A DNA stretch of 64,000 bases. Source: Phosphitispora fastidiosa. Lineage in GTDB: Bacteria; Bacillota; Thermincolia; Thermincolales; UBA2595. Below the pieces are notes generated by a model. That model did not search any database. It saw only the letters and a list, made by a program, of their open reading frames with translations, and was not told the origin of the DNA. The stretch's first letter is position 1. Each line of letters begins with the position of its first letter. The position numbers and the translations under genes are program-made. Below are positions 1-64,000 of this stretch, in pieces. The stretch covers positions 1 to 64,000 of the forward strand of contig NZ_JAHHUL010000003.1 in assembly GCF_019008365.1 (NCBI RefSeq), read 5' to 3'.

Positions 1-1
1 G

Positions 2-2047
2 AATGAACGAATTTTTGGGGGAGGAAACAAAACAGCCAGTTTTAGCCAGCCACCGCGTCAGCGGTTTCGTTCAACAAAGGAAACCTTCGAGCTTATGCCA
101 AAGGAAATCATGGCGTATTACAAGACCTGCGGGATAACCCTTAGTGACAGTGAAGCACAGCAGCTTTATGCGGATACTGAGGGATGGATCAGCGCCCTGC
201 ACCTGATCATGCTGGAATACGCAGCCACGGGCAGCTATACGCCAGCCGAAAGCATCTATAAGCTGATTGAAAAGGCTGTATATATACCGCTTCCGGATGA
301 TATAAAAGAGTTCTTGATTACGCTGTGCATTTTTGACAGCTTTACGCTTAAACAAGCCACATATATGTGGGGGCAGGAAAATGCCGGTCGGTTCCTTGAC
401 CGGCTCACCGGTAATAACTCCTTCGTTAAATATGACAGCAAGTTTAAAACCTATCATATTCACACCATCTTCACAGAATTCCTGAAAGAACTGCTTGAGA
501 GAAAAGAGGTAAGCAATCAACAAAACCTTTATAGAAAAGCGGCACAGTGGTTCATGGAAAACGGTGATTACCCCTCAGCCCGGCGATATTATTATGAGAG
601 CGGGGATTTTGACGGTATTTTGCTGGCCCTGGAAGCGGACAGATCTAACGATTATACCGCTTTGAACAAAGAGCTGCTCACAAAGTATATGGCCGAATGT
701 CCGGAGGAGATCAAGTCCCGGCACCACTATGCGCTGCTCATCTATGCCATGTACTTGTTTGTCCACAAAGAGCTTGAATTGTTTCATAAAACATGCGATG
801 AACTCAGGGTCAATATAGAAAGGGATGAAGGCCTGGACCCCGGCATGCGAAACAGGTTTCTGGGCGAATATGAGCTTTTGCTCAGTTTTGCTGAATTCAA
901 TGACCTGAAAAAAATGTCGGTACGACATCAAAAGGCCTGGCAATTGTTGAATCAGCCGACATCCATTTATGATACCGGAATGAATTGGACTTTTGGGTCA
1001 CCATCGGTATTGAGTCTGTATTACAGAGAAAGCGGCAGGCTCGAAGAGCATATAAGAGATTTAAAAAAGGCCATGCCTCACTTTAACCGTCTCACAAAGG
1101 GACATGGTTCAGGTGCGGAATATGTCATGGAGGCCGAAAGCTGCTTTAATCAGGGTGATTTTGAAAATGCTGAGATTCTGGCGGAAAAGGCATTGCTTAA
1201 GGCGAAGTCAGGTAAGGACGAAAATATTGTTTTTAGCGCACAATACTTTCAGATACTTATTGCTTTCATGAAAGGTAATTTATCCAGGGTAATGGAGCTT
1301 ATGAATATAATTCATGAGTATATGCCGGACACAAACGAGTATTATTTTATCCATACGGTTGAAATCTGTGAGGGCTGCATCTACGCCTACCTTGACCAAA
1401 CGGATAAACTACCTGAAAGGCTGCTGAAAGTTGATTTTGGCAATCCCCGGCTGAGATTTCCCGCATATCCGTTTTTTAATGTCATGTATGGCAGGGCGCT
1501 GTTAATCAAAGGAGAATACTTAAAGCTGATTGGCAGTGCGGAGCATTTTATCTCCATAGCCTCTGTTTTTTCCAATCTGCTGGGATATATTTATACATAC
1601 ATTTATCTGGCGGCAGCATATAGAAAGATATTCAGGGAGGATGAAGCGCTGTCCAGTCTGAAAAAGGCCCTTGATGTTGCCATGCCGGACAAGCAGTACA
1701 TGCTCTTTGCGGAAAACTGTGATTACATTGCACCCCTCCTTGAGAAAATTGCCGCAGAAGGCAGTTACCGGGAGGATATTGCCAAAATATTGACACTGTA
1801 TAAGACCTTCAAGAGTTCCAAAGAGCAAATGATTAAAGAATATTTTACGGAACAAAAGCCCAAGCTTACCCTAAGGGAAATCGAGGTAGCCCGTCTGGCG
1901 GCAGCGGGAATGACCAACATCGAAATAGGAAGACAGCTTTTCATATCGCCCAATACGGTAAAAATGACGTTAAAATCCATCTATGCAAAGCTTTCCATCA
2001 ATAACAGGGTACTGTTGCAACAGCATTTGAATGGCCTTGGTTTGTAA
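2..2047 (+). CDS. MalT-like LuxR-family transcriptional regulator (5' partial)
   Basis: This is a large ATP-dependent-type transcription regulator that ends in a LuxR helix-turn-helix. The last 60 residues carry the HTH (LTLREIEVARLAAAGMTNIE, then SPNTVKMTLKSIYAKL). The middle is a helical TPR-like array typical of MalT-type proteins. The first clear family match is the TEGWISALHLIMLEY segment that follows the ATPase module, so the P-loop ATPase lies beyond the left edge or has been lost. The frame is open to the window start. An ATG at 95 is possible but would sit inside the conserved region and has no ribosome site. It lies upstream of a surface-protein gene and could control it, which is inference. 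The gene ends just before two hairpins. Confidence 0.85.
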   Translation, partial: NERIFGGGNKTASFSQPPRQRFRSTKETFELMPKEIMAYYKTCGITLSDSEAQQLYADTEGWISALHLIMLEYAATGSYTPAESIYKLIEKAVYIPLPDDIKEFLITLCIFDSFTLKQATYMWGQENAGRFLDRLTGNNSFVKYDSKFKTYHIHTIFTEFLKELLERKEVSNQQNLYRKAAQWFMENGDYPSARRYYYESGDFDGILLALEADRSNDYTALNKELLTKYMAECPEEIKSRHHYALLIYAMYLFVHKELELFHKTCDELRVNIERDEGLDPGMRNRFLGEYELLLSFAEFNDLKKMSVRHQKAWQLLNQPTSIYDTGMNWTFGSPSVLSLYYRESGRLEEHIRDLKKAMPHFNRLTKGHGSGAEYVMEAESCFNQGDFENAEILAEKALLKAKSGKDENIVFSAQYFQILIAFMKGNLSRVMELMNIIHEYMPDTNEYYFIHTVEICEGCIYAYLDQTDKLPERLLKVDFGNPRLRFPAYPFFNVMYGRALLIKGEYLKLIGSAEHFISIASVFSNLLGYIYTYIYLAAAYRKIFREDEALSSLKKALDVAMPDKQYMLFAENCDYIAPLLEKIAAEGSYREDIAKILTLYKTFKSSKEQMIKEYFTEQKPKLTLREIEVARLAAAGMTNIEIGRQLFISPNTVKMTLKSIYAKLSINNRVLLQQHLNGLGL

Positions 2048-2060
2048 AAAACTTAAAAAT

Positions 2061-2128
2061 ACTACCCGATGGGTAGTATCATCTCAAAAGGATCCACTAT
2101 ATCATTTTGGTATAGTGGGTTTTTATTT
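2061..2128 (+). terminator. Tandem hairpins ending the LuxR gene
   Basis: A 7-bp stem (ACTACCC/GGGTAGT, 2061-2077) is followed by a second hairpin (CCACTATA at 2094-2101 pairing with TATAGTGG at 2111-2118) and a T-rich tail. The second has the form of an intrinsic terminator. Confidence 0.75.
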
Positions 2129-2146
2129 GTACGGAGGTGATGCTTC

Positions 2147-2395
2147 ATGATTAGAATAAAAGGTGTCATACCGAAGAGTGGCTGCCGTTTGGAGGTACAG
2201 CTTGAAAACGGCAGCAGCATTATACTGGATTTTTCAGACAGGCTGCATACCGTCCGCTTTGGTTTGCTTACCGACAGAGACTTTTTCCGGCGTGCAGTCA
2301 CAGATGGCGACTTTGTCAGGTGGGATAACAAAATCGAAATATCCGTCAGCGAGATATTTCAACTGGCACAAAAAGAAAAATTCCCGTCCGCATGA
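2147..2395 (+). CDS. DUF2442-like small protein
   Basis: This is an 82-residue protein preceded by a good ribosome site (GGAGGTGA at 2133-2140). Its pattern resembles DUF2442: an N-terminal beta-hairpin with a 'LENGSSIILDFSDRL' stretch, an FxxLxDxxFF-like middle and a Trp-Asp-containing end (RWDNKIEISVSEIFQLA). Members of that family have no established biochemical function and are often found beside toxin-antitoxin or mobile genes. It begins after the LuxR terminator and ends 52 nt before the SLH gene, so the two may share a transcript. The family call is from memory of the pattern. Confidence 0.6.
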   Translation: MIRIKGVIPKSGCRLEVQLENGSSIILDFSDRLHTVRFGLLTDRDFFRRAVTDGDFVRWDNKIEISVSEIFQLAQKEKFPSA

Positions 2396-2447
2396 CGGTG
2401 GACAACCACTGTTTATCATAAGGAGATAATAAAGGAGGTTGAAGGAA

Positions 2448-5400
2448 ATGAAAATAGCAAGCAGAATCCTGCTGTTTGCAGCAGGCATGGTCTTGGTACT
2501 GGCTGTAATGTTTTTCGGAGGCGGTACGGCCTTGGCCCAAGGCGGATTTGCAGGTGGTACAGGTACTTTGGAAGACCCCTGGCTGATTGAGACCCCTGAG
2601 CAGTTGGCCAGGATTGCGGAAACGGTTTATAGCGACAGCCATTTCAAATTGAATACCGACATTGACCTTACCGGTTACCTGTCGGAGGGAGGCGGCGGCT
2701 GGAATGATGGCGCGGGCTGGGAGCCCGTCGGCACGTGGATCGACGTATCGGATCCGGGTAATCCCTTCACCGGTAGTTTCGACGGTGGCGGGCATACCAT
2801 CAGCAACCTTTACATCAACCGGGATGAGACGGAGGGTGTGGGACTATTCGGTTACACGAATGGCGCTGTCATTAAAGACGTGAGGCTGGAGAATGCTGAT
2901 ATTACCGGTTATTGTTACGTCGGCAGCCTGGTGGGCTACAATAAAAACAGCACTATTGACGGTTCTTCCACTGATTCGGTGGTAATACAGGGCTATGGGT
3001 CAATAGGCGGCCTGGTGGGGTACAATCGTGAAGGCACGATCATTAACTCAAATGCCGCAGGCAATGTAACCGGTACTTTTTATACAATCGGCGGCCTGGC
3101 GGGCAGCAATGCTTTGGGAGAGATTACTAACTCATACGCCGAGGCTGTTGTACAAGGGGATTATATGGTCGGCGGCCTGGTGGGAGATAACTCTAACGGA
3201 AGCATTGAAAGCTCTTACGCTACAGGCACTGTGTCGGACATTGCTGTCCCAGATCCTGAAAGCGAGGGATACTTCGGCGGATTGGTAGGGCGTAACACTT
3301 ACGATGGAACGATCACCGATTCCTATGCCACGGGCAATGTAGACGGCACTGTTTATGTCGGCGGCTTGGCGGGAAGTAATAAAGACGGCGGAATTATCAC
3401 CAACTCTTACGCCACCGGTGATGTGACCGGCGCCAATCATGTCGGCGGTCTGGTGGGGTTCAATTTTCTGGATGACTATCTTTTTTACGATGATCCCCAG
3501 ATTAACGGCTGCTATGCCAGAGGCGCCGTGGCAGGGACTCAATACATCGGTGGTTTGGTGGGGGTAAATGACGGCGGTAAGATTACTCAAGCTTACGCTG
3601 CCGGCGCTGTCACCGGCACTGATTATGTCGGCGGTTTGGTGGGGAGTAATAACAGTCCCATTACCTCCATTACCGGTTCTTATTACGACAGTGAAACCAC
3701 TGGTTCGGAAACCGGTGATGGTGAATCTAAAACCACAATTCAGATGCAAACCCCTGTTACTTTTATTGATTGGGATTTTGCCGCGGTCTGGGGAATAAAT
3801 CCGGAACAAAACGGCGGTTATCCTTTCTTTAGATGGCAGGCGGAATACACAGATGCCCAATTTGCCGGCGGCACGGGCGAGGCTGCAACACCATATCAGG
3901 TGGCGGCGCCGTGGCAGCTAAACAATGCAAGACTTTATCTGGATAAGCATTTTATCCTGGTGGCAGATATTAACCTGTCCACTTACCTATCGGCAGGAGG
4001 TGGAGGTTATAACGAGGGTGAAGGTTGGGAGCCCGTCGGTACAAGTGAAAATCCTTTCACAGGCAGCTTCGACGGCGCCTGGTATGCCATCAGTAACCTC
4101 CTTACAGATAAGCCGGGGACCAATTATGTGGGTTTGTTCGGTTATGTAGGCGAGAATGGCGAAATTCGTAATCTGGGTCTCGATAATGTGGATGTCACCG
4201 GCGGAGATTACGTTGGCGGTCTGGCAGGGTTTAACTACAAAGGAACAATTACCAACTCCCGCGTTATGGGCAGTGTTAACGGCTTCGACACTATCGGCGG
4301 CCTGACCGGGCAAAACCAGGGTACCGTTACCGGTTGCTATGCCATAGTTGATGTTACCGGCGCCCAAAACGCTGGCGGCTTATCGGGATTAAACTTCCAA
4401 AGTGACATCGAAAACTCCTACGCTGCAGGCACTGCAAATGGTGATTATTACATTGGCGGGTTGGTAGGGTATAACTACTCAAGCGGCAGTATCACTAATT
4501 CTTACGCCACAGTCGTTGTCGAGGGCAATAGTTCAGTCGCCGGGCTGGGAGTGAACGATGACGGTACGATCACCAGTTCATTTTGGGACACCCAGACATC
4601 AGGTCAGTCAGGCGCTTCCGGCGGCACAGGAAAAACTACCGCGGAAATGAAACAGCAAACTACTTTTACGGGAAACGGGTGGGATTTTGATAATATATGG
4701 GAAATTAATGTGGGCACATATCCTTATCTTTCATGGCAGACCGATAATTATGACTTTGCCCCTCCTGTCTTTGCCAGTGTTTACCCGCAGGCTGACAATG
4801 TTACCCATAATGCATTGGACCTGCTGCTTCAAATAGATGAAAACGCCACCGCTTGCTACGTGGTATTGTCCGATGAGGCCGCTGCGCCCACCGCCGCCCA
4901 GGTCAGGGCAGGTACCGGCGCTGATGATGAAGTGTTGGATGCAAACCGTAAGGGAAGCATCGGGCTAACGACCGGCACGGAAGAAACGGTATCCATTACC
5001 GGACTGGAACCGGAAACGTCCTACCATATCTACGTGACAGCCGAGGATGCCGCCGGCAACCTGCAGCCTGATTTGCTGATGGCCATGACGGCGGTGACTA
5101 CGATAGAAGCGTCAGACACCACCGTCAACATTGCAGCTATCCCCGGCGTAACCCCTCCGGCAACTGGCGGCGTTCCGGTGACAACTATTAATGAAACAGA
5201 GCAGTACACCGGAACCATAAGCTGGGAGCCAGACCATGACCCGATCCAGGGGGAAACGGTGTATACAGCTGTTATAACCTTGACAGCTAAAGAAGGCTTT
5301 ACTTTTAATGGCGTGGCTGCCGGCTTCTTTACAGTAGCGGGAGCCGAAACAGTGACTAATGAAGTCAATTCAGGAGTTGTAACGGCAGTATTCCCGGAGA

Positions 5401-6953
5401 CAGCAGCAGTACCTGAAACGCAATATATCACAGTAACGTCCACCGGCCCGGTGAACGGCGCCACGGGTGTATCGCTGACGCCGACCGTTACCATAACCTT
5501 CAGCGAGAACATAGAGGCGGACAGCAGTTACGGCGGCATTACGATGAAAAACGCCGGAGGCGGCACCGTAGGCATCAGCAAAAGCATCAGCGGCAAAGTA
5601 TTGACCATCACCCCGGACAGCAGCCTCTCCTATAGCACCACTTACACGGTAACCGTACCGGTGGCAGCCTTAAAAAGCACCGCCACGGGGGCTAACCTGG
5701 AAGAACAGTACCAAATCAGCTTCACTGTCCGGTCAGCGCCTTCGGGTGGAAGCGGAGGCAGCAGAAGTAGTACACCTGTTTACAATGCCGCGATTACAGG
5801 CGGCAGTGCTTCGGGAACCGGCTTATCGATTGATGTCAGCACCCGGCCGGGCAGCGCAGTGGTTAACCTGGGAGAACAGGCGGGAGATATTCTGGACGGT
5901 GAAGGAATTACGGTCATCACAGTACCCACCATCCCCGGAGTGAATAATTACACTTTGGAAATCCCCGGTTCTTCACTGTCCGGTACTTTAGGGGAAAACA
6001 TCCTTACCTTCTCTACCGATTCCGGCAGTATTACTATACCGGACAACATGCTGTCCGGCACCGGATTAGAGGATAAAGGCGATATAGGGATTACCATAGG
6101 CGAAGGAGATAAATCCGGATTGCCGGACTATGTGAGGGATGACATTGGCGACAGACCCATTATCCGGCTTACCCTGACTTTGAACCAGGAGCAAACCGAC
6201 TGGAACAATTCCGATGCCCGGGTTACGGTATCTATACCCTATCAGCCCACAGCCGATGAGCTTGCCAACCCCGAGCATATCACGATATGGTACATAGACG
6301 GTGCGGGCAATGTGGTGGAAATGCCCAATGGCCGCTATGACCCCGGAACCGGAACCGTAACCTTCAGCACTACCCATTTCAGCCGGTATGCAGTGGTATA
6401 TGTAACCAAAACCTTTGACGATCTGGAAAGTGCTGTATGGGCTAAGAAGCCCATCGAAGTTCTTGCCTCTAAAGGCATATTGAAGGGCATATCGGAAAAG
6501 GAATACGCCCCACAGACAAATATAACAAGGGCGGACTTCCTGTATTACCTGGTCAGAACCCTGGGAGTTGATGCAAGGGTTGACGGAAACTTTGATGACA
6601 TAAGCCGGGACGCCTATTATTACAAAGAGATAGGCATAGCTAAAAAGCTGGGTATCACCCATGGTACGGGAAACAACAAATTCAGCCCTGACGAGAGCAT
6701 CACAAGGCTTGATATGATGGTATTGGCAGAGAGAGCGCTAAGAATGTTGGAAAAGCTTGAAGTGCAGGGTACGGCTTCAGACCTTGACAGGTTTGCCGAC
6801 AAATCACTGATAGCGGACTATGCCTCAGATAGCATAGCCTCCGTTGTCAGGGAAGGATTGATCGTTGGCAGCGGCGACAGGCTTAATCCCCTTGGCCATA
6901 CCACAAGAGCGGAGGCAGCGGCGTTCCTGTACAGGATATATAACAAGTATTGA
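2448..6953 (+). CDS. SLH-anchored surface protein with GLUG repeats and an SbsA-type Ig domain
   Basis: This is a secreted cell-wall protein of 1501 residues. A signal peptide (about residues 1-31, hydrophobic core ILLFAAGMVLVLAVMFF, ending ALAQ) is followed by two GLUG-repeat blocks (about 35-450 and 460-770; recurring GGLVGxN and ITNSYATG). After these come an Ig-like stretch, a Big_5/SbsA-type Ig domain (about 990-1100, TPTVTITFSENI), a Gly/Ser linker, a beta-rich module ending in THFSRYAVVYV, and three SLH domains (about 1325-1501) that should bind secondary cell-wall polymer. ATG 2448 is chosen because AAAGGAGG (2431-2438) sits 9 nt upstream; a TTG at 2439 overlaps that site. The C-terminal module and SLH type match those of the gene at 50460. 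The role is probably adhesion or S-layer decoration; the ligand is unknown. Confidence 0.9.
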   Translation: MKIASRILLFAAGMVLVLAVMFFGGGTALAQGGFAGGTGTLEDPWLIETPEQLARIAETVYSDSHFKLNTDIDLTGYLSEGGGGWNDGAGWEPVGTWIDVSDPGNPFTGSFDGGGHTISNLYINRDETEGVGLFGYTNGAVIKDVRLENADITGYCYVGSLVGYNKNSTIDGSSTDSVVIQGYGSIGGLVGYNREGTIINSNAAGNVTGTFYTIGGLAGSNALGEITNSYAEAVVQGDYMVGGLVGDNSNGSIESSYATGTVSDIAVPDPESEGYFGGLVGRNTYDGTITDSYATGNVDGTVYVGGLAGSNKDGGIITNSYATGDVTGANHVGGLVGFNFLDDYLFYDDPQINGCYARGAVAGTQYIGGLVGVNDGGKITQAYAAGAVTGTDYVGGLVGSNNSPITSITGSYYDSETTGSETGDGESKTTIQMQTPVTFIDWDFAAVWGINPEQNGGYPFFRWQAEYTDAQFAGGTGEAATPYQVAAPWQLNNARLYLDKHFILVADINLSTYLSAGGGGYNEGEGWEPVGTSENPFTGSFDGAWYAISNLLTDKPGTNYVGLFGYVGENGEIRNLGLDNVDVTGGDYVGGLAGFNYKGTITNSRVMGSVNGFDTIGGLTGQNQGTVTGCYAIVDVTGAQNAGGLSGLNFQSDIENSYAAGTANGDYYIGGLVGYNYSSGSITNSYATVVVEGNSSVAGLGVNDDGTITSSFWDTQTSGQSGASGGTGKTTAEMKQQTTFTGNGWDFDNIWEINVGTYPYLSWQTDNYDFAPPVFASVYPQADNVTHNALDLLLQIDENATACYVVLSDEAAAPTAAQVRAGTGADDEVLDANRKGSIGLTTGTEETVSITGLEPETSYHIYVTAEDAAGNLQPDLLMAMTAVTTIEASDTTVNIAAIPGVTPPATGGVPVTTINETEQYTGTISWEPDHDPIQGETVYTAVITLTAKEGFTFNGVAAGFFTVAGAETVTNEVNSGVVTAVFPETAAVPETQYITVTSTGPVNGATGVSLTPTVTITFSENIEADSSYGGITMKNAGGGTVGISKSISGKVLTITPDSSLSYSTTYTVTVPVAALKSTATGANLEEQYQISFTVRSAPSGGSGGSRSSTPVYNAAITGGSASGTGLSIDVSTRPGSAVVNLGEQAGDILDGEGITVITVPTIPGVNNYTLEIPGSSLSGTLGENILTFSTDSGSITIPDNMLSGTGLEDKGDIGITIGEGDKSGLPDYVRDDIGDRPIIRLTLTLNQEQTDWNNSDARVTVSIPYQPTADELANPEHITIWYIDGAGNVVEMPNGRYDPGTGTVTFSTTHFSRYAVVYVTKTFDDLESAVWAKKPIEVLASKGILKGISEKEYAPQTNITRADFLYYLVRTLGVDARVDGNFDDISRDAYYYKEIGIAKKLGITHGTGNNKFSPDESITRLDMMVLAERALRMLEKLEVQGTASDLDRFADKSLIADYASDSIASVVREGLIVGSGDRLNPLGHTTRAEAAAFLYRIYNKY

Positions 6954-7032
6954 ACTTCAGGTTAGGTAGAAGGATTGGCTTTTGGGCGCATTGCCCGGCA
7001 TAAATATAGTTACTCTGGAACAGAATTTGGCT

Positions 7033-7065
7033 AAAGCCTGTGCAGCTTGCTGTAGAGGCTTTTTA
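7033..7065 (+). terminator. Intrinsic terminator after the first SLH gene
   Basis: AAAGCCT (7033-7039) pairs with AGGCTTT (7055-7061+), and an inner TGCAGC/GCTGTA stem precedes a run of T. It lies about 80 nt after the stop codon at 6953. Confidence 0.8.
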
Positions 7066-7249
7066 GCTTTATGCCCTGGATTACATACTAAAGCCGATTG
7101 CCAAAGAGCGCTTTGTACGTCTGTAATTTGACTAATGTGCGCTTATTTTTTTTTGGTTCGTATCGCATATGGGAGAATTTTGGGAGAATCGGGTGGTACA
7201 ATGGGATACAGTTCAAGTAAGTATCGAATGAAAGGGGCTGGAAAGTAGG

Positions 7250-10200
7250 ATGGCGAAAAAAAGGCAATGGAAAAAAGCAGGGGTTATCTTAACTGTAATG
7301 GTCTTATTGATGCAGTTGATTATACCGGCTGGCGGCGTTTATGCTGAAGCAGCTGCTGCAGCTCAACCCCCTGGAAGTGGAATGGAAGGAGACCCGTATC
7401 TGATTTCAACACCTGGCCATCTGTTATGGATGTCCGAAAATAATACCAGTAATTGGAGCTTTGACGGGAAGTATTTTATACAGAAAGCGGATATTGATAT
7501 GACTGGGATAGACTTTTTGCCAATAGGGGATATGTGGAATTATTTCGCGGGCAAATATAATGGGAACGGTCATAAAATTTCTAATCTGTCCATAGATGCC
7601 GGCACTCGTACTGGTGTAGGATTATTCGGTTGTATTAAAGGGAACCAAACACTGGTAAAAAGCCTGACACTTGAAAATGTTACTATGATCAATAGTAAGA
7701 CAACAGGGACATATAATTACGTTGGCGGTATTGCCGGTGAAAATGAAGCTACTATTGAATACTGCAATGTAACGGGCACAAGTACCATTTCTGCAACCGG
7801 TAATGCTATGGCCGGAGGTATTACAGGTTACAGTGCGGGTGGAACGGTAAGGAATTGTTCAAACTCAGCCGATGTTTTCACTAACTATACCGGCGATGGA
7901 GGTTCCCGCTCTGCCGGTGGGATAGTTGGAGAAAATGCTTCCTTCAGTGTTATAGAAAATTGTTTGAACACCGGAAGTATTACTCTGGGTTCTGCCACTT
8001 CAGCAGAGGCCGGCAGTGGTGGAATTACCGGTAAAAACTATAACAGCTATGGAGATCAGGGTACTGTACGATATACTTTGAATTTAGGTACTGTTACCAA
8101 AACCGATAATGGTCAGGCAGGCGGGATTATCGGCTATGATGAAGGCGGGATAACTACTTCAACTTACTTCCTGAGTAGCGCAGCTCCCAATGGAATTGGT
8201 TATGATGCTGCACTGGCGGGAGCAACAGATACTAATGCTGAGCCCCAGACTGCCGAAAATCTAAAGGATGTCAATACCTATACCGGTTGGGATTTTGACA
8301 CGGTTTGGAAGCTGGACCCGCCGGTTAATAACGGATTTCCTCATTTGATTCCGCTGCTGCCGGAATTTGACGGTATTTCTGCGGAAATCGGCAATGACAT
8401 GGGGGAAACGTTAATTAACATTGCGGATACTTTAGGGATCGACAACCGCCTGGTCATTAAGTTTGCCGAAGCGCCGATAGCAACACCTCTGTACGGGTCG
8501 GCGGCGCCGCAGGGCGAAACCGTAACAGATCCATATACATCCGGCCAAAACTTCAGTATCGATGCTGATGTCTATAAATATATTGGTGTATATGAAGTTA
8601 ATCAAACTGATGAAGTAGTCAAATTCAGCGAGGTTACGCCAAACGTCAGGTATATGGAGGGACTTGGCACTGAAGAAGCCCCGTTTCAGGTTACCAATGC
8701 TCTTCAGCTTTCGAGGGTATATGGTAACCCCGATGCTTATTACAGGCTTATGGCCGATATTGATATGACCGGAATTTCTGACTACATTCCAATAGGCACA
8801 GAAAGTTTACATAGGTTCAATGGAACATTTGACGGAGACAACCATATCATAAGCAATTTGACATTAACCAGCGGTGATTACTCTTATTTAGGACTGTTTG
8901 GACAGATTGGCACCGGGACTGTTAAAGACCTGGAATTGAAAGATGTCTCAATAACCAATACACAGGCATGGCCGGACGGAACCGGAGGTTTAACCGGCTT
9001 GAATACAGAAGGGACAATTTCGGATTGCCGGGTCACTGGAAACAGTACCATTACCGGTGGTGCATCAGTAGGCGGTATAGCCGGTGAACATGATGGCGGC
9101 AGCATTGCTCAGTGCTCGAATAATGCAAGTATTGCAGCCAATGAAGATTCTTCCTATTATGTGGGCGGCATTGCCGGTGGATACTGGGGAGGCAATATTA
9201 CAGACTGTTACAATACCGGTTCTGTCACAGGGGTCGATGGCGCTGAAACAGGGGGCATTGTCGGTGAAGCATGGCCATGGCCAGACGATTTCATCAGAAA
9301 TTGTTACAATACAGGAACGGTTAGCACCGGCTCTAGTGTAGGAGGTATTGCGGGATATTGTGGCGACGGCATTCTGGAGAATACTTATTTTCTTGATACG
9401 TCAGCAGAATTACCTTATGGTGCCGATGACACGGGAAGTGCACAGGCAGTGGCCAGGACTTCTGCGGAGATGCAGGACCAGAATACTTACGCCGGCTGGG
9501 ATTTTACAGCAATTTGGGCTATCGACAGTGATATCAATTCCGGGTTTCCCTATTTGCAGGGGGCCCAGGAGGAATTAACTCCAGTAGGGATAACCGGCAA
9601 CTGGGCAGACAATGCAGCTGCAGTTGAGGGCACTGACTATTCCGTAATTGGAGCTGTTTATACCATTAAAACAGCTACAGGGCTTGCCTGGTTGGCCCAG
9701 CAGGTGAATGGCGGGGATTCGTTCAGTGGTAATACGGTTGAACTGGAACGTGATCTGGATATCTCAGGCCATTATTGGACACCTATTGGAACTGCTCATC
9801 CCAACTATTATTCATTTGCCGGTATTTTTGACGGAAAAGGCCATAAAATTACCGGACTCTATATTGGGACCAGTGTTGAGTCACCTGGTACAAATGGCTT
9901 TGAGGGACTTTTTAGCGTTATTGGCAGTGATGGTGAAATAAAGCGCCTGGGTGTTGAAGTGGCAGCAATATATGCCGGTGCCGGTGAGTATGGCGGAATA
10001 CTTGCAGCAGTCAATTACGGTGAAATAACAGATTGTTATACAACAGGAGAAATAGTCGGCGCTAACGGTGCAGCATTTATTGGCGGATTAGTTGCCTCCA
10101 ATGAAGAGGGGCTGATAGCAAACAGTTTTTCTACAGCTAATGCATCAGGCAATGATTACGATACTTTGCCTCCCGCAGCCGGGGGATTGGTCGGCAGAAA

Positions 10201-12010
10201 TACGGGCAGCGGTGACTATGGAGTTATTGTCAACAGTTTTGCCACAGGTAATGTCAGTGTAGGTTCAGGCTCATTCGGAAATACCGCTTATGCCGGCGGA
10301 CTGGTTGGAGTAAATGAAAACAAAGGCAGGATTGAAAACTGCTTTGCCGGCGGAAACATCACCGGTGGAGCAACTGCAGGAATTGGCGGAGTGGTTGGCT
10401 TTCTGCATAACGGCTTTGATGAACTGGTGCCTAATGCGAAGAATATTTACTGGAACAGTGATGCAGTCCATACGCTAAACGGCAGCGCCTTAGATTTGGC
10501 TGATAAAAAAGGCGCCGGTGAGATGCTGGTTGGTTTGGATACCACAACATCTAAGACAGCAGACGATATAAATGCCGCCGCTTTTGTTACTGAGCTCAAT
10601 AACAATATAACCGAGAGCACGTCTGTGCCAGATATTGTCTATTTGGCCTGGGGTCCGGATGAGGCTAATGAAAATAACGGTTATCCTGTAATAACTGATG
10701 AACCTGTCAACACAGGTACACAGCCAAGCGGCGGCAGCGGCGGAGGCTCCACCGGTGACACCATCTCTGTAGAACAGGATGGCTGGAGCACTCAGGTGCC
10801 CGGAACAATTTCTACAGATACCGATGGAGAGAGGACTACTGCAACAATCAAGGCTGATGATGCGGCTATCCGGAAACTCGTGAACGCCGGCGCCAAGGGA
10901 ACCGTGATTACCCTGCCGGTAAACAGCGGCGCCGATGTCGTTATCGGTCAGTTAAACGGGCAGACCGTGAAAACCATGGAACAGAGGGAAGCTGTTCTGG
11001 AAGTCAAAACAAGCAATGTAACCTATAAATTGCCGGCATCGGAAATAAATATTGATGACATAAGCAAACAATTGGGCCAACAGGTTGAACTTAAAGATAT
11101 CAGGGTAGAAGTCACCATAGCCGCACCTTCCGCAGATACAGTCAAAATGGTTGAGGATACGGCTAATAAGGATAACTATCAAATAGTTGTCAAACCGGTA
11201 GAATTTAATATTACCTGCACCAGCGGCGGCAAAACGGTTGAAGTCAACAAATTCAATGCCTATATTGAAAGGGCCATAGCCATACCGGATGGGGTTGATA
11301 CGGCCAAAATCACTACTGGGATTATCGTGGAGCCTGATGGAACCACAAGACACGTGCCAACAAAGATAACTGTGGTCAACGGCAGATATTATGCTGTCAT
11401 CAACAGCCTGACCAACAGTACCTATTCAGTCATATGGCATCCCCTGGAGTTCAGTGATGTAACCGGCCACTGGGCCAGGGAAACCGTCAACGATATGGGC
11501 TCAAGAATGGTCATCAGCGGAATTGGCAACGGTATGTTTGACCCTGACCGTGATATCACCAGGGCTGAATTTGCGGCTATTCTGGTAAGGGGACTGGGCC
11601 TGCAGCCGGGAGAAGGGAGCAAGAGCTTTAAAGACGTGGATTCTTCCCAGTGGTACTCTGACTACATCAAAACGGCTTATGAATACAAGATTATCTCAGG
11701 CTATGATGCAGATACCTTCGGACCATCGGATAAAATCACCCGTGAACAGGCAATGGCCATGACAGCCAGGGCAATGGCAATCACCGGGCTGCCGGCGGAT
11801 ATTTCATCAGGTGAAACAGATGAACTTCTGGCCGGCTTTACAGATGCAGTCCAGGCGGCAGATTACGCCAAAGACAGCATAGCGGCATGTGTAAAGACCG
11901 GAGTTGTCTCCGGCAGAAGCAGCGCTATAGTTGCTCCGAAGGATAACATAACGAGGGCCGAAATTGCGGTTATCATCGGGAGACTGTTACAGAACTCGGA
12001 CTTGATATAA
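7250..12010 (+). CDS. SLH-anchored surface protein with three GLUG-repeat blocks
   Basis: This secreted protein has 1586 residues. A signal peptide (about 1-33, VILTVMVLLMQLIIPAGGVYAEA) is followed by three repeat blocks, each opening with a GxGxEGDPYLIST-like or TGLAWLAQQV segment and continuing as GLUG repeats (about 45-390, 465-780, 790-1140). A Gly/Ser linker leads to a 230-residue beta-rich module (about 1170-1400, with ASEINIDDISKQLGQQVELK) and three SLH domains (about 1402-1586; DITRAEFAAILVRGLGLQPG). The start at 7250 has an AAAGGGGCTGG ribosome region upstream. The anchor module is the same type as in the gene at 28814 and the remnant near 34.6 kb, and differs from that of the gene just upstream. 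The GLUG function is unproven; a surface adhesin is likely. Confidence 0.9.
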   Translation: MAKKRQWKKAGVILTVMVLLMQLIIPAGGVYAEAAAAAQPPGSGMEGDPYLISTPGHLLWMSENNTSNWSFDGKYFIQKADIDMTGIDFLPIGDMWNYFAGKYNGNGHKISNLSIDAGTRTGVGLFGCIKGNQTLVKSLTLENVTMINSKTTGTYNYVGGIAGENEATIEYCNVTGTSTISATGNAMAGGITGYSAGGTVRNCSNSADVFTNYTGDGGSRSAGGIVGENASFSVIENCLNTGSITLGSATSAEAGSGGITGKNYNSYGDQGTVRYTLNLGTVTKTDNGQAGGIIGYDEGGITTSTYFLSSAAPNGIGYDAALAGATDTNAEPQTAENLKDVNTYTGWDFDTVWKLDPPVNNGFPHLIPLLPEFDGISAEIGNDMGETLINIADTLGIDNRLVIKFAEAPIATPLYGSAAPQGETVTDPYTSGQNFSIDADVYKYIGVYEVNQTDEVVKFSEVTPNVRYMEGLGTEEAPFQVTNALQLSRVYGNPDAYYRLMADIDMTGISDYIPIGTESLHRFNGTFDGDNHIISNLTLTSGDYSYLGLFGQIGTGTVKDLELKDVSITNTQAWPDGTGGLTGLNTEGTISDCRVTGNSTITGGASVGGIAGEHDGGSIAQCSNNASIAANEDSSYYVGGIAGGYWGGNITDCYNTGSVTGVDGAETGGIVGEAWPWPDDFIRNCYNTGTVSTGSSVGGIAGYCGDGILENTYFLDTSAELPYGADDTGSAQAVARTSAEMQDQNTYAGWDFTAIWAIDSDINSGFPYLQGAQEELTPVGITGNWADNAAAVEGTDYSVIGAVYTIKTATGLAWLAQQVNGGDSFSGNTVELERDLDISGHYWTPIGTAHPNYYSFAGIFDGKGHKITGLYIGTSVESPGTNGFEGLFSVIGSDGEIKRLGVEVAAIYAGAGEYGGILAAVNYGEITDCYTTGEIVGANGAAFIGGLVASNEEGLIANSFSTANASGNDYDTLPPAAGGLVGRNTGSGDYGVIVNSFATGNVSVGSGSFGNTAYAGGLVGVNENKGRIENCFAGGNITGGATAGIGGVVGFLHNGFDELVPNAKNIYWNSDAVHTLNGSALDLADKKGAGEMLVGLDTTTSKTADDINAAAFVTELNNNITESTSVPDIVYLAWGPDEANENNGYPVITDEPVNTGTQPSGGSGGGSTGDTISVEQDGWSTQVPGTISTDTDGERTTATIKADDAAIRKLVNAGAKGTVITLPVNSGADVVIGQLNGQTVKTMEQREAVLEVKTSNVTYKLPASEINIDDISKQLGQQVELKDIRVEVTIAAPSADTVKMVEDTANKDNYQIVVKPVEFNITCTSGGKTVEVNKFNAYIERAIAIPDGVDTAKITTGIIVEPDGTTRHVPTKITVVNGRYYAVINSLTNSTYSVIWHPLEFSDVTGHWARETVNDMGSRMVISGIGNGMFDPDRDITRAEFAAILVRGLGLQPGEGSKSFKDVDSSQWYSDYIKTAYEYKIISGYDADTFGPSDKITREQAMAMTARAMAITGLPADISSGETDELLAGFTDAVQAADYAKDSIAACVKTGVVSGRSSAIVAPKDNITRAEIAVIIGRLLQNSDLI

Positions 12011-12037
12011 CTATAATCAAACGGCTTTTGTGTACGA

Positions 12038-12067
12038 ACGTCAGGCAATTCACTGCCTGGCGTTTTC
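12038..12067 (+). terminator. Intrinsic terminator after the second SLH gene
   Basis: A 10-bp stem, ACGTCAGGCA (12038-12047) with TGCCTGGCGT (12054-12063), has a 6-nt loop and ends in TTTTCTT. Confidence 0.88.
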
Positions 12068-12074
12068 TTAATTG

Positions 12075-12120
12075 GTGCGCCCGGGCATGGGCGCAGTATA
12101 ACGGGTGAAACACCCGAATT
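12075..12120 (+). mobile_element. 5' fragment of a group II intron
   Basis: GTGCGCCCGGGCATGGGCGC followed by AGTATAACGGGTGAAACACC closely matches the conserved first 45 nt of a widespread bacterial group II intron type. It includes the 5' GUGCG boundary and the first hairpin (CGGGTG/CACCCG, 12102-12116). After about 12120 the sequence becomes AT-rich and no other intron domain or reverse transcriptase follows. It starts 8 nt after a terminator. I read it as a truncated insertion or deletion scar. Confidence 0.65.
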
Positions 12121-12199
12121 AGAAACGATAAAATTTTATTGTAAAACAATAAAATATATGTTAATATCAAATTAACATTAAATAAGTGAGGTGCTTAGC

Positions 12200-12676
12200 G
12201 TGAAACGAGAAACCCTCTTTTTAAAGGTAGTTGTTTTTCTTATTGGAATTGCGGTTCTTGCTTTGTGTATCTTTGGGTTGCCTGTGTTAGCCGAATTTGA
12301 AGAGTGGATTCCTGAGCTGGCTTATTTGCAATATCCCTTTTTAACCGGTGTGTATGCAGCGGCGATACCGTTTTTCTTTGCTCTGTATCAGACTTTAAAA
12401 CTTTTAAGTTACATTGACAAGAACGAAGCCTTCTCGGAGCTATCGGTAAAGGCTTTAAAGAACATAAAATACTGTGCAATCACAATCAGTATCTTGTATA
12501 TGGTAGAAATGCCAGTCTTATTTCTTATAGCACAGGCAGACGATGCCCCAGGTCTGGTAGCGCTCGGATTGGTCATTATTTTTGCTTCATTCGTGATTGC
12601 AGTCTTTGCCGCTGTCCTTCAAAAGCTGTTAAAAAGTGCTATCGATATAAAAACAGAAAATGATTTAACGGTTTGA
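12200..12676 (+). CDS. DUF2975 membrane protein
   Basis: This protein of about 158 residues has four predicted membrane helices (FLKVVVFLIGIAVLALCIFGL; FLTGVYAAAIPFFFALYQTL; ITISILYMVEMPVLFLIA; VALGLVIIFASFVIAVFAAVL), the layout of the DUF2975 family. GTG 12200 is preferred because GTGAGGTG (12186-12193) sits 6 nt upstream; the earlier GTG at 12191 overlaps that site. The next gene starts 10 nt later and encodes a small Cro/C1-type regulator, the usual partner of DUF2975 genes. No biochemical role is established for the pair. Confidence 0.8.
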   Translation: MKRETLFLKVVVFLIGIAVLALCIFGLPVLAEFEEWIPELAYLQYPFLTGVYAAAIPFFFALYQTLKLLSYIDKNEAFSELSVKALKNIKYCAITISILYMVEMPVLFLIAQADDAPGLVALGLVIIFASFVIAVFAAVLQKLLKSAIDIKTENDLTV

Positions 12677-12686
12677 GGTGAATAAC

Positions 12687-12905
12687 ATGGCGATTATAGT
12701 AAATATTGATGTTATGCTGGCTAAAAGGAAAATGAGTGTCACCGAACTTTCGGGGAGGGTTGGAATAACAATGGCTAACCTTTCTATATTGAAAAATGGA
12801 AAGGCAAAAGCGATTCGATTATCAACCTTAGAGGCGATTTGTAAGGCTTTAGAATGTCAGCCTGGAGATGTTTTAGAATATAAAAGAGACGAAGACAGTC
12901 TTTGA
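12687..12905 (+). CDS. YozG-type Cro/C1 helix-turn-helix regulator
   Basis: A 72-residue DNA-binding protein that is almost entirely one HTH domain. MLAKRKMSVTELSGRVGIT forms the first helices, NLSILKNGKAKAIRLSTLE holds the recognition region, and ICKALECQPGDVLEY is the typical Cro/C1 end. ATG 12687 lies 6 nt after GAGGTG (12675-12680); a GTG at 12678 is inside that site and less likely. It is transcribed with the DUF2975 gene and probably regulates it. Confidence 0.85.
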   Translation: MAIIVNIDVMLAKRKMSVTELSGRVGITMANLSILKNGKAKAIRLSTLEAICKALECQPGDVLEYKRDEDSL

Positions 12906-12946
12906 AATAGTTTGGGGATATTATAATTATTTTGAGAGGTTATTTT

Positions 12947-14005
12947 ATGTATGATATTGTAATAGTAGGGTCAGGCCCTGCGGGATCTACCTTGGCAAGA
13001 TTAATTGGTGACAAATATAAGGTTTTATTAATAGATAAACGGGACCTGGAAAATGAAAATCCTAAAAACCGCACAACTAAATGCTGTGGAGGATTATTAG
13101 CCCCCGATGCTCAGGAAATGGTTGCCAAGTTGGGTTTAGGGATACCTAAAGATATTCTGGTTGATCCGCAGCTTTTTGCAGTTAGAACCATTGATCTACC
13201 TAATAAGATAGAAAGGCTATACCAGAGATTCTATTTTAATATGGACAGGGATAAATTTGATAGATGGCTGGTTTCTATACTTCCAACCGGAGTTGATAAA
13301 AAGTTCAACTCATTTTTTAAAAACTTTGCTGAAATTCCAGGAGGATATGAAATCAGATATATTTTTAATGGACAAGAAATATCTGCAAAGACAAGAGTTA
13401 TTATAGGCGCTGATGGTGCTCTTTCTAGGATAAGGAAATCCATTACTAAAGATACTCCTGAAAAGTACATTGCAATTCAGGAATGGTTTGAGAGTACAAA
13501 TTATATCCCCCATTTCACAGCAATTTTTGATGAAGAAATAAGTGATTTCTACTCTTGGATAATACCAAAGGAGAATTATCTTTTATTAGGATCAGCCCTT
13601 AGACCTAGGGAGAGCACTTGGAAAAAGTATGATATGTTGAAAACAAAACTAAGACAGTTAGGCTTTAATTTTGATACCAAAATAAAAACAGAGGGGGCAT
13701 ATATCTATAGGCCTAAGAAGGTATCACAGCTTTATGTAGGCAGGGATGGTATAGCCCTGGTTGGAGAAGCTGCAGGTGCGATTAGCCCTAGCTCTGCAGA
13801 AGGAATCAGCTACGCATTAAAAAGTTCTTTATATTTAGCTCAGAGTCTTGAAGAGGGAATAGATGGATTTTTGGATAGATATAAACAGAAGGTTAAGGAT
13901 ATCAAGTTAAATTTACTCATTAAAAATTTAAAATCCCCAGCTATGTATAATCCTTTTCTTAGACAGTTAGCTATGAAATCAGGTTTGCGAAGTATTAAAC
14001 AGTGA
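12947..14005 (+). CDS. FAD-dependent oxidoreductase, geranylgeranyl reductase family
   Basis: A 352-residue flavoprotein. It begins with the dinucleotide-binding motif IVIVGSGPAGSTLARLI. Next comes a CCGG segment (KCCGGLLAPDAQEM, about residue 42), as in geranylgeranyl-reductase/FixC-type enzymes, and a second FAD motif, IALVGEAAGAISPSSAEGI (about 265-283). This family reduces isoprenoid double bonds or acts as an electron-transfer dehydrogenase; the substrate here cannot be read from sequence. ATG 12947 is 8 nt after GAGAGG, and the in-frame TTG at 12932 is less likely. The stop is followed 38 nt later by a membrane-protein gene with its own ribosome site. Confidence 0.85.
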   Translation: MYDIVIVGSGPAGSTLARLIGDKYKVLLIDKRDLENENPKNRTTKCCGGLLAPDAQEMVAKLGLGIPKDILVDPQLFAVRTIDLPNKIERLYQRFYFNMDRDKFDRWLVSILPTGVDKKFNSFFKNFAEIPGGYEIRYIFNGQEISAKTRVIIGADGALSRIRKSITKDTPEKYIAIQEWFESTNYIPHFTAIFDEEISDFYSWIIPKENYLLLGSALRPRESTWKKYDMLKTKLRQLGFNFDTKIKTEGAYIYRPKKVSQLYVGRDGIALVGEAAGAISPSSAEGISYALKSSLYLAQSLEEGIDGFLDRYKQKVKDIKLNLLIKNLKSPAMYNPFLRQLAMKSGLRSIKQ

Positions 14006-14043
14006 TAATGGTTAATCTGACAATTATTACGGGAGGTATAACT

Positions 14044-15291
14044 ATGGAGATTAATAATCCGGTTATTGAAAATATTGCCAACCCCCATGAGCTGGAGAGA
14101 ATGTTTAGAAAAGAACCCGAAGCTTTTAAAAAGTCATTATCATCCGCCTGGGAACAAAACCCTGATTCGCAGGTTCTGGCCGTTTGGTATGAAAGATTGC
14201 ATTTCAGGGAGATGGCAAATACAGAAAAAGCTTCCTTGCTTCAGAAAGATTTCTTAGCCATGGGCATTTTAGCGATTCTGGCCGGGATAAGCACCAGGAT
14301 AATTTTGCATTTTGTCGAACAGCAGGCAATAGCCCCTATTAACCTTGTTTTTGGGATACTTCCCTTTATTGCCGCCTATTTTGTATACAATAATACCCCC
14401 AAAAGAAATGTTCTTTACACCCTTGCAGCGTTATTCCTAATCACCGGAATTTATATTAATATGCTGCCACTGGAGGAAAAAGACAGTATTATCCTGGCTT
14501 ATCTACACCTTCCCGTTTTTTTATGGGTATTATTAGGGCTTGCATTTACAGGAAATGAATATGGTATAGGCAGCACAAGATTAGCCTATCTTAAATTTAA
14601 TGGGGAATTTTGCATACTTTACGCCAGCATGGCAATCAGCGGAATGCTGCTAGCAGCATTAACCATGCAGTTATTTAGATTTGTCGGCATGGATATCGAG
14701 GAATTCTATTTTAGAAATGTCGTTTTATTTGGTGCTGCCGCGCTCGCTGTTGTGGCTGCATACCTGGTCTCAAAGAACCTTAAACTTGCTAAAAATATTG
14801 CGCCATATATAGCCAAAATTTTTAGTCCCCTTGTAATGGCCACATTATTGGTCTATCTTATAATGGTTATTTGGGTCGGGAAAAATCCATTTTTGGACCG
14901 CGATTTCCTCCTATCCTTCAACGGGGTACTCCTTATTGTATTAGCGGTCACCATTTTCTCCATTACCGAAAGCGGCACAGACGAGAAAAAGAGCATTTCT
15001 GATTATATAAATTTCGCCCTGATTGTTCTTGCTCTTATCATTGACTGTGTGGCTTTATCAGCCATAGTGTTCAGGCTTTCTTCCTATGGGATTACGCCCA
15101 ACAGACTTGCTGTTTTAGGGGTAAACATACTTATCTGGGCCAATCTGATTTGGATTATGCTCTCCTATATGCGTTTTCTGCAAAACAAAACCGGACCTTC
15201 AACCATCCAAGATGCCGTTACTAAGTATTTGCCGGTCTACGGACTTTGGGCAGCTTTCGTTACATTTACTTTTCCTTTAATTTTTTATTAG
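14044..15291 (+). CDS. Polytopic membrane protein, possibly DUF4153-like
   Basis: A 415-residue membrane protein. A soluble N-terminus of about 70 residues (HELERMFRKEPEAFKKSLSS) is followed by about ten to twelve hydrophobic helices, for example DFLAMGILAILAGISTRIIL and ALAVVAAYLVSKNL. The first part resembles DUF4153-type proteins, but this is a weak pattern match and no catalytic motif is visible. ATG 14044 follows GGGAGG (14031-14036) at 7 nt. It probably shares a transcript with the upstream flavoprotein and ends before a strong terminator. The function is unknown. Confidence 0.7.
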   Translation: MEINNPVIENIANPHELERMFRKEPEAFKKSLSSAWEQNPDSQVLAVWYERLHFREMANTEKASLLQKDFLAMGILAILAGISTRIILHFVEQQAIAPINLVFGILPFIAAYFVYNNTPKRNVLYTLAALFLITGIYINMLPLEEKDSIILAYLHLPVFLWVLLGLAFTGNEYGIGSTRLAYLKFNGEFCILYASMAISGMLLAALTMQLFRFVGMDIEEFYFRNVVLFGAAALAVVAAYLVSKNLKLAKNIAPYIAKIFSPLVMATLLVYLIMVIWVGKNPFLDRDFLLSFNGVLLIVLAVTIFSITESGTDEKKSISDYINFALIVLALIIDCVALSAIVFRLSSYGITPNRLAVLGVNILIWANLIWIMLSYMRFLQNKTGPSTIQDAVTKYLPVYGLWAAFVTFTFPLIFY

Positions 15292-15341
15292 AATGAGTAG
15301 GCAGCAGGATTTTTTATCATCTAGAGGCCTGGATGCAGTCT

Positions 15342-15379
15342 CCTCAGAATGCTGATTGAAGTATTCTGAGGGATTTTTT
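15342..15379 (+). terminator. Intrinsic terminator after the membrane-protein gene
   Basis: CCTCAGAAT (15342-15350) pairs perfectly with ATTCTGAGG (15363-15371), followed by GATTTTTT. Confidence 0.88.
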
Positions 15380-15607
15380 ATTACCCGCATTTAATCCTGC
15401 CTAAAGTTTACTTAGAGTATGATGCATTTGTAAAAAATTAACTTGAAAAACTGTCAAGATAACTGTTTTAAGTATAAATTTTGAAACATAAAATGCGATG
15501 GAGGCTAATTAATAGATGCTTTAACCTCTAAAAGGGCAATGCCCTATCCGAGTTTTGTTGAAAAAGAGGTGAGCCATACGGAAAAGGAAACGGGAGGCAC
15601 AGCAGAA

Positions 15608-17116
15608 ATGCCTGCCAAAGAGCTCATAGAGACACCTGAAGAAGGACCGCCAGATGAACCGCCAGAAGAACCGCCAGATGAACCGCCAGAAGAACCGCCA
15701 GAAGAACCGCCAGAAGAACCAACAGAAGAAACTGTAAAGCAGCTGGCCCAACAGTATAGAAAATTTCTTGCCGACGGCATGATCCTGCTTTTTACGTTAC
15801 TTGTTATTTATTTGGGAGTGGCATATTATTTTAGGGACCATTTTTATATTGGCACTGAAATCAGTGGCATAGATGTTGCAGGAAAGACTGTAGAGGACGT
15901 ACAGGCACTAATGGCAGCGGAACTTAATGCTTATACCCTGAACCTGAAAGAACGGGGGGGTAAAATTGAACAGATAAAAGCTGGTGATGTGGGCTTACAG
16001 TTTGCTTCAGAGGGAGAATTTAAAGAAATTAAAGACAGTCAGAATTGTTTTAAGTGGATTTTAGGGTGTTTGCTAACTGAAGACTCAAAAAAGACAGTTG
16101 CCTTAAAATATGATGAGAAGCTGCTGCAGGAACGAATAGGCCGGCTGTCCTGTTTTAAGCCGGAAAATATAATTGAACCTGCAAATCCTGGCTTTAAATA
16201 TGTGAATAACAGTTATGTAATTGTGGATGAAGTCATTGGAAACAAAGTGGATAAAGACCTGTTATACTCTCTGGCAGCGAGTGCCATGAGTAATCTGGAA
16301 GCTGAAATAGATTTGGAAGCAATGGGCTGTTATATAGAACCACAATATGATTCCAAGTCACCAAAAGTCATAGAAGTCAAAAACATCCTTAACAGGTATA
16401 TTGCCACAAAAATCACCTATACTTCCGGAGACATTACAAAAACCCTGGACGGATCCCGGATAAATGAATGGCTTACAGTCGATGAAAATTTAAATATTAT
16501 AGTCAGTGAAGAAAAGGTAAACGGTTATGTGAGTGAACTTTCCGCTGCTTTTAACACAGTTGGTAAGACAAGAAGTTTTACTGCATCATCAGGAGAAACA
16601 ATCACAGTCAGCGGTGGTGATTATGGAAGGTCTGTAAATAAGGTTGAAGAAACCCAATTCTTACTCTCTGCCATCAGCAAAGGGGAGACCACAACCAAAG
16701 AACCGGTATTCAATCAAAATACTTTTTCCCAGGGCAATAATGATCTTGGAAATACCTATGTGGAAATATCCCTGGCAAACCAGCATTTATGGTTTTACAA
16801 AAACGGCTCTCTAATAGTACAGGGAGATACTGTTACAGGAAATGTAAGTCAAAATTATGCAACCCGTAAAGGAGTTTTCCGCTTAAAATATAAATCAGGA
16901 AATGTAATCCTGAGAGGCCCGGATTACGCTGTCCATGTAGACTTCTGGATGCCCTTTGACGGTGGTATAGGGATGCATGATGCTACCTGGAGAAGTGCGT
17001 TTGGACGTAATATCTATCTGACAAACGGTTCACACGGCTGTGTAAATCTGCCATACAATGTAGCCGAAAAGATATTCAACAATATTACGTCAGGTACTCC
17101 TGTCATTTGTTATTAG
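15608..17116 (+). CDS. Membrane-anchored L,D-transpeptidase (YkuD) with proline-rich cytoplasmic tail
   Basis: This enzyme should cross-link peptidoglycan through 3-3 bonds outside the membrane. In order it has a short Pro/Glu-rich tail (tandem PPEE/PPDE), one membrane helix (DGMILLFTLLVIYLGVAYYF, about residues 56-75), a PG_binding_4-like region (EISGIDVAGKTVEDVQALM onward) and a C-terminal YkuD domain. The YkuD motif is intact: MHDATW, then SHGCVNLP with the catalytic Cys. ATG 15608 is preferred because GGGAGG lies 10 nt upstream. An ATG at 15539 would add 23 residues, but its AAAGGG is only 2 nt away. A strong terminator follows, then the BlaI-type operon, which may matter since L,D-transpeptidases can bypass penicillin-binding proteins. 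Confidence 0.9.
   Translation: MPAKELIETPEEGPPDEPPEEPPDEPPEEPPEEPPEEPTEETVKQLAQQYRKFLADGMILLFTLLVIYLGVAYYFRDHFYIGTEISGIDVAGKTVEDVQALMAAELNAYTLNLKERGGKIEQIKAGDVGLQFASEGEFKEIKDSQNCFKWILGCLLTEDSKKTVALKYDEKLLQERIGRLSCFKPENIIEPANPGFKYVNNSYVIVDEVIGNKVDKDLLYSLAASAMSNLEAEIDLEAMGCYIEPQYDSKSPKVIEVKNILNRYIATKITYTSGDITKTLDGSRINEWLTVDENLNIIVSEEKVNGYVSELSAAFNTVGKTRSFTASSGETITVSGGDYGRSVNKVEETQFLLSAISKGETTTKEPVFNQNTFSQGNNDLGNTYVEISLANQHLWFYKNGSLIVQGDTVTGNVSQNYATRKGVFRLKYKSGNVILRGPDYAVHVDFWMPFDGGIGMHDATWRSAFGRNIYLTNGSHGCVNLPYNVAEKIFNNITSGTPVICY
15644..15727 (+). repeat. Seven tandem 12-nt repeats encoding Pro-Pro-Glu/Asp-Glu
   Basis: The unit GAACCGCCAGAA (or ...GAT) is repeated seven times, the first and last with one or a few changes. 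It lies inside the L,D-transpeptidase gene. Because the unit is a multiple of three, copy-number change would lengthen or shorten the tail without a frameshift. Confidence 0.9.
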
Positions 17117-17150
17117 CTACTTGCACAAAATCACTTACATGATAATTTTA

Positions 17151-17186
17151 AGCCCCCTGTGAAAATTGCTCCCAGGGGGCTTATTT
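17151..17186 (+). terminator. Intrinsic terminator after the L,D-transpeptidase gene
   Basis: AGCCCCCTG (17151-17159) pairs with CAGGGGGCT (17173-17181), followed by TATTT. Confidence 0.88.
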
Positions 17187-17215
17187 AATTTGGAGACATT
17201 TATGAACAATTTTGA

Positions 17216-17272
17216 TTGACATTTACAGGTTACAAATGTAAACTATACATACAGGTTACGTCTGTAACCTGT
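17216..17272 (+). promoter_or_regulatory. Promoter with two BlaI-like operator boxes
   Basis: A consensus -35 TTGACA (17216-17221) is followed at 17 nt by a weak -10, TAAACT (17239-17244). Box 1, TTACAAATGTAA (17230-17241), fits the BlaI/MecI TACAnnTGTA pattern and overlaps the spacer and -10. Box 2, TTACGTCTGTAA (17256-17267), differs from the pattern at one base and sits in a longer palindrome with 9-bp arms (ACAGGTTAC/GTAACCTGT, 17251-17272). The repressor encoded just downstream should bind here, giving autoregulation. The boxes are seen; the binding is inferred. Confidence 0.82.
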
Positions 17273-17331
17273 ATGGTGGGTTCCAATATAACCAATGTGG
17301 CGGGCTGTGCAACCCAAAAGGAGGGGCAGAT

Positions 17332-17718
17332 GTGAGTACATTAGTTTCCAGGATTACAGATTCTGAGCTGGAGGTTATGCGGGTTTTGTGGCAAGCTGAT
17401 GGTGAACTTTCCCTGGCAGCCATAAGAAAAACCCTGGAGCAGACCAGTAACTGGGAAACATCTACAATAAAGACCCTGCTGCGCAGATTGTGCAACAAAG
17501 GGGTGGTTGCAGCAGCAAAAAAAGAAGTATACTATTACAAACCCCTGGTCAGTGAGGAGGAATATACCGAATATACAACTCAGAGTCTGATTGACCGCTT
17601 ATACTCAGGCAGCGCCAAAAACCTGGTAGCATCCCTTTTGGGCAGCAAAAAGCTTGATGACAAAGAGATTGAGGAGCTGCGCACGCTGTTTAAGGTAGGT
17701 GATGATAGGGATGAATGA
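17332..17718 (+). CDS. BlaI/MecI/CopY-family repressor
   Basis: A 128-residue winged-helix repressor of the penicillinase-repressor family. TDSELEVMRVLWQ, the recognition helix region WETSTIKTLLRRL and the wing (KGVVAAAKKEVYYYKP) are all present, followed by a C-terminal dimerisation and cleavage region. The start is GTG 17332 after AGGAGGGG; an ATG at 17330 is out of frame. It overlaps the M56 peptidase gene by 8 nt, the classical blaI-blaR1 arrangement, in which the sensor peptidase triggers repressor cleavage. No beta-lactamase gene is next to it, so the regulon is probably envelope-related or elsewhere. Confidence 0.92.
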   Translation: MSTLVSRITDSELEVMRVLWQADGELSLAAIRKTLEQTSNWETSTIKTLLRRLCNKGVVAAAKKEVYYYKPLVSEEEYTEYTTQSLIDRLYSGSAKNLVASLLGSKKLDDKEIEELRTLFKVGDDRDE

Positions 17719-19570
17719 GACAGTCAGGTTATTACTATCACTCTCCTTATCGGGGAGCATTCTCGGTCTGCTAATCCTGGTCCTTAAACCTTTGATAAAA
17801 CACAGGGTCCCCAAATCAATCCAATACTATATATGGCTGATTGTGTTATTGAGGCTGGTGACCCCGTTTTCTCCGGAAAACAGCCTCATGAATGATGTCT
17901 TTTACAGCAGCGGTCCTGCAGGAGAGACCAATCCTGCAGGCGTACATAATCCTGAGGAAGTAAACAGTCAAACCGGTAACCAGTCCGGTATCCCCTTCGG
18001 TGTTCGGACTGGGGGCCGTACCGGTGAGCATAGCGGCATTTCGTTAACAATACCCAATATTAAGGATAATGCAGACCGCGGGGTTTATAACAATGATGCT
18101 GACCACATCAGGTATCTTCAGGACTTATTTACCCAGTATGTTATATACCTTTGGTTACTGGGGGTTGTCATCGCAATTACGGTAAATTTAGCCGGATATA
18201 TAAGGTTTTTGCACTGCCTGAGGCAGGGATACAGGGAAGCCACGGATGATGAAAACAGCCTGCTGGCCGCCTTATTAAGGGGCCGAAAACGGGTAAGGCT
18301 GCTGCGTAATAAGTTTGTGCCCACGCCCATGTTAATTGGTATTTGGAGACCTTGTATAATTATTCCTGATGTTGATTTTGATGAAAAACAGCTAAAGAAC
18401 ATTTTACTGCATGAGGTCACACACCTGCGCCGTTTTGATATCCAGGTAAAATGGCTGACCATGACAGCTGCTTCCATTCACTGGTTCAATCCCCTGGTGT
18501 ACCTCTTTAAGAGGAAAATCAATCAAGCCTGTGAACTGGCCTGTGATGAAGCAGTTATCAACAATCTCAGTCCGGCAGAAAAACAGGCTTATGGTGACAC
18601 CTTAATCTCTGTGATAGCAGAGCATAAGTACCCTGTGGGGGTCCTGCAGGCGACCATGAGTGAAGAAAAAAAGAGTTTGCAGGAAAGACTGGTGGCTATT
18701 ATGAAGCACCATCAGAAATCAAGGCAGATAATTATTTTATCGGGGGTTTTATTAGCAGTTTTCCTGTTCGGTGCGATATATCTGGGCGCCGGAGTGGGGA
18801 CTGGAGCAGCTTCACCGCCTAACCTGTATATTGCCGCAGAAGGGGGAAAAACCAAAGCAGCCCTTAAAGGCAGTTATTCCTGGACAAATGGTAAACGACA
18901 CATTCAGGCCGATTCCGACCACCCCGTCAATTTCGTATATAGTCTGGATAACACCGTTTCCGTAACAGGTAAGGAACAGCTTATTCTTGATACCCGGAAA
19001 ACAAAAAATGATAAACAGTATGACTTTACCATTGAGGATTTAACTGTATATAAAGACAAACAGCCCGTAGATTTTGCGGCTGTAGAACCGGGCTTTATGA
19101 ACAGAAGCCTATATCTTCAGGCGCCGCCGAACCCGGGAGAATACATCTACGTATTGATATTAAACATTAAGGATGATAAGGGTAAGGCTAAGGGAACTGT
19201 CAGCTACGGACTTGTTGTCAGAGTAGATATGATGACCTACAATCTGGCTGAGTATCCCAGGGAAGTTATTGACCTGGTGGAAAATAACCTGGAAATTATC
19301 ATGTCATCTCCTAAAGAATCATCTAACCCAATGGATTACATCAAAGCTCATCAAAACGAATACGAAGCCATTATTAAATACAGCTATAGTTATAACAATG
19401 AAGAAGTACTAACTTACATGCTTTCTCAATTTGAAGAAGGAAATGCAGAAGGTTTGCGCGGGCATCTTTTGATGGGGCTATGCAAGGAATTATTAGGTGA
19501 AAGAAATAATGTAACAGATGAGTCTTTATCACCTATGCAATGGTATGAACAATATGACTTTCTCACTTGA
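17711..19570 (+). CDS. M56 (BlaR1-type) membrane metallopeptidase without a penicillin-binding domain
   Basis: This is the sensor-transducer partner of the adjacent repressor. Four membrane helices are visible (near residues 8-28, 40-58, 138-160 and 340-360). The cytoplasmic zinc site HEVTH (LLHEVTHLRRFD) and the downstream ligand region ELACDEAV are intact. Instead of the usual BlaR1 penicillin-binding sensor domain, the extracellular C-terminus (about 365-619) is a different beta-rich segment followed by a helical tail, so the signal is probably not a beta-lactam bound in the BlaR1 manner. ATG 17711 overlaps the repressor stop (ATGAATGA); an ATG at 17702 is an alternative. The signal is unknown. 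Confidence 0.88.
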   Translation: MNETVRLLLSLSLSGSILGLLILVLKPLIKHRVPKSIQYYIWLIVLLRLVTPFSPENSLMNDVFYSSGPAGETNPAGVHNPEEVNSQTGNQSGIPFGVRTGGRTGEHSGISLTIPNIKDNADRGVYNNDADHIRYLQDLFTQYVIYLWLLGVVIAITVNLAGYIRFLHCLRQGYREATDDENSLLAALLRGRKRVRLLRNKFVPTPMLIGIWRPCIIIPDVDFDEKQLKNILLHEVTHLRRFDIQVKWLTMTAASIHWFNPLVYLFKRKINQACELACDEAVINNLSPAEKQAYGDTLISVIAEHKYPVGVLQATMSEEKKSLQERLVAIMKHHQKSRQIIILSGVLLAVFLFGAIYLGAGVGTGAASPPNLYIAAEGGKTKAALKGSYSWTNGKRHIQADSDHPVNFVYSLDNTVSVTGKEQLILDTRKTKNDKQYDFTIEDLTVYKDKQPVDFAAVEPGFMNRSLYLQAPPNPGEYIYVLILNIKDDKGKAKGTVSYGLVVRVDMMTYNLAEYPREVIDLVENNLEIIMSSPKESSNPMDYIKAHQNEYEAIIKYSYSYNNEEVLTYMLSQFEEGNAEGLRGHLLMGLCKELLGERNNVTDESLSPMQWYEQYDFLT

Positions 19571-19581
19571 AATGGGATGGT

Positions 19582-19611
19582 TTGATGTGATATCTAATAT
19601 TATGGTATAAT
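19582..19611 (+). promoter_or_regulatory. Promoter upstream of the group II intron and helicase gene
   Basis: TTGATG (19582-19587) and TATAAT (19606-19611) are 18 nt apart, with an extended -10 (TGGTATAAT). Transcription would start near 19618, immediately before the intron's 5' boundary at 19621. Confidence 0.6.
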
Positions 19612-19620
19612 TAGCCGATA

Positions 19621-20042
19621 GTGCGAGCTGCGAAGCAGCACGCTAAGGCGTGATGTTTCCTCTTGAAAATGGAAGTAATTCTGTTTTCATTAGTAAGTTA
19701 TTAACATATAGTAGGGAAATCCTATCAGGTAATACCTAACCAGTAGCCTGTACCTAGTCCTTGGAGCCGAAATGGTAACATTAGGTTTAAGCGTAGGGCG
19801 GGGAGCAAACGAGCCGAAACGAAAGTGAAGCTATTGAGCCACGAAATTATTATCTAAACGAAGAGGTCGATGCCATTATCGTGGTAGCAGACAAGATTAT
19901 GCAAATCGTAATGGTGAGAATTGCATGACTCTTCCGGGGTCTGAGGGCTTGGCGAGTTTGATGTGAAGAGCCGTATGCCTTAATAGGGCACGTACGGTTC
20001 CGTCGAGGAGCATGGGCGGTAACGCCCATGTTTACTCAAGAT
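19621..20042 (+). ncRNA. ORF-less group II intron (ribozyme)
   Basis: A self-splicing RNA of about 422 nt lacking a reverse transcriptase. The 5' end is GTGCGAGCTGCGAAGCAGCA (19621). Domain V is at 19968-20000: GAGCCGTA...TACGGTTC with the catalytic AGC and the two-base bulge. Domain VI follows (20005-20037), with the ATGGGCG/CGCCCAT stem and an unpaired A near 20034 as the likely branch point; the 3' end is near ACTCAAGAT. It is shorter than most bacterial introns without ORFs, so domain I may be reduced. Mobility would need a maturase in trans; none is encoded in this window. It lies between a good promoter and the DEAD-box helicase gene. The exact 3' end is uncertain by a few nucleotides. 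Confidence 0.85.
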
Positions 20043-20083
20043 AAATATGATGAGCAGAAAATGTTAAAGGAGACATAAAATTA

Positions 20084-21328
20084 ATGTTATTTAAGGAATT
20101 GAACATCATTGATCCTATCCTGGAGGCCCTAACAAAAGAAGGGTATACCGAACCTACACCGATTCAGGAACAGGCTATTCCTGTTATCCTTGACAAAAGA
20201 GACCTGATTGGATTAGCCCAGACCGGGACCGGTAAGACAGCCGCCTTTGCTGTTCCCATCCTGCAGATTCTCGATGCTGGGCCTAAGAACGTCCAAGGGA
20301 AGCGCGCCCTTAAAGCGCTGATACTAACTCCAACCCGGGAGTTGGCCATTCAAATCGGTGAGAGCTTTACAGCGTATGGCAGGAATCTTGGTTTACGGCA
20401 TACTGTTATTTTTGGCGGCGTATCCCAGGTATCACAGACCGACTCTTTAAAGGCAGGGGTAGACATCCTGATTGCCACGCCGGGTAGGCTGCTTGACCTA
20501 ATGAATCAGAAATACATTAACCTGCGGCATATCAAGATGTTCGTGCTTGATGAGGCTGACCGCATGTTGGATATGGGATTTTCCCATGATGTTAAAAAAG
20601 TTGTTGCCCACTTGCCTGAGAGAAGGCAAACAATACTATTCTCCGCCACTATGCCCCGGGAAATTGCTAAATTGGCCGGGGATATTTTAGAAAATCCGGT
20701 CAGGGTTGCTGTAACGCCCACCTTATCTACGGTAGATGCTATTGAGCAAACCGTCTATTTTGTGGGGAAAAAGGACAAGAAACAGCTGTTGATACACCTG
20801 CTCAAAAACAGAGCCGTTGTCTCCGCATTGGTATTTACCCGTACCAAGCATGGCGCAGACAAGGTAACCAGAAACCTCATTAGAGCCGGGGTACAGGCCG
20901 AGGCTATTCACGGCAATAAATCACAAACGGCCAGGCAGCGGGCTTTGACAAAATTTAAAAACAGGGAGACCAGGGTTTTGGTGGCGACAGATATCGCGGC
21001 CAGGGGCATTGATATCGAAGAATTGTCCCATGTAATAAATTACGATTTGCCTAATGTGCCGGAAACGTATGTTCACCGCATTGGGAGAACCGGCAGGGCC
21101 GGTCTGGCCGGGGTGGCGCTTTCTTTTTGTGATCAGGAAGAAAAGGCATATCTCAAGGACATCCAGAAGCTTATTGCCAAGCCAATACCGGTAATTGAGG
21201 ATCACCCCTACCCCCTAAGCGAAGATTCGCCAATGCCCTCCAAGGATATTCCCCCGCAAGCGGCTGTGCGCCAGACCGGGAAAATCGGGTATTTTAGGAG
21301 AAGCGGAAAAAAGAAATGCGGAAAATAA
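20084..21328 (+). CDS. DEAD-box ATP-dependent RNA helicase (RhlE/CshA type)
   Basis: A 414-residue RNA unwinding enzyme with all core motifs in order: Q motif (TEPTPIQEQAI), AQTGTGKT, PTRELA, TPGRLL, VLDEADRML, SAT, ATDIAARGIDI and HRIGRTGRAG. The short basic tail (FRRSGKKKCGK) fits the small RhlE-like type. Such proteins act in ribosome assembly, RNA decay or cold adaptation, and some assist group II intron folding, which is notable because an ORF-less intron sits in its leader. The ribosome site is AAAGGAG about 11 nt upstream of ATG 20084. Confidence 0.93.
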   Translation: MLFKELNIIDPILEALTKEGYTEPTPIQEQAIPVILDKRDLIGLAQTGTGKTAAFAVPILQILDAGPKNVQGKRALKALILTPTRELAIQIGESFTAYGRNLGLRHTVIFGGVSQVSQTDSLKAGVDILIATPGRLLDLMNQKYINLRHIKMFVLDEADRMLDMGFSHDVKKVVAHLPERRQTILFSATMPREIAKLAGDILENPVRVAVTPTLSTVDAIEQTVYFVGKKDKKQLLIHLLKNRAVVSALVFTRTKHGADKVTRNLIRAGVQAEAIHGNKSQTARQRALTKFKNRETRVLVATDIAARGIDIEELSHVINYDLPNVPETYVHRIGRTGRAGLAGVALSFCDQEEKAYLKDIQKLIAKPIPVIEDHPYPLSEDSPMPSKDIPPQAAVRQTGKIGYFRRSGKKKCGK

Positions 21329-21600
21329 TCAAGTGATTATAAGCTGGTGTTTTGGACAACCACCCCTGCTTTTTAATCGGACTTGAACCATTGAAAAGGT
21401 GAAGAAGACTACATTGGGATTGCAGCGCCCATATGAAATTGAAAGGATGTAAAGAAATCGTTGATTGAATCCATTCTTAATCTTGGTACAAGAGCATCGT
21501 CGTATAAGGACATTTTTAAATGTGATTATAGCAAATTTATTAAGCTTATTTGCGGGAGGATACATAATTACCGTTCTTCCGATATAACGAGAGGGGAAAG

Positions 21601-22545
21601 ATGATGACTAACCCAATTGTAAAGCGCTATCAGGACAATCCTATATTAACCAAAAAAGATATACCTTATCCTGTACACACCGTACACAATGCAGGTGTAG
21701 CGAAGCATAACGGTAAATATTACATGCTTTTCAGGTCACACCTGGATACCGGACGCTCTATAATAGGTTTGGCTGAGAGTGATGATGGGTATAAATTCAA
21801 AGCACATGATAAGCCATTTCTCATCCCTGCAAAAGATGGATTTTTCAAGGAATACGAAGCACATGGTGTTGAAGACCCTCGTATTGCTTGTATAGAAGGT
21901 GAATATTATATAACATACAGCGCTTACTCAAAGCACGGAGTAAGAATAGGACTGGCAAAAACCAATGACTTTAAATCAATTGAAAAAATATCCTTGATTA
22001 CCGAAGCTGACTATCGAAATACCGTCCTTTTCCCTAAAAAAATAAATGGGCGATATGTAAGACTGGATAGACCACACTCCGAAATCTCCCCCTGGTCAAT
22101 ATGGATTAGTTATTCAAAGGACTTAATATACTGGGGTGAATCTGAACTAATTATGAAACCTGAGCCTTATCATTGGGATGAGATGAAAATCGGTCCAGGG
22201 GCTACTCCTATAGAAACAGATAAAGGGTGGCTATCGATATACCATGGTGTTTTCCCGACTATGTGCGGTTCAGTTTACAGATTAGGTGTTGCCTTGCACG
22301 ACCTCGAAAATCCTGCCAGAATACTTGGCGTTAGTGACAGTTGGATTTTACAGCCTGAGGACCCATGGGAAGTAACCGGGTATGTTAATAATGTTGTGTT
22401 TACTTGTGGCGCTGTTCCTGAAAATGACGGGACAGTTAAAATATATTGGGGAGCCGCTGATTCAGTGATGTGTGTAGGAACCGCCCAAATTGATGATCTC
22501 ATAAACTGCTGCCTGAATAATGCCAGGCCGCCTATACCTGTTTAA
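21601..22545 (+). CDS. GH130-family glycoside phosphorylase/hydrolase
   Basis: A 314-residue five-bladed beta-propeller enzyme of the GH130 type, which breaks beta-mannosides by phosphorolysis or hydrolysis. Recognisable segments are AGVAKHNGKYYMLFRSH, GVEDPRIACIEGEYYITYSA, LDRPHSE, GPGATPIETDKGWLSIYHGV and IYWGAADSVMCVGTA. The catalytic Asp is probably that of EDPRI. The two ATGs (21601, 21604) directly follow GAGAGGGG. It converges with a glycosyltransferase gene only 5 nt away; GH130 and GT4 genes often pair in glycan metabolism. The exact substrate is unknown. Confidence 0.88.
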   Translation: MMTNPIVKRYQDNPILTKKDIPYPVHTVHNAGVAKHNGKYYMLFRSHLDTGRSIIGLAESDDGYKFKAHDKPFLIPAKDGFFKEYEAHGVEDPRIACIEGEYYITYSAYSKHGVRIGLAKTNDFKSIEKISLITEADYRNTVLFPKKINGRYVRLDRPHSEISPWSIWISYSKDLIYWGESELIMKPEPYHWDEMKIGPGATPIETDKGWLSIYHGVFPTMCGSVYRLGVALHDLENPARILGVSDSWILQPEDPWEVTGYVNNVVFTCGAVPENDGTVKIYWGAADSVMCVGTAQIDDLINCCLNNARPPIPV

Positions 22546-22550
22546 ACAGG

Positions 22551-23558
22551 CTATTTATTCACTATTTCCTTATACACTTCGATATACTCTTTAACCATTT
22601 TCTCCTGTGAAAATCTCTTGATAACTGTCTCCCGGCATAATTTTCTGGAAACATTCTCTACATCTTTCACCTTTTGTGCCATTTCTTCTATATTTGAGAC
22701 AATAAAACCATTCCGGCCATTTTCAATGATCTCAGGCATGGAACCTTTCCCAAAGGCAAGTACAGGCGTACCACAGGCCATTGCTTCAACAACACTTAAC
22801 CCAAAAGGCTCGTTAAAATTAATTGCATGAAGTAATGCGTAGGCATTGCTTAAAACAGAATCCTTTTCTGGCGGTGAGACACAACCGATATAAGTAATAT
22901 CATCATTCAAGTAAGGCTGAACATATTCTTCATAATACCTCCGGTCCTGAATAAGCCCAGCAATAACCAGCTTCATTTTCGCCATTTTGGCGACCTGAAT
23001 AGCCTCCCAGGTACCTTTATCAGAGTGTATTCTGCCAAAATAGAGCAAATAATCCCCTTTATTTTCATTAAAGGGGAAATTACTAATATCTATACCATGA
23101 TAGACAGTCCTGATATAATCAAGGTCTGAGCTCCTATCAGCGTCACTTATGGAAACATAATGGGTTGTTGCATTATATTTCTGATAAACAGGCAAAATCT
23201 TCGGTGAAGAAAAACCATGAATTGTGGTAACCATTGGAGTTTTTATTAACCCACTATAAGTCAAAGGCAAAAAGTCATAGTTATTATGTATAATATCAAA
23301 TTCGTCTGCCTGCTCCATTACTTCTGATATATGAAGGCATTCCCATACTTTGGGATCTATGGCTTTATCCTCCTCGTAAGGCGCTTGGCATATACTTCTT
23401 AACTTAGCCGACGTCAAGGAATCACCGGTGGCAAATAAGGTAACATCTATTTTTTCCTTAACAAGTCCCTCTGTAAGCAGTGATGCTACTGTCTCCCATG
23501 GGCCATAGTGTCTTGGCGGGGTTCTCCAAGCAATTGGTGAAATTATTGCAACTCTCAT
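22551..23558 (-). CDS. GT4-family glycosyltransferase
   Basis: A 335-residue GT-B fold enzyme transferring a sugar from an activated donor. It starts MRVAIISPIAWRTPPRHYGP. The C-terminal half has LLYFGRIHSDKGTWEAIQVA and the donor-binding motif EPFGLSVVEAMACGTPVLAF, characteristic of GT4. The start at 23558 is 8 nt after GGAGGCAA on this strand; 21 further residues upstream are open but lack a site. It faces the GH130 gene, suggesting shared mannoside or surface glycan metabolism. The acceptor is unknown. Confidence 0.9.
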   Translation of the reverse strand: MRVAIISPIAWRTPPRHYGPWETVASLLTEGLVKEKIDVTLFATGDSLTSAKLRSICQAPYEEDKAIDPKVWECLHISEVMEQADEFDIIHNNYDFLPLTYSGLIKTPMVTTIHGFSSPKILPVYQKYNATTHYVSISDADRSSDLDYIRTVYHGIDISNFPFNENKGDYLLYFGRIHSDKGTWEAIQVAKMAKMKLVIAGLIQDRRYYEEYVQPYLNDDITYIGCVSPPEKDSVLSNAYALLHAINFNEPFGLSVVEAMACGTPVLAFGKGSMPEIIENGRNGFIVSNIEEMAQKVKDVENVSRKLCRETVIKRFSQEKMVKEYIEVYKEIVNK

Positions 23559-23751
23559 ATAAAATTGCCTCCATATCATTATTCTATTATTTAACCAATT
23601 ATACACAAATTGACCAATCAAAGCAATTTACACTACATAACTGTGCAGGAATTGTCGGATAGATGTGTACAATTTCTGCTAAGCAGAAGGGCCAGAAATC
23701 TTGTGGACCGAGAATAAAGATATAACTTCACCAAATCTGACTCGTGACTGG

Positions 23752-23855
23752 CAAAATGCCCTCTCGCAAGGCGCACGGTTCAACCCAACCGGAGGCATAA
23801 TGGAATTATTCCGAGGATTGGGTTGAACCGCGTAACGAAGCGAGAGGGCATTTTG
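23752..23855. repeat. 104-nt two-tier inverted repeat
   Basis: Outer arms CAAAATGCCCTCTCGC (23752-23767) and GCGAGAGGGCATTTTG (23840-23855) are perfect over 16 bp. A second pair, CGGTTCAACCCAA with TTGGGTTGAACCG, is perfect over 13 bp inside, with a smaller imperfect hairpin at the centre. It begins 12 nt beyond the stop of the PurF-like gene. It could be a non-autonomous element of MITE or REP type, or a structured 3' end. No clear target-site duplication was seen. Confidence 0.85.
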
Positions 23856-23866
23856 ACGCACATGCA

Positions 23867-25267
23867 CTATTCTTTGCCGTTCCAGCAATAGGTACACACA
23901 TTGTCCCAGGGCAAGCCGATTGCATCCAGCATATCATACAGGGATTGATATTTTAATGTGGTAAAGTTCAAACGCATTTTAATCCAGTCAATCATACAAC
24001 TGTATTTTTCTGAATCCGGTTTGCAATACTCATCCAGCGAAGCCGGCTCATTACCTTCCAGGTCCCGTATAGCCCGCCGGGCTACCAGGTCCATCTCTGA
24101 GTTTGACCTGGAGAAATTAAGGTATTTGCAGCCGAAAACCAGTGGGGGACAAGCGGACCGAATGTGCACTTCTTTGGCATTACAGTTGTAAAGCAGCTCA
24201 GTTGTCTCCCTCATTTGGGTACCGCGCACAATGGAGTCATCACAGAAAAGAATCCGCTTTTCTGCCACTAATTCAGTGATAGGTATAAGCTTCATCCTGG
24301 CGACAAGATTTCGGATATTCTGGTCCTGTGGCATAAAACTTCTGGCCCAGGTGGGTGTATATTTGATGAAAGGCCTGCCGTAAGGAACCCGGGATTCATT
24401 AGAATAACCTATGGCATGGGCGATACCGGAATCAGGTATTCCGGCGATTAGGTCTGCTTCCACATCATCATTGCGGGCTAAGGCAGCGCCATTACGATAC
24501 CGCATGACCTCGACATTCATTCCTTCATATGATGAAGAAGGATAACCATAATAGACCCATAGGAAAGCACATATTTTCATTTTTTCACGGGGAGGTGAAA
24601 TTTTTTCGATACCTTCAGGTGTTACAAGAATGGTTTCTCCAGGTCCAAGCTCATATTTCATCTGATATCCCATATTGGGAAAAGCACAAGACTCGAAGGA
24701 TACACAGTAAGCTCCTTCTTTTTCACCGACAATCAGAGGTGTTCTGCCGAAACGGTCCCTGGCGGCATAGATTCCTTCTGAAGTCAGTATCAGCATAGTG
24801 CATGAACCGTCAATAGCTTCCTGCGCTTTTTGGATACCTTCTTTAAAGGACTCTCCTTCATCTATCAAAGAGGAAACTACTTCAGTAGGATTGATTACAC
24901 CCCTGCTCATCTCTAAAAAATGAGTATTTTTTTTTGCTAAGGATTTATTGGCCAGATTCTGAATATTGTTAATCCGTCCTACAGTGGTTATTGCATAGTG
25001 GCCCAGGTGGGAATAAACCAACAGAGGTTGGGCCTCATTATCACTGATGCACCCAATGCCCATATTGCCCTCCAGACCTGATAAATCGTTCTCAAATTTT
25101 GCTCTGAACTGAATGTTTTCGATATTATGGATGGATCTTACAAAACTATTTCCGGTCCAAACTGCCATTCCACCCCGGCTTGTACCTAAGTGTGAGTGAT
25201 AATCAGTACCGAAATATAAATCCATAACACAATTGCCTTTTGACGCTACCCCAAATAGTCCCCCCAT
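23867..25267 (-). CDS. PurF-like amidophosphoribosyltransferase paralogue lacking the catalytic cysteine
   Basis: A 466-residue homologue of glutamine-PRPP amidotransferase. The phosphoribosyltransferase half keeps the PRPP loop (RILFCDDSIVRGTQMRET), and cysteines typical of the Fe-S PurF type remain (ICAFLWVYY, FGCKY, CTYCW near the C-terminus). The N-terminal glutaminase half is altered: the protein starts MGGLFGV where PurF has Met-Cys-Gly, and the oxyanion AHNGN motif reads TTVGR. It should therefore not hydrolyse glutamine. The start at 25267 has AGGAGAG upstream. It lies 52 nt after carB on the same strand and probably shares its transcript. A family of such paralogues exists; its reaction is not known to me. 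Confidence 0.88.
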   Translation of the reverse strand: MGGLFGVASKGNCVMDLYFGTDYHSHLGTSRGGMAVWTGNSFVRSIHNIENIQFRAKFENDLSGLEGNMGIGCISDNEAQPLLVYSHLGHYAITTVGRINNIQNLANKSLAKKNTHFLEMSRGVINPTEVVSSLIDEGESFKEGIQKAQEAIDGSCTMLILTSEGIYAARDRFGRTPLIVGEKEGAYCVSFESCAFPNMGYQMKYELGPGETILVTPEGIEKISPPREKMKICAFLWVYYGYPSSSYEGMNVEVMRYRNGAALARNDDVEADLIAGIPDSGIAHAIGYSNESRVPYGRPFIKYTPTWARSFMPQDQNIRNLVARMKLIPITELVAEKRILFCDDSIVRGTQMRETTELLYNCNAKEVHIRSACPPLVFGCKYLNFSRSNSEMDLVARRAIRDLEGNEPASLDEYCKPDSEKYSCMIDWIKMRLNFTTLKYQSLYDMLDAIGLPWDNVCTYCWNGKE

Positions 25268-25319
25268 AATATATTCACTCTCCTGCGTTTATTTAAAATA
25301 CCTTGACTCCTGTTGATTA

Positions 25320-28300
25320 TTATTCTTCTATAATGTCAGTATGGTAATCTTGCAGGGATCTTGCCTTATCTTCTTTCGAATGAGTTTCCCTGTAGGCTTT
25401 GATTCCTTTAACACTTGCCATTGCGGCAGTAAGGGTGGTGATATATGGTATCTTATGTTTGATAGCGGTCTTCCGAATATAGGAATCATCATGCTGGCCT
25501 TGTTTACCGATTGGTGTATTTACAATCAGCTGTACTTTTTTGTTCATTATAGCATCTGTTATATTTGGACGGCCCTCGTATAATTTCTTAATTAATTCTG
25601 ATTTAATGCCGTTTTTGGCTAAAAAGCTGTGGGTCCCTTTAGTAGCTTTTATTTTAAAGTCAAGCTCGGTGAACATCCTGGCGACCTGAAGCGCAGCGGC
25701 TTTATCCTGCTGGGCGACACTGATTAAAACAGTTCCTGAGGTCGGCAGGGATACCTGGGTGCCCTCCTCTGCTTTGAAGAAAGCAAGTCCGAAGGAATTT
25801 GCAATACCTAAGACTTCTCCGGTAGAACGCATTTCCGGTCCTAGAAGAGGATCTACCTCAGGGAACATGCTAAATGGGAAAACAGCCTCTTTTACTCCAA
25901 AATGGGTAATCTTCCTGGGTTTTAACTCCTTGATCAGCGATTTTTTTCCTGTCAGGTTAGACAGAATAATTTCTGTGGCGATATGTGCCATGGATATATT
26001 GCAGACCTTTGAAACCAGAGGAACTGTTCGTGAAGCGCGGGGATTGGCTTCCAGAACATAAACACGATCATCTGCAATAGCATACTGCATGTTCATCAGA
26101 CCGATGACTTTCATTTTGCTGGCGATTTTTGAGGTATATTCGTAAATGGTCTGCAGATGCGTCGGTGCAATATTGATTGGAGGGATTACACATGCTGAAT
26201 CCCCGGAATGAACACCTGCCAATTCGATATGTTCCATTACAGCGGGTACAAAAGCGTCGGTTCCATCAGCAATGGCATCTGCTTCTGCTTCGATAGCATT
26301 TTCCAGGAACCTGTCTATCAGAATAGGCCGTTCCGGGGTTACATCAACAGCGGCTTTCACATATTGGTGAAGCATTCCCTCATCATAAATAATTTCCATG
26401 CCGCGTCCGCCGAGAACATATGATGGCCTAACCATCAATGGATATCCGATTTTGCCGGCAATCGAAAGCGCCTCTTCCAGGGTGCTGGCCATGCCGGATT
26501 CAGGCATTGGGATATCGAGTTCTTCCATAATTTGACGGAACATGTCGCGGTCTTCGGCAAGATCTATTGTTTCCGGGGTAGTGCCCAGAATTCTGGCTCC
26601 GGCTTTAGCAAGTTCTCCGGCAATATTCAACGGAGTCTGCCCGCCAAATTGAATGATTATCCCCAGGGGGTTTTCTTTGTGGTAAATGCTGAGTACATCT
26701 TCAACAGTCAGTGGCTCAAAATACAGCTTATCTGATGTATCATAGTCAGTGGAAACCGTTTCGGGATTGCAGTTTACCATTATGGTCTCATAGCCCATAT
26801 CACGCAAAGCAAAGGCTGCATGTACACAACAGTAATCAAACTCTATTCCCTGACCGATCCGGTTAGGACCTCCTCCGAGTATCATGACCTTCTGCCTGTT
26901 GCTGGACTGGGTTTTGTCCTCTGCATTATAGGTTGAAAAATAATATGCCGCATCCTCTACACCACTTACAGGAACCGGTTCCCAGCCTTCAACTACTCCT
27001 AAAGCAATACGCCGGTTCCTGATTTGTTCCTCCGGGATCCCTAAAAGCAGAGCCAGGTAACGATCGGCAAAACCGTCTTTTTTTGCCTGGATAAGTAAAG
27101 CGTCAGGCAGTGAGTCCCCGGCATATTTCAGGATTTCTTCCTCCAATAAAACCAGTTCCTTCATTTGTTCAATGAACCAGGGTTTGATATAAGTTAAATT
27201 GCTGAGTTCATTAATATCTGCTCCCTTGCGTAATGCTTCATACATAATGAACTGCCGCTCACTGGATGGCTCTGTGAGCAATTCCAGAAGCTGCTTCAGG
27301 GAACACTTATTGAAGTCCTTGGCAAACCCCAGGCCATAACGGCCAATTTCAAGGGAACGAATAGATTTTTGGAAGGCTTCTTTATAGTTTTTCCCGATAC
27401 TCATGACTTCACCGACAGCCTTCATCTGGGTGCCAAGTTTGTCGTGAGAACCTTTGAACTTCTCAAAGGCCCAGCGCGGAAATTTAACAACCACATAATC
27501 ACCGGATGGAGTATATTTATCAAGTGTCCCCTCACGCCAATAAGGAATTTCATCTAAAGTAAGACCTGCGGCCAGCATTGAAGAAATCAGGGCAATAGGA
27601 AAACCTGTGGCTTTAGATGCTAAGGCTGAAGATCGTGAAGTCCGGGGGTTTATTTCAATAACCACTACCCGGCCGGTTTTCGGGTCATGAGCAAATTGCA
27701 CATTAGTGCCGCCAATTACCTGTATTGCTTCTACGATATCGTAAGAGTATTTCTGCAAACGCTGTTGCAGTTCAGGACTAATTGTCAGCATTGGTGCCGA
27801 GCAGAAGGAGTCACCTGTATGCACACCAATGGCATCTATATTTTCTATAAAACACACAGTAATCATTTGGTTTTTGGCATCACGTACGACTTCGAGTTCC
27901 AGCTCCTCCCAGCCAAGTACCGATTCTTCAACAAGGATCTGTCCAATAAGGCTGGCGGCAATCCCCCGTTGAGCAATAACCCTGAGTTCCTCAACATTAT
28001 ATACCAGTCCGCCCCCTGTGCCGCCCATAGTATAAGCAGGGCGGATAACTACAGGGAATCCAAGTTCCAGGGCAATTTTTTCTGCTTCATCGATACTGTA
28101 AGCAGGTTTGCTTTGAGGCATCTCAATACCAAGTTTATTCATGGTTTCTTTAAAGGCAATTCTGTCTTCACCGCGTTCTATTGCATCTACCTGAACTCCA
28201 ATTACTTTAACGTCATATTTTTCAAGAACTCCTGCTTTTGAAAGCTCTAAGCACAGGTTAAGGGCGGATTGACCTCCTAAATTAGGCAGCAGCGCATCAG

Positions 28301-28547
28301 GGCGCTCCTTAGCAATTATCTCAGATACCCTTTCCAGGTTAAGCGGTTCGATATAAGTTGCATCAGCCATAGCAGGGTCAGTCATAATAGTTGCCGGATT
28401 TGAGTTAACCAGTACGATTTTATAACCCAGCTTTCGCAGAGCTTTACAAGCCTGAGTACCGGAATAATCAAATTCACAGGCTTGTCCTATAATTATGGGT
28501 CCTGAGCCTATAATCAGTATTTTGTTGATGTCAGTTCGTTTTGGCAT
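25320..28547 (-). CDS. carB: Carbamoyl-phosphate synthase large subunit
   Basis: A 1075-residue full-length synthetase making carbamoyl phosphate for pyrimidines and arginine. It has two ATP-grasp halves, each opening with a Rossmann-like start (KILIIGSGPIIIGQACEFDY; KVMILGGGPNRIGQGIEFDY), with GGTNVQFA and VLEANPRASRT in the two active-site regions. A C-terminal MGS-type allosteric domain follows (about 935-1075). It starts at 28547 after AAGGAGAT. The small glutaminase subunit carA is not adjacent; instead the next gene is a PurF-like protein without glutaminase residues. carA may be elsewhere on the chromosome, or ammonia may be used. Confidence 0.96.
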   Translation of the reverse strand: MPKRTDINKILIIGSGPIIIGQACEFDYSGTQACKALRKLGYKIVLVNSNPATIMTDPAMADATYIEPLNLERVSEIIAKERPDALLPNLGGQSALNLCLELSKAGVLEKYDVKVIGVQVDAIERGEDRIAFKETMNKLGIEMPQSKPAYSIDEAEKIALELGFPVVIRPAYTMGGTGGGLVYNVEELRVIAQRGIAASLIGQILVEESVLGWEELELEVVRDAKNQMITVCFIENIDAIGVHTGDSFCSAPMLTISPELQQRLQKYSYDIVEAIQVIGGTNVQFAHDPKTGRVVVIEINPRTSRSSALASKATGFPIALISSMLAAGLTLDEIPYWREGTLDKYTPSGDYVVVKFPRWAFEKFKGSHDKLGTQMKAVGEVMSIGKNYKEAFQKSIRSLEIGRYGLGFAKDFNKCSLKQLLELLTEPSSERQFIMYEALRKGADINELSNLTYIKPWFIEQMKELVLLEEEILKYAGDSLPDALLIQAKKDGFADRYLALLLGIPEEQIRNRRIALGVVEGWEPVPVSGVEDAAYYFSTYNAEDKTQSSNRQKVMILGGGPNRIGQGIEFDYCCVHAAFALRDMGYETIMVNCNPETVSTDYDTSDKLYFEPLTVEDVLSIYHKENPLGIIIQFGGQTPLNIAGELAKAGARILGTTPETIDLAEDRDMFRQIMEELDIPMPESGMASTLEEALSIAGKIGYPLMVRPSYVLGGRGMEIIYDEGMLHQYVKAAVDVTPERPILIDRFLENAIEAEADAIADGTDAFVPAVMEHIELAGVHSGDSACVIPPINIAPTHLQTIYEYTSKIASKMKVIGLMNMQYAIADDRVYVLEANPRASRTVPLVSKVCNISMAHIATEIILSNLTGKKSLIKELKPRKITHFGVKEAVFPFSMFPEVDPLLGPEMRSTGEVLGIANSFGLAFFKAEEGTQVSLPTSGTVLISVAQQDKAAALQVARMFTELDFKIKATKGTHSFLAKNGIKSELIKKLYEGRPNITDAIMNKKVQLIVNTPIGKQGQHDDSYIRKTAIKHKIPYITTLTAAMASVKGIKAYRETHSKEDKARSLQDYHTDIIEE

Positions 28548-28813
28548 GTTTTATCTCCTTACTTTATTAATGTAGAGTCTCTCATGAAACATTATATAAT
28601 AATTTAAACTTAATAACATTTTTTCTATGAAATTTTTTTCTATAAAATTTAAAAATGAAGGTTTATCAAGGTCTCTGGGTCTGTCCATGATGTTTGAGAA
28701 GGAAGTTCAATAACCTGAAGAAATTAAATTCGCCAAAATTTGTCGAAATAAAGGGAAACTTTGTATCAATCAATAATTATATTTATATATGTTTCAGGGA
28801 GGTGTTTCATGAG

Positions 28814-31800
28814 ATGAATTATTACAAGAGAAGTTTGGAAATTTACGGTAAATTTTTCTTCGGTTGTTTAGCTTTGGTAATAGCGGTACTTACATTTTTG
28901 CCAGTACAGGTAAGTGCAGCGGAAATTTATGATGTGGATATACTCTTAAACGGTAATTGTGCCAATGGGTTCAATAACTGGGAGGGGGATACCGGAAGTT
29001 TTATTTCAGACACATCAGCTAATCTTGGATTGGATCCAAGTCCTGATGCGACTGATCCGGCAGGCTGGTGCTTTACTTTTTATCCAGGAGCGGCGGCAGC
29101 TGCATCTCTTTCACAGACAGTATCATTGACAGATTATGCTGTAAATATTTCAAATGGAGCAGTTAATCTTGAATTATCCGGATATGTTTCAAGATATAAA
29201 GCAGTATCTGCCAATAAAATAAGAATACAGTTACTGGACAATAGTGGAGTTCTTATTTCAGGGGAGGAATATGAAACTGTTGGAAGCACTGCCGATACGG
29301 ATGTTTCATGGGAGCAAAAAACTATTAATATATCATCAATTCATCCAAACACGCGAAGTGTAAAAGTGATTCTGGAAGCTACAATAAACGTTTCGCCGGA
29401 TGTAATAGCAGATTATATCCAGTATGATGGTATCCAACTTAAGTTACATGAAGTACCTACCTATACAGTAACTTATGATGGCAACAGCAACACCGGGGGT
29501 GCGGTACCCACTGATGCTACCAGCTACCATAATGGCGACACTGCAACCGTCATGGGAAATACGGGAAGCCTTGTCAGGACAGGATATACTTTTGCGGGCT
29601 GGAATACGGCGGCCAATGGGAGCGGTACGAGCTACACCGGGGGAGACACCTTTGCCATAGGCACCAGTAATGTCACCCTGTATGCCCAGTGGACAGTCGT
29701 GGATTACACCGTGACCTATAATGGCAATACAAATACAGGCGGTTCGGTGCCCACAGATGGCAATACATATAACATCACAGATACAGTTACCGTCCTGGGG
29801 AATACCGGAAGCCTGGTCAAGGCAGGCTACACCTTTGCAGGCTGGAATACAGCGGCTAATGGGAGCGGTACCAGCTACACCGGGGGAGACACCTTTGCCA
29901 TGGGCAGCAGCAATGTCACCCTGTATGCCCAGTGGACCGAAAATACCTATACAGTAACTTATGACGGCAACAGCAACACCGGGGGTGCGGTACCCACTGA
30001 TGCTACCAGCTACCATAATGGCGACACTGCAACCGTCCTGGGAAATACGGGAAGCCTTGTCAGGACAGGATATACTTTTGCGGGCTGGAATACGGCGGCC
30101 AATGGGAGCGGTACCAGCTACACCGGGGGAGACACCTTTGCCATAGGCACCAGTAATGTCACCTTATATGCCCAGTGGACAGCCGTGGATTACACCGTGA
30201 CCTATAATGGCAATACAAATACAGGCGGTTCGGTGCCCACAGATGGCAATACATATAATATTACGGATACAGTCATCGTACTGGGGAATACCGGCTCCCT
30301 GGTGAAAACAGGCTACACCTTTGCAGGCTGGAATACAGCGGCTAATGGGAGCGGTACCAGCTACACCGGAGGAGACACCTTTGCCATGGGCAGCAGCAAT
30401 GTCACCCTGTATGCCCAGTGGACCGAAAATACCTATACAGTAACTTATGACGGCAACAGCAACACCGGGGGTGCGGTACCCACTGATGCTACCAGCTACC
30501 ATAATGGCGACACTGCAACCGTCCTGGGAAATACGGGAAGCCTTGTCAGGACAGGATATGCTTTTGCGGGCTGGAATACAGCGGCTAATGGGAGCGGTAC
30601 CAGCTACACCGGGGGAGACACCTTTGCCATGGGCAGCAGCAATGTCACCCTGTATGCCCAGTGGAGAAAAAATAGTTCCGGAGGCTCAACAACACCGACA
30701 CCAACTATAGATACCAAAACCGAGGTAGTCGTTGACGGTCAAGTGGAATTGGCCGGAACAACCACAAATGAATTAGTAAATGGAGAGACTGTAACAACTG
30801 TTACTGTAGATGAAAGCATTCTTGAAAAAATTCTTAATACCGAGGGCAGCAACATTACAGTTCAAATTCCCATCAGCGGTAACTCCGACGTTAATGTAGG
30901 AGAGCTTACCGGAAAGGTTATAAAGACTATGGAAACAAAAGGTGCTGTCTTGGAGATACAGACACAAACAGTAAAATACACTATTCCTGCATCGGAAATT
31001 AATATAGATAATGTGTTAGCAGAATTGGGAGGAGAGGTTGAGCACAAAGACGTGAAAATAAGCATAAAAATAGCCCAGTCTCCTAAGGACACTGTACGCA
31101 TCATTGAAGACACTGCAAATAAGAACAACTACCAGATAGTCGTAAAACCCATAGACTTTCAAATAACGTCCAGCAGCGGAGAAAAGACGGTCAATGTTTC
31201 CGAATTCAACGGGTTTGTTGAAAGAACCGTTGCCATACCGGATGGTATAGACCCCTCAAAGATAACAACGGGTATTGTACTAAATGAGGACGGAACTTTC
31301 TCCCATGTGCCTACCCAGGTGATTGTTATTGATGGAAAATGTTACGCCAAAATCAACAGCCTGACCAACAGCACTTATGGCGTTATATGGAACCCCAGAG
31401 AATTCATAGATGTTAGGGACCACTGGGCCAAAGACGCTGTCAATGATATGGGTTCGAGGCTTGTCATCGGCGGTATTGGTAATGATATGTTTGCACCTGA
31501 CCGTGATATTACCAGGGCAGAATTTGCGGCAATAATTGTAAGAGCACTAGGACTGAAGCCAGGAACGGAGAATAATCCATTTACTGATATAAAAACTGCC
31601 GATTGGTATTATGAACATGTACAAATTGCTTACGAGTATGGTATAGTATCAGGTTTTGGCAACAGCAAGTTTGGCCCTATGGACAAAATTACCCGTGAGC
31701 AGGCAATGACTATGATATTCAGAGCTATGAACATTACGGGATTAAAAGTAGAAATAATTGATGAAACAGAAAGTGTACTTGCTGAATATGTGGATGGAAC

Positions 31801-31960
31801 CACAGCGGCAAACTGGGCCAAAGAAAGTATTGCTGCATGTGTAAAGACACAAATTGTATCCGGTAAAAATGGCAGTATTATTGCTCCCCGGGAGAATATT
31901 ACCAGAGCAGAAGTTGCAATAATGGTAAGCAGACTTTTACAAAAATCGAATCTGATTTAA
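28814..31960 (+). CDS. SLH-anchored surface protein with five InlB-type B-repeats
   Basis: A 1048-residue secreted protein. A signal peptide (about 1-36, GCLALVIAVLTFLPVQVSAA) is followed by a carbohydrate-binding-like beta domain (about 40-215). Five Listeria-Bacteroides/InlB B-repeats come next (TGYTFAGWNTAANGSGTSYT recurring, about 217-620), then a beta-rich anchor module (about 625-870) and three SLH domains (about 872-1048). ATG 28814 follows GGGAGGTG (28798-28804+). Upstream codons are open, but an ATG at 28809 is out of frame. The anchor matches that of the gene at 7250. InlB repeats often serve as stalks or adhesive units; the ligand is unknown. It is divergent from carB. Confidence 0.9.
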   Translation: MNYYKRSLEIYGKFFFGCLALVIAVLTFLPVQVSAAEIYDVDILLNGNCANGFNNWEGDTGSFISDTSANLGLDPSPDATDPAGWCFTFYPGAAAAASLSQTVSLTDYAVNISNGAVNLELSGYVSRYKAVSANKIRIQLLDNSGVLISGEEYETVGSTADTDVSWEQKTINISSIHPNTRSVKVILEATINVSPDVIADYIQYDGIQLKLHEVPTYTVTYDGNSNTGGAVPTDATSYHNGDTATVMGNTGSLVRTGYTFAGWNTAANGSGTSYTGGDTFAIGTSNVTLYAQWTVVDYTVTYNGNTNTGGSVPTDGNTYNITDTVTVLGNTGSLVKAGYTFAGWNTAANGSGTSYTGGDTFAMGSSNVTLYAQWTENTYTVTYDGNSNTGGAVPTDATSYHNGDTATVLGNTGSLVRTGYTFAGWNTAANGSGTSYTGGDTFAIGTSNVTLYAQWTAVDYTVTYNGNTNTGGSVPTDGNTYNITDTVIVLGNTGSLVKTGYTFAGWNTAANGSGTSYTGGDTFAMGSSNVTLYAQWTENTYTVTYDGNSNTGGAVPTDATSYHNGDTATVLGNTGSLVRTGYAFAGWNTAANGSGTSYTGGDTFAMGSSNVTLYAQWRKNSSGGSTTPTPTIDTKTEVVVDGQVELAGTTTNELVNGETVTTVTVDESILEKILNTEGSNITVQIPISGNSDVNVGELTGKVIKTMETKGAVLEIQTQTVKYTIPASEINIDNVLAELGGEVEHKDVKISIKIAQSPKDTVRIIEDTANKNNYQIVVKPIDFQITSSSGEKTVNVSEFNGFVERTVAIPDGIDPSKITTGIVLNEDGTFSHVPTQVIVIDGKCYAKINSLTNSTYGVIWNPREFIDVRDHWAKDAVNDMGSRLVIGGIGNDMFAPDRDITRAEFAAIIVRALGLKPGTENNPFTDIKTADWYYEHVQIAYEYGIVSGFGNSKFGPMDKITREQAMTMIFRAMNITGLKVEIIDETESVLAEYVDGTTAANWAKESIAACVKTQIVSGKNGSIIAPRENITRAEVAIMVSRLLQKSNLI
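29462..30664 (+). repeat. Five 243-nt repeats in alternating A/B types (486-nt higher-order period)
   Basis: Units start at 29462 (A), 29705 (B), 29948 (A), 30191 (B) and 30434 (A), each 243 nt except the last, which ends at the domain edge. A units resemble other A units far more closely than B units, and long tracts are identical, so the array grew by duplicating an A+B pair. It encodes the InlB-type domains. Confidence 0.93.
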
Positions 31961-31971
31961 GCTCAATTCAA

Positions 31972-32019
31972 AAAACCGCTGACTAAGAGTGCTAAGACAT
32001 CTTAGACGGCGGTTTTTTT
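31972..32019 (+). terminator. Intrinsic terminator after the InlB-repeat SLH gene
   Basis: AAAACCGCTGACTAAGA (from 31972) pairs, with one mismatch and one G-T, with TCTTAGACGGCGGTTTT, which runs into seven T. Confidence 0.9.
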
Positions 32020-32158
32020 ACATATTAGATACAGGATGCATGGAATATTCTACCCGAAAAGGGATTTTTATTAAGCTGTCGAAATGTATTTGGTAAGTAA
32101 ACCGAATGGGTAACACTGGAAGCTGCCAAATTATGAGTTTTAAGGGGTGATTTTTAGG

Positions 32159-33421
32159 ATGAAAAAATTGATTCTTTTGTTATCGGTTTTTCTATTATGT
32201 GGTTCCTTTATCGGTTTTCCTGTTCTGGCACATGCGGCTGAAGTTAATTTGATTGAAACAGCTAACCAGATGAATGACCTGGGTAAAAGTGGTCAGTATG
32301 AAGGATGTATCAAACTGGCAGATGAGATGCTGGCAAAAGATCTATTAATTATGGAAGCTTATCGGAATAAGTCTAATTGTTATTTTGAAATGGGCAGGAC
32401 CAGAGAAGCATTGGATACATTAGCGGAACAACTTAAACTAAACCACAACAACCAACTGGCTCTTTATAATGCAGCATGTGCCGGTGCCAAACTGGGGGAA
32501 AAAGATCAGGCAATTAATTATTTGAAACGGCTTTTAGCTTTGAATATCAGCGATAAAATTGCCATTCGGCAAGACAGCGACTTTAATGCCATTAGACAGA
32601 CACCGGAATTCCAGAATTTTATTGGTATCAGTGTCCGAGTCGGAGGGGAACTGCTTGATTTGGACGTGCAGCCGTTAATTTCAGAAGGAAGAACCATGGT
32701 TCCTATGCGTGCAATTTTTGAGGCTCTTGGGGCACAGGTTTCATGGGACGGAAATGCCCGAACTGTTACCGCCAACAAAGACGGAACTACCATTGTTCTC
32801 ACAATAGATAAAAAACTGTCTAAAATAAACGGCACAAACAAAGACTTGGATGTGGCTCCTTTTTTAAAGGATGGCAGAACACTGGTGCCGGTGAGATTTA
32901 TCTCTGAAGCTCTTGGCGCTGAGGTTAACTGGGATGCAGATAATCAATTGGTAGAAATTTTAACTGATAAACCCAAGGGAATAGGCGCCGACTACGAAGC
33001 AGTTAAAAAGGAGTTGGACAATCTGATTACCGTATCGGTAGTTGATGGATTATGGCCTGAACCGTATAATCTCTATGCAACCGAAGGGATGACCCTAATT
33101 ATTGCCAAGGATAAGAAGGCATTGGACTTAATGGATTCTTTGGACGACCCCTTAAGGGCCCGGTATATGTATGAAACTGCATATGATAATTTTGCATTAG
33201 TTATAGGGTGTGAAATAGTAAAGATGAAATTTATCTATGACGGTAAAGTATATTATTCGGGAGATATGTATTCTAAACAAGAGGGAGAAGGGATTGAACT
33301 GACGTATTATTCCAAAGGGTTACCGATAAATGTGGTAAAGCAGTATAAGGGGGTTTTAGATTATAAGGACTTCTATCAACTCCCTATAGAAGAACAAATC
33401 ACTTCTCAAATCGATGATTAA
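32159..33421 (+). CDS. Exported TPR and copper-amine-oxidase-N domain protein
   Basis: A 420-residue exported protein. A signal peptide (LILLLSVFLLCGSFIGFPVLAHA) is followed by TPR-like helices (about 30-140; AYRNKSNCYFEMGRTREALD). A CuAO-N domain comes next (about 158-272), with the paired segments RTMVPMRAIFEALGAQVSWD and RTLVPVRFISEALGAEVNWD. The C-terminal 140 residues are unrecognised. Despite its name, CuAO-N is a non-catalytic wall-associated domain in Firmicutes. ATG 32159 lies 8 nt after AAGGGGTGA; an upstream GTG at 32147 overlaps it. It sits between surface-protein genes. Its role is unknown. Confidence 0.85.
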   Translation: MKKLILLLSVFLLCGSFIGFPVLAHAAEVNLIETANQMNDLGKSGQYEGCIKLADEMLAKDLLIMEAYRNKSNCYFEMGRTREALDTLAEQLKLNHNNQLALYNAACAGAKLGEKDQAINYLKRLLALNISDKIAIRQDSDFNAIRQTPEFQNFIGISVRVGGELLDLDVQPLISEGRTMVPMRAIFEALGAQVSWDGNARTVTANKDGTTIVLTIDKKLSKINGTNKDLDVAPFLKDGRTLVPVRFISEALGAEVNWDADNQLVEILTDKPKGIGADYEAVKKELDNLITVSVVDGLWPEPYNLYATEGMTLIIAKDKKALDLMDSLDDPLRARYMYETAYDNFALVIGCEIVKMKFIYDGKVYYSGDMYSKQEGEGIELTYYSKGLPINVVKQYKGVLDYKDFYQLPIEEQITSQIDD

Positions 33422-33476
33422 CTGTCTGATCCAATATAGGCGGTTTGTTTTCCAATACTATATTACTGTGCAGGTG

Positions 33477-33514
33477 AAAAACAGTTTCCGTGGTTTATCC
33501 GGAGGCTGTTTTTT
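33477..33514. terminator. Bidirectional terminator between convergent genes
   Basis: AAAAACAG (33477-33484) pairs with CTGTTTTT (33506-33513), with TCCG/CGGA inside and A- and T-runs on either side. It serves the CuAO-N gene and, on the other strand, the Uma2 gene ending at 33516. Confidence 0.82.
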
Positions 33515-33515
33515 C

Positions 33516-34274
33516 TTAATAAGTCTGCCACAAGGCCCCTAAGTCAATAACCAACTCGGGAAAATCCGGGTGTTCGACAACCTCTTCATCCATTCCGGAT
33601 GCAGCAAGGGCATATATGCCATCCTTCAGAAAAAAACATTCCAGACTTTTTTCGTCCGGGTTCACCAGCCAATAGTGCAGGACCTGGATATTCCGGTAAA
33701 TCCGCATCTTTGTCAGCCTGTCTTTGCGACCGGTTGAAGGAGACATTACTTCAACCACCAGTTTTGGAGGGCCGTCAATACGTTTTTTCTTTACGATTGG
33801 TTTTTGTTCCCCCGCAATATAGAACACATCTGGCTGGACAACAGTAATATCCTGAAACGTTACATCCAATGGTGCATTGAAAATTTCGCCACCGGGGTCA
33901 GCCTTCCAAAAGTAGTCTTCCAAAATTCGCTGCAGCCGGCGGGATACCCTCTGGTGCATAACATTGGGTGACGGGTCCCTGACCAAAACCCCTTCGAGAA
34001 CCTCGAACCGGTATCCTGGTTCTTCCGGGAGTTCCAGGTAATCCTGATAAGTATACTTTTTAGTGGGGTCGATCTCATACCTGGCCGCATTTTCCTGAAC
34101 GGTTGACCCGGCCAGCGCTTTAATTACATCGGCATAACGGTAACGGTATTGTTTATTGCCCAGGTCCACGCAGGGGATTTTTTTCTCTCGGGTGTATCTC
34201 CAGATTGTGTCAACAGCCAGGTTTAAAGTATCAGCCAGAACGTGGGCGGTTATCAGTTCGTTATTATCAGCCAT
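33516..34274 (-). CDS. HTH-Uma2 fusion (putative PD-(D/E)XK nuclease)
   Basis: A 252-residue protein. Residues 1-55 form an excisionase/MerR-like helix-turn-helix (ITAHVLADTLNLAVDTIWRY, then KKIPCVDLGNKQYRY). Residues about 70-250 form a Uma2 domain: RFEVLEGVLVRDPSPNVMHQ, then the PD-(D/E)XK-like core VVQPDVFYI and PPKLVVEVMSPSTGRKDR, and RNIQVLHYWLVNPDEKSLEC. Uma2 proteins are predicted endonucleases, many tied to mobile DNA, with no settled role. It starts at 34274 after AGAGGTG. The N-terminal DNA-binding head may target the nuclease or regulate the gene. Confidence 0.87.
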   Translation of the reverse strand: MADNNELITAHVLADTLNLAVDTIWRYTREKKIPCVDLGNKQYRYRYADVIKALAGSTVQENAARYEIDPTKKYTYQDYLELPEEPGYRFEVLEGVLVRDPSPNVMHQRVSRRLQRILEDYFWKADPGGEIFNAPLDVTFQDITVVQPDVFYIAGEQKPIVKKKRIDGPPKLVVEVMSPSTGRKDRLTKMRIYRNIQVLHYWLVNPDEKSLECFFLKDGIYALAASGMDEEVVEHPDFPELVIDLGALWQTY

Positions 34275-34549
34275 GCTATCACCTCTGTTTCTATTATATG
34301 TTTGCCTCTATTGTATACCGAATATTAACCAAAGTAAACTGTAACCAACCAAAACAAAGAGCATCGACAATTTACATAAATCTACTATTTCCGACAGGAT
34401 TTTCTGGTTGCTCATAGAAGTTATCAATAAGTATAAGCAAAAATAAATGCGGCTTATCTACAGAATATCAAGTGTTGAAGTAATGATTTTAAGGAAAGGG
34501 GTATTAAGAACAATATGACTTATAAGGGGGTAATGAACAAGCTGGAATA

Positions 34550-34941
34550 ATACCGACCGACCCCGGTGCCACCTGGAAGCTGTACAGTGATGATAGCTGC
34601 ACAAGTGAAATAGTTGATTGAAACGGCTGGAACAGATGCAGAGGTAATTATCAATGGTAAAGTTGAAAGTATAGGGACATGGCAAGGGCATTGGGTTTAC
34701 AGCCTGGAACAGGTGAACAGGACATGGCAATGATAGACAGGGCGTCTGAGATTACAGGTCTCCAATATCAGGCCAATGCTCAGGAGTCGGAAAATTTGCT
34801 GGCAGAGTATAATGATTCTCACAAATCTGCTGACTGGGCGAAGACGAGTATTGCAAAGTGTTTAAAAATGGGTATAGTTTCAGGAAGAGATGATAAGACA
34901 CTTGCACCAAAAGATAAGATTACGAGAGCTGGAATATTATT
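34550..34941 (+). pseudogene. Decayed SLH-protein gene with internal deletions
   Basis: Fragments of an SLH gene of the type at 7250 and 28814 survive in shifting frames. First comes IPTDPGATWKLYSDDSCTSE, ending in a stop. Next, in another frame, is TDAEVIINGKVESIGT, the opening of the anchor region. A jump follows to ARALGLQPGTGEQ in the first SLH domain, then directly to MAMIDRASEITGLQ in the second or third. The last SLH part (WAKTSIAKCLKMGIVSGRDD) ends at ITRAG. Hundreds of residues are missing between the pieces, with short shared tracts such as GAACAGG at one join. It abuts the intact SLH gene at 34957. No function is expected. Confidence 0.8.
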
Positions 34942-34956
34942 TTGGGGAGGGATTGC

Positions 34957-37900
34957 ATGTTTGACAAAAAGATGATTCGAATTTTTAAAGCAGCTACAGT
35001 ACTGATACTTATTCTTGTTGTGACCAGTACCACAGCAATTGCGTCAACACCTTCAGACATAACCTCACACTGGTCAAAGGACAAAATCCAAAAATGGCTT
35101 GATCAGGGTCTGGCGAGCGGTTTTCCGGATGGCACGTTTAAGCCTGATGAGAATATATCAAGGGCTGAATTCATGGCCTTTACAAATAATGCTTTTGGTT
35201 ACACCGAAGGCAAAGAGATTAATTACAGGGATGTACCCTCAGGCATATGGTATGAAAATGTTGTGGCAAGAGCTGCAGCAGCGGGTTATATTGCCGGTTA
35301 CCCTGATGGCACCATGAAACCTGAAGCGCCAATAACCCGTCAGGAAGCAGCGGCAATTATATCCAGAATTCAGGAGTTGCCGGCTAATCCCGGCGCTGTT
35401 CTCAAATTCAGTGACGGGGCTGATGTATCCCAATGGGCCAAAGGTGCAGTGGGTGCTGTAATTGAAGCTGCCTATATGAATGGTTACCCTGACGGTTCCT
35501 TTATGCCCGGGAAATATGTAACCAGAGCTGAGGCATTGGCAGCTTTGGATAATGTCATTTCCAATTCAATTACCGGGGTTGTTTATGAGCAGGCCGGTTT
35601 GTACGGGCCTGCAGACGGTATTGAAACAATAGCAAAGGATGTAATCATTAAAGCCGATGGCATCACTCTTCAGAATATAAAAGTAAATGGGGATTTAATT
35701 ATTGCTGAAGAAGTGGGCGAAGGAACAGTAACCTTAAACAACGTAACTGTTGTGGGGACCGCCCGGGTAAGAGGCGGCGGACCTGACAGTATTGTTATTA
35801 ACGGGGGCATGTATAATAGTATTGTTATTGAGAAAGTCAATAACAAAGTTCGCATAGTGGCCAAGGGTGTTAAAGGCCCGGAAGGTAAACTGGTGGGTGT
35901 TATCTTAACAGATGGCGTTACTGATAAAGAGGTCATCTTTGAAGGTGATTTTAGTGAAATCACCGTAGAAAAGAATTTAACCGGGGTCAATTTGATATTC
36001 AATGCAGGTACAAATGTTAACAATCTGGTGTTAAATTCACCGATAGATGTAAGTGGGCCGGGGAATATTGAAAATACTGTAAACGACTTTGAAGTCGAAA
36101 CCCCTGGCAGCAGCAGCGGTGGCAGCGGTGGCAGCAGTAATAGGCCGCCCGGCAGTGCAAGCAGTCCTGCACCGGCAGCCGGAGCGGAAAATGTTGATTT
36201 TTTAAGCCCGGTGTTAGGCTGGACATGCTCTGATCCCGATGGACATGCTTTGACCTATGATATTTATTTTGGCACTGACCAAAACCTGGTTGCCGAAATG
36301 GATCAGGCAGTAAAAGCAGTAACCGGACATCAGGCTGCCACATATACGGCCGGTCTGTTGGAAGGAAGTACAAAATACTACTGGAAGGTAATGGCCAATG
36401 ACGGCCGCGGCGGAGAAACGGCCGGTCCCTTATGGGAATTTACCACTAAGGCACCGGAGGTCATAACCAATGGCTTAGGGTATTTTAAAATTGAAAACAA
36501 TGACAGTACCAAGTTCATCGAAGGCTTTGTCACCCACAACCGTGGCGGGGCCACAGTCCCCGGGGCAAAACTTACCTACCCTGTGGACATATTTGAACAG
36601 CCTGGTGATATTATAGTTACCAAAGCCGCTTATGCTGCCACAAGAATACAAAACGTTTATTGGAAGAATATTACCGGCTATGTATATGGTGAGGACAGTG
36701 TTCACGATGCGGTTTATAGTTGGGATGAACTAAATTATGTGTTTGAGGTGCCTGTCAGGGACACCTTTAATCCCGGCTGGACAGATACGCCTCCGGAACT
36801 CCTTATCGAAGGGATTAATCCCGGTGACGAGGTATCGGGAACCATAAGCTTTGATGTATCACTTAAATCGGGAAATGAATTTTTTGCCGGTTATGTTTAC
36901 CTGGGCGGAGAGCAGCGGTATCCCAATGACGGCTTTGCAGTAGAGACAGCACAGATACCGGTAACGATTGATACAACCCGTTATCCCAATGGCAATACCT
37001 ATATCAGAATACTGGTTTATGACGAAAATGACAACGCTGTCTTGTCAGTCATTCCGGTAGTTGTTGAAAACACTGCCGGCAGCACGGAGTTACCCGGTGC
37101 AATTACCAGTCTGAATTTATCCTCTGAAACAAAAAATATAAATTTCGGTTATTACTCTTTGCCGGTTGATGGGGTAGAAGGAGCAAATATAAAGCAGTCC
37201 GGCCTTGATCCCGTTGATGTTTCCATTTCTAACAGGCTAACCTGGGGTTTGGCCATGGGAGCAAGTGGTTATAAGGTTTATCGGAGTTTTGACGGGGTGG
37301 ACTATACTCTGATTGGAACAGTAAAACTTGGAAGATTCGACGACTATAGCCACCTGCTCGAAATCGGCAAAAAAACATATTACAAAGTTGTTCCGTTTAA
37401 CAGCTTCGGGGACAATGAAGGGGGCGCCTTGACCAGGTTTGTTATACCCCTGCCTGCTCTTTATGTCTATTTGGACAGCCCGCAAAACGGCTTAAAGGAC
37501 GCGGGTCTTGCACCTATATTTAGCTGGCACGTCTCAACCGGCGGCGGTGATTTTGATGAATCTCTTTATGGTCCCGTTACCCAGGAGTTTCAATTTTCAT
37601 TATATGATGCCACGGATTATCGGATAGATTCCCAATATTTTACTGACCGGTTTGATTATGTAGTACCCTTTGAGCTTAATCCCGGTGGAATTTATTCCTG
37701 GGATATAAGCTCGGCAGAGGCCTTCGCAATGTTTGAGTCCGATAGTACCGGATTTTCCTATGCCGTATCTACAGCCGGTAACGGTTCTGCTAATGGAGAA
37801 AATATCTTCACTACCACTGTTAATGATATCCAGTCACCAGGTAATATTTCAGTTGATTACCTGAACTATCAGGATAACAACTATGATAGCGGGCAGGTTT

Positions 37901-39636
37901 TGGTCAAAACCGCCAACCTGGCTGCTCTGGAAAAATCCCTGAAGCATTATGGCAGTGAATCTCTAAAGGTGTGGGAGAATATCGGCTGGAGCCTGGTAAA
38001 AACACCGGAAGGAGATACTGTAGAAAGCTTTATCCATAAACTGCTCAGAGACAGCGATGTCATTATGGCACAGCCCGATTTTATGATGGAAGCTCCTGAA
38101 CCACAGGTGGCGGATGAGCAGCAGCAATTAATGAGCCTGGCGGCGGCAGAAGCTCCTGCAATTGATGTAGGGCCGGAGGCAGCCCTGGACAAATCATGGG
38201 GCCTGCAAAATATCAATGCCCAGGGGGCCTGGCAGCAAACCACCGGTGACAGTAATGTAATTCTGGCTGTCATTGATACCGGTGTGGACACGACCCACCC
38301 GGAATTTGCCGATAAGACCTTTATAGGACCCTATGATGCCACCGGTGAAGGTAATCCGAATGTTGACTTCAGCGGGCACGGCACACATGTGGCCGGGATT
38401 GCCGGGGATAACGGCAGGAACGGTAAGCTTGCCGGCATCGCCTGGGATTCTCCTATTATGCCGGTGAGAGTGGAAGACAGCAGTGGAAGAATTCTAACTT
38501 CATATTTGATTGAAGGGACTGAAGCTGTAGCGGATTATGTGTACAATAACCCGGATTACCGTGCTGTAATCAATATGAGCGTAGGGGGACGGCGGGATTA
38601 CAATTTTGCCTTTAAAGACGCCATCGATTATGCTTTGGACAATGGTGTGGTATTTGTGACTTCTGCAGGCGACGGCTCCAAGAGAATTCCGAGTTACCCG
38701 GCATCTTATAACGGTGTAATAGCTGTGGCGGCTTCCACACCGTATAATACTGAGGCCGACTCCTCCAACACCGGGCCCTGGATTTCGGTGGCGGCACCCG
38801 GCGAAAAAATATATTCCACGTATAGTTACGAATCGTATCAATTCCTGGATGGCACGACAGCGGCTTCCCCATATGTTGCGGGAGCTGCGGCGCTGTTACT
38901 TTCCAAGTACCCCGACCTTACTCCCATCGAGGTAAAGAATCAGCTGGAACAAACCGCCCAGGGAAATGATTTCAACGAAGAACTGGGGTATGGGGTTATT
39001 GATTTAAACGCTATGCTGGGGGCTATTGAGCCGATGCGATATGGTTCATTGACAGTAAGCACCAATATTAAAGATACTGCCTCTGTAAGCGGAATCGGAC
39101 ATGGGGTAATTTCCGTTTTCGATATCAATGAAAACCTGGTGGCTTATGGACTAACCGGGGAAAACGGGGGACACGTCTTCCACTCAATGCCTTCCGGTGA
39201 TTACCAGGTAGTGTTGTCGTACTATGATCACTACAAAGAAGAATACAGTTATCAAATACAGAATGTGAGCATTCAACCGTCAGAGTCCGTGGAAATCACA
39301 GTTAACTTCAGTATCCCGCAATTTGTTATCAAGACGTCGGTATATCTGGAGAACATCCAGAATACTGAAGGACAGCATGAAATACCGATAACCGTTGTGC
39401 AGGAAGGGATATATGAATTTACCACCTCTTACTACATGGAAGACTGTGATACCGTTTTGTATATTTATGATACGAACGGTACTGAGATTGCCTATAATGA
39501 TGACTATAGTGACGGGTATTATTCCTCTATTATGTTATCTCTGTCCCCAGGAGATTATACCGTTCGCATTGAGGAATATGGGGGCGATGTATTGAATTGT
39601 GCTTTAGAGATCCTTGTGCTTGATGTAATATATTAA
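34957..39636 (+). CDS. SLH-anchored subtilase-like protein with altered active site
   Basis: A 1559-residue exported protein. A signal peptide is followed by three N-terminal SLH domains (about 30-205; HWSKDKIQKWLDQGLASGFP), beta-rich strands (about 215-380), a Gly/Ser/Pro linker and Ig/Fn3-like domains (about 400-950). A propeptide-like segment comes next (about 965-1040; QVLVKTANLAALEKSL), then a peptidase S8 domain (about 1075-1345) and a C-terminal PPC-like beta domain. The catalytic Asp (VIDTGVD) and His (GHGTHVAGI) are present. The serine motif reads GTTAASPYVAG instead of GTSMASP, so Ser is Thr, and the oxyanion Asn is Asp (SAGDGS). It may be an inactive scaffold or a Thr-based enzyme. 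ATG 34957 follows GGGGAGG at 6 nt. Confidence 0.9.
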   Translation: MFDKKMIRIFKAATVLILILVVTSTTAIASTPSDITSHWSKDKIQKWLDQGLASGFPDGTFKPDENISRAEFMAFTNNAFGYTEGKEINYRDVPSGIWYENVVARAAAAGYIAGYPDGTMKPEAPITRQEAAAIISRIQELPANPGAVLKFSDGADVSQWAKGAVGAVIEAAYMNGYPDGSFMPGKYVTRAEALAALDNVISNSITGVVYEQAGLYGPADGIETIAKDVIIKADGITLQNIKVNGDLIIAEEVGEGTVTLNNVTVVGTARVRGGGPDSIVINGGMYNSIVIEKVNNKVRIVAKGVKGPEGKLVGVILTDGVTDKEVIFEGDFSEITVEKNLTGVNLIFNAGTNVNNLVLNSPIDVSGPGNIENTVNDFEVETPGSSSGGSGGSSNRPPGSASSPAPAAGAENVDFLSPVLGWTCSDPDGHALTYDIYFGTDQNLVAEMDQAVKAVTGHQAATYTAGLLEGSTKYYWKVMANDGRGGETAGPLWEFTTKAPEVITNGLGYFKIENNDSTKFIEGFVTHNRGGATVPGAKLTYPVDIFEQPGDIIVTKAAYAATRIQNVYWKNITGYVYGEDSVHDAVYSWDELNYVFEVPVRDTFNPGWTDTPPELLIEGINPGDEVSGTISFDVSLKSGNEFFAGYVYLGGEQRYPNDGFAVETAQIPVTIDTTRYPNGNTYIRILVYDENDNAVLSVIPVVVENTAGSTELPGAITSLNLSSETKNINFGYYSLPVDGVEGANIKQSGLDPVDVSISNRLTWGLAMGASGYKVYRSFDGVDYTLIGTVKLGRFDDYSHLLEIGKKTYYKVVPFNSFGDNEGGALTRFVIPLPALYVYLDSPQNGLKDAGLAPIFSWHVSTGGGDFDESLYGPVTQEFQFSLYDATDYRIDSQYFTDRFDYVVPFELNPGGIYSWDISSAEAFAMFESDSTGFSYAVSTAGNGSANGENIFTTTVNDIQSPGNISVDYLNYQDNNYDSGQVLVKTANLAALEKSLKHYGSESLKVWENIGWSLVKTPEGDTVESFIHKLLRDSDVIMAQPDFMMEAPEPQVADEQQQLMSLAAAEAPAIDVGPEAALDKSWGLQNINAQGAWQQTTGDSNVILAVIDTGVDTTHPEFADKTFIGPYDATGEGNPNVDFSGHGTHVAGIAGDNGRNGKLAGIAWDSPIMPVRVEDSSGRILTSYLIEGTEAVADYVYNNPDYRAVINMSVGGRRDYNFAFKDAIDYALDNGVVFVTSAGDGSKRIPSYPASYNGVIAVAASTPYNTEADSSNTGPWISVAAPGEKIYSTYSYESYQFLDGTTAASPYVAGAAALLLSKYPDLTPIEVKNQLEQTAQGNDFNEELGYGVIDLNAMLGAIEPMRYGSLTVSTNIKDTASVSGIGHGVISVFDINENLVAYGLTGENGGHVFHSMPSGDYQVVLSYYDHYKEEYSYQIQNVSIQPSESVEITVNFSIPQFVIKTSVYLENIQNTEGQHEIPITVVQEGIYEFTTSYYMEDCDTVLYIYDTNGTEIAYNDDYSDGYYSSIMLSLSPGDYTVRIEEYGGDVLNCALEILVLDVIY

Positions 39637-39679
39637 CTTTCGTTGAGGTTTCAAAAGGGATAAAAAAATATCCTTAAAT

Positions 39680-39723
39680 GACATTTAGCGCAGCACCAAT
39701 TATGGTTGACTGCGCTAAATGTC
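39680..39723. repeat. 14-bp perfect inverted repeat after the subtilase-like gene
   Basis: GACATTTAGCGCAG (39680-39693) and CTGCGCTAAATGTC (39710-39723) flank a 16-nt loop. A T-run follows only when read on the minus strand, so for the upstream gene it is at best a T-less terminator or RNA-stabilising hairpin. Confidence 0.75.
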
Positions 39724-39755
39724 GTTCAAATGAAGAAGTGAATGGGCTTTTTTTC

Positions 39756-39785
39756 TTGAATTATAGGCACAAATAGTGTATACTA
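39756..39785 (+). promoter_or_regulatory. Promoter and likely operator of the GntR/ABC operon
   Basis: TTGAAT (39756-39761) and TATACT (39779-39784) are 17 nt apart. The -10 lies inside TAGTGTATACTA (39774-39785), an imperfect palindrome with TAGT/ACTA ends, a plausible site for the YtrA-type repressor encoded next. Confidence 0.65.
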
Positions 39786-39828
39786 CATTACAACAGTAAA
39801 GTACTAATTTGGTGCTGGTTTTTAGGGG

Positions 39829-40233
39829 GTGTCGCAGCTGAAGCTTAACACCGAAGGAATGAAACCCATATATATCCAAATTGCAGAATGGCTGGAAACA
39901 GAAATACTTTCCGCAAGCATAAAGAGTGATGAAAAAATATACTCTCAATATCAACTTGCCGAGATGTTCAATATTAACCCGGCCACTGCAGCCAAAGGGC
40001 TTAATATATTGGCTGACGAAAAAATCTTATATAAAAAGCGGGGACTGGGTATGTTCGTGTCACCCAAGGCGAAAGAAAGTATTCTGGAGAAACGGAAAAA
40101 TCAAATGTTAAAAAATTTGGTATTGGAATTGGTTACGGAAGCGGAGCGTTTAGGTGTAGATGAAAATGAACTGATTAGCATGATAAGGACTTCTAAAAAA
40201 TTTATGGGGGGAAGGGATCATGAACGTAATTGA
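39829..40233 (+). CDS. GntR-family (YtrA-type) transcriptional regulator
   Basis: A repressor of about 130 residues with an N-terminal winged helix (KPIYIQIAEWLETEI, then QYQLAEMFNINPATAAKGLN and a wing with YKKRGLGMFVS). Its short helical tail is too small to be an effector domain, the mark of the YtrA subgroup. The start is uncertain: GTG 39829 overlaps its own AGGGGGTG site, and a downstream CTG at 39838 would be better spaced. It overlaps the ATPase gene by 14 nt. YtrA-type regulators typically repress their own ABC operon. Confidence 0.87.
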   Translation: MSQLKLNTEGMKPIYIQIAEWLETEILSASIKSDEKIYSQYQLAEMFNINPATAAKGLNILADEKILYKKRGLGMFVSPKAKESILEKRKNQMLKNLVLELVTEAERLGVDENELISMIRTSKKFMGGRDHERN

Positions 40234-41122
40234 GTCCTGGGGACTTACCAAAACATATGGGAACCTGAAGGCTGTAGATAACCTTTCTTTTAATATCGAA
40301 GGAAATAAGATTACCGGGTTAATTGGGCGCAACGGGGCCGGTAAAACAACACTTTTAAAACTGATTGCCGGTTTCTTACATAAGACTTCAGGAGAGATTG
40401 AGGTTTTTTCGGAAAACCCTTTTAACAGCATTAAAGTATCTGCCAATATGATATTTATTGATGATAATATGAGTTTCCCGGCTTCTTTGCACCTCGTGGA
40501 TATCCTTGAAACGGCAGATAATTTTTATGATAACTGGGATGCAGGACTCGCTAACGGCCTTATCGATTATTTTAATTTGAATCCCGGGCAGCCTCACAGT
40601 AACCTTTCAAAGGGTATGAAGAGCGCTTTTAATATGATCATTGGGCTGTCTGCCCGATGCCCGCTGACAATTTATGATGAGCCGACAACAGGAATGGATG
40701 TAGCAGTCAGAAAAGATTTTTACAGGGCTTTACTTAAGGATTACATTCAAAATCCGCGGACGATAATTATATCAAGTCACCTTTTAAATGAAGTGGAACA
40801 TGTCTTGGAAGATATTTTATTATTAAGGGAAGGCCAAAAATGTATGCATATGCCTGTTGAAGAACTTAAGGAATTGGCCATTTGTCTAAAGGGGAAAGCA
40901 GGTATAATTCAGGAACTGGCGACAGGCAAAGAAATTTACCATAAGGAAAACATAGGGAAAGACAGCGCCTATGTTGTCGTAAAAAACGATTTTACGGAGG
41001 ATAGGCTGCAAAATGTAAAGTTGTCAGGAGTCGAAATAACTCCTGTGGCAACTGAGGAGCTTTGTGTTTTTCTTACTTCCAGAAACAAAGGGGGTATTGA
41101 TGATGTCTTTGACAGAAACTAA
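40220..41122 (+). CDS. ABC transporter ATP-binding protein (YtrB-like)
   Basis: A 300-residue ATPase. Walker A is GRNGAGKTT, the signature is LSKGMKS (a variant of LSGGQ), Walker B is LTIYDEPTTGMD and the switch His is in IISSHLLNEVEH. It has a C-terminal extension of about 90 residues, like YtrB/BcrA-type exporters. It pairs with the membrane protein encoded next. The start at 40220 follows GGGGGAAGG inside the end of the regulator gene, so translation is likely coupled. The substrate is unknown; envelope stress or peptide export is typical of the group. Confidence 0.92.
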   Translation: MNVIESWGLTKTYGNLKAVDNLSFNIEGNKITGLIGRNGAGKTTLLKLIAGFLHKTSGEIEVFSENPFNSIKVSANMIFIDDNMSFPASLHLVDILETADNFYDNWDAGLANGLIDYFNLNPGQPHSNLSKGMKSAFNMIIGLSARCPLTIYDEPTTGMDVAVRKDFYRALLKDYIQNPRTIIISSHLLNEVEHVLEDILLLREGQKCMHMPVEELKELAICLKGKAGIIQELATGKEIYHKENIGKDSAYVVVKNDFTEDRLQNVKLSGVEITPVATEELCVFLTSRNKGGIDDVFDRN

Positions 41123-41858
41123 TTTGATTGAAGTTACTAAAAGGCAGTATTTTTATAAGCTCAGAGGTTATATGAGCATGTTTTTAAATATGGTTGGAGT
41201 TCAGATAGTGGCGCTTCTGTTTTCATCCGGTGGGGTCTCGGGTTCTTCGGGAATGAGCTCTAATAATATACAATTTTCTGTTAACTGGTTTTCTGCGGAT
41301 ATGGTTATAAGTTTTACTTTAATGTGGGCTTTTGTGGTGGCGATTTATTTAACCACAAACGACTATCGAAATATTGATTTTGGTTTTGTATCTAATCGGC
41401 TGAGCAGTAATATATCTAATATTGCTTTTTTATTAACGGCAGGTGTTGCAGGTGGAATTACAGCATCTTTGGCAGGCTATCTGATAAGGGTTATAGTGTA
41501 TTTGTCCACTGGAAGCCAAAATATTGTCAGCGAAAACTTCTTAATTTTACCTCAGGAATTACTTGCCGGCACTATAGCCGCAGCTTTATACATTATTTTG
41601 GTCAGCTCCCTTGGATATTTTGTGGGTGTACTGGCCCAACTGCATAAAATATTTGTTGTTTTACTGCCTGCACTTATATTTGGCGCCATGATTGCGGAAA
41701 CCAGAATTGCGGGTAAGCCGCAGACTTTTGTAAAGCTGACCGAATTTTTTACTAATGAAGGGTCATTTACACTGTTTGCATTAAAAGTAATGATAACTGT
41801 CGTTGTACTTTTTTGGGGTGGAATAATTATGTCCAATAGATTGGAGGTAAGGCAGTGA
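41100..41858 (+). CDS. ABC transporter membrane subunit
   Basis: A protein of about 252 residues with around six membrane helices, including MFLNMVGVQIVALLF, MVISFTLMWAFVVAIYL, IAFLLTAGVAGGITASLAGY, LAGTIAAALYIILVSSLGYF and FALKVMITVVVLFWGGIIM. It shows no other motif and fits the permease partner of a YtrB-like ATPase. ATG 41100 (or 41103) follows AAAGGGGG and overlaps the ATPase gene by 23 nt. Confidence 0.85.
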   Translation: MMSLTETNLIEVTKRQYFYKLRGYMSMFLNMVGVQIVALLFSSGGVSGSSGMSSNNIQFSVNWFSADMVISFTLMWAFVVAIYLTTNDYRNIDFGFVSNRLSSNISNIAFLLTAGVAGGITASLAGYLIRVIVYLSTGSQNIVSENFLILPQELLAGTIAAALYIILVSSLGYFVGVLAQLHKIFVVLLPALIFGAMIAETRIAGKPQTFVKLTEFFTNEGSFTLFALKVMITVVVLFWGGIIMSNRLEVRQ

Positions 41859-42487
41859 TGGTAAATAATAAAAAGTTACAGTGGATTTTAGGTATATATT
41901 TAGCTATCCTGCTTTTATCCGCTGCCGCTGTTTATATGATTCCCAAGGAGAGTTTTTTTGCTCAGGATATCCTTACTTCAGAAAAGATAGCAAAAGCTCA
42001 GCTTGCTGCGGGGAATTTATATGAAGCGGCAATAGAAGGGAAATTAGATCAGGTTGAAGGTGTATCCGTCAATGGGCAATGGAATTTTGATTACACTGGA
42101 AATGAACTTAAGATTATTGAGACAGACCATAATTTAACAATCGTAGCCCAAAGGAAGGAAGCAGACGATAATAAAATTGAAATAAGCAGTTATATGCCGC
42201 TTACTATTTTGGAGGGGATTGACTTCACCGGCAGGATAGAACCGCCAAAAGTTAGGTTATCAGGAAATGAATTAATAATAAAACCAATGGACCTTTATCA
42301 AGTTGAGTTTGTGAAGTTCAACAGGGATTTTACTGTGGCCCAATTTTGGGGTAACAGTGCAGAACAAGGCAGGCAGGGGCATCAAATAAGCCATGTTGCC
42401 GGAAACCCGCTGCTTTATTTACGTATTCCCAAAGGCCTCCAAATCGATTCTGATAATCCGGGCTTTCAGATTATTCCAAAAAGGTGA
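41858..42487 (+). CDS. Membrane-anchored protein of the GntR/ABC operon
   Basis: A 209-residue protein with one N-terminal helix (WILGIYLAILLLSAAAVYMI) and an extracellular beta-rich domain (about 30-209). It has no recognised family. ATG 41858 overlaps the permease stop (TGATG) and follows GGAGGT. As the last gene of the operon, directly before a terminator, it may be an accessory or sensor subunit of the transporter. The function is unknown. Confidence 0.75.
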   Translation: MVNNKKLQWILGIYLAILLLSAAAVYMIPKESFFAQDILTSEKIAKAQLAAGNLYEAAIEGKLDQVEGVSVNGQWNFDYTGNELKIIETDHNLTIVAQRKEADDNKIEISSYMPLTILEGIDFTGRIEPPKVRLSGNELIIKPMDLYQVEFVKFNRDFTVAQFWGNSAEQGRQGHQISHVAGNPLLYLRIPKGLQIDSDNPGFQIIPKR

Positions 42488-42508
42488 GCACCAGAGCTCA
42501 CCTTTTTT
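42479..42508 (+). terminator. Intrinsic terminator of the GntR/ABC operon
   Basis: AAAAGGTGAGC (42479-42489) pairs with GCTCACCTTTT (42496-42506), followed by more T. The stop codon of the preceding gene lies within the stem. Confidence 0.92.
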
Positions 42509-42544
42509 GTAACCTGCCGAATCATATACAATAATTAATTATAG

Positions 42545-42553
42545 TGGTATAAT
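42545..42553 (+). promoter_or_regulatory. Extended -10 element of the helicase-nuclease gene
   Basis: TGGTATAAT is an extended -10 (TGnTATAAT). Transcription would begin near 42560, which rules out an ATG at 42554 and supports the start at 42605. No convincing -35 was found. Confidence 0.6.
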
Positions 42554-42604
42554 ATGGGTATTGTTTATGGACAGTTTTGCTCTGTTATGAAGGGGGTTAG
42601 AAAA

Positions 42605-45600
42605 ATGGATGAAGGGATATTGGTTGAGGGTTCATTCAGTGATGTCGTTAATTTTGCCATGCAGCAGAACTATGTTCCAATCATAAAAAAACTAACCGTA
42701 AAAAACCTTCGCGAGGAAGATATCAGAGATATAGATATTGAGATTACAGTAGAACCGGAATTTGCCCATCAGTGGACCATGAGGATTGAAGTAATACCCG
42801 GATTACAGGCGGTAGAACTGGGTCCCCTGAATATTAAACTGTCTCCGGTGTTTTTATACAGCCTGACAGAAAAAATGTCGGGTACCGTTTTCGTTGAAGT
42901 AAAACATGGTGAATCCTTACTGGCAAGTGTGGCACATGATATCGGCGTACTGGCTTTTAATGAATGGAGCGGCAGCCTGATTATGCCGGAGATAATATGT
43001 GCCTTTATTACTCCCAACCACCCTAAGGTCACTGAGATTATCATGAAATCTAAGCCGATACTGCAGGAATGGTGTGGCAGCCCTTCTTTTACCGGATATC
43101 AAAGCAATAACATAAATGCGGTAAAAATGCAGATGGCTGCTATTTATGCGGTCCTGCAGAAAGAAAATATCACCTATTGCATGCCGCCGGCGAGTTACGA
43201 AAGCATAGGGCAGCGGGTCCGCCTCTGTGATACAGTGCTCTCTCAGAAGATGGGGACCTGTCTTGATCTGTCACTGTTGTATGCTTCCTGTCTGGAAGCA
43301 GTTGGTCTCAATCCCCTGGTTATTTTTCTAAAAGGGCATGCATTTGCCGGTTGCTGGCTGGAAGACCAGTGTTTTGCCGAATGTGTGCAGGATGATGTTT
43401 CCCTGGTCACCAAAAGGATAGCGGAAGGCATCAATGAAATTTGTCTGGTTGAGGCTACCTGCTATGTTGCCGGCAAAACAATGACTTTTGAGGATGCGGT
43501 TAAAGAAGGGAAAAATAACTTGACTGATGTCGGGCAATTTGATTTTCTGGTTGATGTTAAGCGTTCCCGGGGGAGCGGGATAAGACCGATTCCTTTATTG
43601 AAGACTTCGGATGATGGCCGGGTTATTTGTGATGAAATGGGTCCCGGGCAAACCTCGTCAGGCGGAATAGAGGATTTGGTAAATGTGCCTGAAGAACTTG
43701 AAGTATTTGAAAAGATAAAACAGGTTGACCATCTTGACCTGACCCGTCAGCAAATTTGGGAACGTAAGCTGCTTGACTTGAGTTTGAGAAACACCCTGGT
43801 CAACTTCCGGGTTACAAAAACCACTATCCAATTGATGGTCAGCCAATTGGGGGAACTGGAAGACGAATTGGCCGGGGGCCAGGAGTTTCAAATCATGGCA
43901 AAGCCCAGGGATTGGAACAATACGCTGCGTGATGCCAAAATATTTGCAGTGGAAAACCAGGCCTCGGCCTTGGACAGTCTGTCCCGAACGGAGTTTGCCA
44001 ACAGAAGAATACGGACCTTTATTGAAGAAAATGAGGTAGCCTATCGTGTTACCAATCTCTACCGCCAGGCGAAGCTCAGCCTGGAGGAGAATGGCACAAA
44101 CACGCTTTTTTTGGCGCTGGGTTTCTTAAAATGGTACGAGTCTGAAGTCAGTGAAAAGGCCAGATATGCACCGGTTGTGTTGATTCCCGTCGAGATTGTG
44201 CGCAAGTCTGCCCAGAAGGGCTATGTTATTCGCAGCCGTGATGAGGAACCGCAAATGAACATCACCCTGCTGGAAATGCTGCGTCAGGATTTTGGCCTGA
44301 CTATTGGCGGTTTAGACCCGTTGCCAACTGATGCCAGCGGTATAGATTTAAAGATGGTCTTCAACATAATTCGCCAGGCTGTGATGGGAAAGTCCAGGTG
44401 GGACGTGGAAGAATTTGCTTTCATCGGCTTGTTTTCATTTAGCCGGTTCATTATGTGGAATGATATCCGCAATCGTTCGGATGATTTGAAGGAAAATAAG
44501 GTTGTCGCCAGTTTACTGTCAGGTAAGATGGAGTGGATACCAAATGAAGATTTCCCTTCTCCCGATACCCTGGATGATGTTTACAGCCCCCAGGACCTGG
44601 CAGTGCCTATCAATGCAGATTCATCACAATTGTCGGCGATTGCCGCGGCTGGCAGAGAGAACAGTTTTGTTTTACACGGACCCCCGGGGACGGGCAAATC
44701 GCAAACGATAACTAACATTATTGCCAATGCATTGTTCCAGGGTAAGTCTGTGCTCTTTATTGCCGAAAAAATGGCGGCCCTGTCTGTGGTGCAAAAAAGA
44801 CTGGAGTCAATTGGGTTAGCGCCTTTCTGTTTGGAATTGCACTCCAATAAGGCCAGGAAAAAAGATGTGCTGGAGCAGTTGGAGAAGGTGCTGACAATTG
44901 GAAAATACCGGTCACCGCAGGAATATGAGTCCCAGGCCAACCGCCTGCACGGTTTGCGGAAAAAACTAAACAGTGTGGTTGCGGCGGTTCATCAGAAAAG
45001 GCATTTCGGATTTTCTCTCTATGATGCCATTACCTGTTTTGAGCAATACAGGGACTATGCCGACTGCATAAAGTTTACCCGGGAACAAATCAAAACCCTG
45101 ACCCCGGAAAAATATACACTTTGGGTTGACCTGGCAGGTGAATTGAAAACCGCAGGCCTGGAATGTGGCGGCGCTGCCTGTAATCCATTAAGCGCATTTG
45201 CCAAATGCAGTTATTCTCAAAGTATTAAGGATGAAATCAGGAAAGACCTGAAAAATTATGTAGAGGCAACAAGCAATTTGCAGGATGGAATCATGAAGCT
45301 TGGGCGGCTGCTCGGGTTGGAAAAACCCCTGTCTTACCGCCAGCTTCGCGCCTTCATAGATTTAATTACACTGCTCAACATAACTCAAACCATACCGGGC
45401 AAGTTATTTGCCTATCAGGAGCTTAGCTTGCTGCAGGAAACTGTGGCCATGGTCTGTGAAGAGGGAGGGAAACGGAATGAGCTGCAGAAGCAGCTTTTAT
45501 CCGAGTTTTCCGAGGCAATTCTTTCCTTCGATGCGGAGACTGCTATGCAGCAGTGGAGATTAGCGGAAACAAAATGGTTCCTGCCAAAACTCCTGGGGCA

Positions 45601-48457
45601 GAACAAAGTTGCCAAATCCCTTAAGGTGATGGCGAAAAATCCAGGTGAATTTAAAAAAGAGAAGACAGTTGTCTACATGAACCTGGTCTTACAGTATAAG
45701 GCAAAAGCAAAGGCAATTGATGAACAGAAAGATCTGTTTAATGAATTGTTCGGCTTATTGTGGCACGAGGGCCGGGCAGACTGGACGGCAATCAGTGAGA
45801 CCTATGCCGCTGCCGTTAAAGGGAATGCCCTGATTTCGGCTATTTGTAACAGTAGCTCGGAGAGACAGGCCGTGAGGTCCGGAATTGTTGCCGAAGTGTT
45901 AACTGATTTAACCGGATTCCGGCACTCTTACGGGGATGCTTTAAAATCTGTGGCTGCCCACTGGGACCGGATAAAGGTGATCGAAGACAACCTTTCCCAA
46001 AAGGCTGGAATCGAGTTTGATAAGCTCAGAGAAAGCGCAGATTGGCCGGCAGACGTCCTCAAAAAGGCTGGGGAATGGTTGGAAAACCTGGAGAACCTGA
46101 GAAACTGGTGTACCTACTTAAGTACTAAAGCAAAAGTATCAGAAGCAGGACTGTCAAATCTGATTTTGGCCTATGAGAGCGGTCAGGCATCTGAAGAAGA
46201 ACTTTTACCGGTGTTCTATCGGGGAGTCTCCCATGCGTGTGCCGTTTTTGTTGTTGAAGAGGAAAAATGCTTATCTGATTTTAATGGGGCTGTTTTTGAA
46301 AATGAAATCTCAAAATATAAGCAAACCTGCGCTGATTATGAAACCCTTACAAAATATGAACTTATTTCGAGATTGAGCGCCAAGATACCGGCGACCCCGG
46401 CTAGTTTTGCCAATTCCTCGGAAATCGGGATACTGCAAAAGGCAATCAGAAGCGGAGGCAGGATGTTATCTATCCGGAAACTGTTTGACGGTATTCCCAA
46501 CCTGCTTAGAAGATTATGTCCCTGTATGCTGATGAGCCCGATTTCAGTTGCCCAGTACATTGACCCCCAATACCCCCAGTTTGACCTGATTGTGTTTGAT
46601 GAAGCATCACAAATGCCGACCTGTGAGGCTGTCGGGGCAATGGCCCGGGGTAGCAATGTTATCGTGGTCGGTGACCCAAAACAGTTACCGCCAACAAACT
46701 TTTTTAACCCGGACAGGGTTGATGAGGACAATTATGAAAAGGAAGATTTGGAGAGTATCCTGGACGACTGTCTGGCATTATCCATGCCGCAACAGCATTT
46801 GCGGTGGCATTACCGTTCCCGTCATGAGAGTCTGATAGCATTTAGTAATATACAATATTATGGTAACCTGTTTACTTTCCCATCACCCAATGATCTGGTA
46901 TCATGTGTGAAATATGTCCCGGTAGAGGGCTATTACGACAGAGGTAAAACAAAACAGAACCGGGCTGAGGCCGAGGCCGTAACCTCTGAAATAATCAGGA
47001 GATTAAGTGATCCTCTGCTTTGTGAACAAAGTATAGGGGTGGTAACCTTCAACTCGGTACAGCAGAATTTAATCGATGATTTACTGGTAGAGGTCTTTGC
47101 CAAAAATCCTGAACTTGAAGAAATAAATAACCGGTCATATGAGCCGATCTTTGTCAAAAACCTGGAGAATGTACAGGGTGATGAACGTGATGTAATTCTG
47201 TTTTCCGTTGGTTACGGCCCGGATGCTTCCGGAAAGGTAACCTTAAACTTCGGCCCGGTTAACCGGGAGGGTGGCTGGCGCAGATTAAATGTCGCAGTAT
47301 CCCGGGCGAGAAATGAAATGATGGTGTTTTCCACCCTTAGGCCGGAACAAATTGATTTATCCAAAACAAGATCATTGGGAGTGGAAGGATTAAAGGCATT
47401 CCTGGAGTATGCGCAGAAGGGGAAGAGCGCTTTGGCTGCTAAGGCATCAAATATGTCTGTGAAAAAGGGGATTACCGAAAAACTGATTGCAGAAAAAATC
47501 CGGAAACTGGGCTACGAAGTTAAAACCAATATTGGTTGTTCCGGGTACAAAATTGATATCGCCATAGTTCACCCGGATAAAAAGGATGAATACATATTAG
47601 GAATAATGTGTGATGGGAAGACCTATCACTCGGCAAATACAGCACGGGACAGAAATATTCTGCAAAGTAATGTACTGCAGTCATTGGGCTGGAATATATA
47701 CCGGCTGTGGATTTTGGACTGGTGGGAGAACCAAGACAGGGAACTGGAGAAAATCCGCACTGCCGTGGAGCAAGCGCTTATAAACAAAGAGGAAAAACCC
47801 ATGGTAAAGGCAACCCCGGAAACTATCAGGCCGGTCAGATTTAATTATGCTGACAATAAAGCAGAACCCCCTGCCAAAAACACACCTGTTGATGAAAATG
47901 TCAGGTATGAGGTTTGTGTTTTACAGGGCAGCAGCGGCGGAGTAGATGAATTCTATCTGCCGCAGAATAACGGGCTGATTCAGACGCAAATCGAACAGGT
48001 TTTGGAAGTGGAAGCCCCGGTAAGCAAGAATCTGTTGTGCCGGCGCGTTCTGGGCGCGTGGGATATAGCGCGTTTGGGAACTCGGCTGGAGAAGCGGTTT
48101 GAAGAATTTTTTCGGGAGCTGAAGTTGAAGAAAAACATTTCCCATAATGTTGCGTTCTATTGGAACAGTTCGCAAGTACCGGCTGAATATACCATGTTCC
48201 GGGTCCCGGCAAGTGATGCCACCCGCAGAAACATGGAAGACCTTTGTTCCGAGGAAATAGCTAATGCGATAAAACACATTTTAAAAAGTCAGGTCAGTAT
48301 ACTCAAACCGGATTTAATCAGGGAAGTATATAAAATCTTCGGTTTTTCCCGTGGCAGTGCTTCTATTGAGAAGATTATTTCTGTGGGCCTAAAAGAGGCT
48401 GTAAAAAGAAATTATGTAGTCCTTGATGGTGCAGACAGGGTAATTATCAAAGGATGA
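42605..48457 (+). CDS. DUF4011-helicase-nuclease giant protein
   Basis: A 1950-residue predicted nucleic-acid-processing machine. In order it has an N-terminal beta region, a transglutaminase-like fold segment (about 212-260; KMGTCLDLSLLYASCLEAVG and KGHAFAGCW, with Cys and His kept) and DUF4011 (about 375-640; RKLLDLSLRNTLVNFRV). A split SF1 helicase follows: Walker A HGPPGTGKSQT near 692, LIVFDEASQMP near 1330, GDPKQLPP, LRWHYRSRHESLIAFSN and LNVAVSRARNEM. A Vsr/MTES_1575-type nuclease follows (about 1620-1715; YKIDIAIVHP, GIMCDGKTYHS, RDRNILQ), then a C-terminal DUF3320-type region. DUF4011-helicase-Vsr proteins have been linked to phage defence, to my recall. ATG 42605 follows GAAGGGGG. 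It is coupled to the small acidic gene by an ATGA overlap. Confidence 0.92.
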   Translation: MDEGILVEGSFSDVVNFAMQQNYVPIIKKLTVKNLREEDIRDIDIEITVEPEFAHQWTMRIEVIPGLQAVELGPLNIKLSPVFLYSLTEKMSGTVFVEVKHGESLLASVAHDIGVLAFNEWSGSLIMPEIICAFITPNHPKVTEIIMKSKPILQEWCGSPSFTGYQSNNINAVKMQMAAIYAVLQKENITYCMPPASYESIGQRVRLCDTVLSQKMGTCLDLSLLYASCLEAVGLNPLVIFLKGHAFAGCWLEDQCFAECVQDDVSLVTKRIAEGINEICLVEATCYVAGKTMTFEDAVKEGKNNLTDVGQFDFLVDVKRSRGSGIRPIPLLKTSDDGRVICDEMGPGQTSSGGIEDLVNVPEELEVFEKIKQVDHLDLTRQQIWERKLLDLSLRNTLVNFRVTKTTIQLMVSQLGELEDELAGGQEFQIMAKPRDWNNTLRDAKIFAVENQASALDSLSRTEFANRRIRTFIEENEVAYRVTNLYRQAKLSLEENGTNTLFLALGFLKWYESEVSEKARYAPVVLIPVEIVRKSAQKGYVIRSRDEEPQMNITLLEMLRQDFGLTIGGLDPLPTDASGIDLKMVFNIIRQAVMGKSRWDVEEFAFIGLFSFSRFIMWNDIRNRSDDLKENKVVASLLSGKMEWIPNEDFPSPDTLDDVYSPQDLAVPINADSSQLSAIAAAGRENSFVLHGPPGTGKSQTITNIIANALFQGKSVLFIAEKMAALSVVQKRLESIGLAPFCLELHSNKARKKDVLEQLEKVLTIGKYRSPQEYESQANRLHGLRKKLNSVVAAVHQKRHFGFSLYDAITCFEQYRDYADCIKFTREQIKTLTPEKYTLWVDLAGELKTAGLECGGAACNPLSAFAKCSYSQSIKDEIRKDLKNYVEATSNLQDGIMKLGRLLGLEKPLSYRQLRAFIDLITLLNITQTIPGKLFAYQELSLLQETVAMVCEEGGKRNELQKQLLSEFSEAILSFDAETAMQQWRLAETKWFLPKLLGQNKVAKSLKVMAKNPGEFKKEKTVVYMNLVLQYKAKAKAIDEQKDLFNELFGLLWHEGRADWTAISETYAAAVKGNALISAICNSSSERQAVRSGIVAEVLTDLTGFRHSYGDALKSVAAHWDRIKVIEDNLSQKAGIEFDKLRESADWPADVLKKAGEWLENLENLRNWCTYLSTKAKVSEAGLSNLILAYESGQASEEELLPVFYRGVSHACAVFVVEEEKCLSDFNGAVFENEISKYKQTCADYETLTKYELISRLSAKIPATPASFANSSEIGILQKAIRSGGRMLSIRKLFDGIPNLLRRLCPCMLMSPISVAQYIDPQYPQFDLIVFDEASQMPTCEAVGAMARGSNVIVVGDPKQLPPTNFFNPDRVDEDNYEKEDLESILDDCLALSMPQQHLRWHYRSRHESLIAFSNIQYYGNLFTFPSPNDLVSCVKYVPVEGYYDRGKTKQNRAEAEAVTSEIIRRLSDPLLCEQSIGVVTFNSVQQNLIDDLLVEVFAKNPELEEINNRSYEPIFVKNLENVQGDERDVILFSVGYGPDASGKVTLNFGPVNREGGWRRLNVAVSRARNEMMVFSTLRPEQIDLSKTRSLGVEGLKAFLEYAQKGKSALAAKASNMSVKKGITEKLIAEKIRKLGYEVKTNIGCSGYKIDIAIVHPDKKDEYILGIMCDGKTYHSANTARDRNILQSNVLQSLGWNIYRLWILDWWENQDRELEKIRTAVEQALINKEEKPMVKATPETIRPVRFNYADNKAEPPAKNTPVDENVRYEVCVLQGSSGGVDEFYLPQNNGLIQTQIEQVLEVEAPVSKNLLCRRVLGAWDIARLGTRLEKRFEEFFRELKLKKNISHNVAFYWNSSQVPAEYTMFRVPASDATRRNMEDLCSEEIANAIKHILKSQVSILKPDLIREVYKIFGFSRGSASIEKIISVGLKEAVKRNYVVLDGADRVIIKG

Positions 48458-48735
48458 TTTTTTCTGAACATGAGAGGCTGGAGGTTGGTGACTTACCCGA
48501 TTTGGAAGATTACCTGGTGGATTATTACGAGGATGATATCAGGGTTACAATAAAGGTAGACGAGTCAGACTGGGATTCTTTTTCAGCCTCTGAGAAGGAA
48601 GATTTTCTGCAAGGCATTTGTGACGACATTTGGTATGATTTTGAAGATGCCGATATTACCGGGACGGTCAAAGAAGGAAGCTCAATTCTGCAGACATTTG
48701 AGGCATCAGCCGGTGATGATGTATCGATAGAATAG
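48454..48735 (+). CDS. Very acidic 93-residue protein coupled to the helicase-nuclease
   Basis: No family is recognised. Of 93 residues about 29 are Asp or Glu and only 5 are Lys or Arg, a net charge near -24, with acidic clusters (DYYEDD, CDDIWYDFEDAD). The order (beta strand, acidic helix, strands) suggests a small folded alpha/beta protein. The start ATG shares its last bases with the helicase stop (ATGA), so it is translated by coupling. Its position implies a role with the helicase-nuclease, perhaps as a DNA mimic that restrains it or as a subunit; this is inference. A terminator follows. Confidence 0.75.
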   Translation: MIFSEHERLEVGDLPDLEDYLVDYYEDDIRVTIKVDESDWDSFSASEKEDFLQGICDDIWYDFEDADITGTVKEGSSILQTFEASAGDDVSIE

Positions 48736-48753
48736 AAAATATGATGGATGATA

Positions 48754-48804
48754 AACCCCCGCATCGGAGCTGCCGGAGCTAACTCCGTTTGGGGGTTCGT
48801 TTTA
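48754..48804. terminator. Bidirectional terminator between the acidic gene and Phd-Uma2 gene
   Basis: AACCCCC (48754-48760) pairs with GGGGGTT (48791-48797), with an inner CGGAG/CTCCG stem. A T-rich end on the plus strand precedes the convergent gene's stop. Confidence 0.78.
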
Positions 48805-48814
48805 ATTCCCTGCG

Positions 48815-49564
48815 CTAAGCCTCAAATATTTTGTCCACTGCTATCTCCAAACCCTCAAAGAAATAGGAAACTAAGGTATCTCCGGTCTTATAGCCGGCGT
48901 ATTCATCAATGTCAAAGTCTTGAAAGCCATATACCAGGACTGAATGTTTTTGGGGATCGACAACCCAGAATTCCCTGACGCCTGACAGCATATATGTATT
49001 GAGTTTATCTACCATATCCTTTGTGCGGGTGCTTTTTGATAAAATCTCAACACACAGGGTGGGTGTACCCATATACCGCCCCTTTTCATTAACGGAATCC
49101 TTCAGATCACAGGCGATGAGCAGATCAGGTTGCATTACATCCGGTGTCTCAAATTCCTTTTTGAAAAAATGGACATCAAAAGGCGCATAAAACACCTTGC
49201 ATTTGTTACCTTTTAGGTATGTATGCAAATGGATGTACAGATTACCGGAAATACTTTGATGGAAGGTATCAGGTGAAGCTAAAAGAACTATTTCGCCATT
49301 GATGTATTCCATTCTGAGGTCACTTTTCTCATAAATTTCCATAAACTCTTCATATGATACCTTCTTGCCGCCGTATTGATAATCCAGAGCATTTTCCTTG
49401 ACTGTGAAATATCGTTCGATTTCTGTAATATATGGAGTGAGTCGTACGGCTTTCTTGCCGTTTTTGGTAACCACGACCTCGTGGTTTTCAATGACATAGT
49501 CAATGTACTTGCCCAGATTAGTCTTAAATTCTGTTGCGGTAACAACTTTTGTTGTATCATTCAT
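48815..49564 (-). CDS. Phd/YefM antitoxin domain fused to a Uma2 nuclease domain
   Basis: A 249-residue fusion. Residues 1-50 form a Phd/YefM-type DNA-binding antitoxin head (VTATEFKTNLGKYIDYVIEN, then VVTKNGKKAVRL). Residues about 65-248 form a Uma2 domain with RMEYINGEIVLLASPD, DVMQPDLLIACD, TPTLCVEILSKSTRTKD and GVREFWVVDPQKHSVLVY, keeping the PD-(D/E)XK-like acidic residues. ATG 49564 is 4 nt after GAGGTGAT; a GTG 9 nt further up overlaps that site. No RelE/Doc-type toxin is adjacent, so the Uma2 part may be what the Phd head controls. Palindromic sites upstream fit autoregulation. Confidence 0.87.
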   Translation of the reverse strand: MNDTTKVVTATEFKTNLGKYIDYVIENHEVVVTKNGKKAVRLTPYITEIERYFTVKENALDYQYGGKKVSYEEFMEIYEKSDLRMEYINGEIVLLASPDTFHQSISGNLYIHLHTYLKGNKCKVFYAPFDVHFFKKEFETPDVMQPDLLIACDLKDSVNEKGRYMGTPTLCVEILSKSTRTKDMVDKLNTYMLSGVREFWVVDPQKHSVLVYGFQDFDIDEYAGYKTGDTLVSYFFEGLEIAVDKIFEA

Positions 49565-49574
49565 ATTTATCACC

Positions 49575-49638
49575 TCGTACGAAAATTATACCATATGGTA
49601 CGAAAAAATACAATTAATAGAATATCGTGCGATATTCT
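49575..49638 (-). promoter_or_regulatory. Promoter and palindromic operators of the Phd-Uma2 gene
   Basis: On the minus strand TATGGTATAAT forms an extended -10. It overlaps the perfect 12-bp palindrome TACCATATGGTA (49589-49600), which is flanked by CGTAC/GTACG. Further up lies a second near-perfect palindrome with arms AGAATATCG/CGATATTCT (49619-49638). Phd-type proteins bind such palindromes over their own promoters. Confidence 0.7.
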
Positions 49639-49813
49639 ATGATTATGCCAAAAGTTGAGCAACGCGTATGTTAATATGATATAATTTGGGGTAAAAGGAT
49701 GGATGTAAAGTAAAGCCGACAGATTTTGTCGAGCTGGATTACAAGAGAAACCTGGAATACCATGGGCAGATTTTTACCAAAGAGTTGAAAGTTACTAAAG
49801 AGGAGAGATGATA

Positions 49814-49852
49814 TGGCTTTTAACACAAACAATAAGAAAATAAAGGAATAAG
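49814..49852 (+). CDS. 12-codon ORF upstream of mscL
   Basis: A 12-residue peptide ([12 protein letters not shown]) has a strong ribosome site, GAGGAGAG at 5 nt, and stops 13 nt before the mscL start. An extended -10 (TGATATAAT, 49677-49685) lies upstream. It could be a leader peptide setting mscL translation, or a chance product of a gene remnant: the preceding 100 nt read as coding-like sequence without a start. Confidence 0.3.
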
Positions 49853-49865
49853 AGGGGGATTTTTT

Positions 49866-50303
49866 ATGTGGAAAGAACTCAGGGAGTTTGCTATGAAGGG
49901 GAACGTCATAGATCTGGCAGTAGGTGTCATAATTGGCGGTGCATTTGGAAAGATTATCACATCACTGGTAAATGACATAATAATGCCCTTTATTGGTCTG
50001 CTGCTCGGAAATGTCGATTTCACCAATCTTTTCATAACCCTGGGTCAGGGCAGTTTCAAAACCCTGGATGAAGCCAGGAAAGCCGGGGTGGCCACTTTAA
50101 ATTACGGACTTTTTATCAATAACATTCTGGATTTCGTGATAATAGCCTTTGCTATTTTTATTGTAATCAGGAAGCTGAATCGTTTTGCCAGGAAAAAAGA
50201 AGAAGAACCGGCACCCGCAACCACCAAGAAATGCAAATACTGTTACAGTGAAATACATATTGATGCCAGCAGATGTCCCAACTGCACTTCTGTAACCGAA
50301 TAG
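49866..50303 (+). CDS. mscL: Large-conductance mechanosensitive channel with C-terminal zinc ribbon
   Basis: A 145-residue channel that opens under osmotic downshock. The N-terminal amphipathic helix and pore helix are typical ([22 protein letters not shown]), and the second helix is [22 protein letters not shown]. After the charged [12 protein letters not shown] segment comes a zinc-ribbon tail with CKYC and CPNC pairs about 17 residues apart, in place of the E. coli-type C-terminal bundle. Such tails occur in other MscL proteins; the function is unknown. The ribosome site is AGAGGGGG at 6 nt. Confidence 0.95.
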
Positions 50304-50313
50304 TGAATTTACG

Positions 50314-50341
50314 AATTCCCCGTTTAAATGGGGAATTTTGT
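50314..50341 (+). terminator. Intrinsic terminator of mscL
   Basis: AATTCCCC (50314-50321) pairs with GGGGAATT (50330-50337), followed by TTGTT. Confidence 0.8.
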
Positions 50342-50459
50342 TCTTTATATTGCCATAACTGTATGATATTATTAAAAGTAGCAATAATGGCACTTTTTAC
50401 TAATATAAAAGTGATATTATAGGTGGGCATATTGAAGAATTATTGAGGGGGAAAACAGC

Positions 50460-53400
50460 ATGAAAAAGATATTACGGTTACTTTTTCTGACCAATATTGT
50501 TGCTGTACTGATATTGTTGGGACAGGCATGCTTGTCTCCGGTTCTGTCTGCTGCAGAAGCTGGGGAAATCAATATGGAAACAGTGAGTGGAGACGGTGCA
50601 GGCTATACTTATTTGGACAGTGTTGTCATAATCACTCAGGATGGCAGCTATATCCTTACCGGCACAGGAACTGAGACAGCAAACCGAATTGTGGTCAATG
50701 GCGGCGTAACAGCTGATATTACAATAAATAATGTAAACATTAATTCGGGCAGCGGGGCTTTTGTGATGACCGGGGCAACGGTGAACCTCACCCTGAGCGG
50801 CAGCAACACTCTCAGAAGCGGAAGTGGATTTGCCGGCCTGCAGGTTTGCAGCGGAACACTTACTATTACCCAGACCAGTACAGGCAGTCTGACAGTGTAT
50901 GGCGGCTATAACTCTGCGGGAATCGGGGCGCCGGACAGGGTTAGGCCTAATGCAGGCACAATCATAATTGAGGGCGGCACGGTCAACGCAAACGGCGGGA
51001 CATACGGCGCAGGTATCGGTGGAGGGTTATACAGTGAATATGGCACCATCATCATCAGGGGTGGAAGCATAACCGCCAATGGTACGACTTCGGCGGCCGG
51101 TTTAGGCGGCGGTGATTATAATTACCCTGGGACAATCACTATTGAAGGTGGCACAGTGACCGCAAACGGTGGCTATAATGGTGCAGGCATTGGCGGCGGC
51201 TGTGACGGGGTAGGCGGTATTATAAATATCCTGGGTGGTACGGTCAACGCAAACGCCGGAACCAACGGCGCCGGCATAGGCTGCGGACGGGGCGGCAGCC
51301 CACGCAGGGCTGCCGGAGGCACAGTAACTGTATCCGGAGGTAATACTGTTGTGAATGCACGCGGCAGTGGCAGCGGAAAAGATATCGGCTCAGGAGATAA
51401 TTATGACCAAACTATCAGGGATGGCGGGACACTTACGGTTGATGACAGCGCCACGGTTAACCTGAATGCGACCGGAACAGATGCACAGACAGATTTTATC
51501 ACCTGTACAATCAGTGGCGGGGGAGCGGGACTACATTCCGGGACTTATTTGAACGGGCATAAAAAAATTACTTTAAGCAGCTTTACTGCTCTTCCCAATA
51601 GTCAGGTAAATGCTTTGGATAATATTACTTTTTCGGTAAATGTTAATGGGCTCTCCTATACTGATCCACAAGGGAGTATTTCCTTTAAGGCCAATGGGGC
51701 TGAAATTGCAAGTGCTCCCATCACCCGTGAAGGTGTGGTTGCAGCCGGCACAGCCGGTATAACTGAAAGTGATCTTCCCGGCGGCAGCTACACATTTACC
51801 GCGGAATATGTTCAGGACAGTGTTGACAGCTATTATACTACTGATTTACCACAGATTACGGGCTATACGGTCAATAAGCTTAATCAGGCTTTGCTGCTGA
51901 GCGGCATTCCAGATACCATAACGTACGGTGATGCAGCTTTTGACATGGTTGTCAGCGGGGCAGGCGGTACGGGCTTATTGAGCTTTAATGTTACTTCCGG
52001 TGATGCTGTTACAGTGAGTGGGAGTGGTGCAGTTACCATTTTAAAGGCAGGAACGGCTGAAATTACCGTAACCAAAGCAGGTGATGACTATTATAATGGG
52101 GATTCAGTTATAGTTCCTATTGTTGTAAATAAAGCCACACCTCCGGCAGTGACATTCCCGGCTGCTTCACTCACCTACGGGCAGAGCCTTGGGGAAGCTG
52201 TGCTTACGGGCGCTGCGGGCGATGGCAGCTTTGCCTGGGAGGACGCTGCTGCTGTCCCGCCGGTACAGAATGCAGGATATCAAATGGTGTTCACCCCCGC
52301 TGATTCTGTAAATTTTGATTATTCCGGGGTGGTGCTGCAGCAGACTGTAACCACGATAGTAGAGAAAAAAGACTTAACCATCAAAGCCGCAGATAAGACC
52401 AAGGTCTATGGAGAATCAGACCCCCTGTTTACAGAAAGCTATATGGGATTTGTCAATGGTGAGGATAAGAGCAGTTTGACCGGTATCCTTGCCCTGACCC
52501 GCCAGGAGGGGGAAAATGCCGGGACATATACCATCACACCATCGGGGCTGACCTCCGCAAACTACAATATCATTTATCAGACAGGACAACTGGAGATTAC
52601 ACCGATAGCCTTAACCATTACCGCGGATGCCGGAAGCAAGATTTACGGCGAGCCGGATCCCGAGCTTACTTATGTGATAACATCAGGTGCCTTGCTGGGA
52701 GCTGATGGAATTACTGGAGCCTTAGCCAGGATACCCGGTGAGAATTCGGGAACCTATATGATAGAACAGGGCACTTTGACTGCCGGCATTAACTATGATA
52801 TCACTTATGCCGGAGCAGTCCTGACCATCACTAAGAAGCCCCTGACTATTAGAGCCGGGGATAAGAGCAAAGTCTACGGGGCGGCTGATCCCGCTTATAC
52901 AATAAGCTGTGACGGGTTTATCGCAGGTGAGAATGAAAGCGACCTGCTCGGAACACTTGCCTTTGACCGCACAGAAGGTGAAGATGTGGGCGAATATACC
53001 ATTACACCTTCAGGCCTGACCTCGGTTAACTACGAAATTACTTATGAAACAGGAATACTAACTGTCGATAAGAAAGCTTTATCCATTAGGGCAGAAGATA
53101 AAAGCAAGGTTTACGGAGCGGATGATCCTGTCTTTACGGTTACATACGATGGATTTATAACAGGAGAGGATGAAGAAAATCTAAGCGGAACACTTGCCTT
53201 AGACCGTGCAGAAGGTGAAGATGCAGGCACTTATACTATTACACCTTCGGGCCTGAGTTCGAATAATTACGAGATCACCTTCATACCGGGAACTTTGCGG
53301 ATTTTAAGCACTAATGCCCACCTGAGCGGCCTTTCCCTCAGTAATCCTTTGAACCTAAACAATTTGACTTTCAGCCCTGCTTTTGATTCCGGAATAACGA

Positions 53401-54851
53401 ATTATATTGCCGGTGTGGCGAATCGTGTGGGAAGCATTACTGTCACACTCATGGCGGAGGACAGCAATGCCAGCATTAGCATCAATGGTTTATCGGTATC
53501 CACTGGACAGGCTTCCGATGACATCATCCTGAATACTGGCCTTAATACCATCAATGTTATGGTGACAGCGGAAGATGAGGTAACTACAAAAACCTATCTT
53601 GTGACCATTAACCGAAGCCATGGCGGCAGCAGTATCATCCCTCAGCCCGAGCCGGAGCCTGTGGCAGAAATTTCGGAGCAGCTTACAGGAGGGACTTTTG
53701 ACAGTGCAACAGGAAATGTATCTGCATCAGTGGATGATAGGCTGCTTGAATACCTCTTTGGAAAGGCTGAAGCCAATGAAGGAGCAAGAAAAACTATCCG
53801 ACTGGTGATTCCTGAGGTAGAAGCAGCAAGCTCATATACCCTCGAAGCTTCTGTGACGGGATTGTCTTCCACCGGAACGGATAAAGAAATGCTGTTAACG
53901 ACTCCCTTAGGCACAATCGGCATACCTGATGACATGCTGACAGGATCGGAAGACGCGGCAGGAGAAAAAGCGGCTGTTACCATAGGCCGGGGGGACAAGG
54001 CCAGCATGTCCGCTGATGTGAAAGCAGCACTTGGTGACCGTCCGCTGGTACAGCTTTCCCTGACCATAGACGGCCGACAGGTGGCGTGGAACAATCCGGA
54101 TGCTCCGGTAACCGTTTCTATTCCTTATACACCTACAGCAGCAGAACAGCAGGATCTGGAACATATTGTTGTCTGGTACATTGATGGAAGCGGAAAAGCA
54201 GTATCGGTGCCCAGCGGCCGTTATGACCCGGAGACTGGATGCGTGACCTTTACCACCACCCATTTCAGCAACTATGCAGTGGCCTTTATATATAAAACTT
54301 TTGGTGACCTGTCCCGTGTGGAATGGGCCCGAAAACCCATCGAAGTCATGGCCTCAAAGGGCATCATCAACGGGACCGGAGCGGATACCTACTTACCGGC
54401 TGCCAATATAACCAGAGCTGATTATCTGGTGCTGCTGGTAAAAACCCTGGGTCTGACAGCTGACTTTGACGGCAACTTTAGTGATGTGGCATCTGGGACA
54501 TACTACTATGAAGCTGTTGGCATTGCCAAAGAACTCGGCATTACCGCCGGCAGCGGAAGGAACCGGTTTAGCCCGAATGAGAAAATTTCCAGGCAGGACA
54601 TGATGGTATTGACAGCCCGTGCCCTGGAGGAATTCAAAGGGCTAAAGATATTAGGCGACTCTACCGTGCTGGATCAATTCAGTGACAAAAATGATATAGC
54701 CGGCTACAGCGCAGAAAGTCTGGCGGCACTTGTCAGTGAAGGTCTTATTACAGGCTCGGGGGATAAGCTGAACCCCCGCGCTAATACTACCCGTGCCGAA
54801 GCAGCAGTATTCCTTTACAGAATTTACACAGACCGTTTCTCAAATCGGTGA
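50460..54851 (+). CDS. SLH-anchored surface protein with MBG domains
   Basis: A 1463-residue secreted protein. A signal peptide (LLFLTNIVAVLILLGQACLS) precedes a Gly-rich parallel beta-repeat region (about 40-360; repeated GGTVNANGG and GAGIGGG). Ig-like domains follow (about 370-620), then four MBG-type repeats (about 640-945; DKTKVYGESDP, DKSKVYGAADP). A cadherin-like beta-sandwich comes next (about 950-1055), then an S-layer-type module ending THFSNYAVAFIYKTFGDL and three SLH domains (about 1283-1463). The last two parts match the gene at 2448. Such repeats suit a long stalk or adhesin. The start is ATG 50460 after GAGGGGG. Confidence 0.9.
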   Translation: MKKILRLLFLTNIVAVLILLGQACLSPVLSAAEAGEINMETVSGDGAGYTYLDSVVIITQDGSYILTGTGTETANRIVVNGGVTADITINNVNINSGSGAFVMTGATVNLTLSGSNTLRSGSGFAGLQVCSGTLTITQTSTGSLTVYGGYNSAGIGAPDRVRPNAGTIIIEGGTVNANGGTYGAGIGGGLYSEYGTIIIRGGSITANGTTSAAGLGGGDYNYPGTITIEGGTVTANGGYNGAGIGGGCDGVGGIINILGGTVNANAGTNGAGIGCGRGGSPRRAAGGTVTVSGGNTVVNARGSGSGKDIGSGDNYDQTIRDGGTLTVDDSATVNLNATGTDAQTDFITCTISGGGAGLHSGTYLNGHKKITLSSFTALPNSQVNALDNITFSVNVNGLSYTDPQGSISFKANGAEIASAPITREGVVAAGTAGITESDLPGGSYTFTAEYVQDSVDSYYTTDLPQITGYTVNKLNQALLLSGIPDTITYGDAAFDMVVSGAGGTGLLSFNVTSGDAVTVSGSGAVTILKAGTAEITVTKAGDDYYNGDSVIVPIVVNKATPPAVTFPAASLTYGQSLGEAVLTGAAGDGSFAWEDAAAVPPVQNAGYQMVFTPADSVNFDYSGVVLQQTVTTIVEKKDLTIKAADKTKVYGESDPLFTESYMGFVNGEDKSSLTGILALTRQEGENAGTYTITPSGLTSANYNIIYQTGQLEITPIALTITADAGSKIYGEPDPELTYVITSGALLGADGITGALARIPGENSGTYMIEQGTLTAGINYDITYAGAVLTITKKPLTIRAGDKSKVYGAADPAYTISCDGFIAGENESDLLGTLAFDRTEGEDVGEYTITPSGLTSVNYEITYETGILTVDKKALSIRAEDKSKVYGADDPVFTVTYDGFITGEDEENLSGTLALDRAEGEDAGTYTITPSGLSSNNYEITFIPGTLRILSTNAHLSGLSLSNPLNLNNLTFSPAFDSGITNYIAGVANRVGSITVTLMAEDSNASISINGLSVSTGQASDDIILNTGLNTINVMVTAEDEVTTKTYLVTINRSHGGSSIIPQPEPEPVAEISEQLTGGTFDSATGNVSASVDDRLLEYLFGKAEANEGARKTIRLVIPEVEAASSYTLEASVTGLSSTGTDKEMLLTTPLGTIGIPDDMLTGSEDAAGEKAAVTIGRGDKASMSADVKAALGDRPLVQLSLTIDGRQVAWNNPDAPVTVSIPYTPTAAEQQDLEHIVVWYIDGSGKAVSVPSGRYDPETGCVTFTTTHFSNYAVAFIYKTFGDLSRVEWARKPIEVMASKGIINGTGADTYLPAANITRADYLVLLVKTLGLTADFDGNFSDVASGTYYYEAVGIAKELGITAGSGRNRFSPNEKISRQDMMVLTARALEEFKGLKILGDSTVLDQFSDKNDIAGYSAESLAALVSEGLITGSGDKLNPRANTTRAEAAVFLYRIYTDRFSNR

Positions 54852-54902
54852 TTAACTTTTTGACCCAACAAACATTAGAGGAGCAATAAATGGAAGTATT
54901 TG

Positions 54903-54911
54903 TGATATAAT
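54903..54911 (+). promoter_or_regulatory. Extended -10 upstream of the MNT/HEPN pair
   Basis: TGATATAAT is an extended -10, 50 nt before the mntA start. No -35 was recognised. Confidence 0.45.
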
Positions 54912-54960
54912 AAAGGAAAGCCACCTGACAAACTGGCAATTTAAAAGACGGTGAGAAAAA

Positions 54961-55395
54961 ATGCAAGATAAAGTGCAAGAAAAAACGCAGGAAAAAATGC
55001 AGGAATTGGCACAGCGTTTTCAACTGAATTTACTCGTTTTATTGGGCAGTTATGCTGCCGGTGATTTTAGACAGGGAGAAAGTGATATCGATCTGGCTTA
55101 TTTAGGTGATGAGATAAAAGGGATTGAGAGGCATTTAGAGCTGATCAACGAGCTGTCCCGGATTTTTGAGTATAGCAAAATAGATCTGATTGATTTACAG
55201 AAAGCTTCCGGGTTATTGAAGTATGAAATTGCTGTTAAGGGAAGGGTTTTGTTTGAACGTTCTGAAGGGCTGTTTGAGCGATATAAGCTGTATTGTTACC
55301 GCTATTACTACGATACCGATAAATTCCGGCAAGGGAAAAAGGAATTTTTCCGGGAGCAGTTGGAGGGATTATTGAATGGGAAGAATAGAGCTTGA
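54961..55395 (+). CDS. mntA: MntA-type antitoxin nucleotidyltransferase
   Basis: A 144-residue minimal nucleotidyltransferase, the antitoxin of HEPN/MNT pairs, which in studied cases adds AMP to the HEPN toxin's RX4HXY tyrosine. The active-site motif is GSYAAGDFRQGESDIDLAY: Gly-Ser and Asp-Ile-Asp are intact, but 11 residues separate GS from DID where the family rule is 10. A long helical N-terminus (KVQEKTQEKMQELAQRF) precedes it. It overlaps the toxin gene by 20 nt. The toxin partner carries a nonsense codon, so the antitoxin is apparently left without an intact toxin. Confidence 0.9.
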   Translation: MQDKVQEKTQEKMQELAQRFQLNLLVLLGSYAAGDFRQGESDIDLAYLGDEIKGIERHLELINELSRIFEYSKIDLIDLQKASGLLKYEIAVKGRVLFERSEGLFERYKLYCYRYYYDTDKFRQGKKEFFREQLEGLLNGKNRA

Positions 55396-55740
55396 TATTA
55401 TTATGGAGAAACTGGCTGCTTTACAGGGTTATTACAAGGAATTAAAGGAATTGGAGCACATTTCTTTTGAAGAGTATGTTCATAATACCCTCTATAAGTG
55501 AACAGTTGAAAGAATAATTCAGCTTATTGTTGAAGCAGCGACAGATATTAATAATATGCTGTTAAAGTGTTTGGATAAAGGCCCGACAATTGACTATTAT
55601 TCTTCGTTTATTGAATTGGCAGAAGCCGGAATACTACCGGTGGAATTCGCCTTAAGTATAGCGCCATCAACAGGGCTGAGAAATATTATCGTCCATGAAT
55701 ACCAAAAGATAGATGATGGTAAAGTCTATGCTTCAATAAT
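55376..55740 (+). pseudogene. hepT: HepT-type HEPN toxin broken by an in-frame TGA
   Basis: The reading frame starts at ATG 55376 with GGAGGG 8 nt upstream and encodes MGRIELDIIMEKLAALQGYY onward. TGA interrupts it at 55499-55501 after 41 codons. Without any frameshift it continues with typical HepT sequence: TVERIIQLIVEAATDIN, then the catalytic and AMPylation motif RNIIVHEY (RX4HXY). The C-terminus then runs into a strong hairpin. A single base change would restore the codon. I read it as a toxin inactivated by a nonsense mutation; an ATG at 55556 could still give a C-terminal fragment. Confidence 0.82.
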
Positions 55741-55780
55741 AAACCCCTCTCTGGAGACAGAGAGGGGTTTATCGATTTTT
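55739..55780 (+). terminator. Strong hairpin at the 3' end of the hepT remnant
   Basis: AAACCCCTCTCT (55741-55752) and AGAGAGGGGTTT (55759-55770) form a perfect 12-bp stem, extended by two A-T pairs, with loop GGAGAC and tail ATCGATTTTT. It lies inside a continuous open frame that leads into the kinase gene. Confidence 0.85.
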
Positions 55781-55891
55781 AAAACCATGTTTCGACATTT
55801 CTTGCAGGAAATTTCTACTATGCAGAGGAATTATTGTTTTATTACTGGTTCGTACTATTATCCGATTTTGCGCCAGAGGTGTATTTTGAGA

Positions 55892-58800
55892 ATGCTGATA
55901 TATAAAAAGAGATTTATCACAGTATTAATCACTCTGCCGGTTTTAGCGGCGATATTTGTCATTGGTTTCTCTACATTGGCAAAAGAGCATTACACGAAAC
56001 CACGTATTCAAAAGGGTATTATGGATTTGTCTGATTGGAATCCGGGCAATGAGGTTAATCTTAACCTCAACGGCGAGTGGGAGTTTTATTGGCAAAAACT
56101 GCTTACTTACGATGAGCTTTATAGCGATAATATAGACCCGGACTTGTTTGCTGAAGTACCTAAGGTATGGAACAGTTACAATATTGACGGCAAAAGATTA
56201 CCCGGCTTCGGCGCTGCAACATACAGGCTGCAGGTAAAAAATGCGCCGGAAAATCAGGAATTAGCTATTAGAATGCCGACAGTTTCTGCTGCTTATAAGC
56301 TGTACATAGATGATAAACTGGCAGGTTCCATTGGCAGGGTCGCCCTGGACAACCAGCATTTTATACCGGAATACCGCCCTGTTATGGTAGAATTTACCCC
56401 GCCTTCCGGAGATTTTGACATAATTATTCAGGCTGCTAATTTTTCTTATGCCCGCGGTGGTGTATGGAATCCTATTTTTATGGGCTCACATGAAAATATG
56501 GTCAAGTACGATAAAACCATAGGCTATAAGGATTTGTTCCTGGTTGGGGCTTTCCTGATTATGGCGCTTTACTATCTGTGCATTTTTTTTATGCTCAAAG
56601 AAGGCAGGAGCAGTCTTTACTTTGCGTTGTTGTGCCTGATCGCCATAAGTATGACTGTTATTTACGGGGATTTCATTATTAACCGAATTGTTCCTCAGAC
56701 CGGTTATCATGTTATTGTTGCCATAGATTATGCTGCGACGACGTGGGCTCCCATAGTCCTTGTCTTTCTTATGGGAGAACTTTTTCCGGAGCAGGTTTCC
56801 AAAAAAATCAAAAAACTGTTACTAATCTATGCAGTTTTAACATTACTGCTTATCTTGTCATTTCCAATACATGTTTATACCGGTTTTTTATATCTGTTTC
56901 AGACTGTGGGCCTTGTTACGGCAGGATATGCAGTCATTTGTGCCGCCATGGCTTTTGCCAAAAACCGGGGTGATTCTGTAATTATAGTGGCAGGAGCGTT
57001 GCTTGTTACTTTGGGAGGCATCCATGATGTGCTTTATCATGACAACATTATCTCCTCTGATTTTGGGGAACTATCTTCCTTTGGTTTTCTTATCTTTCTT
57101 TTCCTGAATGCCATTATCCTGGCAAGACGATTCTCAGAAGCCTTCAAAGAGTCGAAACTGCTGTCAGAAAAGCTGATGAAGCTTGATAAAATGAAGGACG
57201 AGTTTCTTGCCAACACATCCCATGAACTGAGGACTCCACTCAATGCCATGATAAATATTGCTGACGGAATATCCCGGGGAACGGAGGGAGCGGTAAATGA
57301 AAAACAGAAAGCCGCACTTAGCCTGATTACCGGCAGCGGGAAGCGCCTGGCCAACCTCATAAATGATATCCTGGATTATGCCAAACTTAAAAACCTCGAC
57401 CTCCAGTTGAGTTTCAGGACGGTAAATGTGAAACGTATTGCTGAAAGCGTTGTCAATGTACTTGGAAGGTTAAATAAGAGCGAAAGTGTCCAGATGCTTA
57501 TTGATCTTCCCGATGACCTCCCGGACATTCATGCAGATGAAAACAGGCTGCTCCAGATTTTATACAACATTGTGGGAAATGCCATTAAATTTACGGAAAC
57601 AGGATATATCAGGATATCGGCAGCCCAGGCGGACAACATGGTTGAAATTTGTGTCGAGGATACGGGAATTGGAATTCCTGAAGACGAACTTGAAACTGTA
57701 TTTGAATCTTTCCGGCAGATTGAAAATTCCCTGACCCGAAAAAGCGAAGGCACAGGATTAGGTCTTTCTGTAACCAAATATCTGGTTGAAGCCCACGGCG
57801 GGGAAATTCGTGTGGAATCGGAGGCAGGGGCAGGTTCGAAATTCTGTTTCTCTGTTCCTGTGGCTACAGAAACTGACAAAGAAAAATCATTGTTAGATGA
57901 CAGAGTTGAAGCCGAAATAGCTGCTGCCGAAGACACCGGAAATTACCCTGATACGCTTTCATGCAGGTATGGGGGGGAGGGCCCCCATATCATGCTGGTG
58001 GATGATAACAACTCCAACCTTATATCCCTGGCCGGGATTCTGAAGATGGAAAACTATGCAGTCACCGCTGTTGCTTCAAGTGAGCAATTTTTTGAAGAAT
58101 TTAAAGCTGCAGGCGATGTCAGCCTTGTCATTCTGGATGTAATGCTGCCAGGCCTGTCAGGGTATGAGATATGCCGTGAAATCAGAAGAACCTTTACTGT
58201 TTCTGAGCTTCCTGTACTGATGCTGACAGCCAGGACAACCACTCAGGACATCGTTATGGGTATGGAAGCAGGAGCTAATGATTATCTTGCCAAGCCTTTT
58301 GATACAGACGAGCTTTTAGCAAGGGTAAAGACCCTTATCCAGCTCAAGCAGTCGGCAGACAGGGCCAGGACTTCCGAACTAGCCTTTTTGCAGGCTCAGA
58401 TCAAACCACACTTTTTGTATAATGCTTTAAACACTTTTGTTTCAATTTCCCAATATGACATAGAAAAAGCCAGAAAACTGATTATAGATTTTGGGAATTA
58501 TTTGAGAAGAACCTTTGATTTCAAGGATTTAAGCCAGCTTGCCCCGCTGCAGAATGAACTGGAGCTTGTCAGGTCATATCTTGAGATTGAGAAGGCGCGT
58601 TTTGAAGAAAGGATTGAAGTAGTCTATGACCTGACAGATGATCTGGAAGTGCGGGTTCCGATACTGGTATTACAGCCTATTGTAGAAAATGCGGTGGTAC
58701 ATGGCATATTACCACAAGAAGAAGGCGGACGTATTGAAATCGGTATAAGAAGGGATGAAACAGCTTTGTGTTTTAGGGTTAAGGACAATGGCGCCGGTAT

Positions 58801-59005
58801 GGATATGGAAAAGGAGGGCGGAGTTTTTGAACATAAATTTGGAAGCGGTGTCGGCCTGTCCAATATAGATAACAGGCTAAGGAAACTTTACGGAAAGGGA
58901 CTGCAGATAAAAAGCAGTCCGGGGAGGGGCACTGAAGTTACATGGTCTGTTCCGATAAGACTGGTGACAGAGAGGGGTTTTAACAGACCGGAAGGGAGTG
59001 CATAA
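55892..59005 (+). CDS. Hybrid sensor kinase with 7TM region, HisKA kinase, receiver and second LytS-type kinase
   Basis: A 1037-residue membrane sensor. Order: one N-terminal helix; an extracellular beta-sandwich of the 7TMR-DISM type (about 45-205; LNGEWEFYWQKL); seven membrane helices (about 215-410); HisKA with SHELRTPLNAM (His near 450); HATPase (EDTGIGIPEDE, GTGLGLSV); a receiver domain (LVDDNNSNLISL, phospho-Asp in LVILDVMLPGLSG, Lys in ANDYLAKPFD); and a second, LytS-type kinase (FLQAQIKPHFLYNALNTF) with its own HATPase (VLQPIVENAVVHG, GSGVGLSNID). ATG 55892 follows AGAGGTG at 10 nt. The frame is open further upstream through the hepT remnant, but that part is not kinase sequence. The partner regulator follows at 59007. 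Confidence 0.9.
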   Translation: MLIYKKRFITVLITLPVLAAIFVIGFSTLAKEHYTKPRIQKGIMDLSDWNPGNEVNLNLNGEWEFYWQKLLTYDELYSDNIDPDLFAEVPKVWNSYNIDGKRLPGFGAATYRLQVKNAPENQELAIRMPTVSAAYKLYIDDKLAGSIGRVALDNQHFIPEYRPVMVEFTPPSGDFDIIIQAANFSYARGGVWNPIFMGSHENMVKYDKTIGYKDLFLVGAFLIMALYYLCIFFMLKEGRSSLYFALLCLIAISMTVIYGDFIINRIVPQTGYHVIVAIDYAATTWAPIVLVFLMGELFPEQVSKKIKKLLLIYAVLTLLLILSFPIHVYTGFLYLFQTVGLVTAGYAVICAAMAFAKNRGDSVIIVAGALLVTLGGIHDVLYHDNIISSDFGELSSFGFLIFLFLNAIILARRFSEAFKESKLLSEKLMKLDKMKDEFLANTSHELRTPLNAMINIADGISRGTEGAVNEKQKAALSLITGSGKRLANLINDILDYAKLKNLDLQLSFRTVNVKRIAESVVNVLGRLNKSESVQMLIDLPDDLPDIHADENRLLQILYNIVGNAIKFTETGYIRISAAQADNMVEICVEDTGIGIPEDELETVFESFRQIENSLTRKSEGTGLGLSVTKYLVEAHGGEIRVESEAGAGSKFCFSVPVATETDKEKSLLDDRVEAEIAAAEDTGNYPDTLSCRYGGEGPHIMLVDDNNSNLISLAGILKMENYAVTAVASSEQFFEEFKAAGDVSLVILDVMLPGLSGYEICREIRRTFTVSELPVLMLTARTTTQDIVMGMEAGANDYLAKPFDTDELLARVKTLIQLKQSADRARTSELAFLQAQIKPHFLYNALNTFVSISQYDIEKARKLIIDFGNYLRRTFDFKDLSQLAPLQNELELVRSYLEIEKARFEERIEVVYDLTDDLEVRVPILVLQPIVENAVVHGILPQEEGGRIEIGIRRDETALCFRVKDNGAGMDMEKEGGVFEHKFGSGVGLSNIDNRLRKLYGKGLQIKSSPGRGTEVTWSVPIRLVTERGFNRPEGSA

Positions 59006-59006
59006 A

Positions 59007-60104
59007 GTGGTAACAGCAATTCTGGTGGATGATGAAAGACCGGCGCTTCGGGGACTTGAATTTTTCTTAAGACCTTATCCGGAGATTTCAATAGTGGGAA
59101 TGTATACAAATCCACTTATAGCTTTAGATGAGATAGGACGATTAAGACCTGAGGCTGTGTTTCTCGATATCAATATGCCGCAGTTAAAGGGAGTTGACCT
59201 GGCTTCCAAAATACTGGATGTGAGCCCCGGCACAGATATTGTTTTTGTAACCGCCTTTGACCAATATGCTGTCGAAGCCTTTGAGATCCATGCGTTGGAC
59301 TACATATTAAAACCTATTAATCAGGAACGTTTAAGAAAAACCGTAGAGCGTTTGGTGCAAAAGAAACCTTTGCTAAAGGAAAAGAGTGCCCGGAAGCTTC
59401 AAATAAAATGTCTGGGGTGGTTTCAGGTAACCTGGGAAGGTCAGGAACCTATTAAGTGGCGCACTGAGAAAACAAAAGAGCTTTTTGCATTTTTGCTTTA
59501 CAACCAGGGACGGGATGTCTCCAAAGACGAGCTTTTAGACAGGCTTTGGACGGAGATTGATCCTGAAAAGGCCATCCGGCAGCTCTACAATGGGATTTAT
59601 TATATCCGTAAGGCTTTGGAGGAATATGACGTAGACAGAAGCCTGATATGTATTGACAGCAATTATAATTTAAAGTTGGGACCGGTCGATTTTGATGTAA
59701 AGAATTTCTGTGACCTGACGAATAGTACCGAATCTGATACTTTAGAGACCCTGGAAGTAATGGAATCCCTTTATGCAGGCGATTATCTGGAAGGTGAAGA
59801 CTACCAGTGGACGGATTCTGAAAGAGAGAGCCTGGCAAGGCTGTATCAACAGTGCCTGATAAAGCTTTCTCAACACTATGTTAAGAAAAAGAATTTTGAA
59901 AAGGCAGAGAGCATTCTAATCAAAGCATATCTTAAAAACCCTTATGAAGAAATTATTACCGAACTTCTGCTGAGACTTTATATGGAAACAGGTGAAAAAA
60001 GTAAAGCAGTAATACACTTCAATTCATATTCAAAGCTTTTACAGGAAGACCTTGATATAGAACCAAATGCTAAATTGTATCGGATCTACCAATCTATAAA
60101 ATAG
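59007..60104 (+). CDS. Response regulator with receiver, winged-helix and BTAD (SARP-type) domains
   Basis: A 365-residue regulator. The receiver domain (residues 1-120) has ILVDDERPALRG, phospho-Asp in AVFLDINMPQLKG, and the LytTR-like end VTAFDQYAVEAFEIHALDYI with KPI. An OmpR/SARP-type winged helix (about 135-230) and a BTAD helical domain (about 235-365; WTDSERESLARLYQQCLIKL) follow. GTG 59007 is 8 nt after GGGAG; a GTG at 58998 overlaps the kinase end. It is surely phosphorylated by the upstream kinase. The targets are unknown; the downstream surface-protein gene is a candidate. Confidence 0.92.
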   Translation: MVTAILVDDERPALRGLEFFLRPYPEISIVGMYTNPLIALDEIGRLRPEAVFLDINMPQLKGVDLASKILDVSPGTDIVFVTAFDQYAVEAFEIHALDYILKPINQERLRKTVERLVQKKPLLKEKSARKLQIKCLGWFQVTWEGQEPIKWRTEKTKELFAFLLYNQGRDVSKDELLDRLWTEIDPEKAIRQLYNGIYYIRKALEEYDVDRSLICIDSNYNLKLGPVDFDVKNFCDLTNSTESDTLETLEVMESLYAGDYLEGEDYQWTDSERESLARLYQQCLIKLSQHYVKKKNFEKAESILIKAYLKNPYEEIITELLLRLYMETGEKSKAVIHFNSYSKLLQEDLDIEPNAKLYRIYQSIK

Positions 60105-60113
60105 CTAAGACAT

Positions 60114-60159
60114 AAAAAGCTGTTGGCCTGTCATATCCTGACAGAGCGACGGCTTTTTT
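60114..60159 (+). terminator. Intrinsic terminator of the two-component operon
   Basis: AAAAAGC pairs with GCTTTTTT, with an inner CTGTCA/TGACAG stem. Confidence 0.85.
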
Positions 60160-60293
60160 CTTAATACAAATAGATATAGCAATTATAGAAACAAATAGAG
60201 CAATAATTGAAACCATTTATAATAGATAAAAACATAAAATATAAGGTGAGGGTAAAACAACATAAAAATGAACCATAAAAAGGAGGAGTAATA

Positions 60294-61898
60294 TTGATTA
60301 CAAAAAAATGTTTTTTGAAGTCTGCAAAAGCAATGATAATATTTACTTTATTAATATTATCATTACTTGTATTGAGTGCGGTACCTGTATATGCAGCTTC
60401 TACTTGGGAAACGGTAGGCAATACAGGATTTTCCGCAGGGTGGTCAGAGTATACCTCAATGGCCATGGACAGCAGCGGAAAGCCTTACGTGGTATATCAG
60501 GATGACGGAAATGGTCTAAAGGCAACAGTGATGAAGTATAATGGAACCAGTTGGCAAGCCGTAGGAGATCCAGGGTTTTCAGCAGGTATGGTACGTTATA
60601 CTTCAATAGCGATAGACGGTAGTGGGATGCCTTATGTGGTATATAGAGATGAGGCAAATGATAATAAGGCAACAGTGATGAATTATAATGGAACCAGTTG
60701 GGAAGTCGTAGGAAACGCAGGCTTCTCCGCAGGTACGGCTGATTATGCTTCAATAGCAATAGACGACAACGGAACCCCTTATGTGGTATATCAAGACGGA
60801 GGAAATGACGTTAAAGCTACGGTTATGAAGTATAATGGAACCAGTTGGGAAGCGGTAGGAAGTGCAGGTTTCTCACCAGGAGGGGTAGAGTATACGTCGA
60901 TAGCCATAGACAATAGTGGGAAATTATATGTCGCCTACAGGGACGGTTATGAGCTTTATAATAATAAGGCAACAGTGATGAAGTATAATGGAACCAGTTG
61001 GGAAGCCATAGGAAACCCGGGATTTTCAGCAGGTAAAGCAGCATATACTTCATTAGCCATAGATGATACCGGGACACTTTATGTGGCTTATCAGGATCTT
61101 GGAATGGATTATAAAGCCACAGTAATGACGTACAGTGGGAATAGTTGGGAAGTAGTGGGAAATGCTGGTTTTTCACCAAGCTGGGCAGTTACTACTTCAA
61201 TAGCCATAGACGGCAGCGGGACCCCTTATGTAGCTTATAAAGACGTAGGAAGCAATGATAAAGCTTCAGTAATGAAGTATAATGGAACACGTTGGGAAAG
61301 CGTAGGCAGTCCAGGTTTTTCAGCAGGTGGAACAAATTATACTTCAATAGCGATTGACGGTAGTGGAGTGCTTTATGTGGCATATATGGATGGTGAAAAC
61401 AGTGGGAAGACAACAGTGATGAAGTATGGCTCAACAGTTCCCGCTGCAACAACTCCACCTGTTACAGGCATTATGGCAACAAAATCAAATGTCAATGTTA
61501 TTGTAAATGGTAAAGCAGTCAGTTTTGATGCTTACAACATAAATGGTAACAATTATTTCAAGCTTCGTGACATTGCTATGGCTCTAAATAGTTCTAATAA
61601 ACAGTTTGAAATAACATGGGATAATACGGTAAAAGCCATTAATCTAATTGGCCAAAAGGCTTATTCACCTGTTGGCGGGGAACTTAGTATGACTACAGGG
61701 CCATCTAAAACAGAGGCAAATTTGTCAACCGCAACAGTACTGTTAAATAGCCAAGAGATATCTGTAGTAGCATACAACATCAACGGCAACAATTACTTTA
61801 AGCTTCGTGACTTGGGAAAAACCCTAAACTTTGGGATTACTTGGGATGGTACTACACAGACGATAGGAATTGATGCAGCGAGTAATTATGTTGAGTGA
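60294..61898 (+). CDS. Exported seven-repeat putative beta-propeller with CuAO-N domains
   Basis: A 534-residue exported protein. After a signal peptide (MIIFTLLILSLLVLSAVPVYAAS) come seven repeats of about 49 residues (about 36-385), each with WEAVGxxGFSAG, YTSIAIDGSG, PYVVYxD and KATVMKYNGTSW. Seven four-strand repeats fit a closed seven-bladed propeller. The C-terminus (about 395-534) has two CuAO-N-like halves, each with YNINGNNYFKLRD. The start is a TTG at 60294, 7 nt after AGGAGGAG; no ATG precedes the signal peptide in frame. It follows the two-component operon. The ligand is unknown. Confidence 0.87.
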   Translation: MITKKCFLKSAKAMIIFTLLILSLLVLSAVPVYAASTWETVGNTGFSAGWSEYTSMAMDSSGKPYVVYQDDGNGLKATVMKYNGTSWQAVGDPGFSAGMVRYTSIAIDGSGMPYVVYRDEANDNKATVMNYNGTSWEVVGNAGFSAGTADYASIAIDDNGTPYVVYQDGGNDVKATVMKYNGTSWEAVGSAGFSPGGVEYTSIAIDNSGKLYVAYRDGYELYNNKATVMKYNGTSWEAIGNPGFSAGKAAYTSLAIDDTGTLYVAYQDLGMDYKATVMTYSGNSWEVVGNAGFSPSWAVTTSIAIDGSGTPYVAYKDVGSNDKASVMKYNGTRWESVGSPGFSAGGTNYTSIAIDGSGVLYVAYMDGENSGKTTVMKYGSTVPAATTPPVTGIMATKSNVNVIVNGKAVSFDAYNINGNNYFKLRDIAMALNSSNKQFEITWDNTVKAINLIGQKAYSPVGGELSMTTGPSKTEANLSTATVLLNSQEISVVAYNINGNNYFKLRDLGKTLNFGITWDGTTQTIGIDAASNYVE

Positions 61899-61912
61899 TA
61901 AATATAGTTTAG

Positions 61913-62791
61913 TTAAACTCTGTTGAAATATTTGTAAGCGGCTGAATTTCTATAAAAGGATGGTGTCATACCCACCATCCTTTTAAATATTGTAGAAAAG
62001 TGAGTACGGTTAGCAAAACCGCATAAAAAACTTACTTCACTAATGGAGTAACTCTTTGTTGCTAACAGACCTTTAGCTTTTTCAATTTTTAATTCTGTCA
62101 GATACTCAAAAGGAGTTTTCCCGGTGTGCTTTTTAAATATACGTATAAAGTGATAGGGGCTGTAGTTTACAAAAGATGCCAGATCATCCAGTGAAAAATC
62201 GGAACATAAGTGGCTTTGGAGAAATTCTTTGGCGCGTTTTACGGCCCTGATATCACTATATTCTTTGGGTCTCGAATCATTTGAAAGATTGTTACTTACA
62301 TTTCTTAATAGGCTGACTGTGATTTGTGAATTAAGACTCTGGAGAACAAATTCATACCCGAGCTGCTTGTTTTCGGCCTCTTCCATAAATTGAAACACCA
62401 GTCTGCTTATGTTAGGGTGCATATTAAAGGAGCCGTTATTATAGAATATGCCGCTTTTTCCTGAAAGTAAGTGGGAAAATTCTTTCATATAATCGGTTTG
62501 AATAAAAATAGGTATAAAAGTCTCAACTGATTTTTCTTCATTAAACAGGTGAACCTGATCGGGATTTACAGGAAAGATTTTTTGCTGTTCCAGGTGATAT
62601 TTCTTTTTTTCTACCACGGCTACAGGCATATTCCTTGCAGGAAGCAGAAATTTATAGCATCCAAATCCCTTGGGCTCTGAAAACACGTTTCTTGCTTTTA
62701 AAATAGTTATTTTATCGCTGGAATACGTCTTTACTATATTTGGAATATCCGGAGGAAACTCTGTAAATAATTCTGTGGAATATAGCTTCAT
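61913..62791 (-). CDS. AraC-family transcriptional regulator
   Basis: A 292-residue regulator. The N-terminal 170 residues are a cupin-like sensing region (FLLPARNMPVAVVEKKKYHL, then VNPDQVHLF). The C-terminal 100 residues form the double HTH of the AraC family: DFSLDDLASFVNYSPYHFIR, then KIEKAKGLLATKSYSISEVS and GFANRTHFSTIFKRMVGMTP. It is convergent with the propeller-protein gene and divergent from the sensor kinase at 63050. The inducer and targets are unknown. Confidence 0.93.
   Translation of the reverse strand: MKLYSTELFTEFPPDIPNIVKTYSSDKITILKARNVFSEPKGFGCYKFLLPARNMPVAVVEKKKYHLEQQKIFPVNPDQVHLFNEEKSVETFIPIFIQTDYMKEFSHLLSGKSGIFYNNGSFNMHPNISRLVFQFMEEAENKQLGYEFVLQSLNSQITVSLLRNVSNNLSNDSRPKEYSDIRAVKRAKEFLQSHLCSDFSLDDLASFVNYSPYHFIRIFKKHTGKTPFEYLTELKIEKAKGLLATKSYSISEVSFLCGFANRTHFSTIFKRMVGMTPSFYRNSAAYKYFNRV
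61954..61984 (+). terminator. Terminator-like hairpin inside the 3' end of the convergent AraC gene
   Basis: AAAAGGATGGTG (61954-61965) pairs perfectly with CACCATCCTTTT (61973-61984). It is placed to end the plus-strand propeller gene, yet it lies within the coding sequence of the minus-strand AraC regulator. Confidence 0.6.
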
Positions 62792-62937
62792 AGTATTCCC
62801 CTGAGATTCAGACTTAATATTAATACCATTATATAGTAATTATGAAAACAATCAAGCTAAAGTACACAACCATTAACAATCTAGAGCACTCAGCCATTAA
62901 CAATAATGAAACGAATTAGTGAAAAAGTGGCCGCTAA

Positions 62938-62993
62938 TATGGTATAATAATGGTGTATTTTGTCGAACAGGGCAAAATGCACCATTACTTTTT
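62938..62993 (+). promoter_or_regulatory. Promoter running straight into a terminator-like hairpin
   Basis: TATGGTATAAT (62938-62948, extended -10) is followed at once by TAATGGTGTATTTTG (62948-62962), which pairs (one G-T) with CAAAATGCACCATTA (62973-62987) and ends in CTTTTTC. A transcript starting about 7 nt after the -10 would begin in the stem. It lies 57 nt before the kinase start at 63050. Confidence 0.6.
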
Positions 62994-63049
62994 CTATTCT
63001 AGTCAGAATCGAATATATGCTAAAAGGCGGTAAATAAGGGGGGGAGAAG

Positions 63050-64000
63050 ATGCAGTATCAGTATATTCCATACATCTGGCTTCTGATGGCGTCTGCAGTG
63101 ATCTCCCTGACCCTGGGTCTATTTGCACTGTCCAGGCGGCGTAATTCAAAAGGCGCTACAAGCTTTATACTCAGCATGCTTGTGGTGACAATATGGTCTT
63201 TAGCCAATGCCCTGGAAATGACAGCAACTGATTTTTCCACCAAGCTGTTCTGGGCTAATGTGCAGTATTTTGCTTATTGCTATTCCCCTGTAACGTTGCT
63301 GGCATTATGCATGCAATTCACCGGTTTTGACAGGTTGATTCAAAATAAAAAGGTTCTGTGGTTTGCAGTTATACCTACCATTATCTTAATGCTTGTATGG
63401 ACCGACGGATGGCACGGCCTGATGAGATATAATATGCATATGGACTACAGCGGACCCTTCCCGGTAATCGTGAAAAAATACGGGACTGTTTTTTTTATTC
63501 ATGCGGTATACTCACATTCTTTGAATTTAGCCGCAGGGGCAATTTTAATAAGGGCAGTATTTTTCCGGAATACGGTTTACCGGAAACAGGCAATTGCACT
63601 ACTCATTGGATTATGTTTAATCGAAATACCGAATATCTTGTATATTTCCGGTATCAGCCCAGTGGAACGGTTTGATATTACACCGGTATTCATTGGACCT
63701 TCCGGCTTGGTGATTGCATGGGGTATTTTTCGGCTTAAGCTGTTGGATTTGGTGCCATTAGCGCGCACCACAGTTATTGAGACAATGGATGCAGGTGTGA
63801 TGGTACTTGATTTACAGAACCGGGTATTGGACATCAATCCTGCCTTTGAAAAAATTGTTGGTTTATCTGCTTCCCAGATTTCGTCCCGGAGAGCAGACGA
63901 AGTCTGTGGTAAAATTCCCGAACTGGCTAAGGCTTGTATGGACAGCAACATTGCTGATACAGAGTTTTATATAAATACAAAGGGAACAACACGGGTTTAC
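63050..64000 (+). CDS. 7TM-PAS sensor protein, probably a histidine kinase (3' partial)
   Basis: The first 317 residues of a membrane sensor cut off by the window end. Seven or so helices form a HisKA_7TM-type N-terminus (IWLLMASAVISLTLGLFAL; FILSMLVVTIWSLANALEM; FWANVQYFAYCYSPVTLLAL; VIPTIILMLVWTDGWHGLM; up to FIGPSGLVIAWGIFRLKLLD). A PAS domain then begins (TTVIETMDAGVMVLDLQNRV, LDINPAFEKIVG). A kinase or GGDEF output is expected beyond the edge. ATG 63050 follows AAGGGGGGGAGAAG. Confidence 0.88.
   Translation, partial: MQYQYIPYIWLLMASAVISLTLGLFALSRRRNSKGATSFILSMLVVTIWSLANALEMTATDFSTKLFWANVQYFAYCYSPVTLLALCMQFTGFDRLIQNKKVLWFAVIPTIILMLVWTDGWHGLMRYNMHMDYSGPFPVIVKKYGTVFFIHAVYSHSLNLAAGAILIRAVFFRNTVYRKQAIALLIGLCLIEIPNILYISGISPVERFDITPVFIGPSGLVIAWGIFRLKLLDLVPLARTTVIETMDAGVMVLDLQNRVLDINPAFEKIVGLSASQISSRRADEVCGKIPELAKACMDSNIADTEFYINTKGTTRVY

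Follow-up and report, generated by a model that had tools for sequence, protein, structure and literature searches.

A candidate pseudo-subtilase on a cell wall anchor, apparently formed by fusion of a lipoprotein gene pair in the Thermincola lineage

The gene at 34957..39636 lies on the forward strand of the 64,000-nucleotide stretch of DNA analyzed here (the window), which comes from a thermophilic bacterium that we place in Thermincola. It is open over 1559 codons plus a stop codon in one uninterrupted frame. The start codon taken originally, TTG at 34942, is replaced here by ATG 34957, which is likelier because a sequence resembling a ribosome-binding site precedes it; the residue numbers D1107, H1141, D1239, and T1301 are counted from that ATG. 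The features of the gene and of the encoded protein are as follows.

34957..39636, + strand: whole gene, candidate SLH-anchored pseudo-subtilase (sequence and Pfam)
34945..34950, + strand: GGGAGG, resembling a ribosome-binding site, 6 nt 5' of ATG 34957 (sequence)
34957..35046, + strand: N terminus resembling a signal peptide, MFDKKMIRIFKAATVLILILVVTSTTAIAS (sequence, judged by eye)
35065..35559, + strand: three N-terminal S-layer homology (SLH) domains (Pfam PF00395, 7.7e-36; extent from the NF033190 match 36-200)
35569..36120, + strand: beta-helix-like repeat module and the start of a Gly/Ser linker (comparison with other proteins)
36496..37815, + strand: partner domain (alignment to separate partner lipoproteins)
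37873..38076, + strand: prodomain, Fervidolysin_NPro-like (Pfam PF22148, 1e-6; high pLDDT in the model)
38068..38079, + strand: prodomain-end motif AQPD (alignment; [AV][EQ]PN in 12 relatives)
38080..38196, + strand: linker between prodomain and S8 domain, rich in Ala, Gln, and Pro, with low pLDDT (alignment, model)
38251..38994, + strand: Peptidase S8 domain (PF00082, 3.3e-49)
38275..38277, + strand: catalytic Asp, kept, GAT, D1107 (sequence, alignment)
38377..38379, + strand: catalytic His, kept, CAC, H1141 (sequence, alignment)
38671..38673, + strand: oxyanion position, Asn to Asp, GAC, D1239 (sequence, alignment)
38761..38763, + strand: conserved Phe (F189 of subtilisin BPN') to Ser (alignment)
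38857..38862, + strand: nucleophile Ser to Thr (ACA, T1301) and the following Met to Ala (sequence, alignment)
39331..39633, + strand: C-terminal tail domain (also conserved in L082 and in the remnant of a sister species)

Profile and fold both assign the peptidase part to the S8 family: the PF00082 match scores 168 bits against a cut-off of 21.8 bits, with 248 residues covering profile positions 2-288, and Foldseek matches the predicted structure to subtilisins and fervidolysin. The model of the prodomain plus the S8 domain has a pLDDT of 89.2 and a pTM of 0.90, and its best PDB match is the unprocessed pro-subtilisin E (3whi), followed by fervidolysin. The original prediction had described a well-kept subtilase fold on an S-layer anchor, with a propeptide-like region, and that description holds: the Peptidase_S8 match is near-complete, the prodomain is recognized by Pfam, and three stretches matching PF00395, together with the signal peptide judged by eye, identify an SLH-anchored surface protein. 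The PPC-like tail that had also been proposed survives only in part, since the tail is conserved in L082, but Pfam finds no PPC domain in it at E<=0.001.

Around the gene, no structured RNA reaches the Rfam gathering score. An inverted repeat with 20-nt arms (90% complementary and 16 nt apart) lies at 39674-39729, 37 nt past the stop codon, and could be a terminator or an operator ahead of the GntR gene at 39829. On the other side, a stranded SLH domain (34809..34931, + strand; Pfam SLH, 1e-10), whose reading frame contains no intact gene, ends just before the ribosome-binding site and appears to be debris of another SLH gene. Three more large SLH proteins are encoded in the window, at 2439-6953, 7250-12010, and 28694-31960, with GLUG repeats in two of them and List_Bact repeats in one; all three carry their SLH domains at the C terminus, whereas those of the S8 protein are N-terminal.

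The catalytic Asp (GAT 38275) and His (CAC 38377) are retained and in frame, as had been read originally, and the Asp-His-Ser triad is incomplete, with Thr in place of Ser. The Thr codon at the nucleophile (ACA 38857) and the Asp codon at the oxyanion position (GAC 38671) had likewise been read correctly, and alignment with subtilisins and the AK.1 protease agrees, placing D1239 opposite the oxyanion Asn and T1301 opposite the nucleophile Ser. The spacing from AG to YPA is the same as in close relatives, and no gap is required; an alternative route to the oxyanion Asp would be a deletion/insertion at the loop (AGND-GKR versus AG-DGSKR).

The substitutions of Ser and Asn are far beyond chance. 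In an alignment of 61 S8 domains of the phylum, the oxyanion Asn is present in 60 and the nucleophile Ser in 59 of the 60 domains with a residue there, the window protein being the sole exception at each site. It departs at 2 of the 27 columns that are conserved at 95% or above, and these are exactly the catalytic Asn and Ser; the chance of two random departures both landing among the four catalytic columns is 0.017. When 398 phylum genomes were searched with a degenerate DNA pattern encoding GT-Thr-xx-(S/T)-P-(H/Y)-VAG, the window gene was the single match; with a TCN Ser codon in the pattern instead, there were 73 matches, spread over 51 of these genomes. Further conserved positions near the active site are altered as well, the Met after the nucleophile being Ala and the Phe at 38761 being Ser. 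At the prodomain end, the Asn of the [AV][EQ]PN motif of the 12 relatives is replaced by Asp, and the linker that follows exceeds that of the nearest relatives by about 17 residues.

The genome has six S8 genes; the nearest relatives of the window S8 domain are not these paralogs but copies in seven genomes of another class, namely, G341 (L082, L083), G403 (L092/L121), G435 (L122), G431 (L123, L128), G430 (L124, L129), G429 (L125), and, more distantly, G421 (L093/L126). The closest of them reach 62% identity in the S8 domain, and in a tree of 54 S8 domains the window protein groups with L083, L086, and L087 at a support of 100/99. These relatives are unfused pairs, a separate partner gene followed by an S8 gene, with lipobox-like signals where the N termini were read; the partner lies upstream of the S8 gene in all of them except L124 and L129, both of which were fetched with little upstream sequence. 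The window's partner domain (36496-37815) is homologous to the separate partner lipoprotein of G341, G403, and others (36% and 33% identity). This lipoprotein family is uncharacterized and sits just 5' of an S8 lipoprotein in a few genomes (L082:4470-5939, L083:2513-4180, and L092:7802-9808). Near the pair in G403 there is a second, more distant S8 lipoprotein-like gene (L092:11948-13873) with canonical AVGNDG and GTSAAAP motifs.

The beta-helix-like N-terminal module recurs in further proteins from the genus and the family and is absent from G341 and G403. A native N-terminal module, combined with homology to both members of a pair now fused, argues that the window protein is a chimera of a native anchor module and a fused pair. 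Searches for a phage or plasmid origin returned ordinary S8 matches only, all below 60% identity, and no plasmid match for the partner. All copies of the relatives that were read keep Ser, and they keep Asn too wherever that site is readable, which leaves out L125. Orthologs sharing the Thr/Asp pair, which the original prediction had looked for, were not found in the genus, the family, the class, the 398 phylum genomes, or the class of G341. Because every ortholog found has Ser, and Asn where read, the pair appears private to the one window lineage as far as sampled; a private change of this kind was what the original prediction had held against its own reading.

The closest sequenced species is represented by a Thermincola ferriacetica MAG, in which L024:5908-6440 is syntenic to window positions 37591-39633, with flanks 94-95% identical and the genes immediately flanking the remnant 91-97% identical in protein. 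No intact ortholog was found in this sister species. What is left is a remnant of three pieces (P0001 residues 877-906, 1087-1132, and 1458-1558); the deletions between them have short stretches of homology or none at their junctions, and one of them causes a frameshift. The protein is therefore dispensable there. The shared pieces show a two-branch divergence of 0.13 in dS and 0.074 in dN. The third member of the genus has no match to the genes that flank the window gene.

The window S8 domain shows no rate acceleration: its end branch measures 0.30, and those of its two nearest relatives 0.29 and 0.30. In neutral simulations at 3-6.5% substitution, no more than about 2% of runs left the 4.7-kb ORF open. 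A frame evolving neutrally would probably have been interrupted after the window lineage and the sister species diverged; this argument covers most of the time since that split and is compatible with a recent loss.

We consider it moderately probable that the gene encodes a single-chain, wall-anchored pseudo-subtilase, in which the pair was fused onto the native SLH and beta-helix module and the catalytic residues were then lost. The starting point would be a gene pair, also present in distantly related members of the phylum, that encodes a partner lipoprotein and then a subtilisin-family lipoprotein. In the Thermincola lineage, this pair would have been fused onto the native anchor module with loss of the lipobox signals of both members, after which Thr would have replaced the nucleophile of the S8 domain (Ser) and Asp its oxyanion donor (Asn), the prodomain end being altered as well. 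The product would most likely be a catalytically dead or severely impaired surface protein on a single chain. Its prodomain would not be self-cleaved, and the folded S8 domain would stay covalently tied, through the prodomain and the partner domain, to the cell wall anchor. There it may bind rather than cut, its ligand being peptides, a different surface protein, or the prodomain of the same chain; the natural candidates for such binding would be substrate peptides or the partner and prodomain domains of this protein.

The first substrate of a subtilase is the end of its prodomain, and changes both there and at the catalytic residues would fit a loss of self-cleavage. With the SLH domains placed before the prodomain, self-cleavage would separate the S8 domain from its anchor. 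As a reason for inactivation this position is only suggestive, because the lipoprotein homologs are also anchored before the prodomain and because a Ser-to-Ala mutant of dentilisin, discussed below, still shows processing; the notion that an N-terminal anchor alone makes cleavage destructive is weakened by the layout that those homologs share. The original prediction had proposed selection for a non-proteolytic scaffold. Its premise stands, in that the catalytic residues are lost and the fold is kept (departures at catalytic columns, an unaccelerated branch, an open ORF), but the Thr/Asp pair is unshared, and selection for a scaffold is at most what we infer from this pattern. Against the pseudo-subtilase reading stand the absence of any ortholog with the same changes and of any sign that selection maintains the inactive state, the deletion remnant in the sister species, and the processing by the dentilisin mutant.

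A rather unlikely alternative is that the fused gene has recently lost its function and is in young decay, the active-site changes being the first visible neutral hits with deletion to follow. The sister copy is already down to three fragments, an SLH gene fragment lies immediately upstream at a locus that accumulates debris, and the Thr and Asp occur in one genome only, all of which would agree with decay. The same can be said of the dN/dS of the shared pieces, which at 0.56 (from 43 changes) exceeds that of all seven neighbors (0.07-0.34), although this value lies between neutral and constrained and would be the same for constraint on one branch or relaxation on both. Decay is harder to reconcile with 4.7 kb still open (a probability of about 0.02 or less under neutrality at a substitution level of at least 3%), with changes at only the two catalytic columns among 27 near-invariant ones, and with a branch no longer than those of the relatives.

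Residual or altered catalysis, with Thr as the nucleophile in slow self-processing or on an activated substrate, is improbable in our judgment, even though the Asp and His of the triad are unchanged and the model shows an intact fold. Active members of clan SB, the proprotein convertase PC2 and the sedolisins, are known to have Asp at the oxyanion position. On the other hand, both transition-state features are changed here, along with the prodomain-end motif and the nearby Phe and Met, and such a Thr is present in no other S8 domain found in this analysis; no natural S8 enzyme that uses Thr as its nucleophile is known to us, and narrow literature searches for such a subtilase and for the oxyanion Asp of PC2 returned nothing usable. 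The threonine-dependent enzyme suggested in the original prediction is left without positive support. Very improbable, in particular, would be a Thr-for-Ser subtilase still catalytic through slow self-processing or through acyl transfer at the surface (peptide ligation) instead of hydrolysis; the equivalents of Met222 and Phe189 are positions also altered in engineered subtilisin ligases. An error of sequencing or assembly at both codons is scarcely credible: the genome is a draft in 239 contigs, but it is rated 99.96% complete, and the two changes are separate and accompanied by linked changes in the same functional neighborhood.

Read as a wall-anchored pseudo-subtilase, the window gene would be a traceable case of a protease pair that underwent fusion, changed its type of anchor, and lost its catalytic function; its unfused relatives, which look active, allow comparison. 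It makes testable the question of whether attachment of a subtilase to a wall anchor through its own prodomain accompanies the loss of self-cleavage.

The partner/S8 pairs of G341, G403, G421, G429, G430, G431, and G435 resemble the window protein in having the same partner, the same prodomain, and, in some, the C-terminal domain; unlike it, they consist of two genes, with lipobox-like signals where read, no SLH domains, and canonical Ser (and Asn where read). The SLH-bearing subtilases L095, L096, L099, and L106 have an S8 domain and three SLH domains on one chain, as the window protein does, but their SLH domains are C-terminal, after the enzyme, which stays anchored once the prodomain is removed; L095, L096, and L099 (aligned as L015, L006, and L025) have the canonical Asn and Ser. 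The PC2 convertase and the S53 sedolisins have the oxyanion Asp of the window protein but, as is generally known, keep the Ser nucleophile and are active.

Dentilisin of Treponema denticola (PrcB-PrcA-PrtP) is an active protease in a surface complex, with a lipoprotein partner encoded before the subtilase lipoprotein (PMC8167434), a layout that resembles the unfused partner/S8 relatives. Its Ser-to-Ala nucleophile mutant still processed PrcA and released its N-terminal fragment (PMC8167434), so loss of the Ser need not abolish processing. Membership of the window protein in the dentilisin family lacks support: it scores 141.9 bits against an NCBIfam PrtP cut-off of 300, and homology of the partner to PrcA amounts to a weak 25-residue match (E of 0.048) in the L083 partner, with none in the window.

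The nearest functional parallel is CspC/CspA of Clostridioides difficile, known S8 pseudoproteases of spore germination (PMC6636752), which likewise combine an S8 fold and a retained prodomain with loss of catalytic residues. In CspC the Asp is retained, His is replaced by Thr and Ser by Gly, there is no autoprocessing, and the prodomain stays uncleaved (PMC6636752). CspA and CspC contain a jelly-roll insertion of about 130 residues that is lacking from the window S8 domain, whose 248 residues span profile positions 2-288. The window protein also differs in keeping His, in its combination of Ser to Thr with Asn to Asp at the oxyanion position, and in its SLH anchor. It is a variant of the known pseudo-subtilases, not a new enzyme class, and a candidate bacterial pseudo-subtilase outside spore germination.
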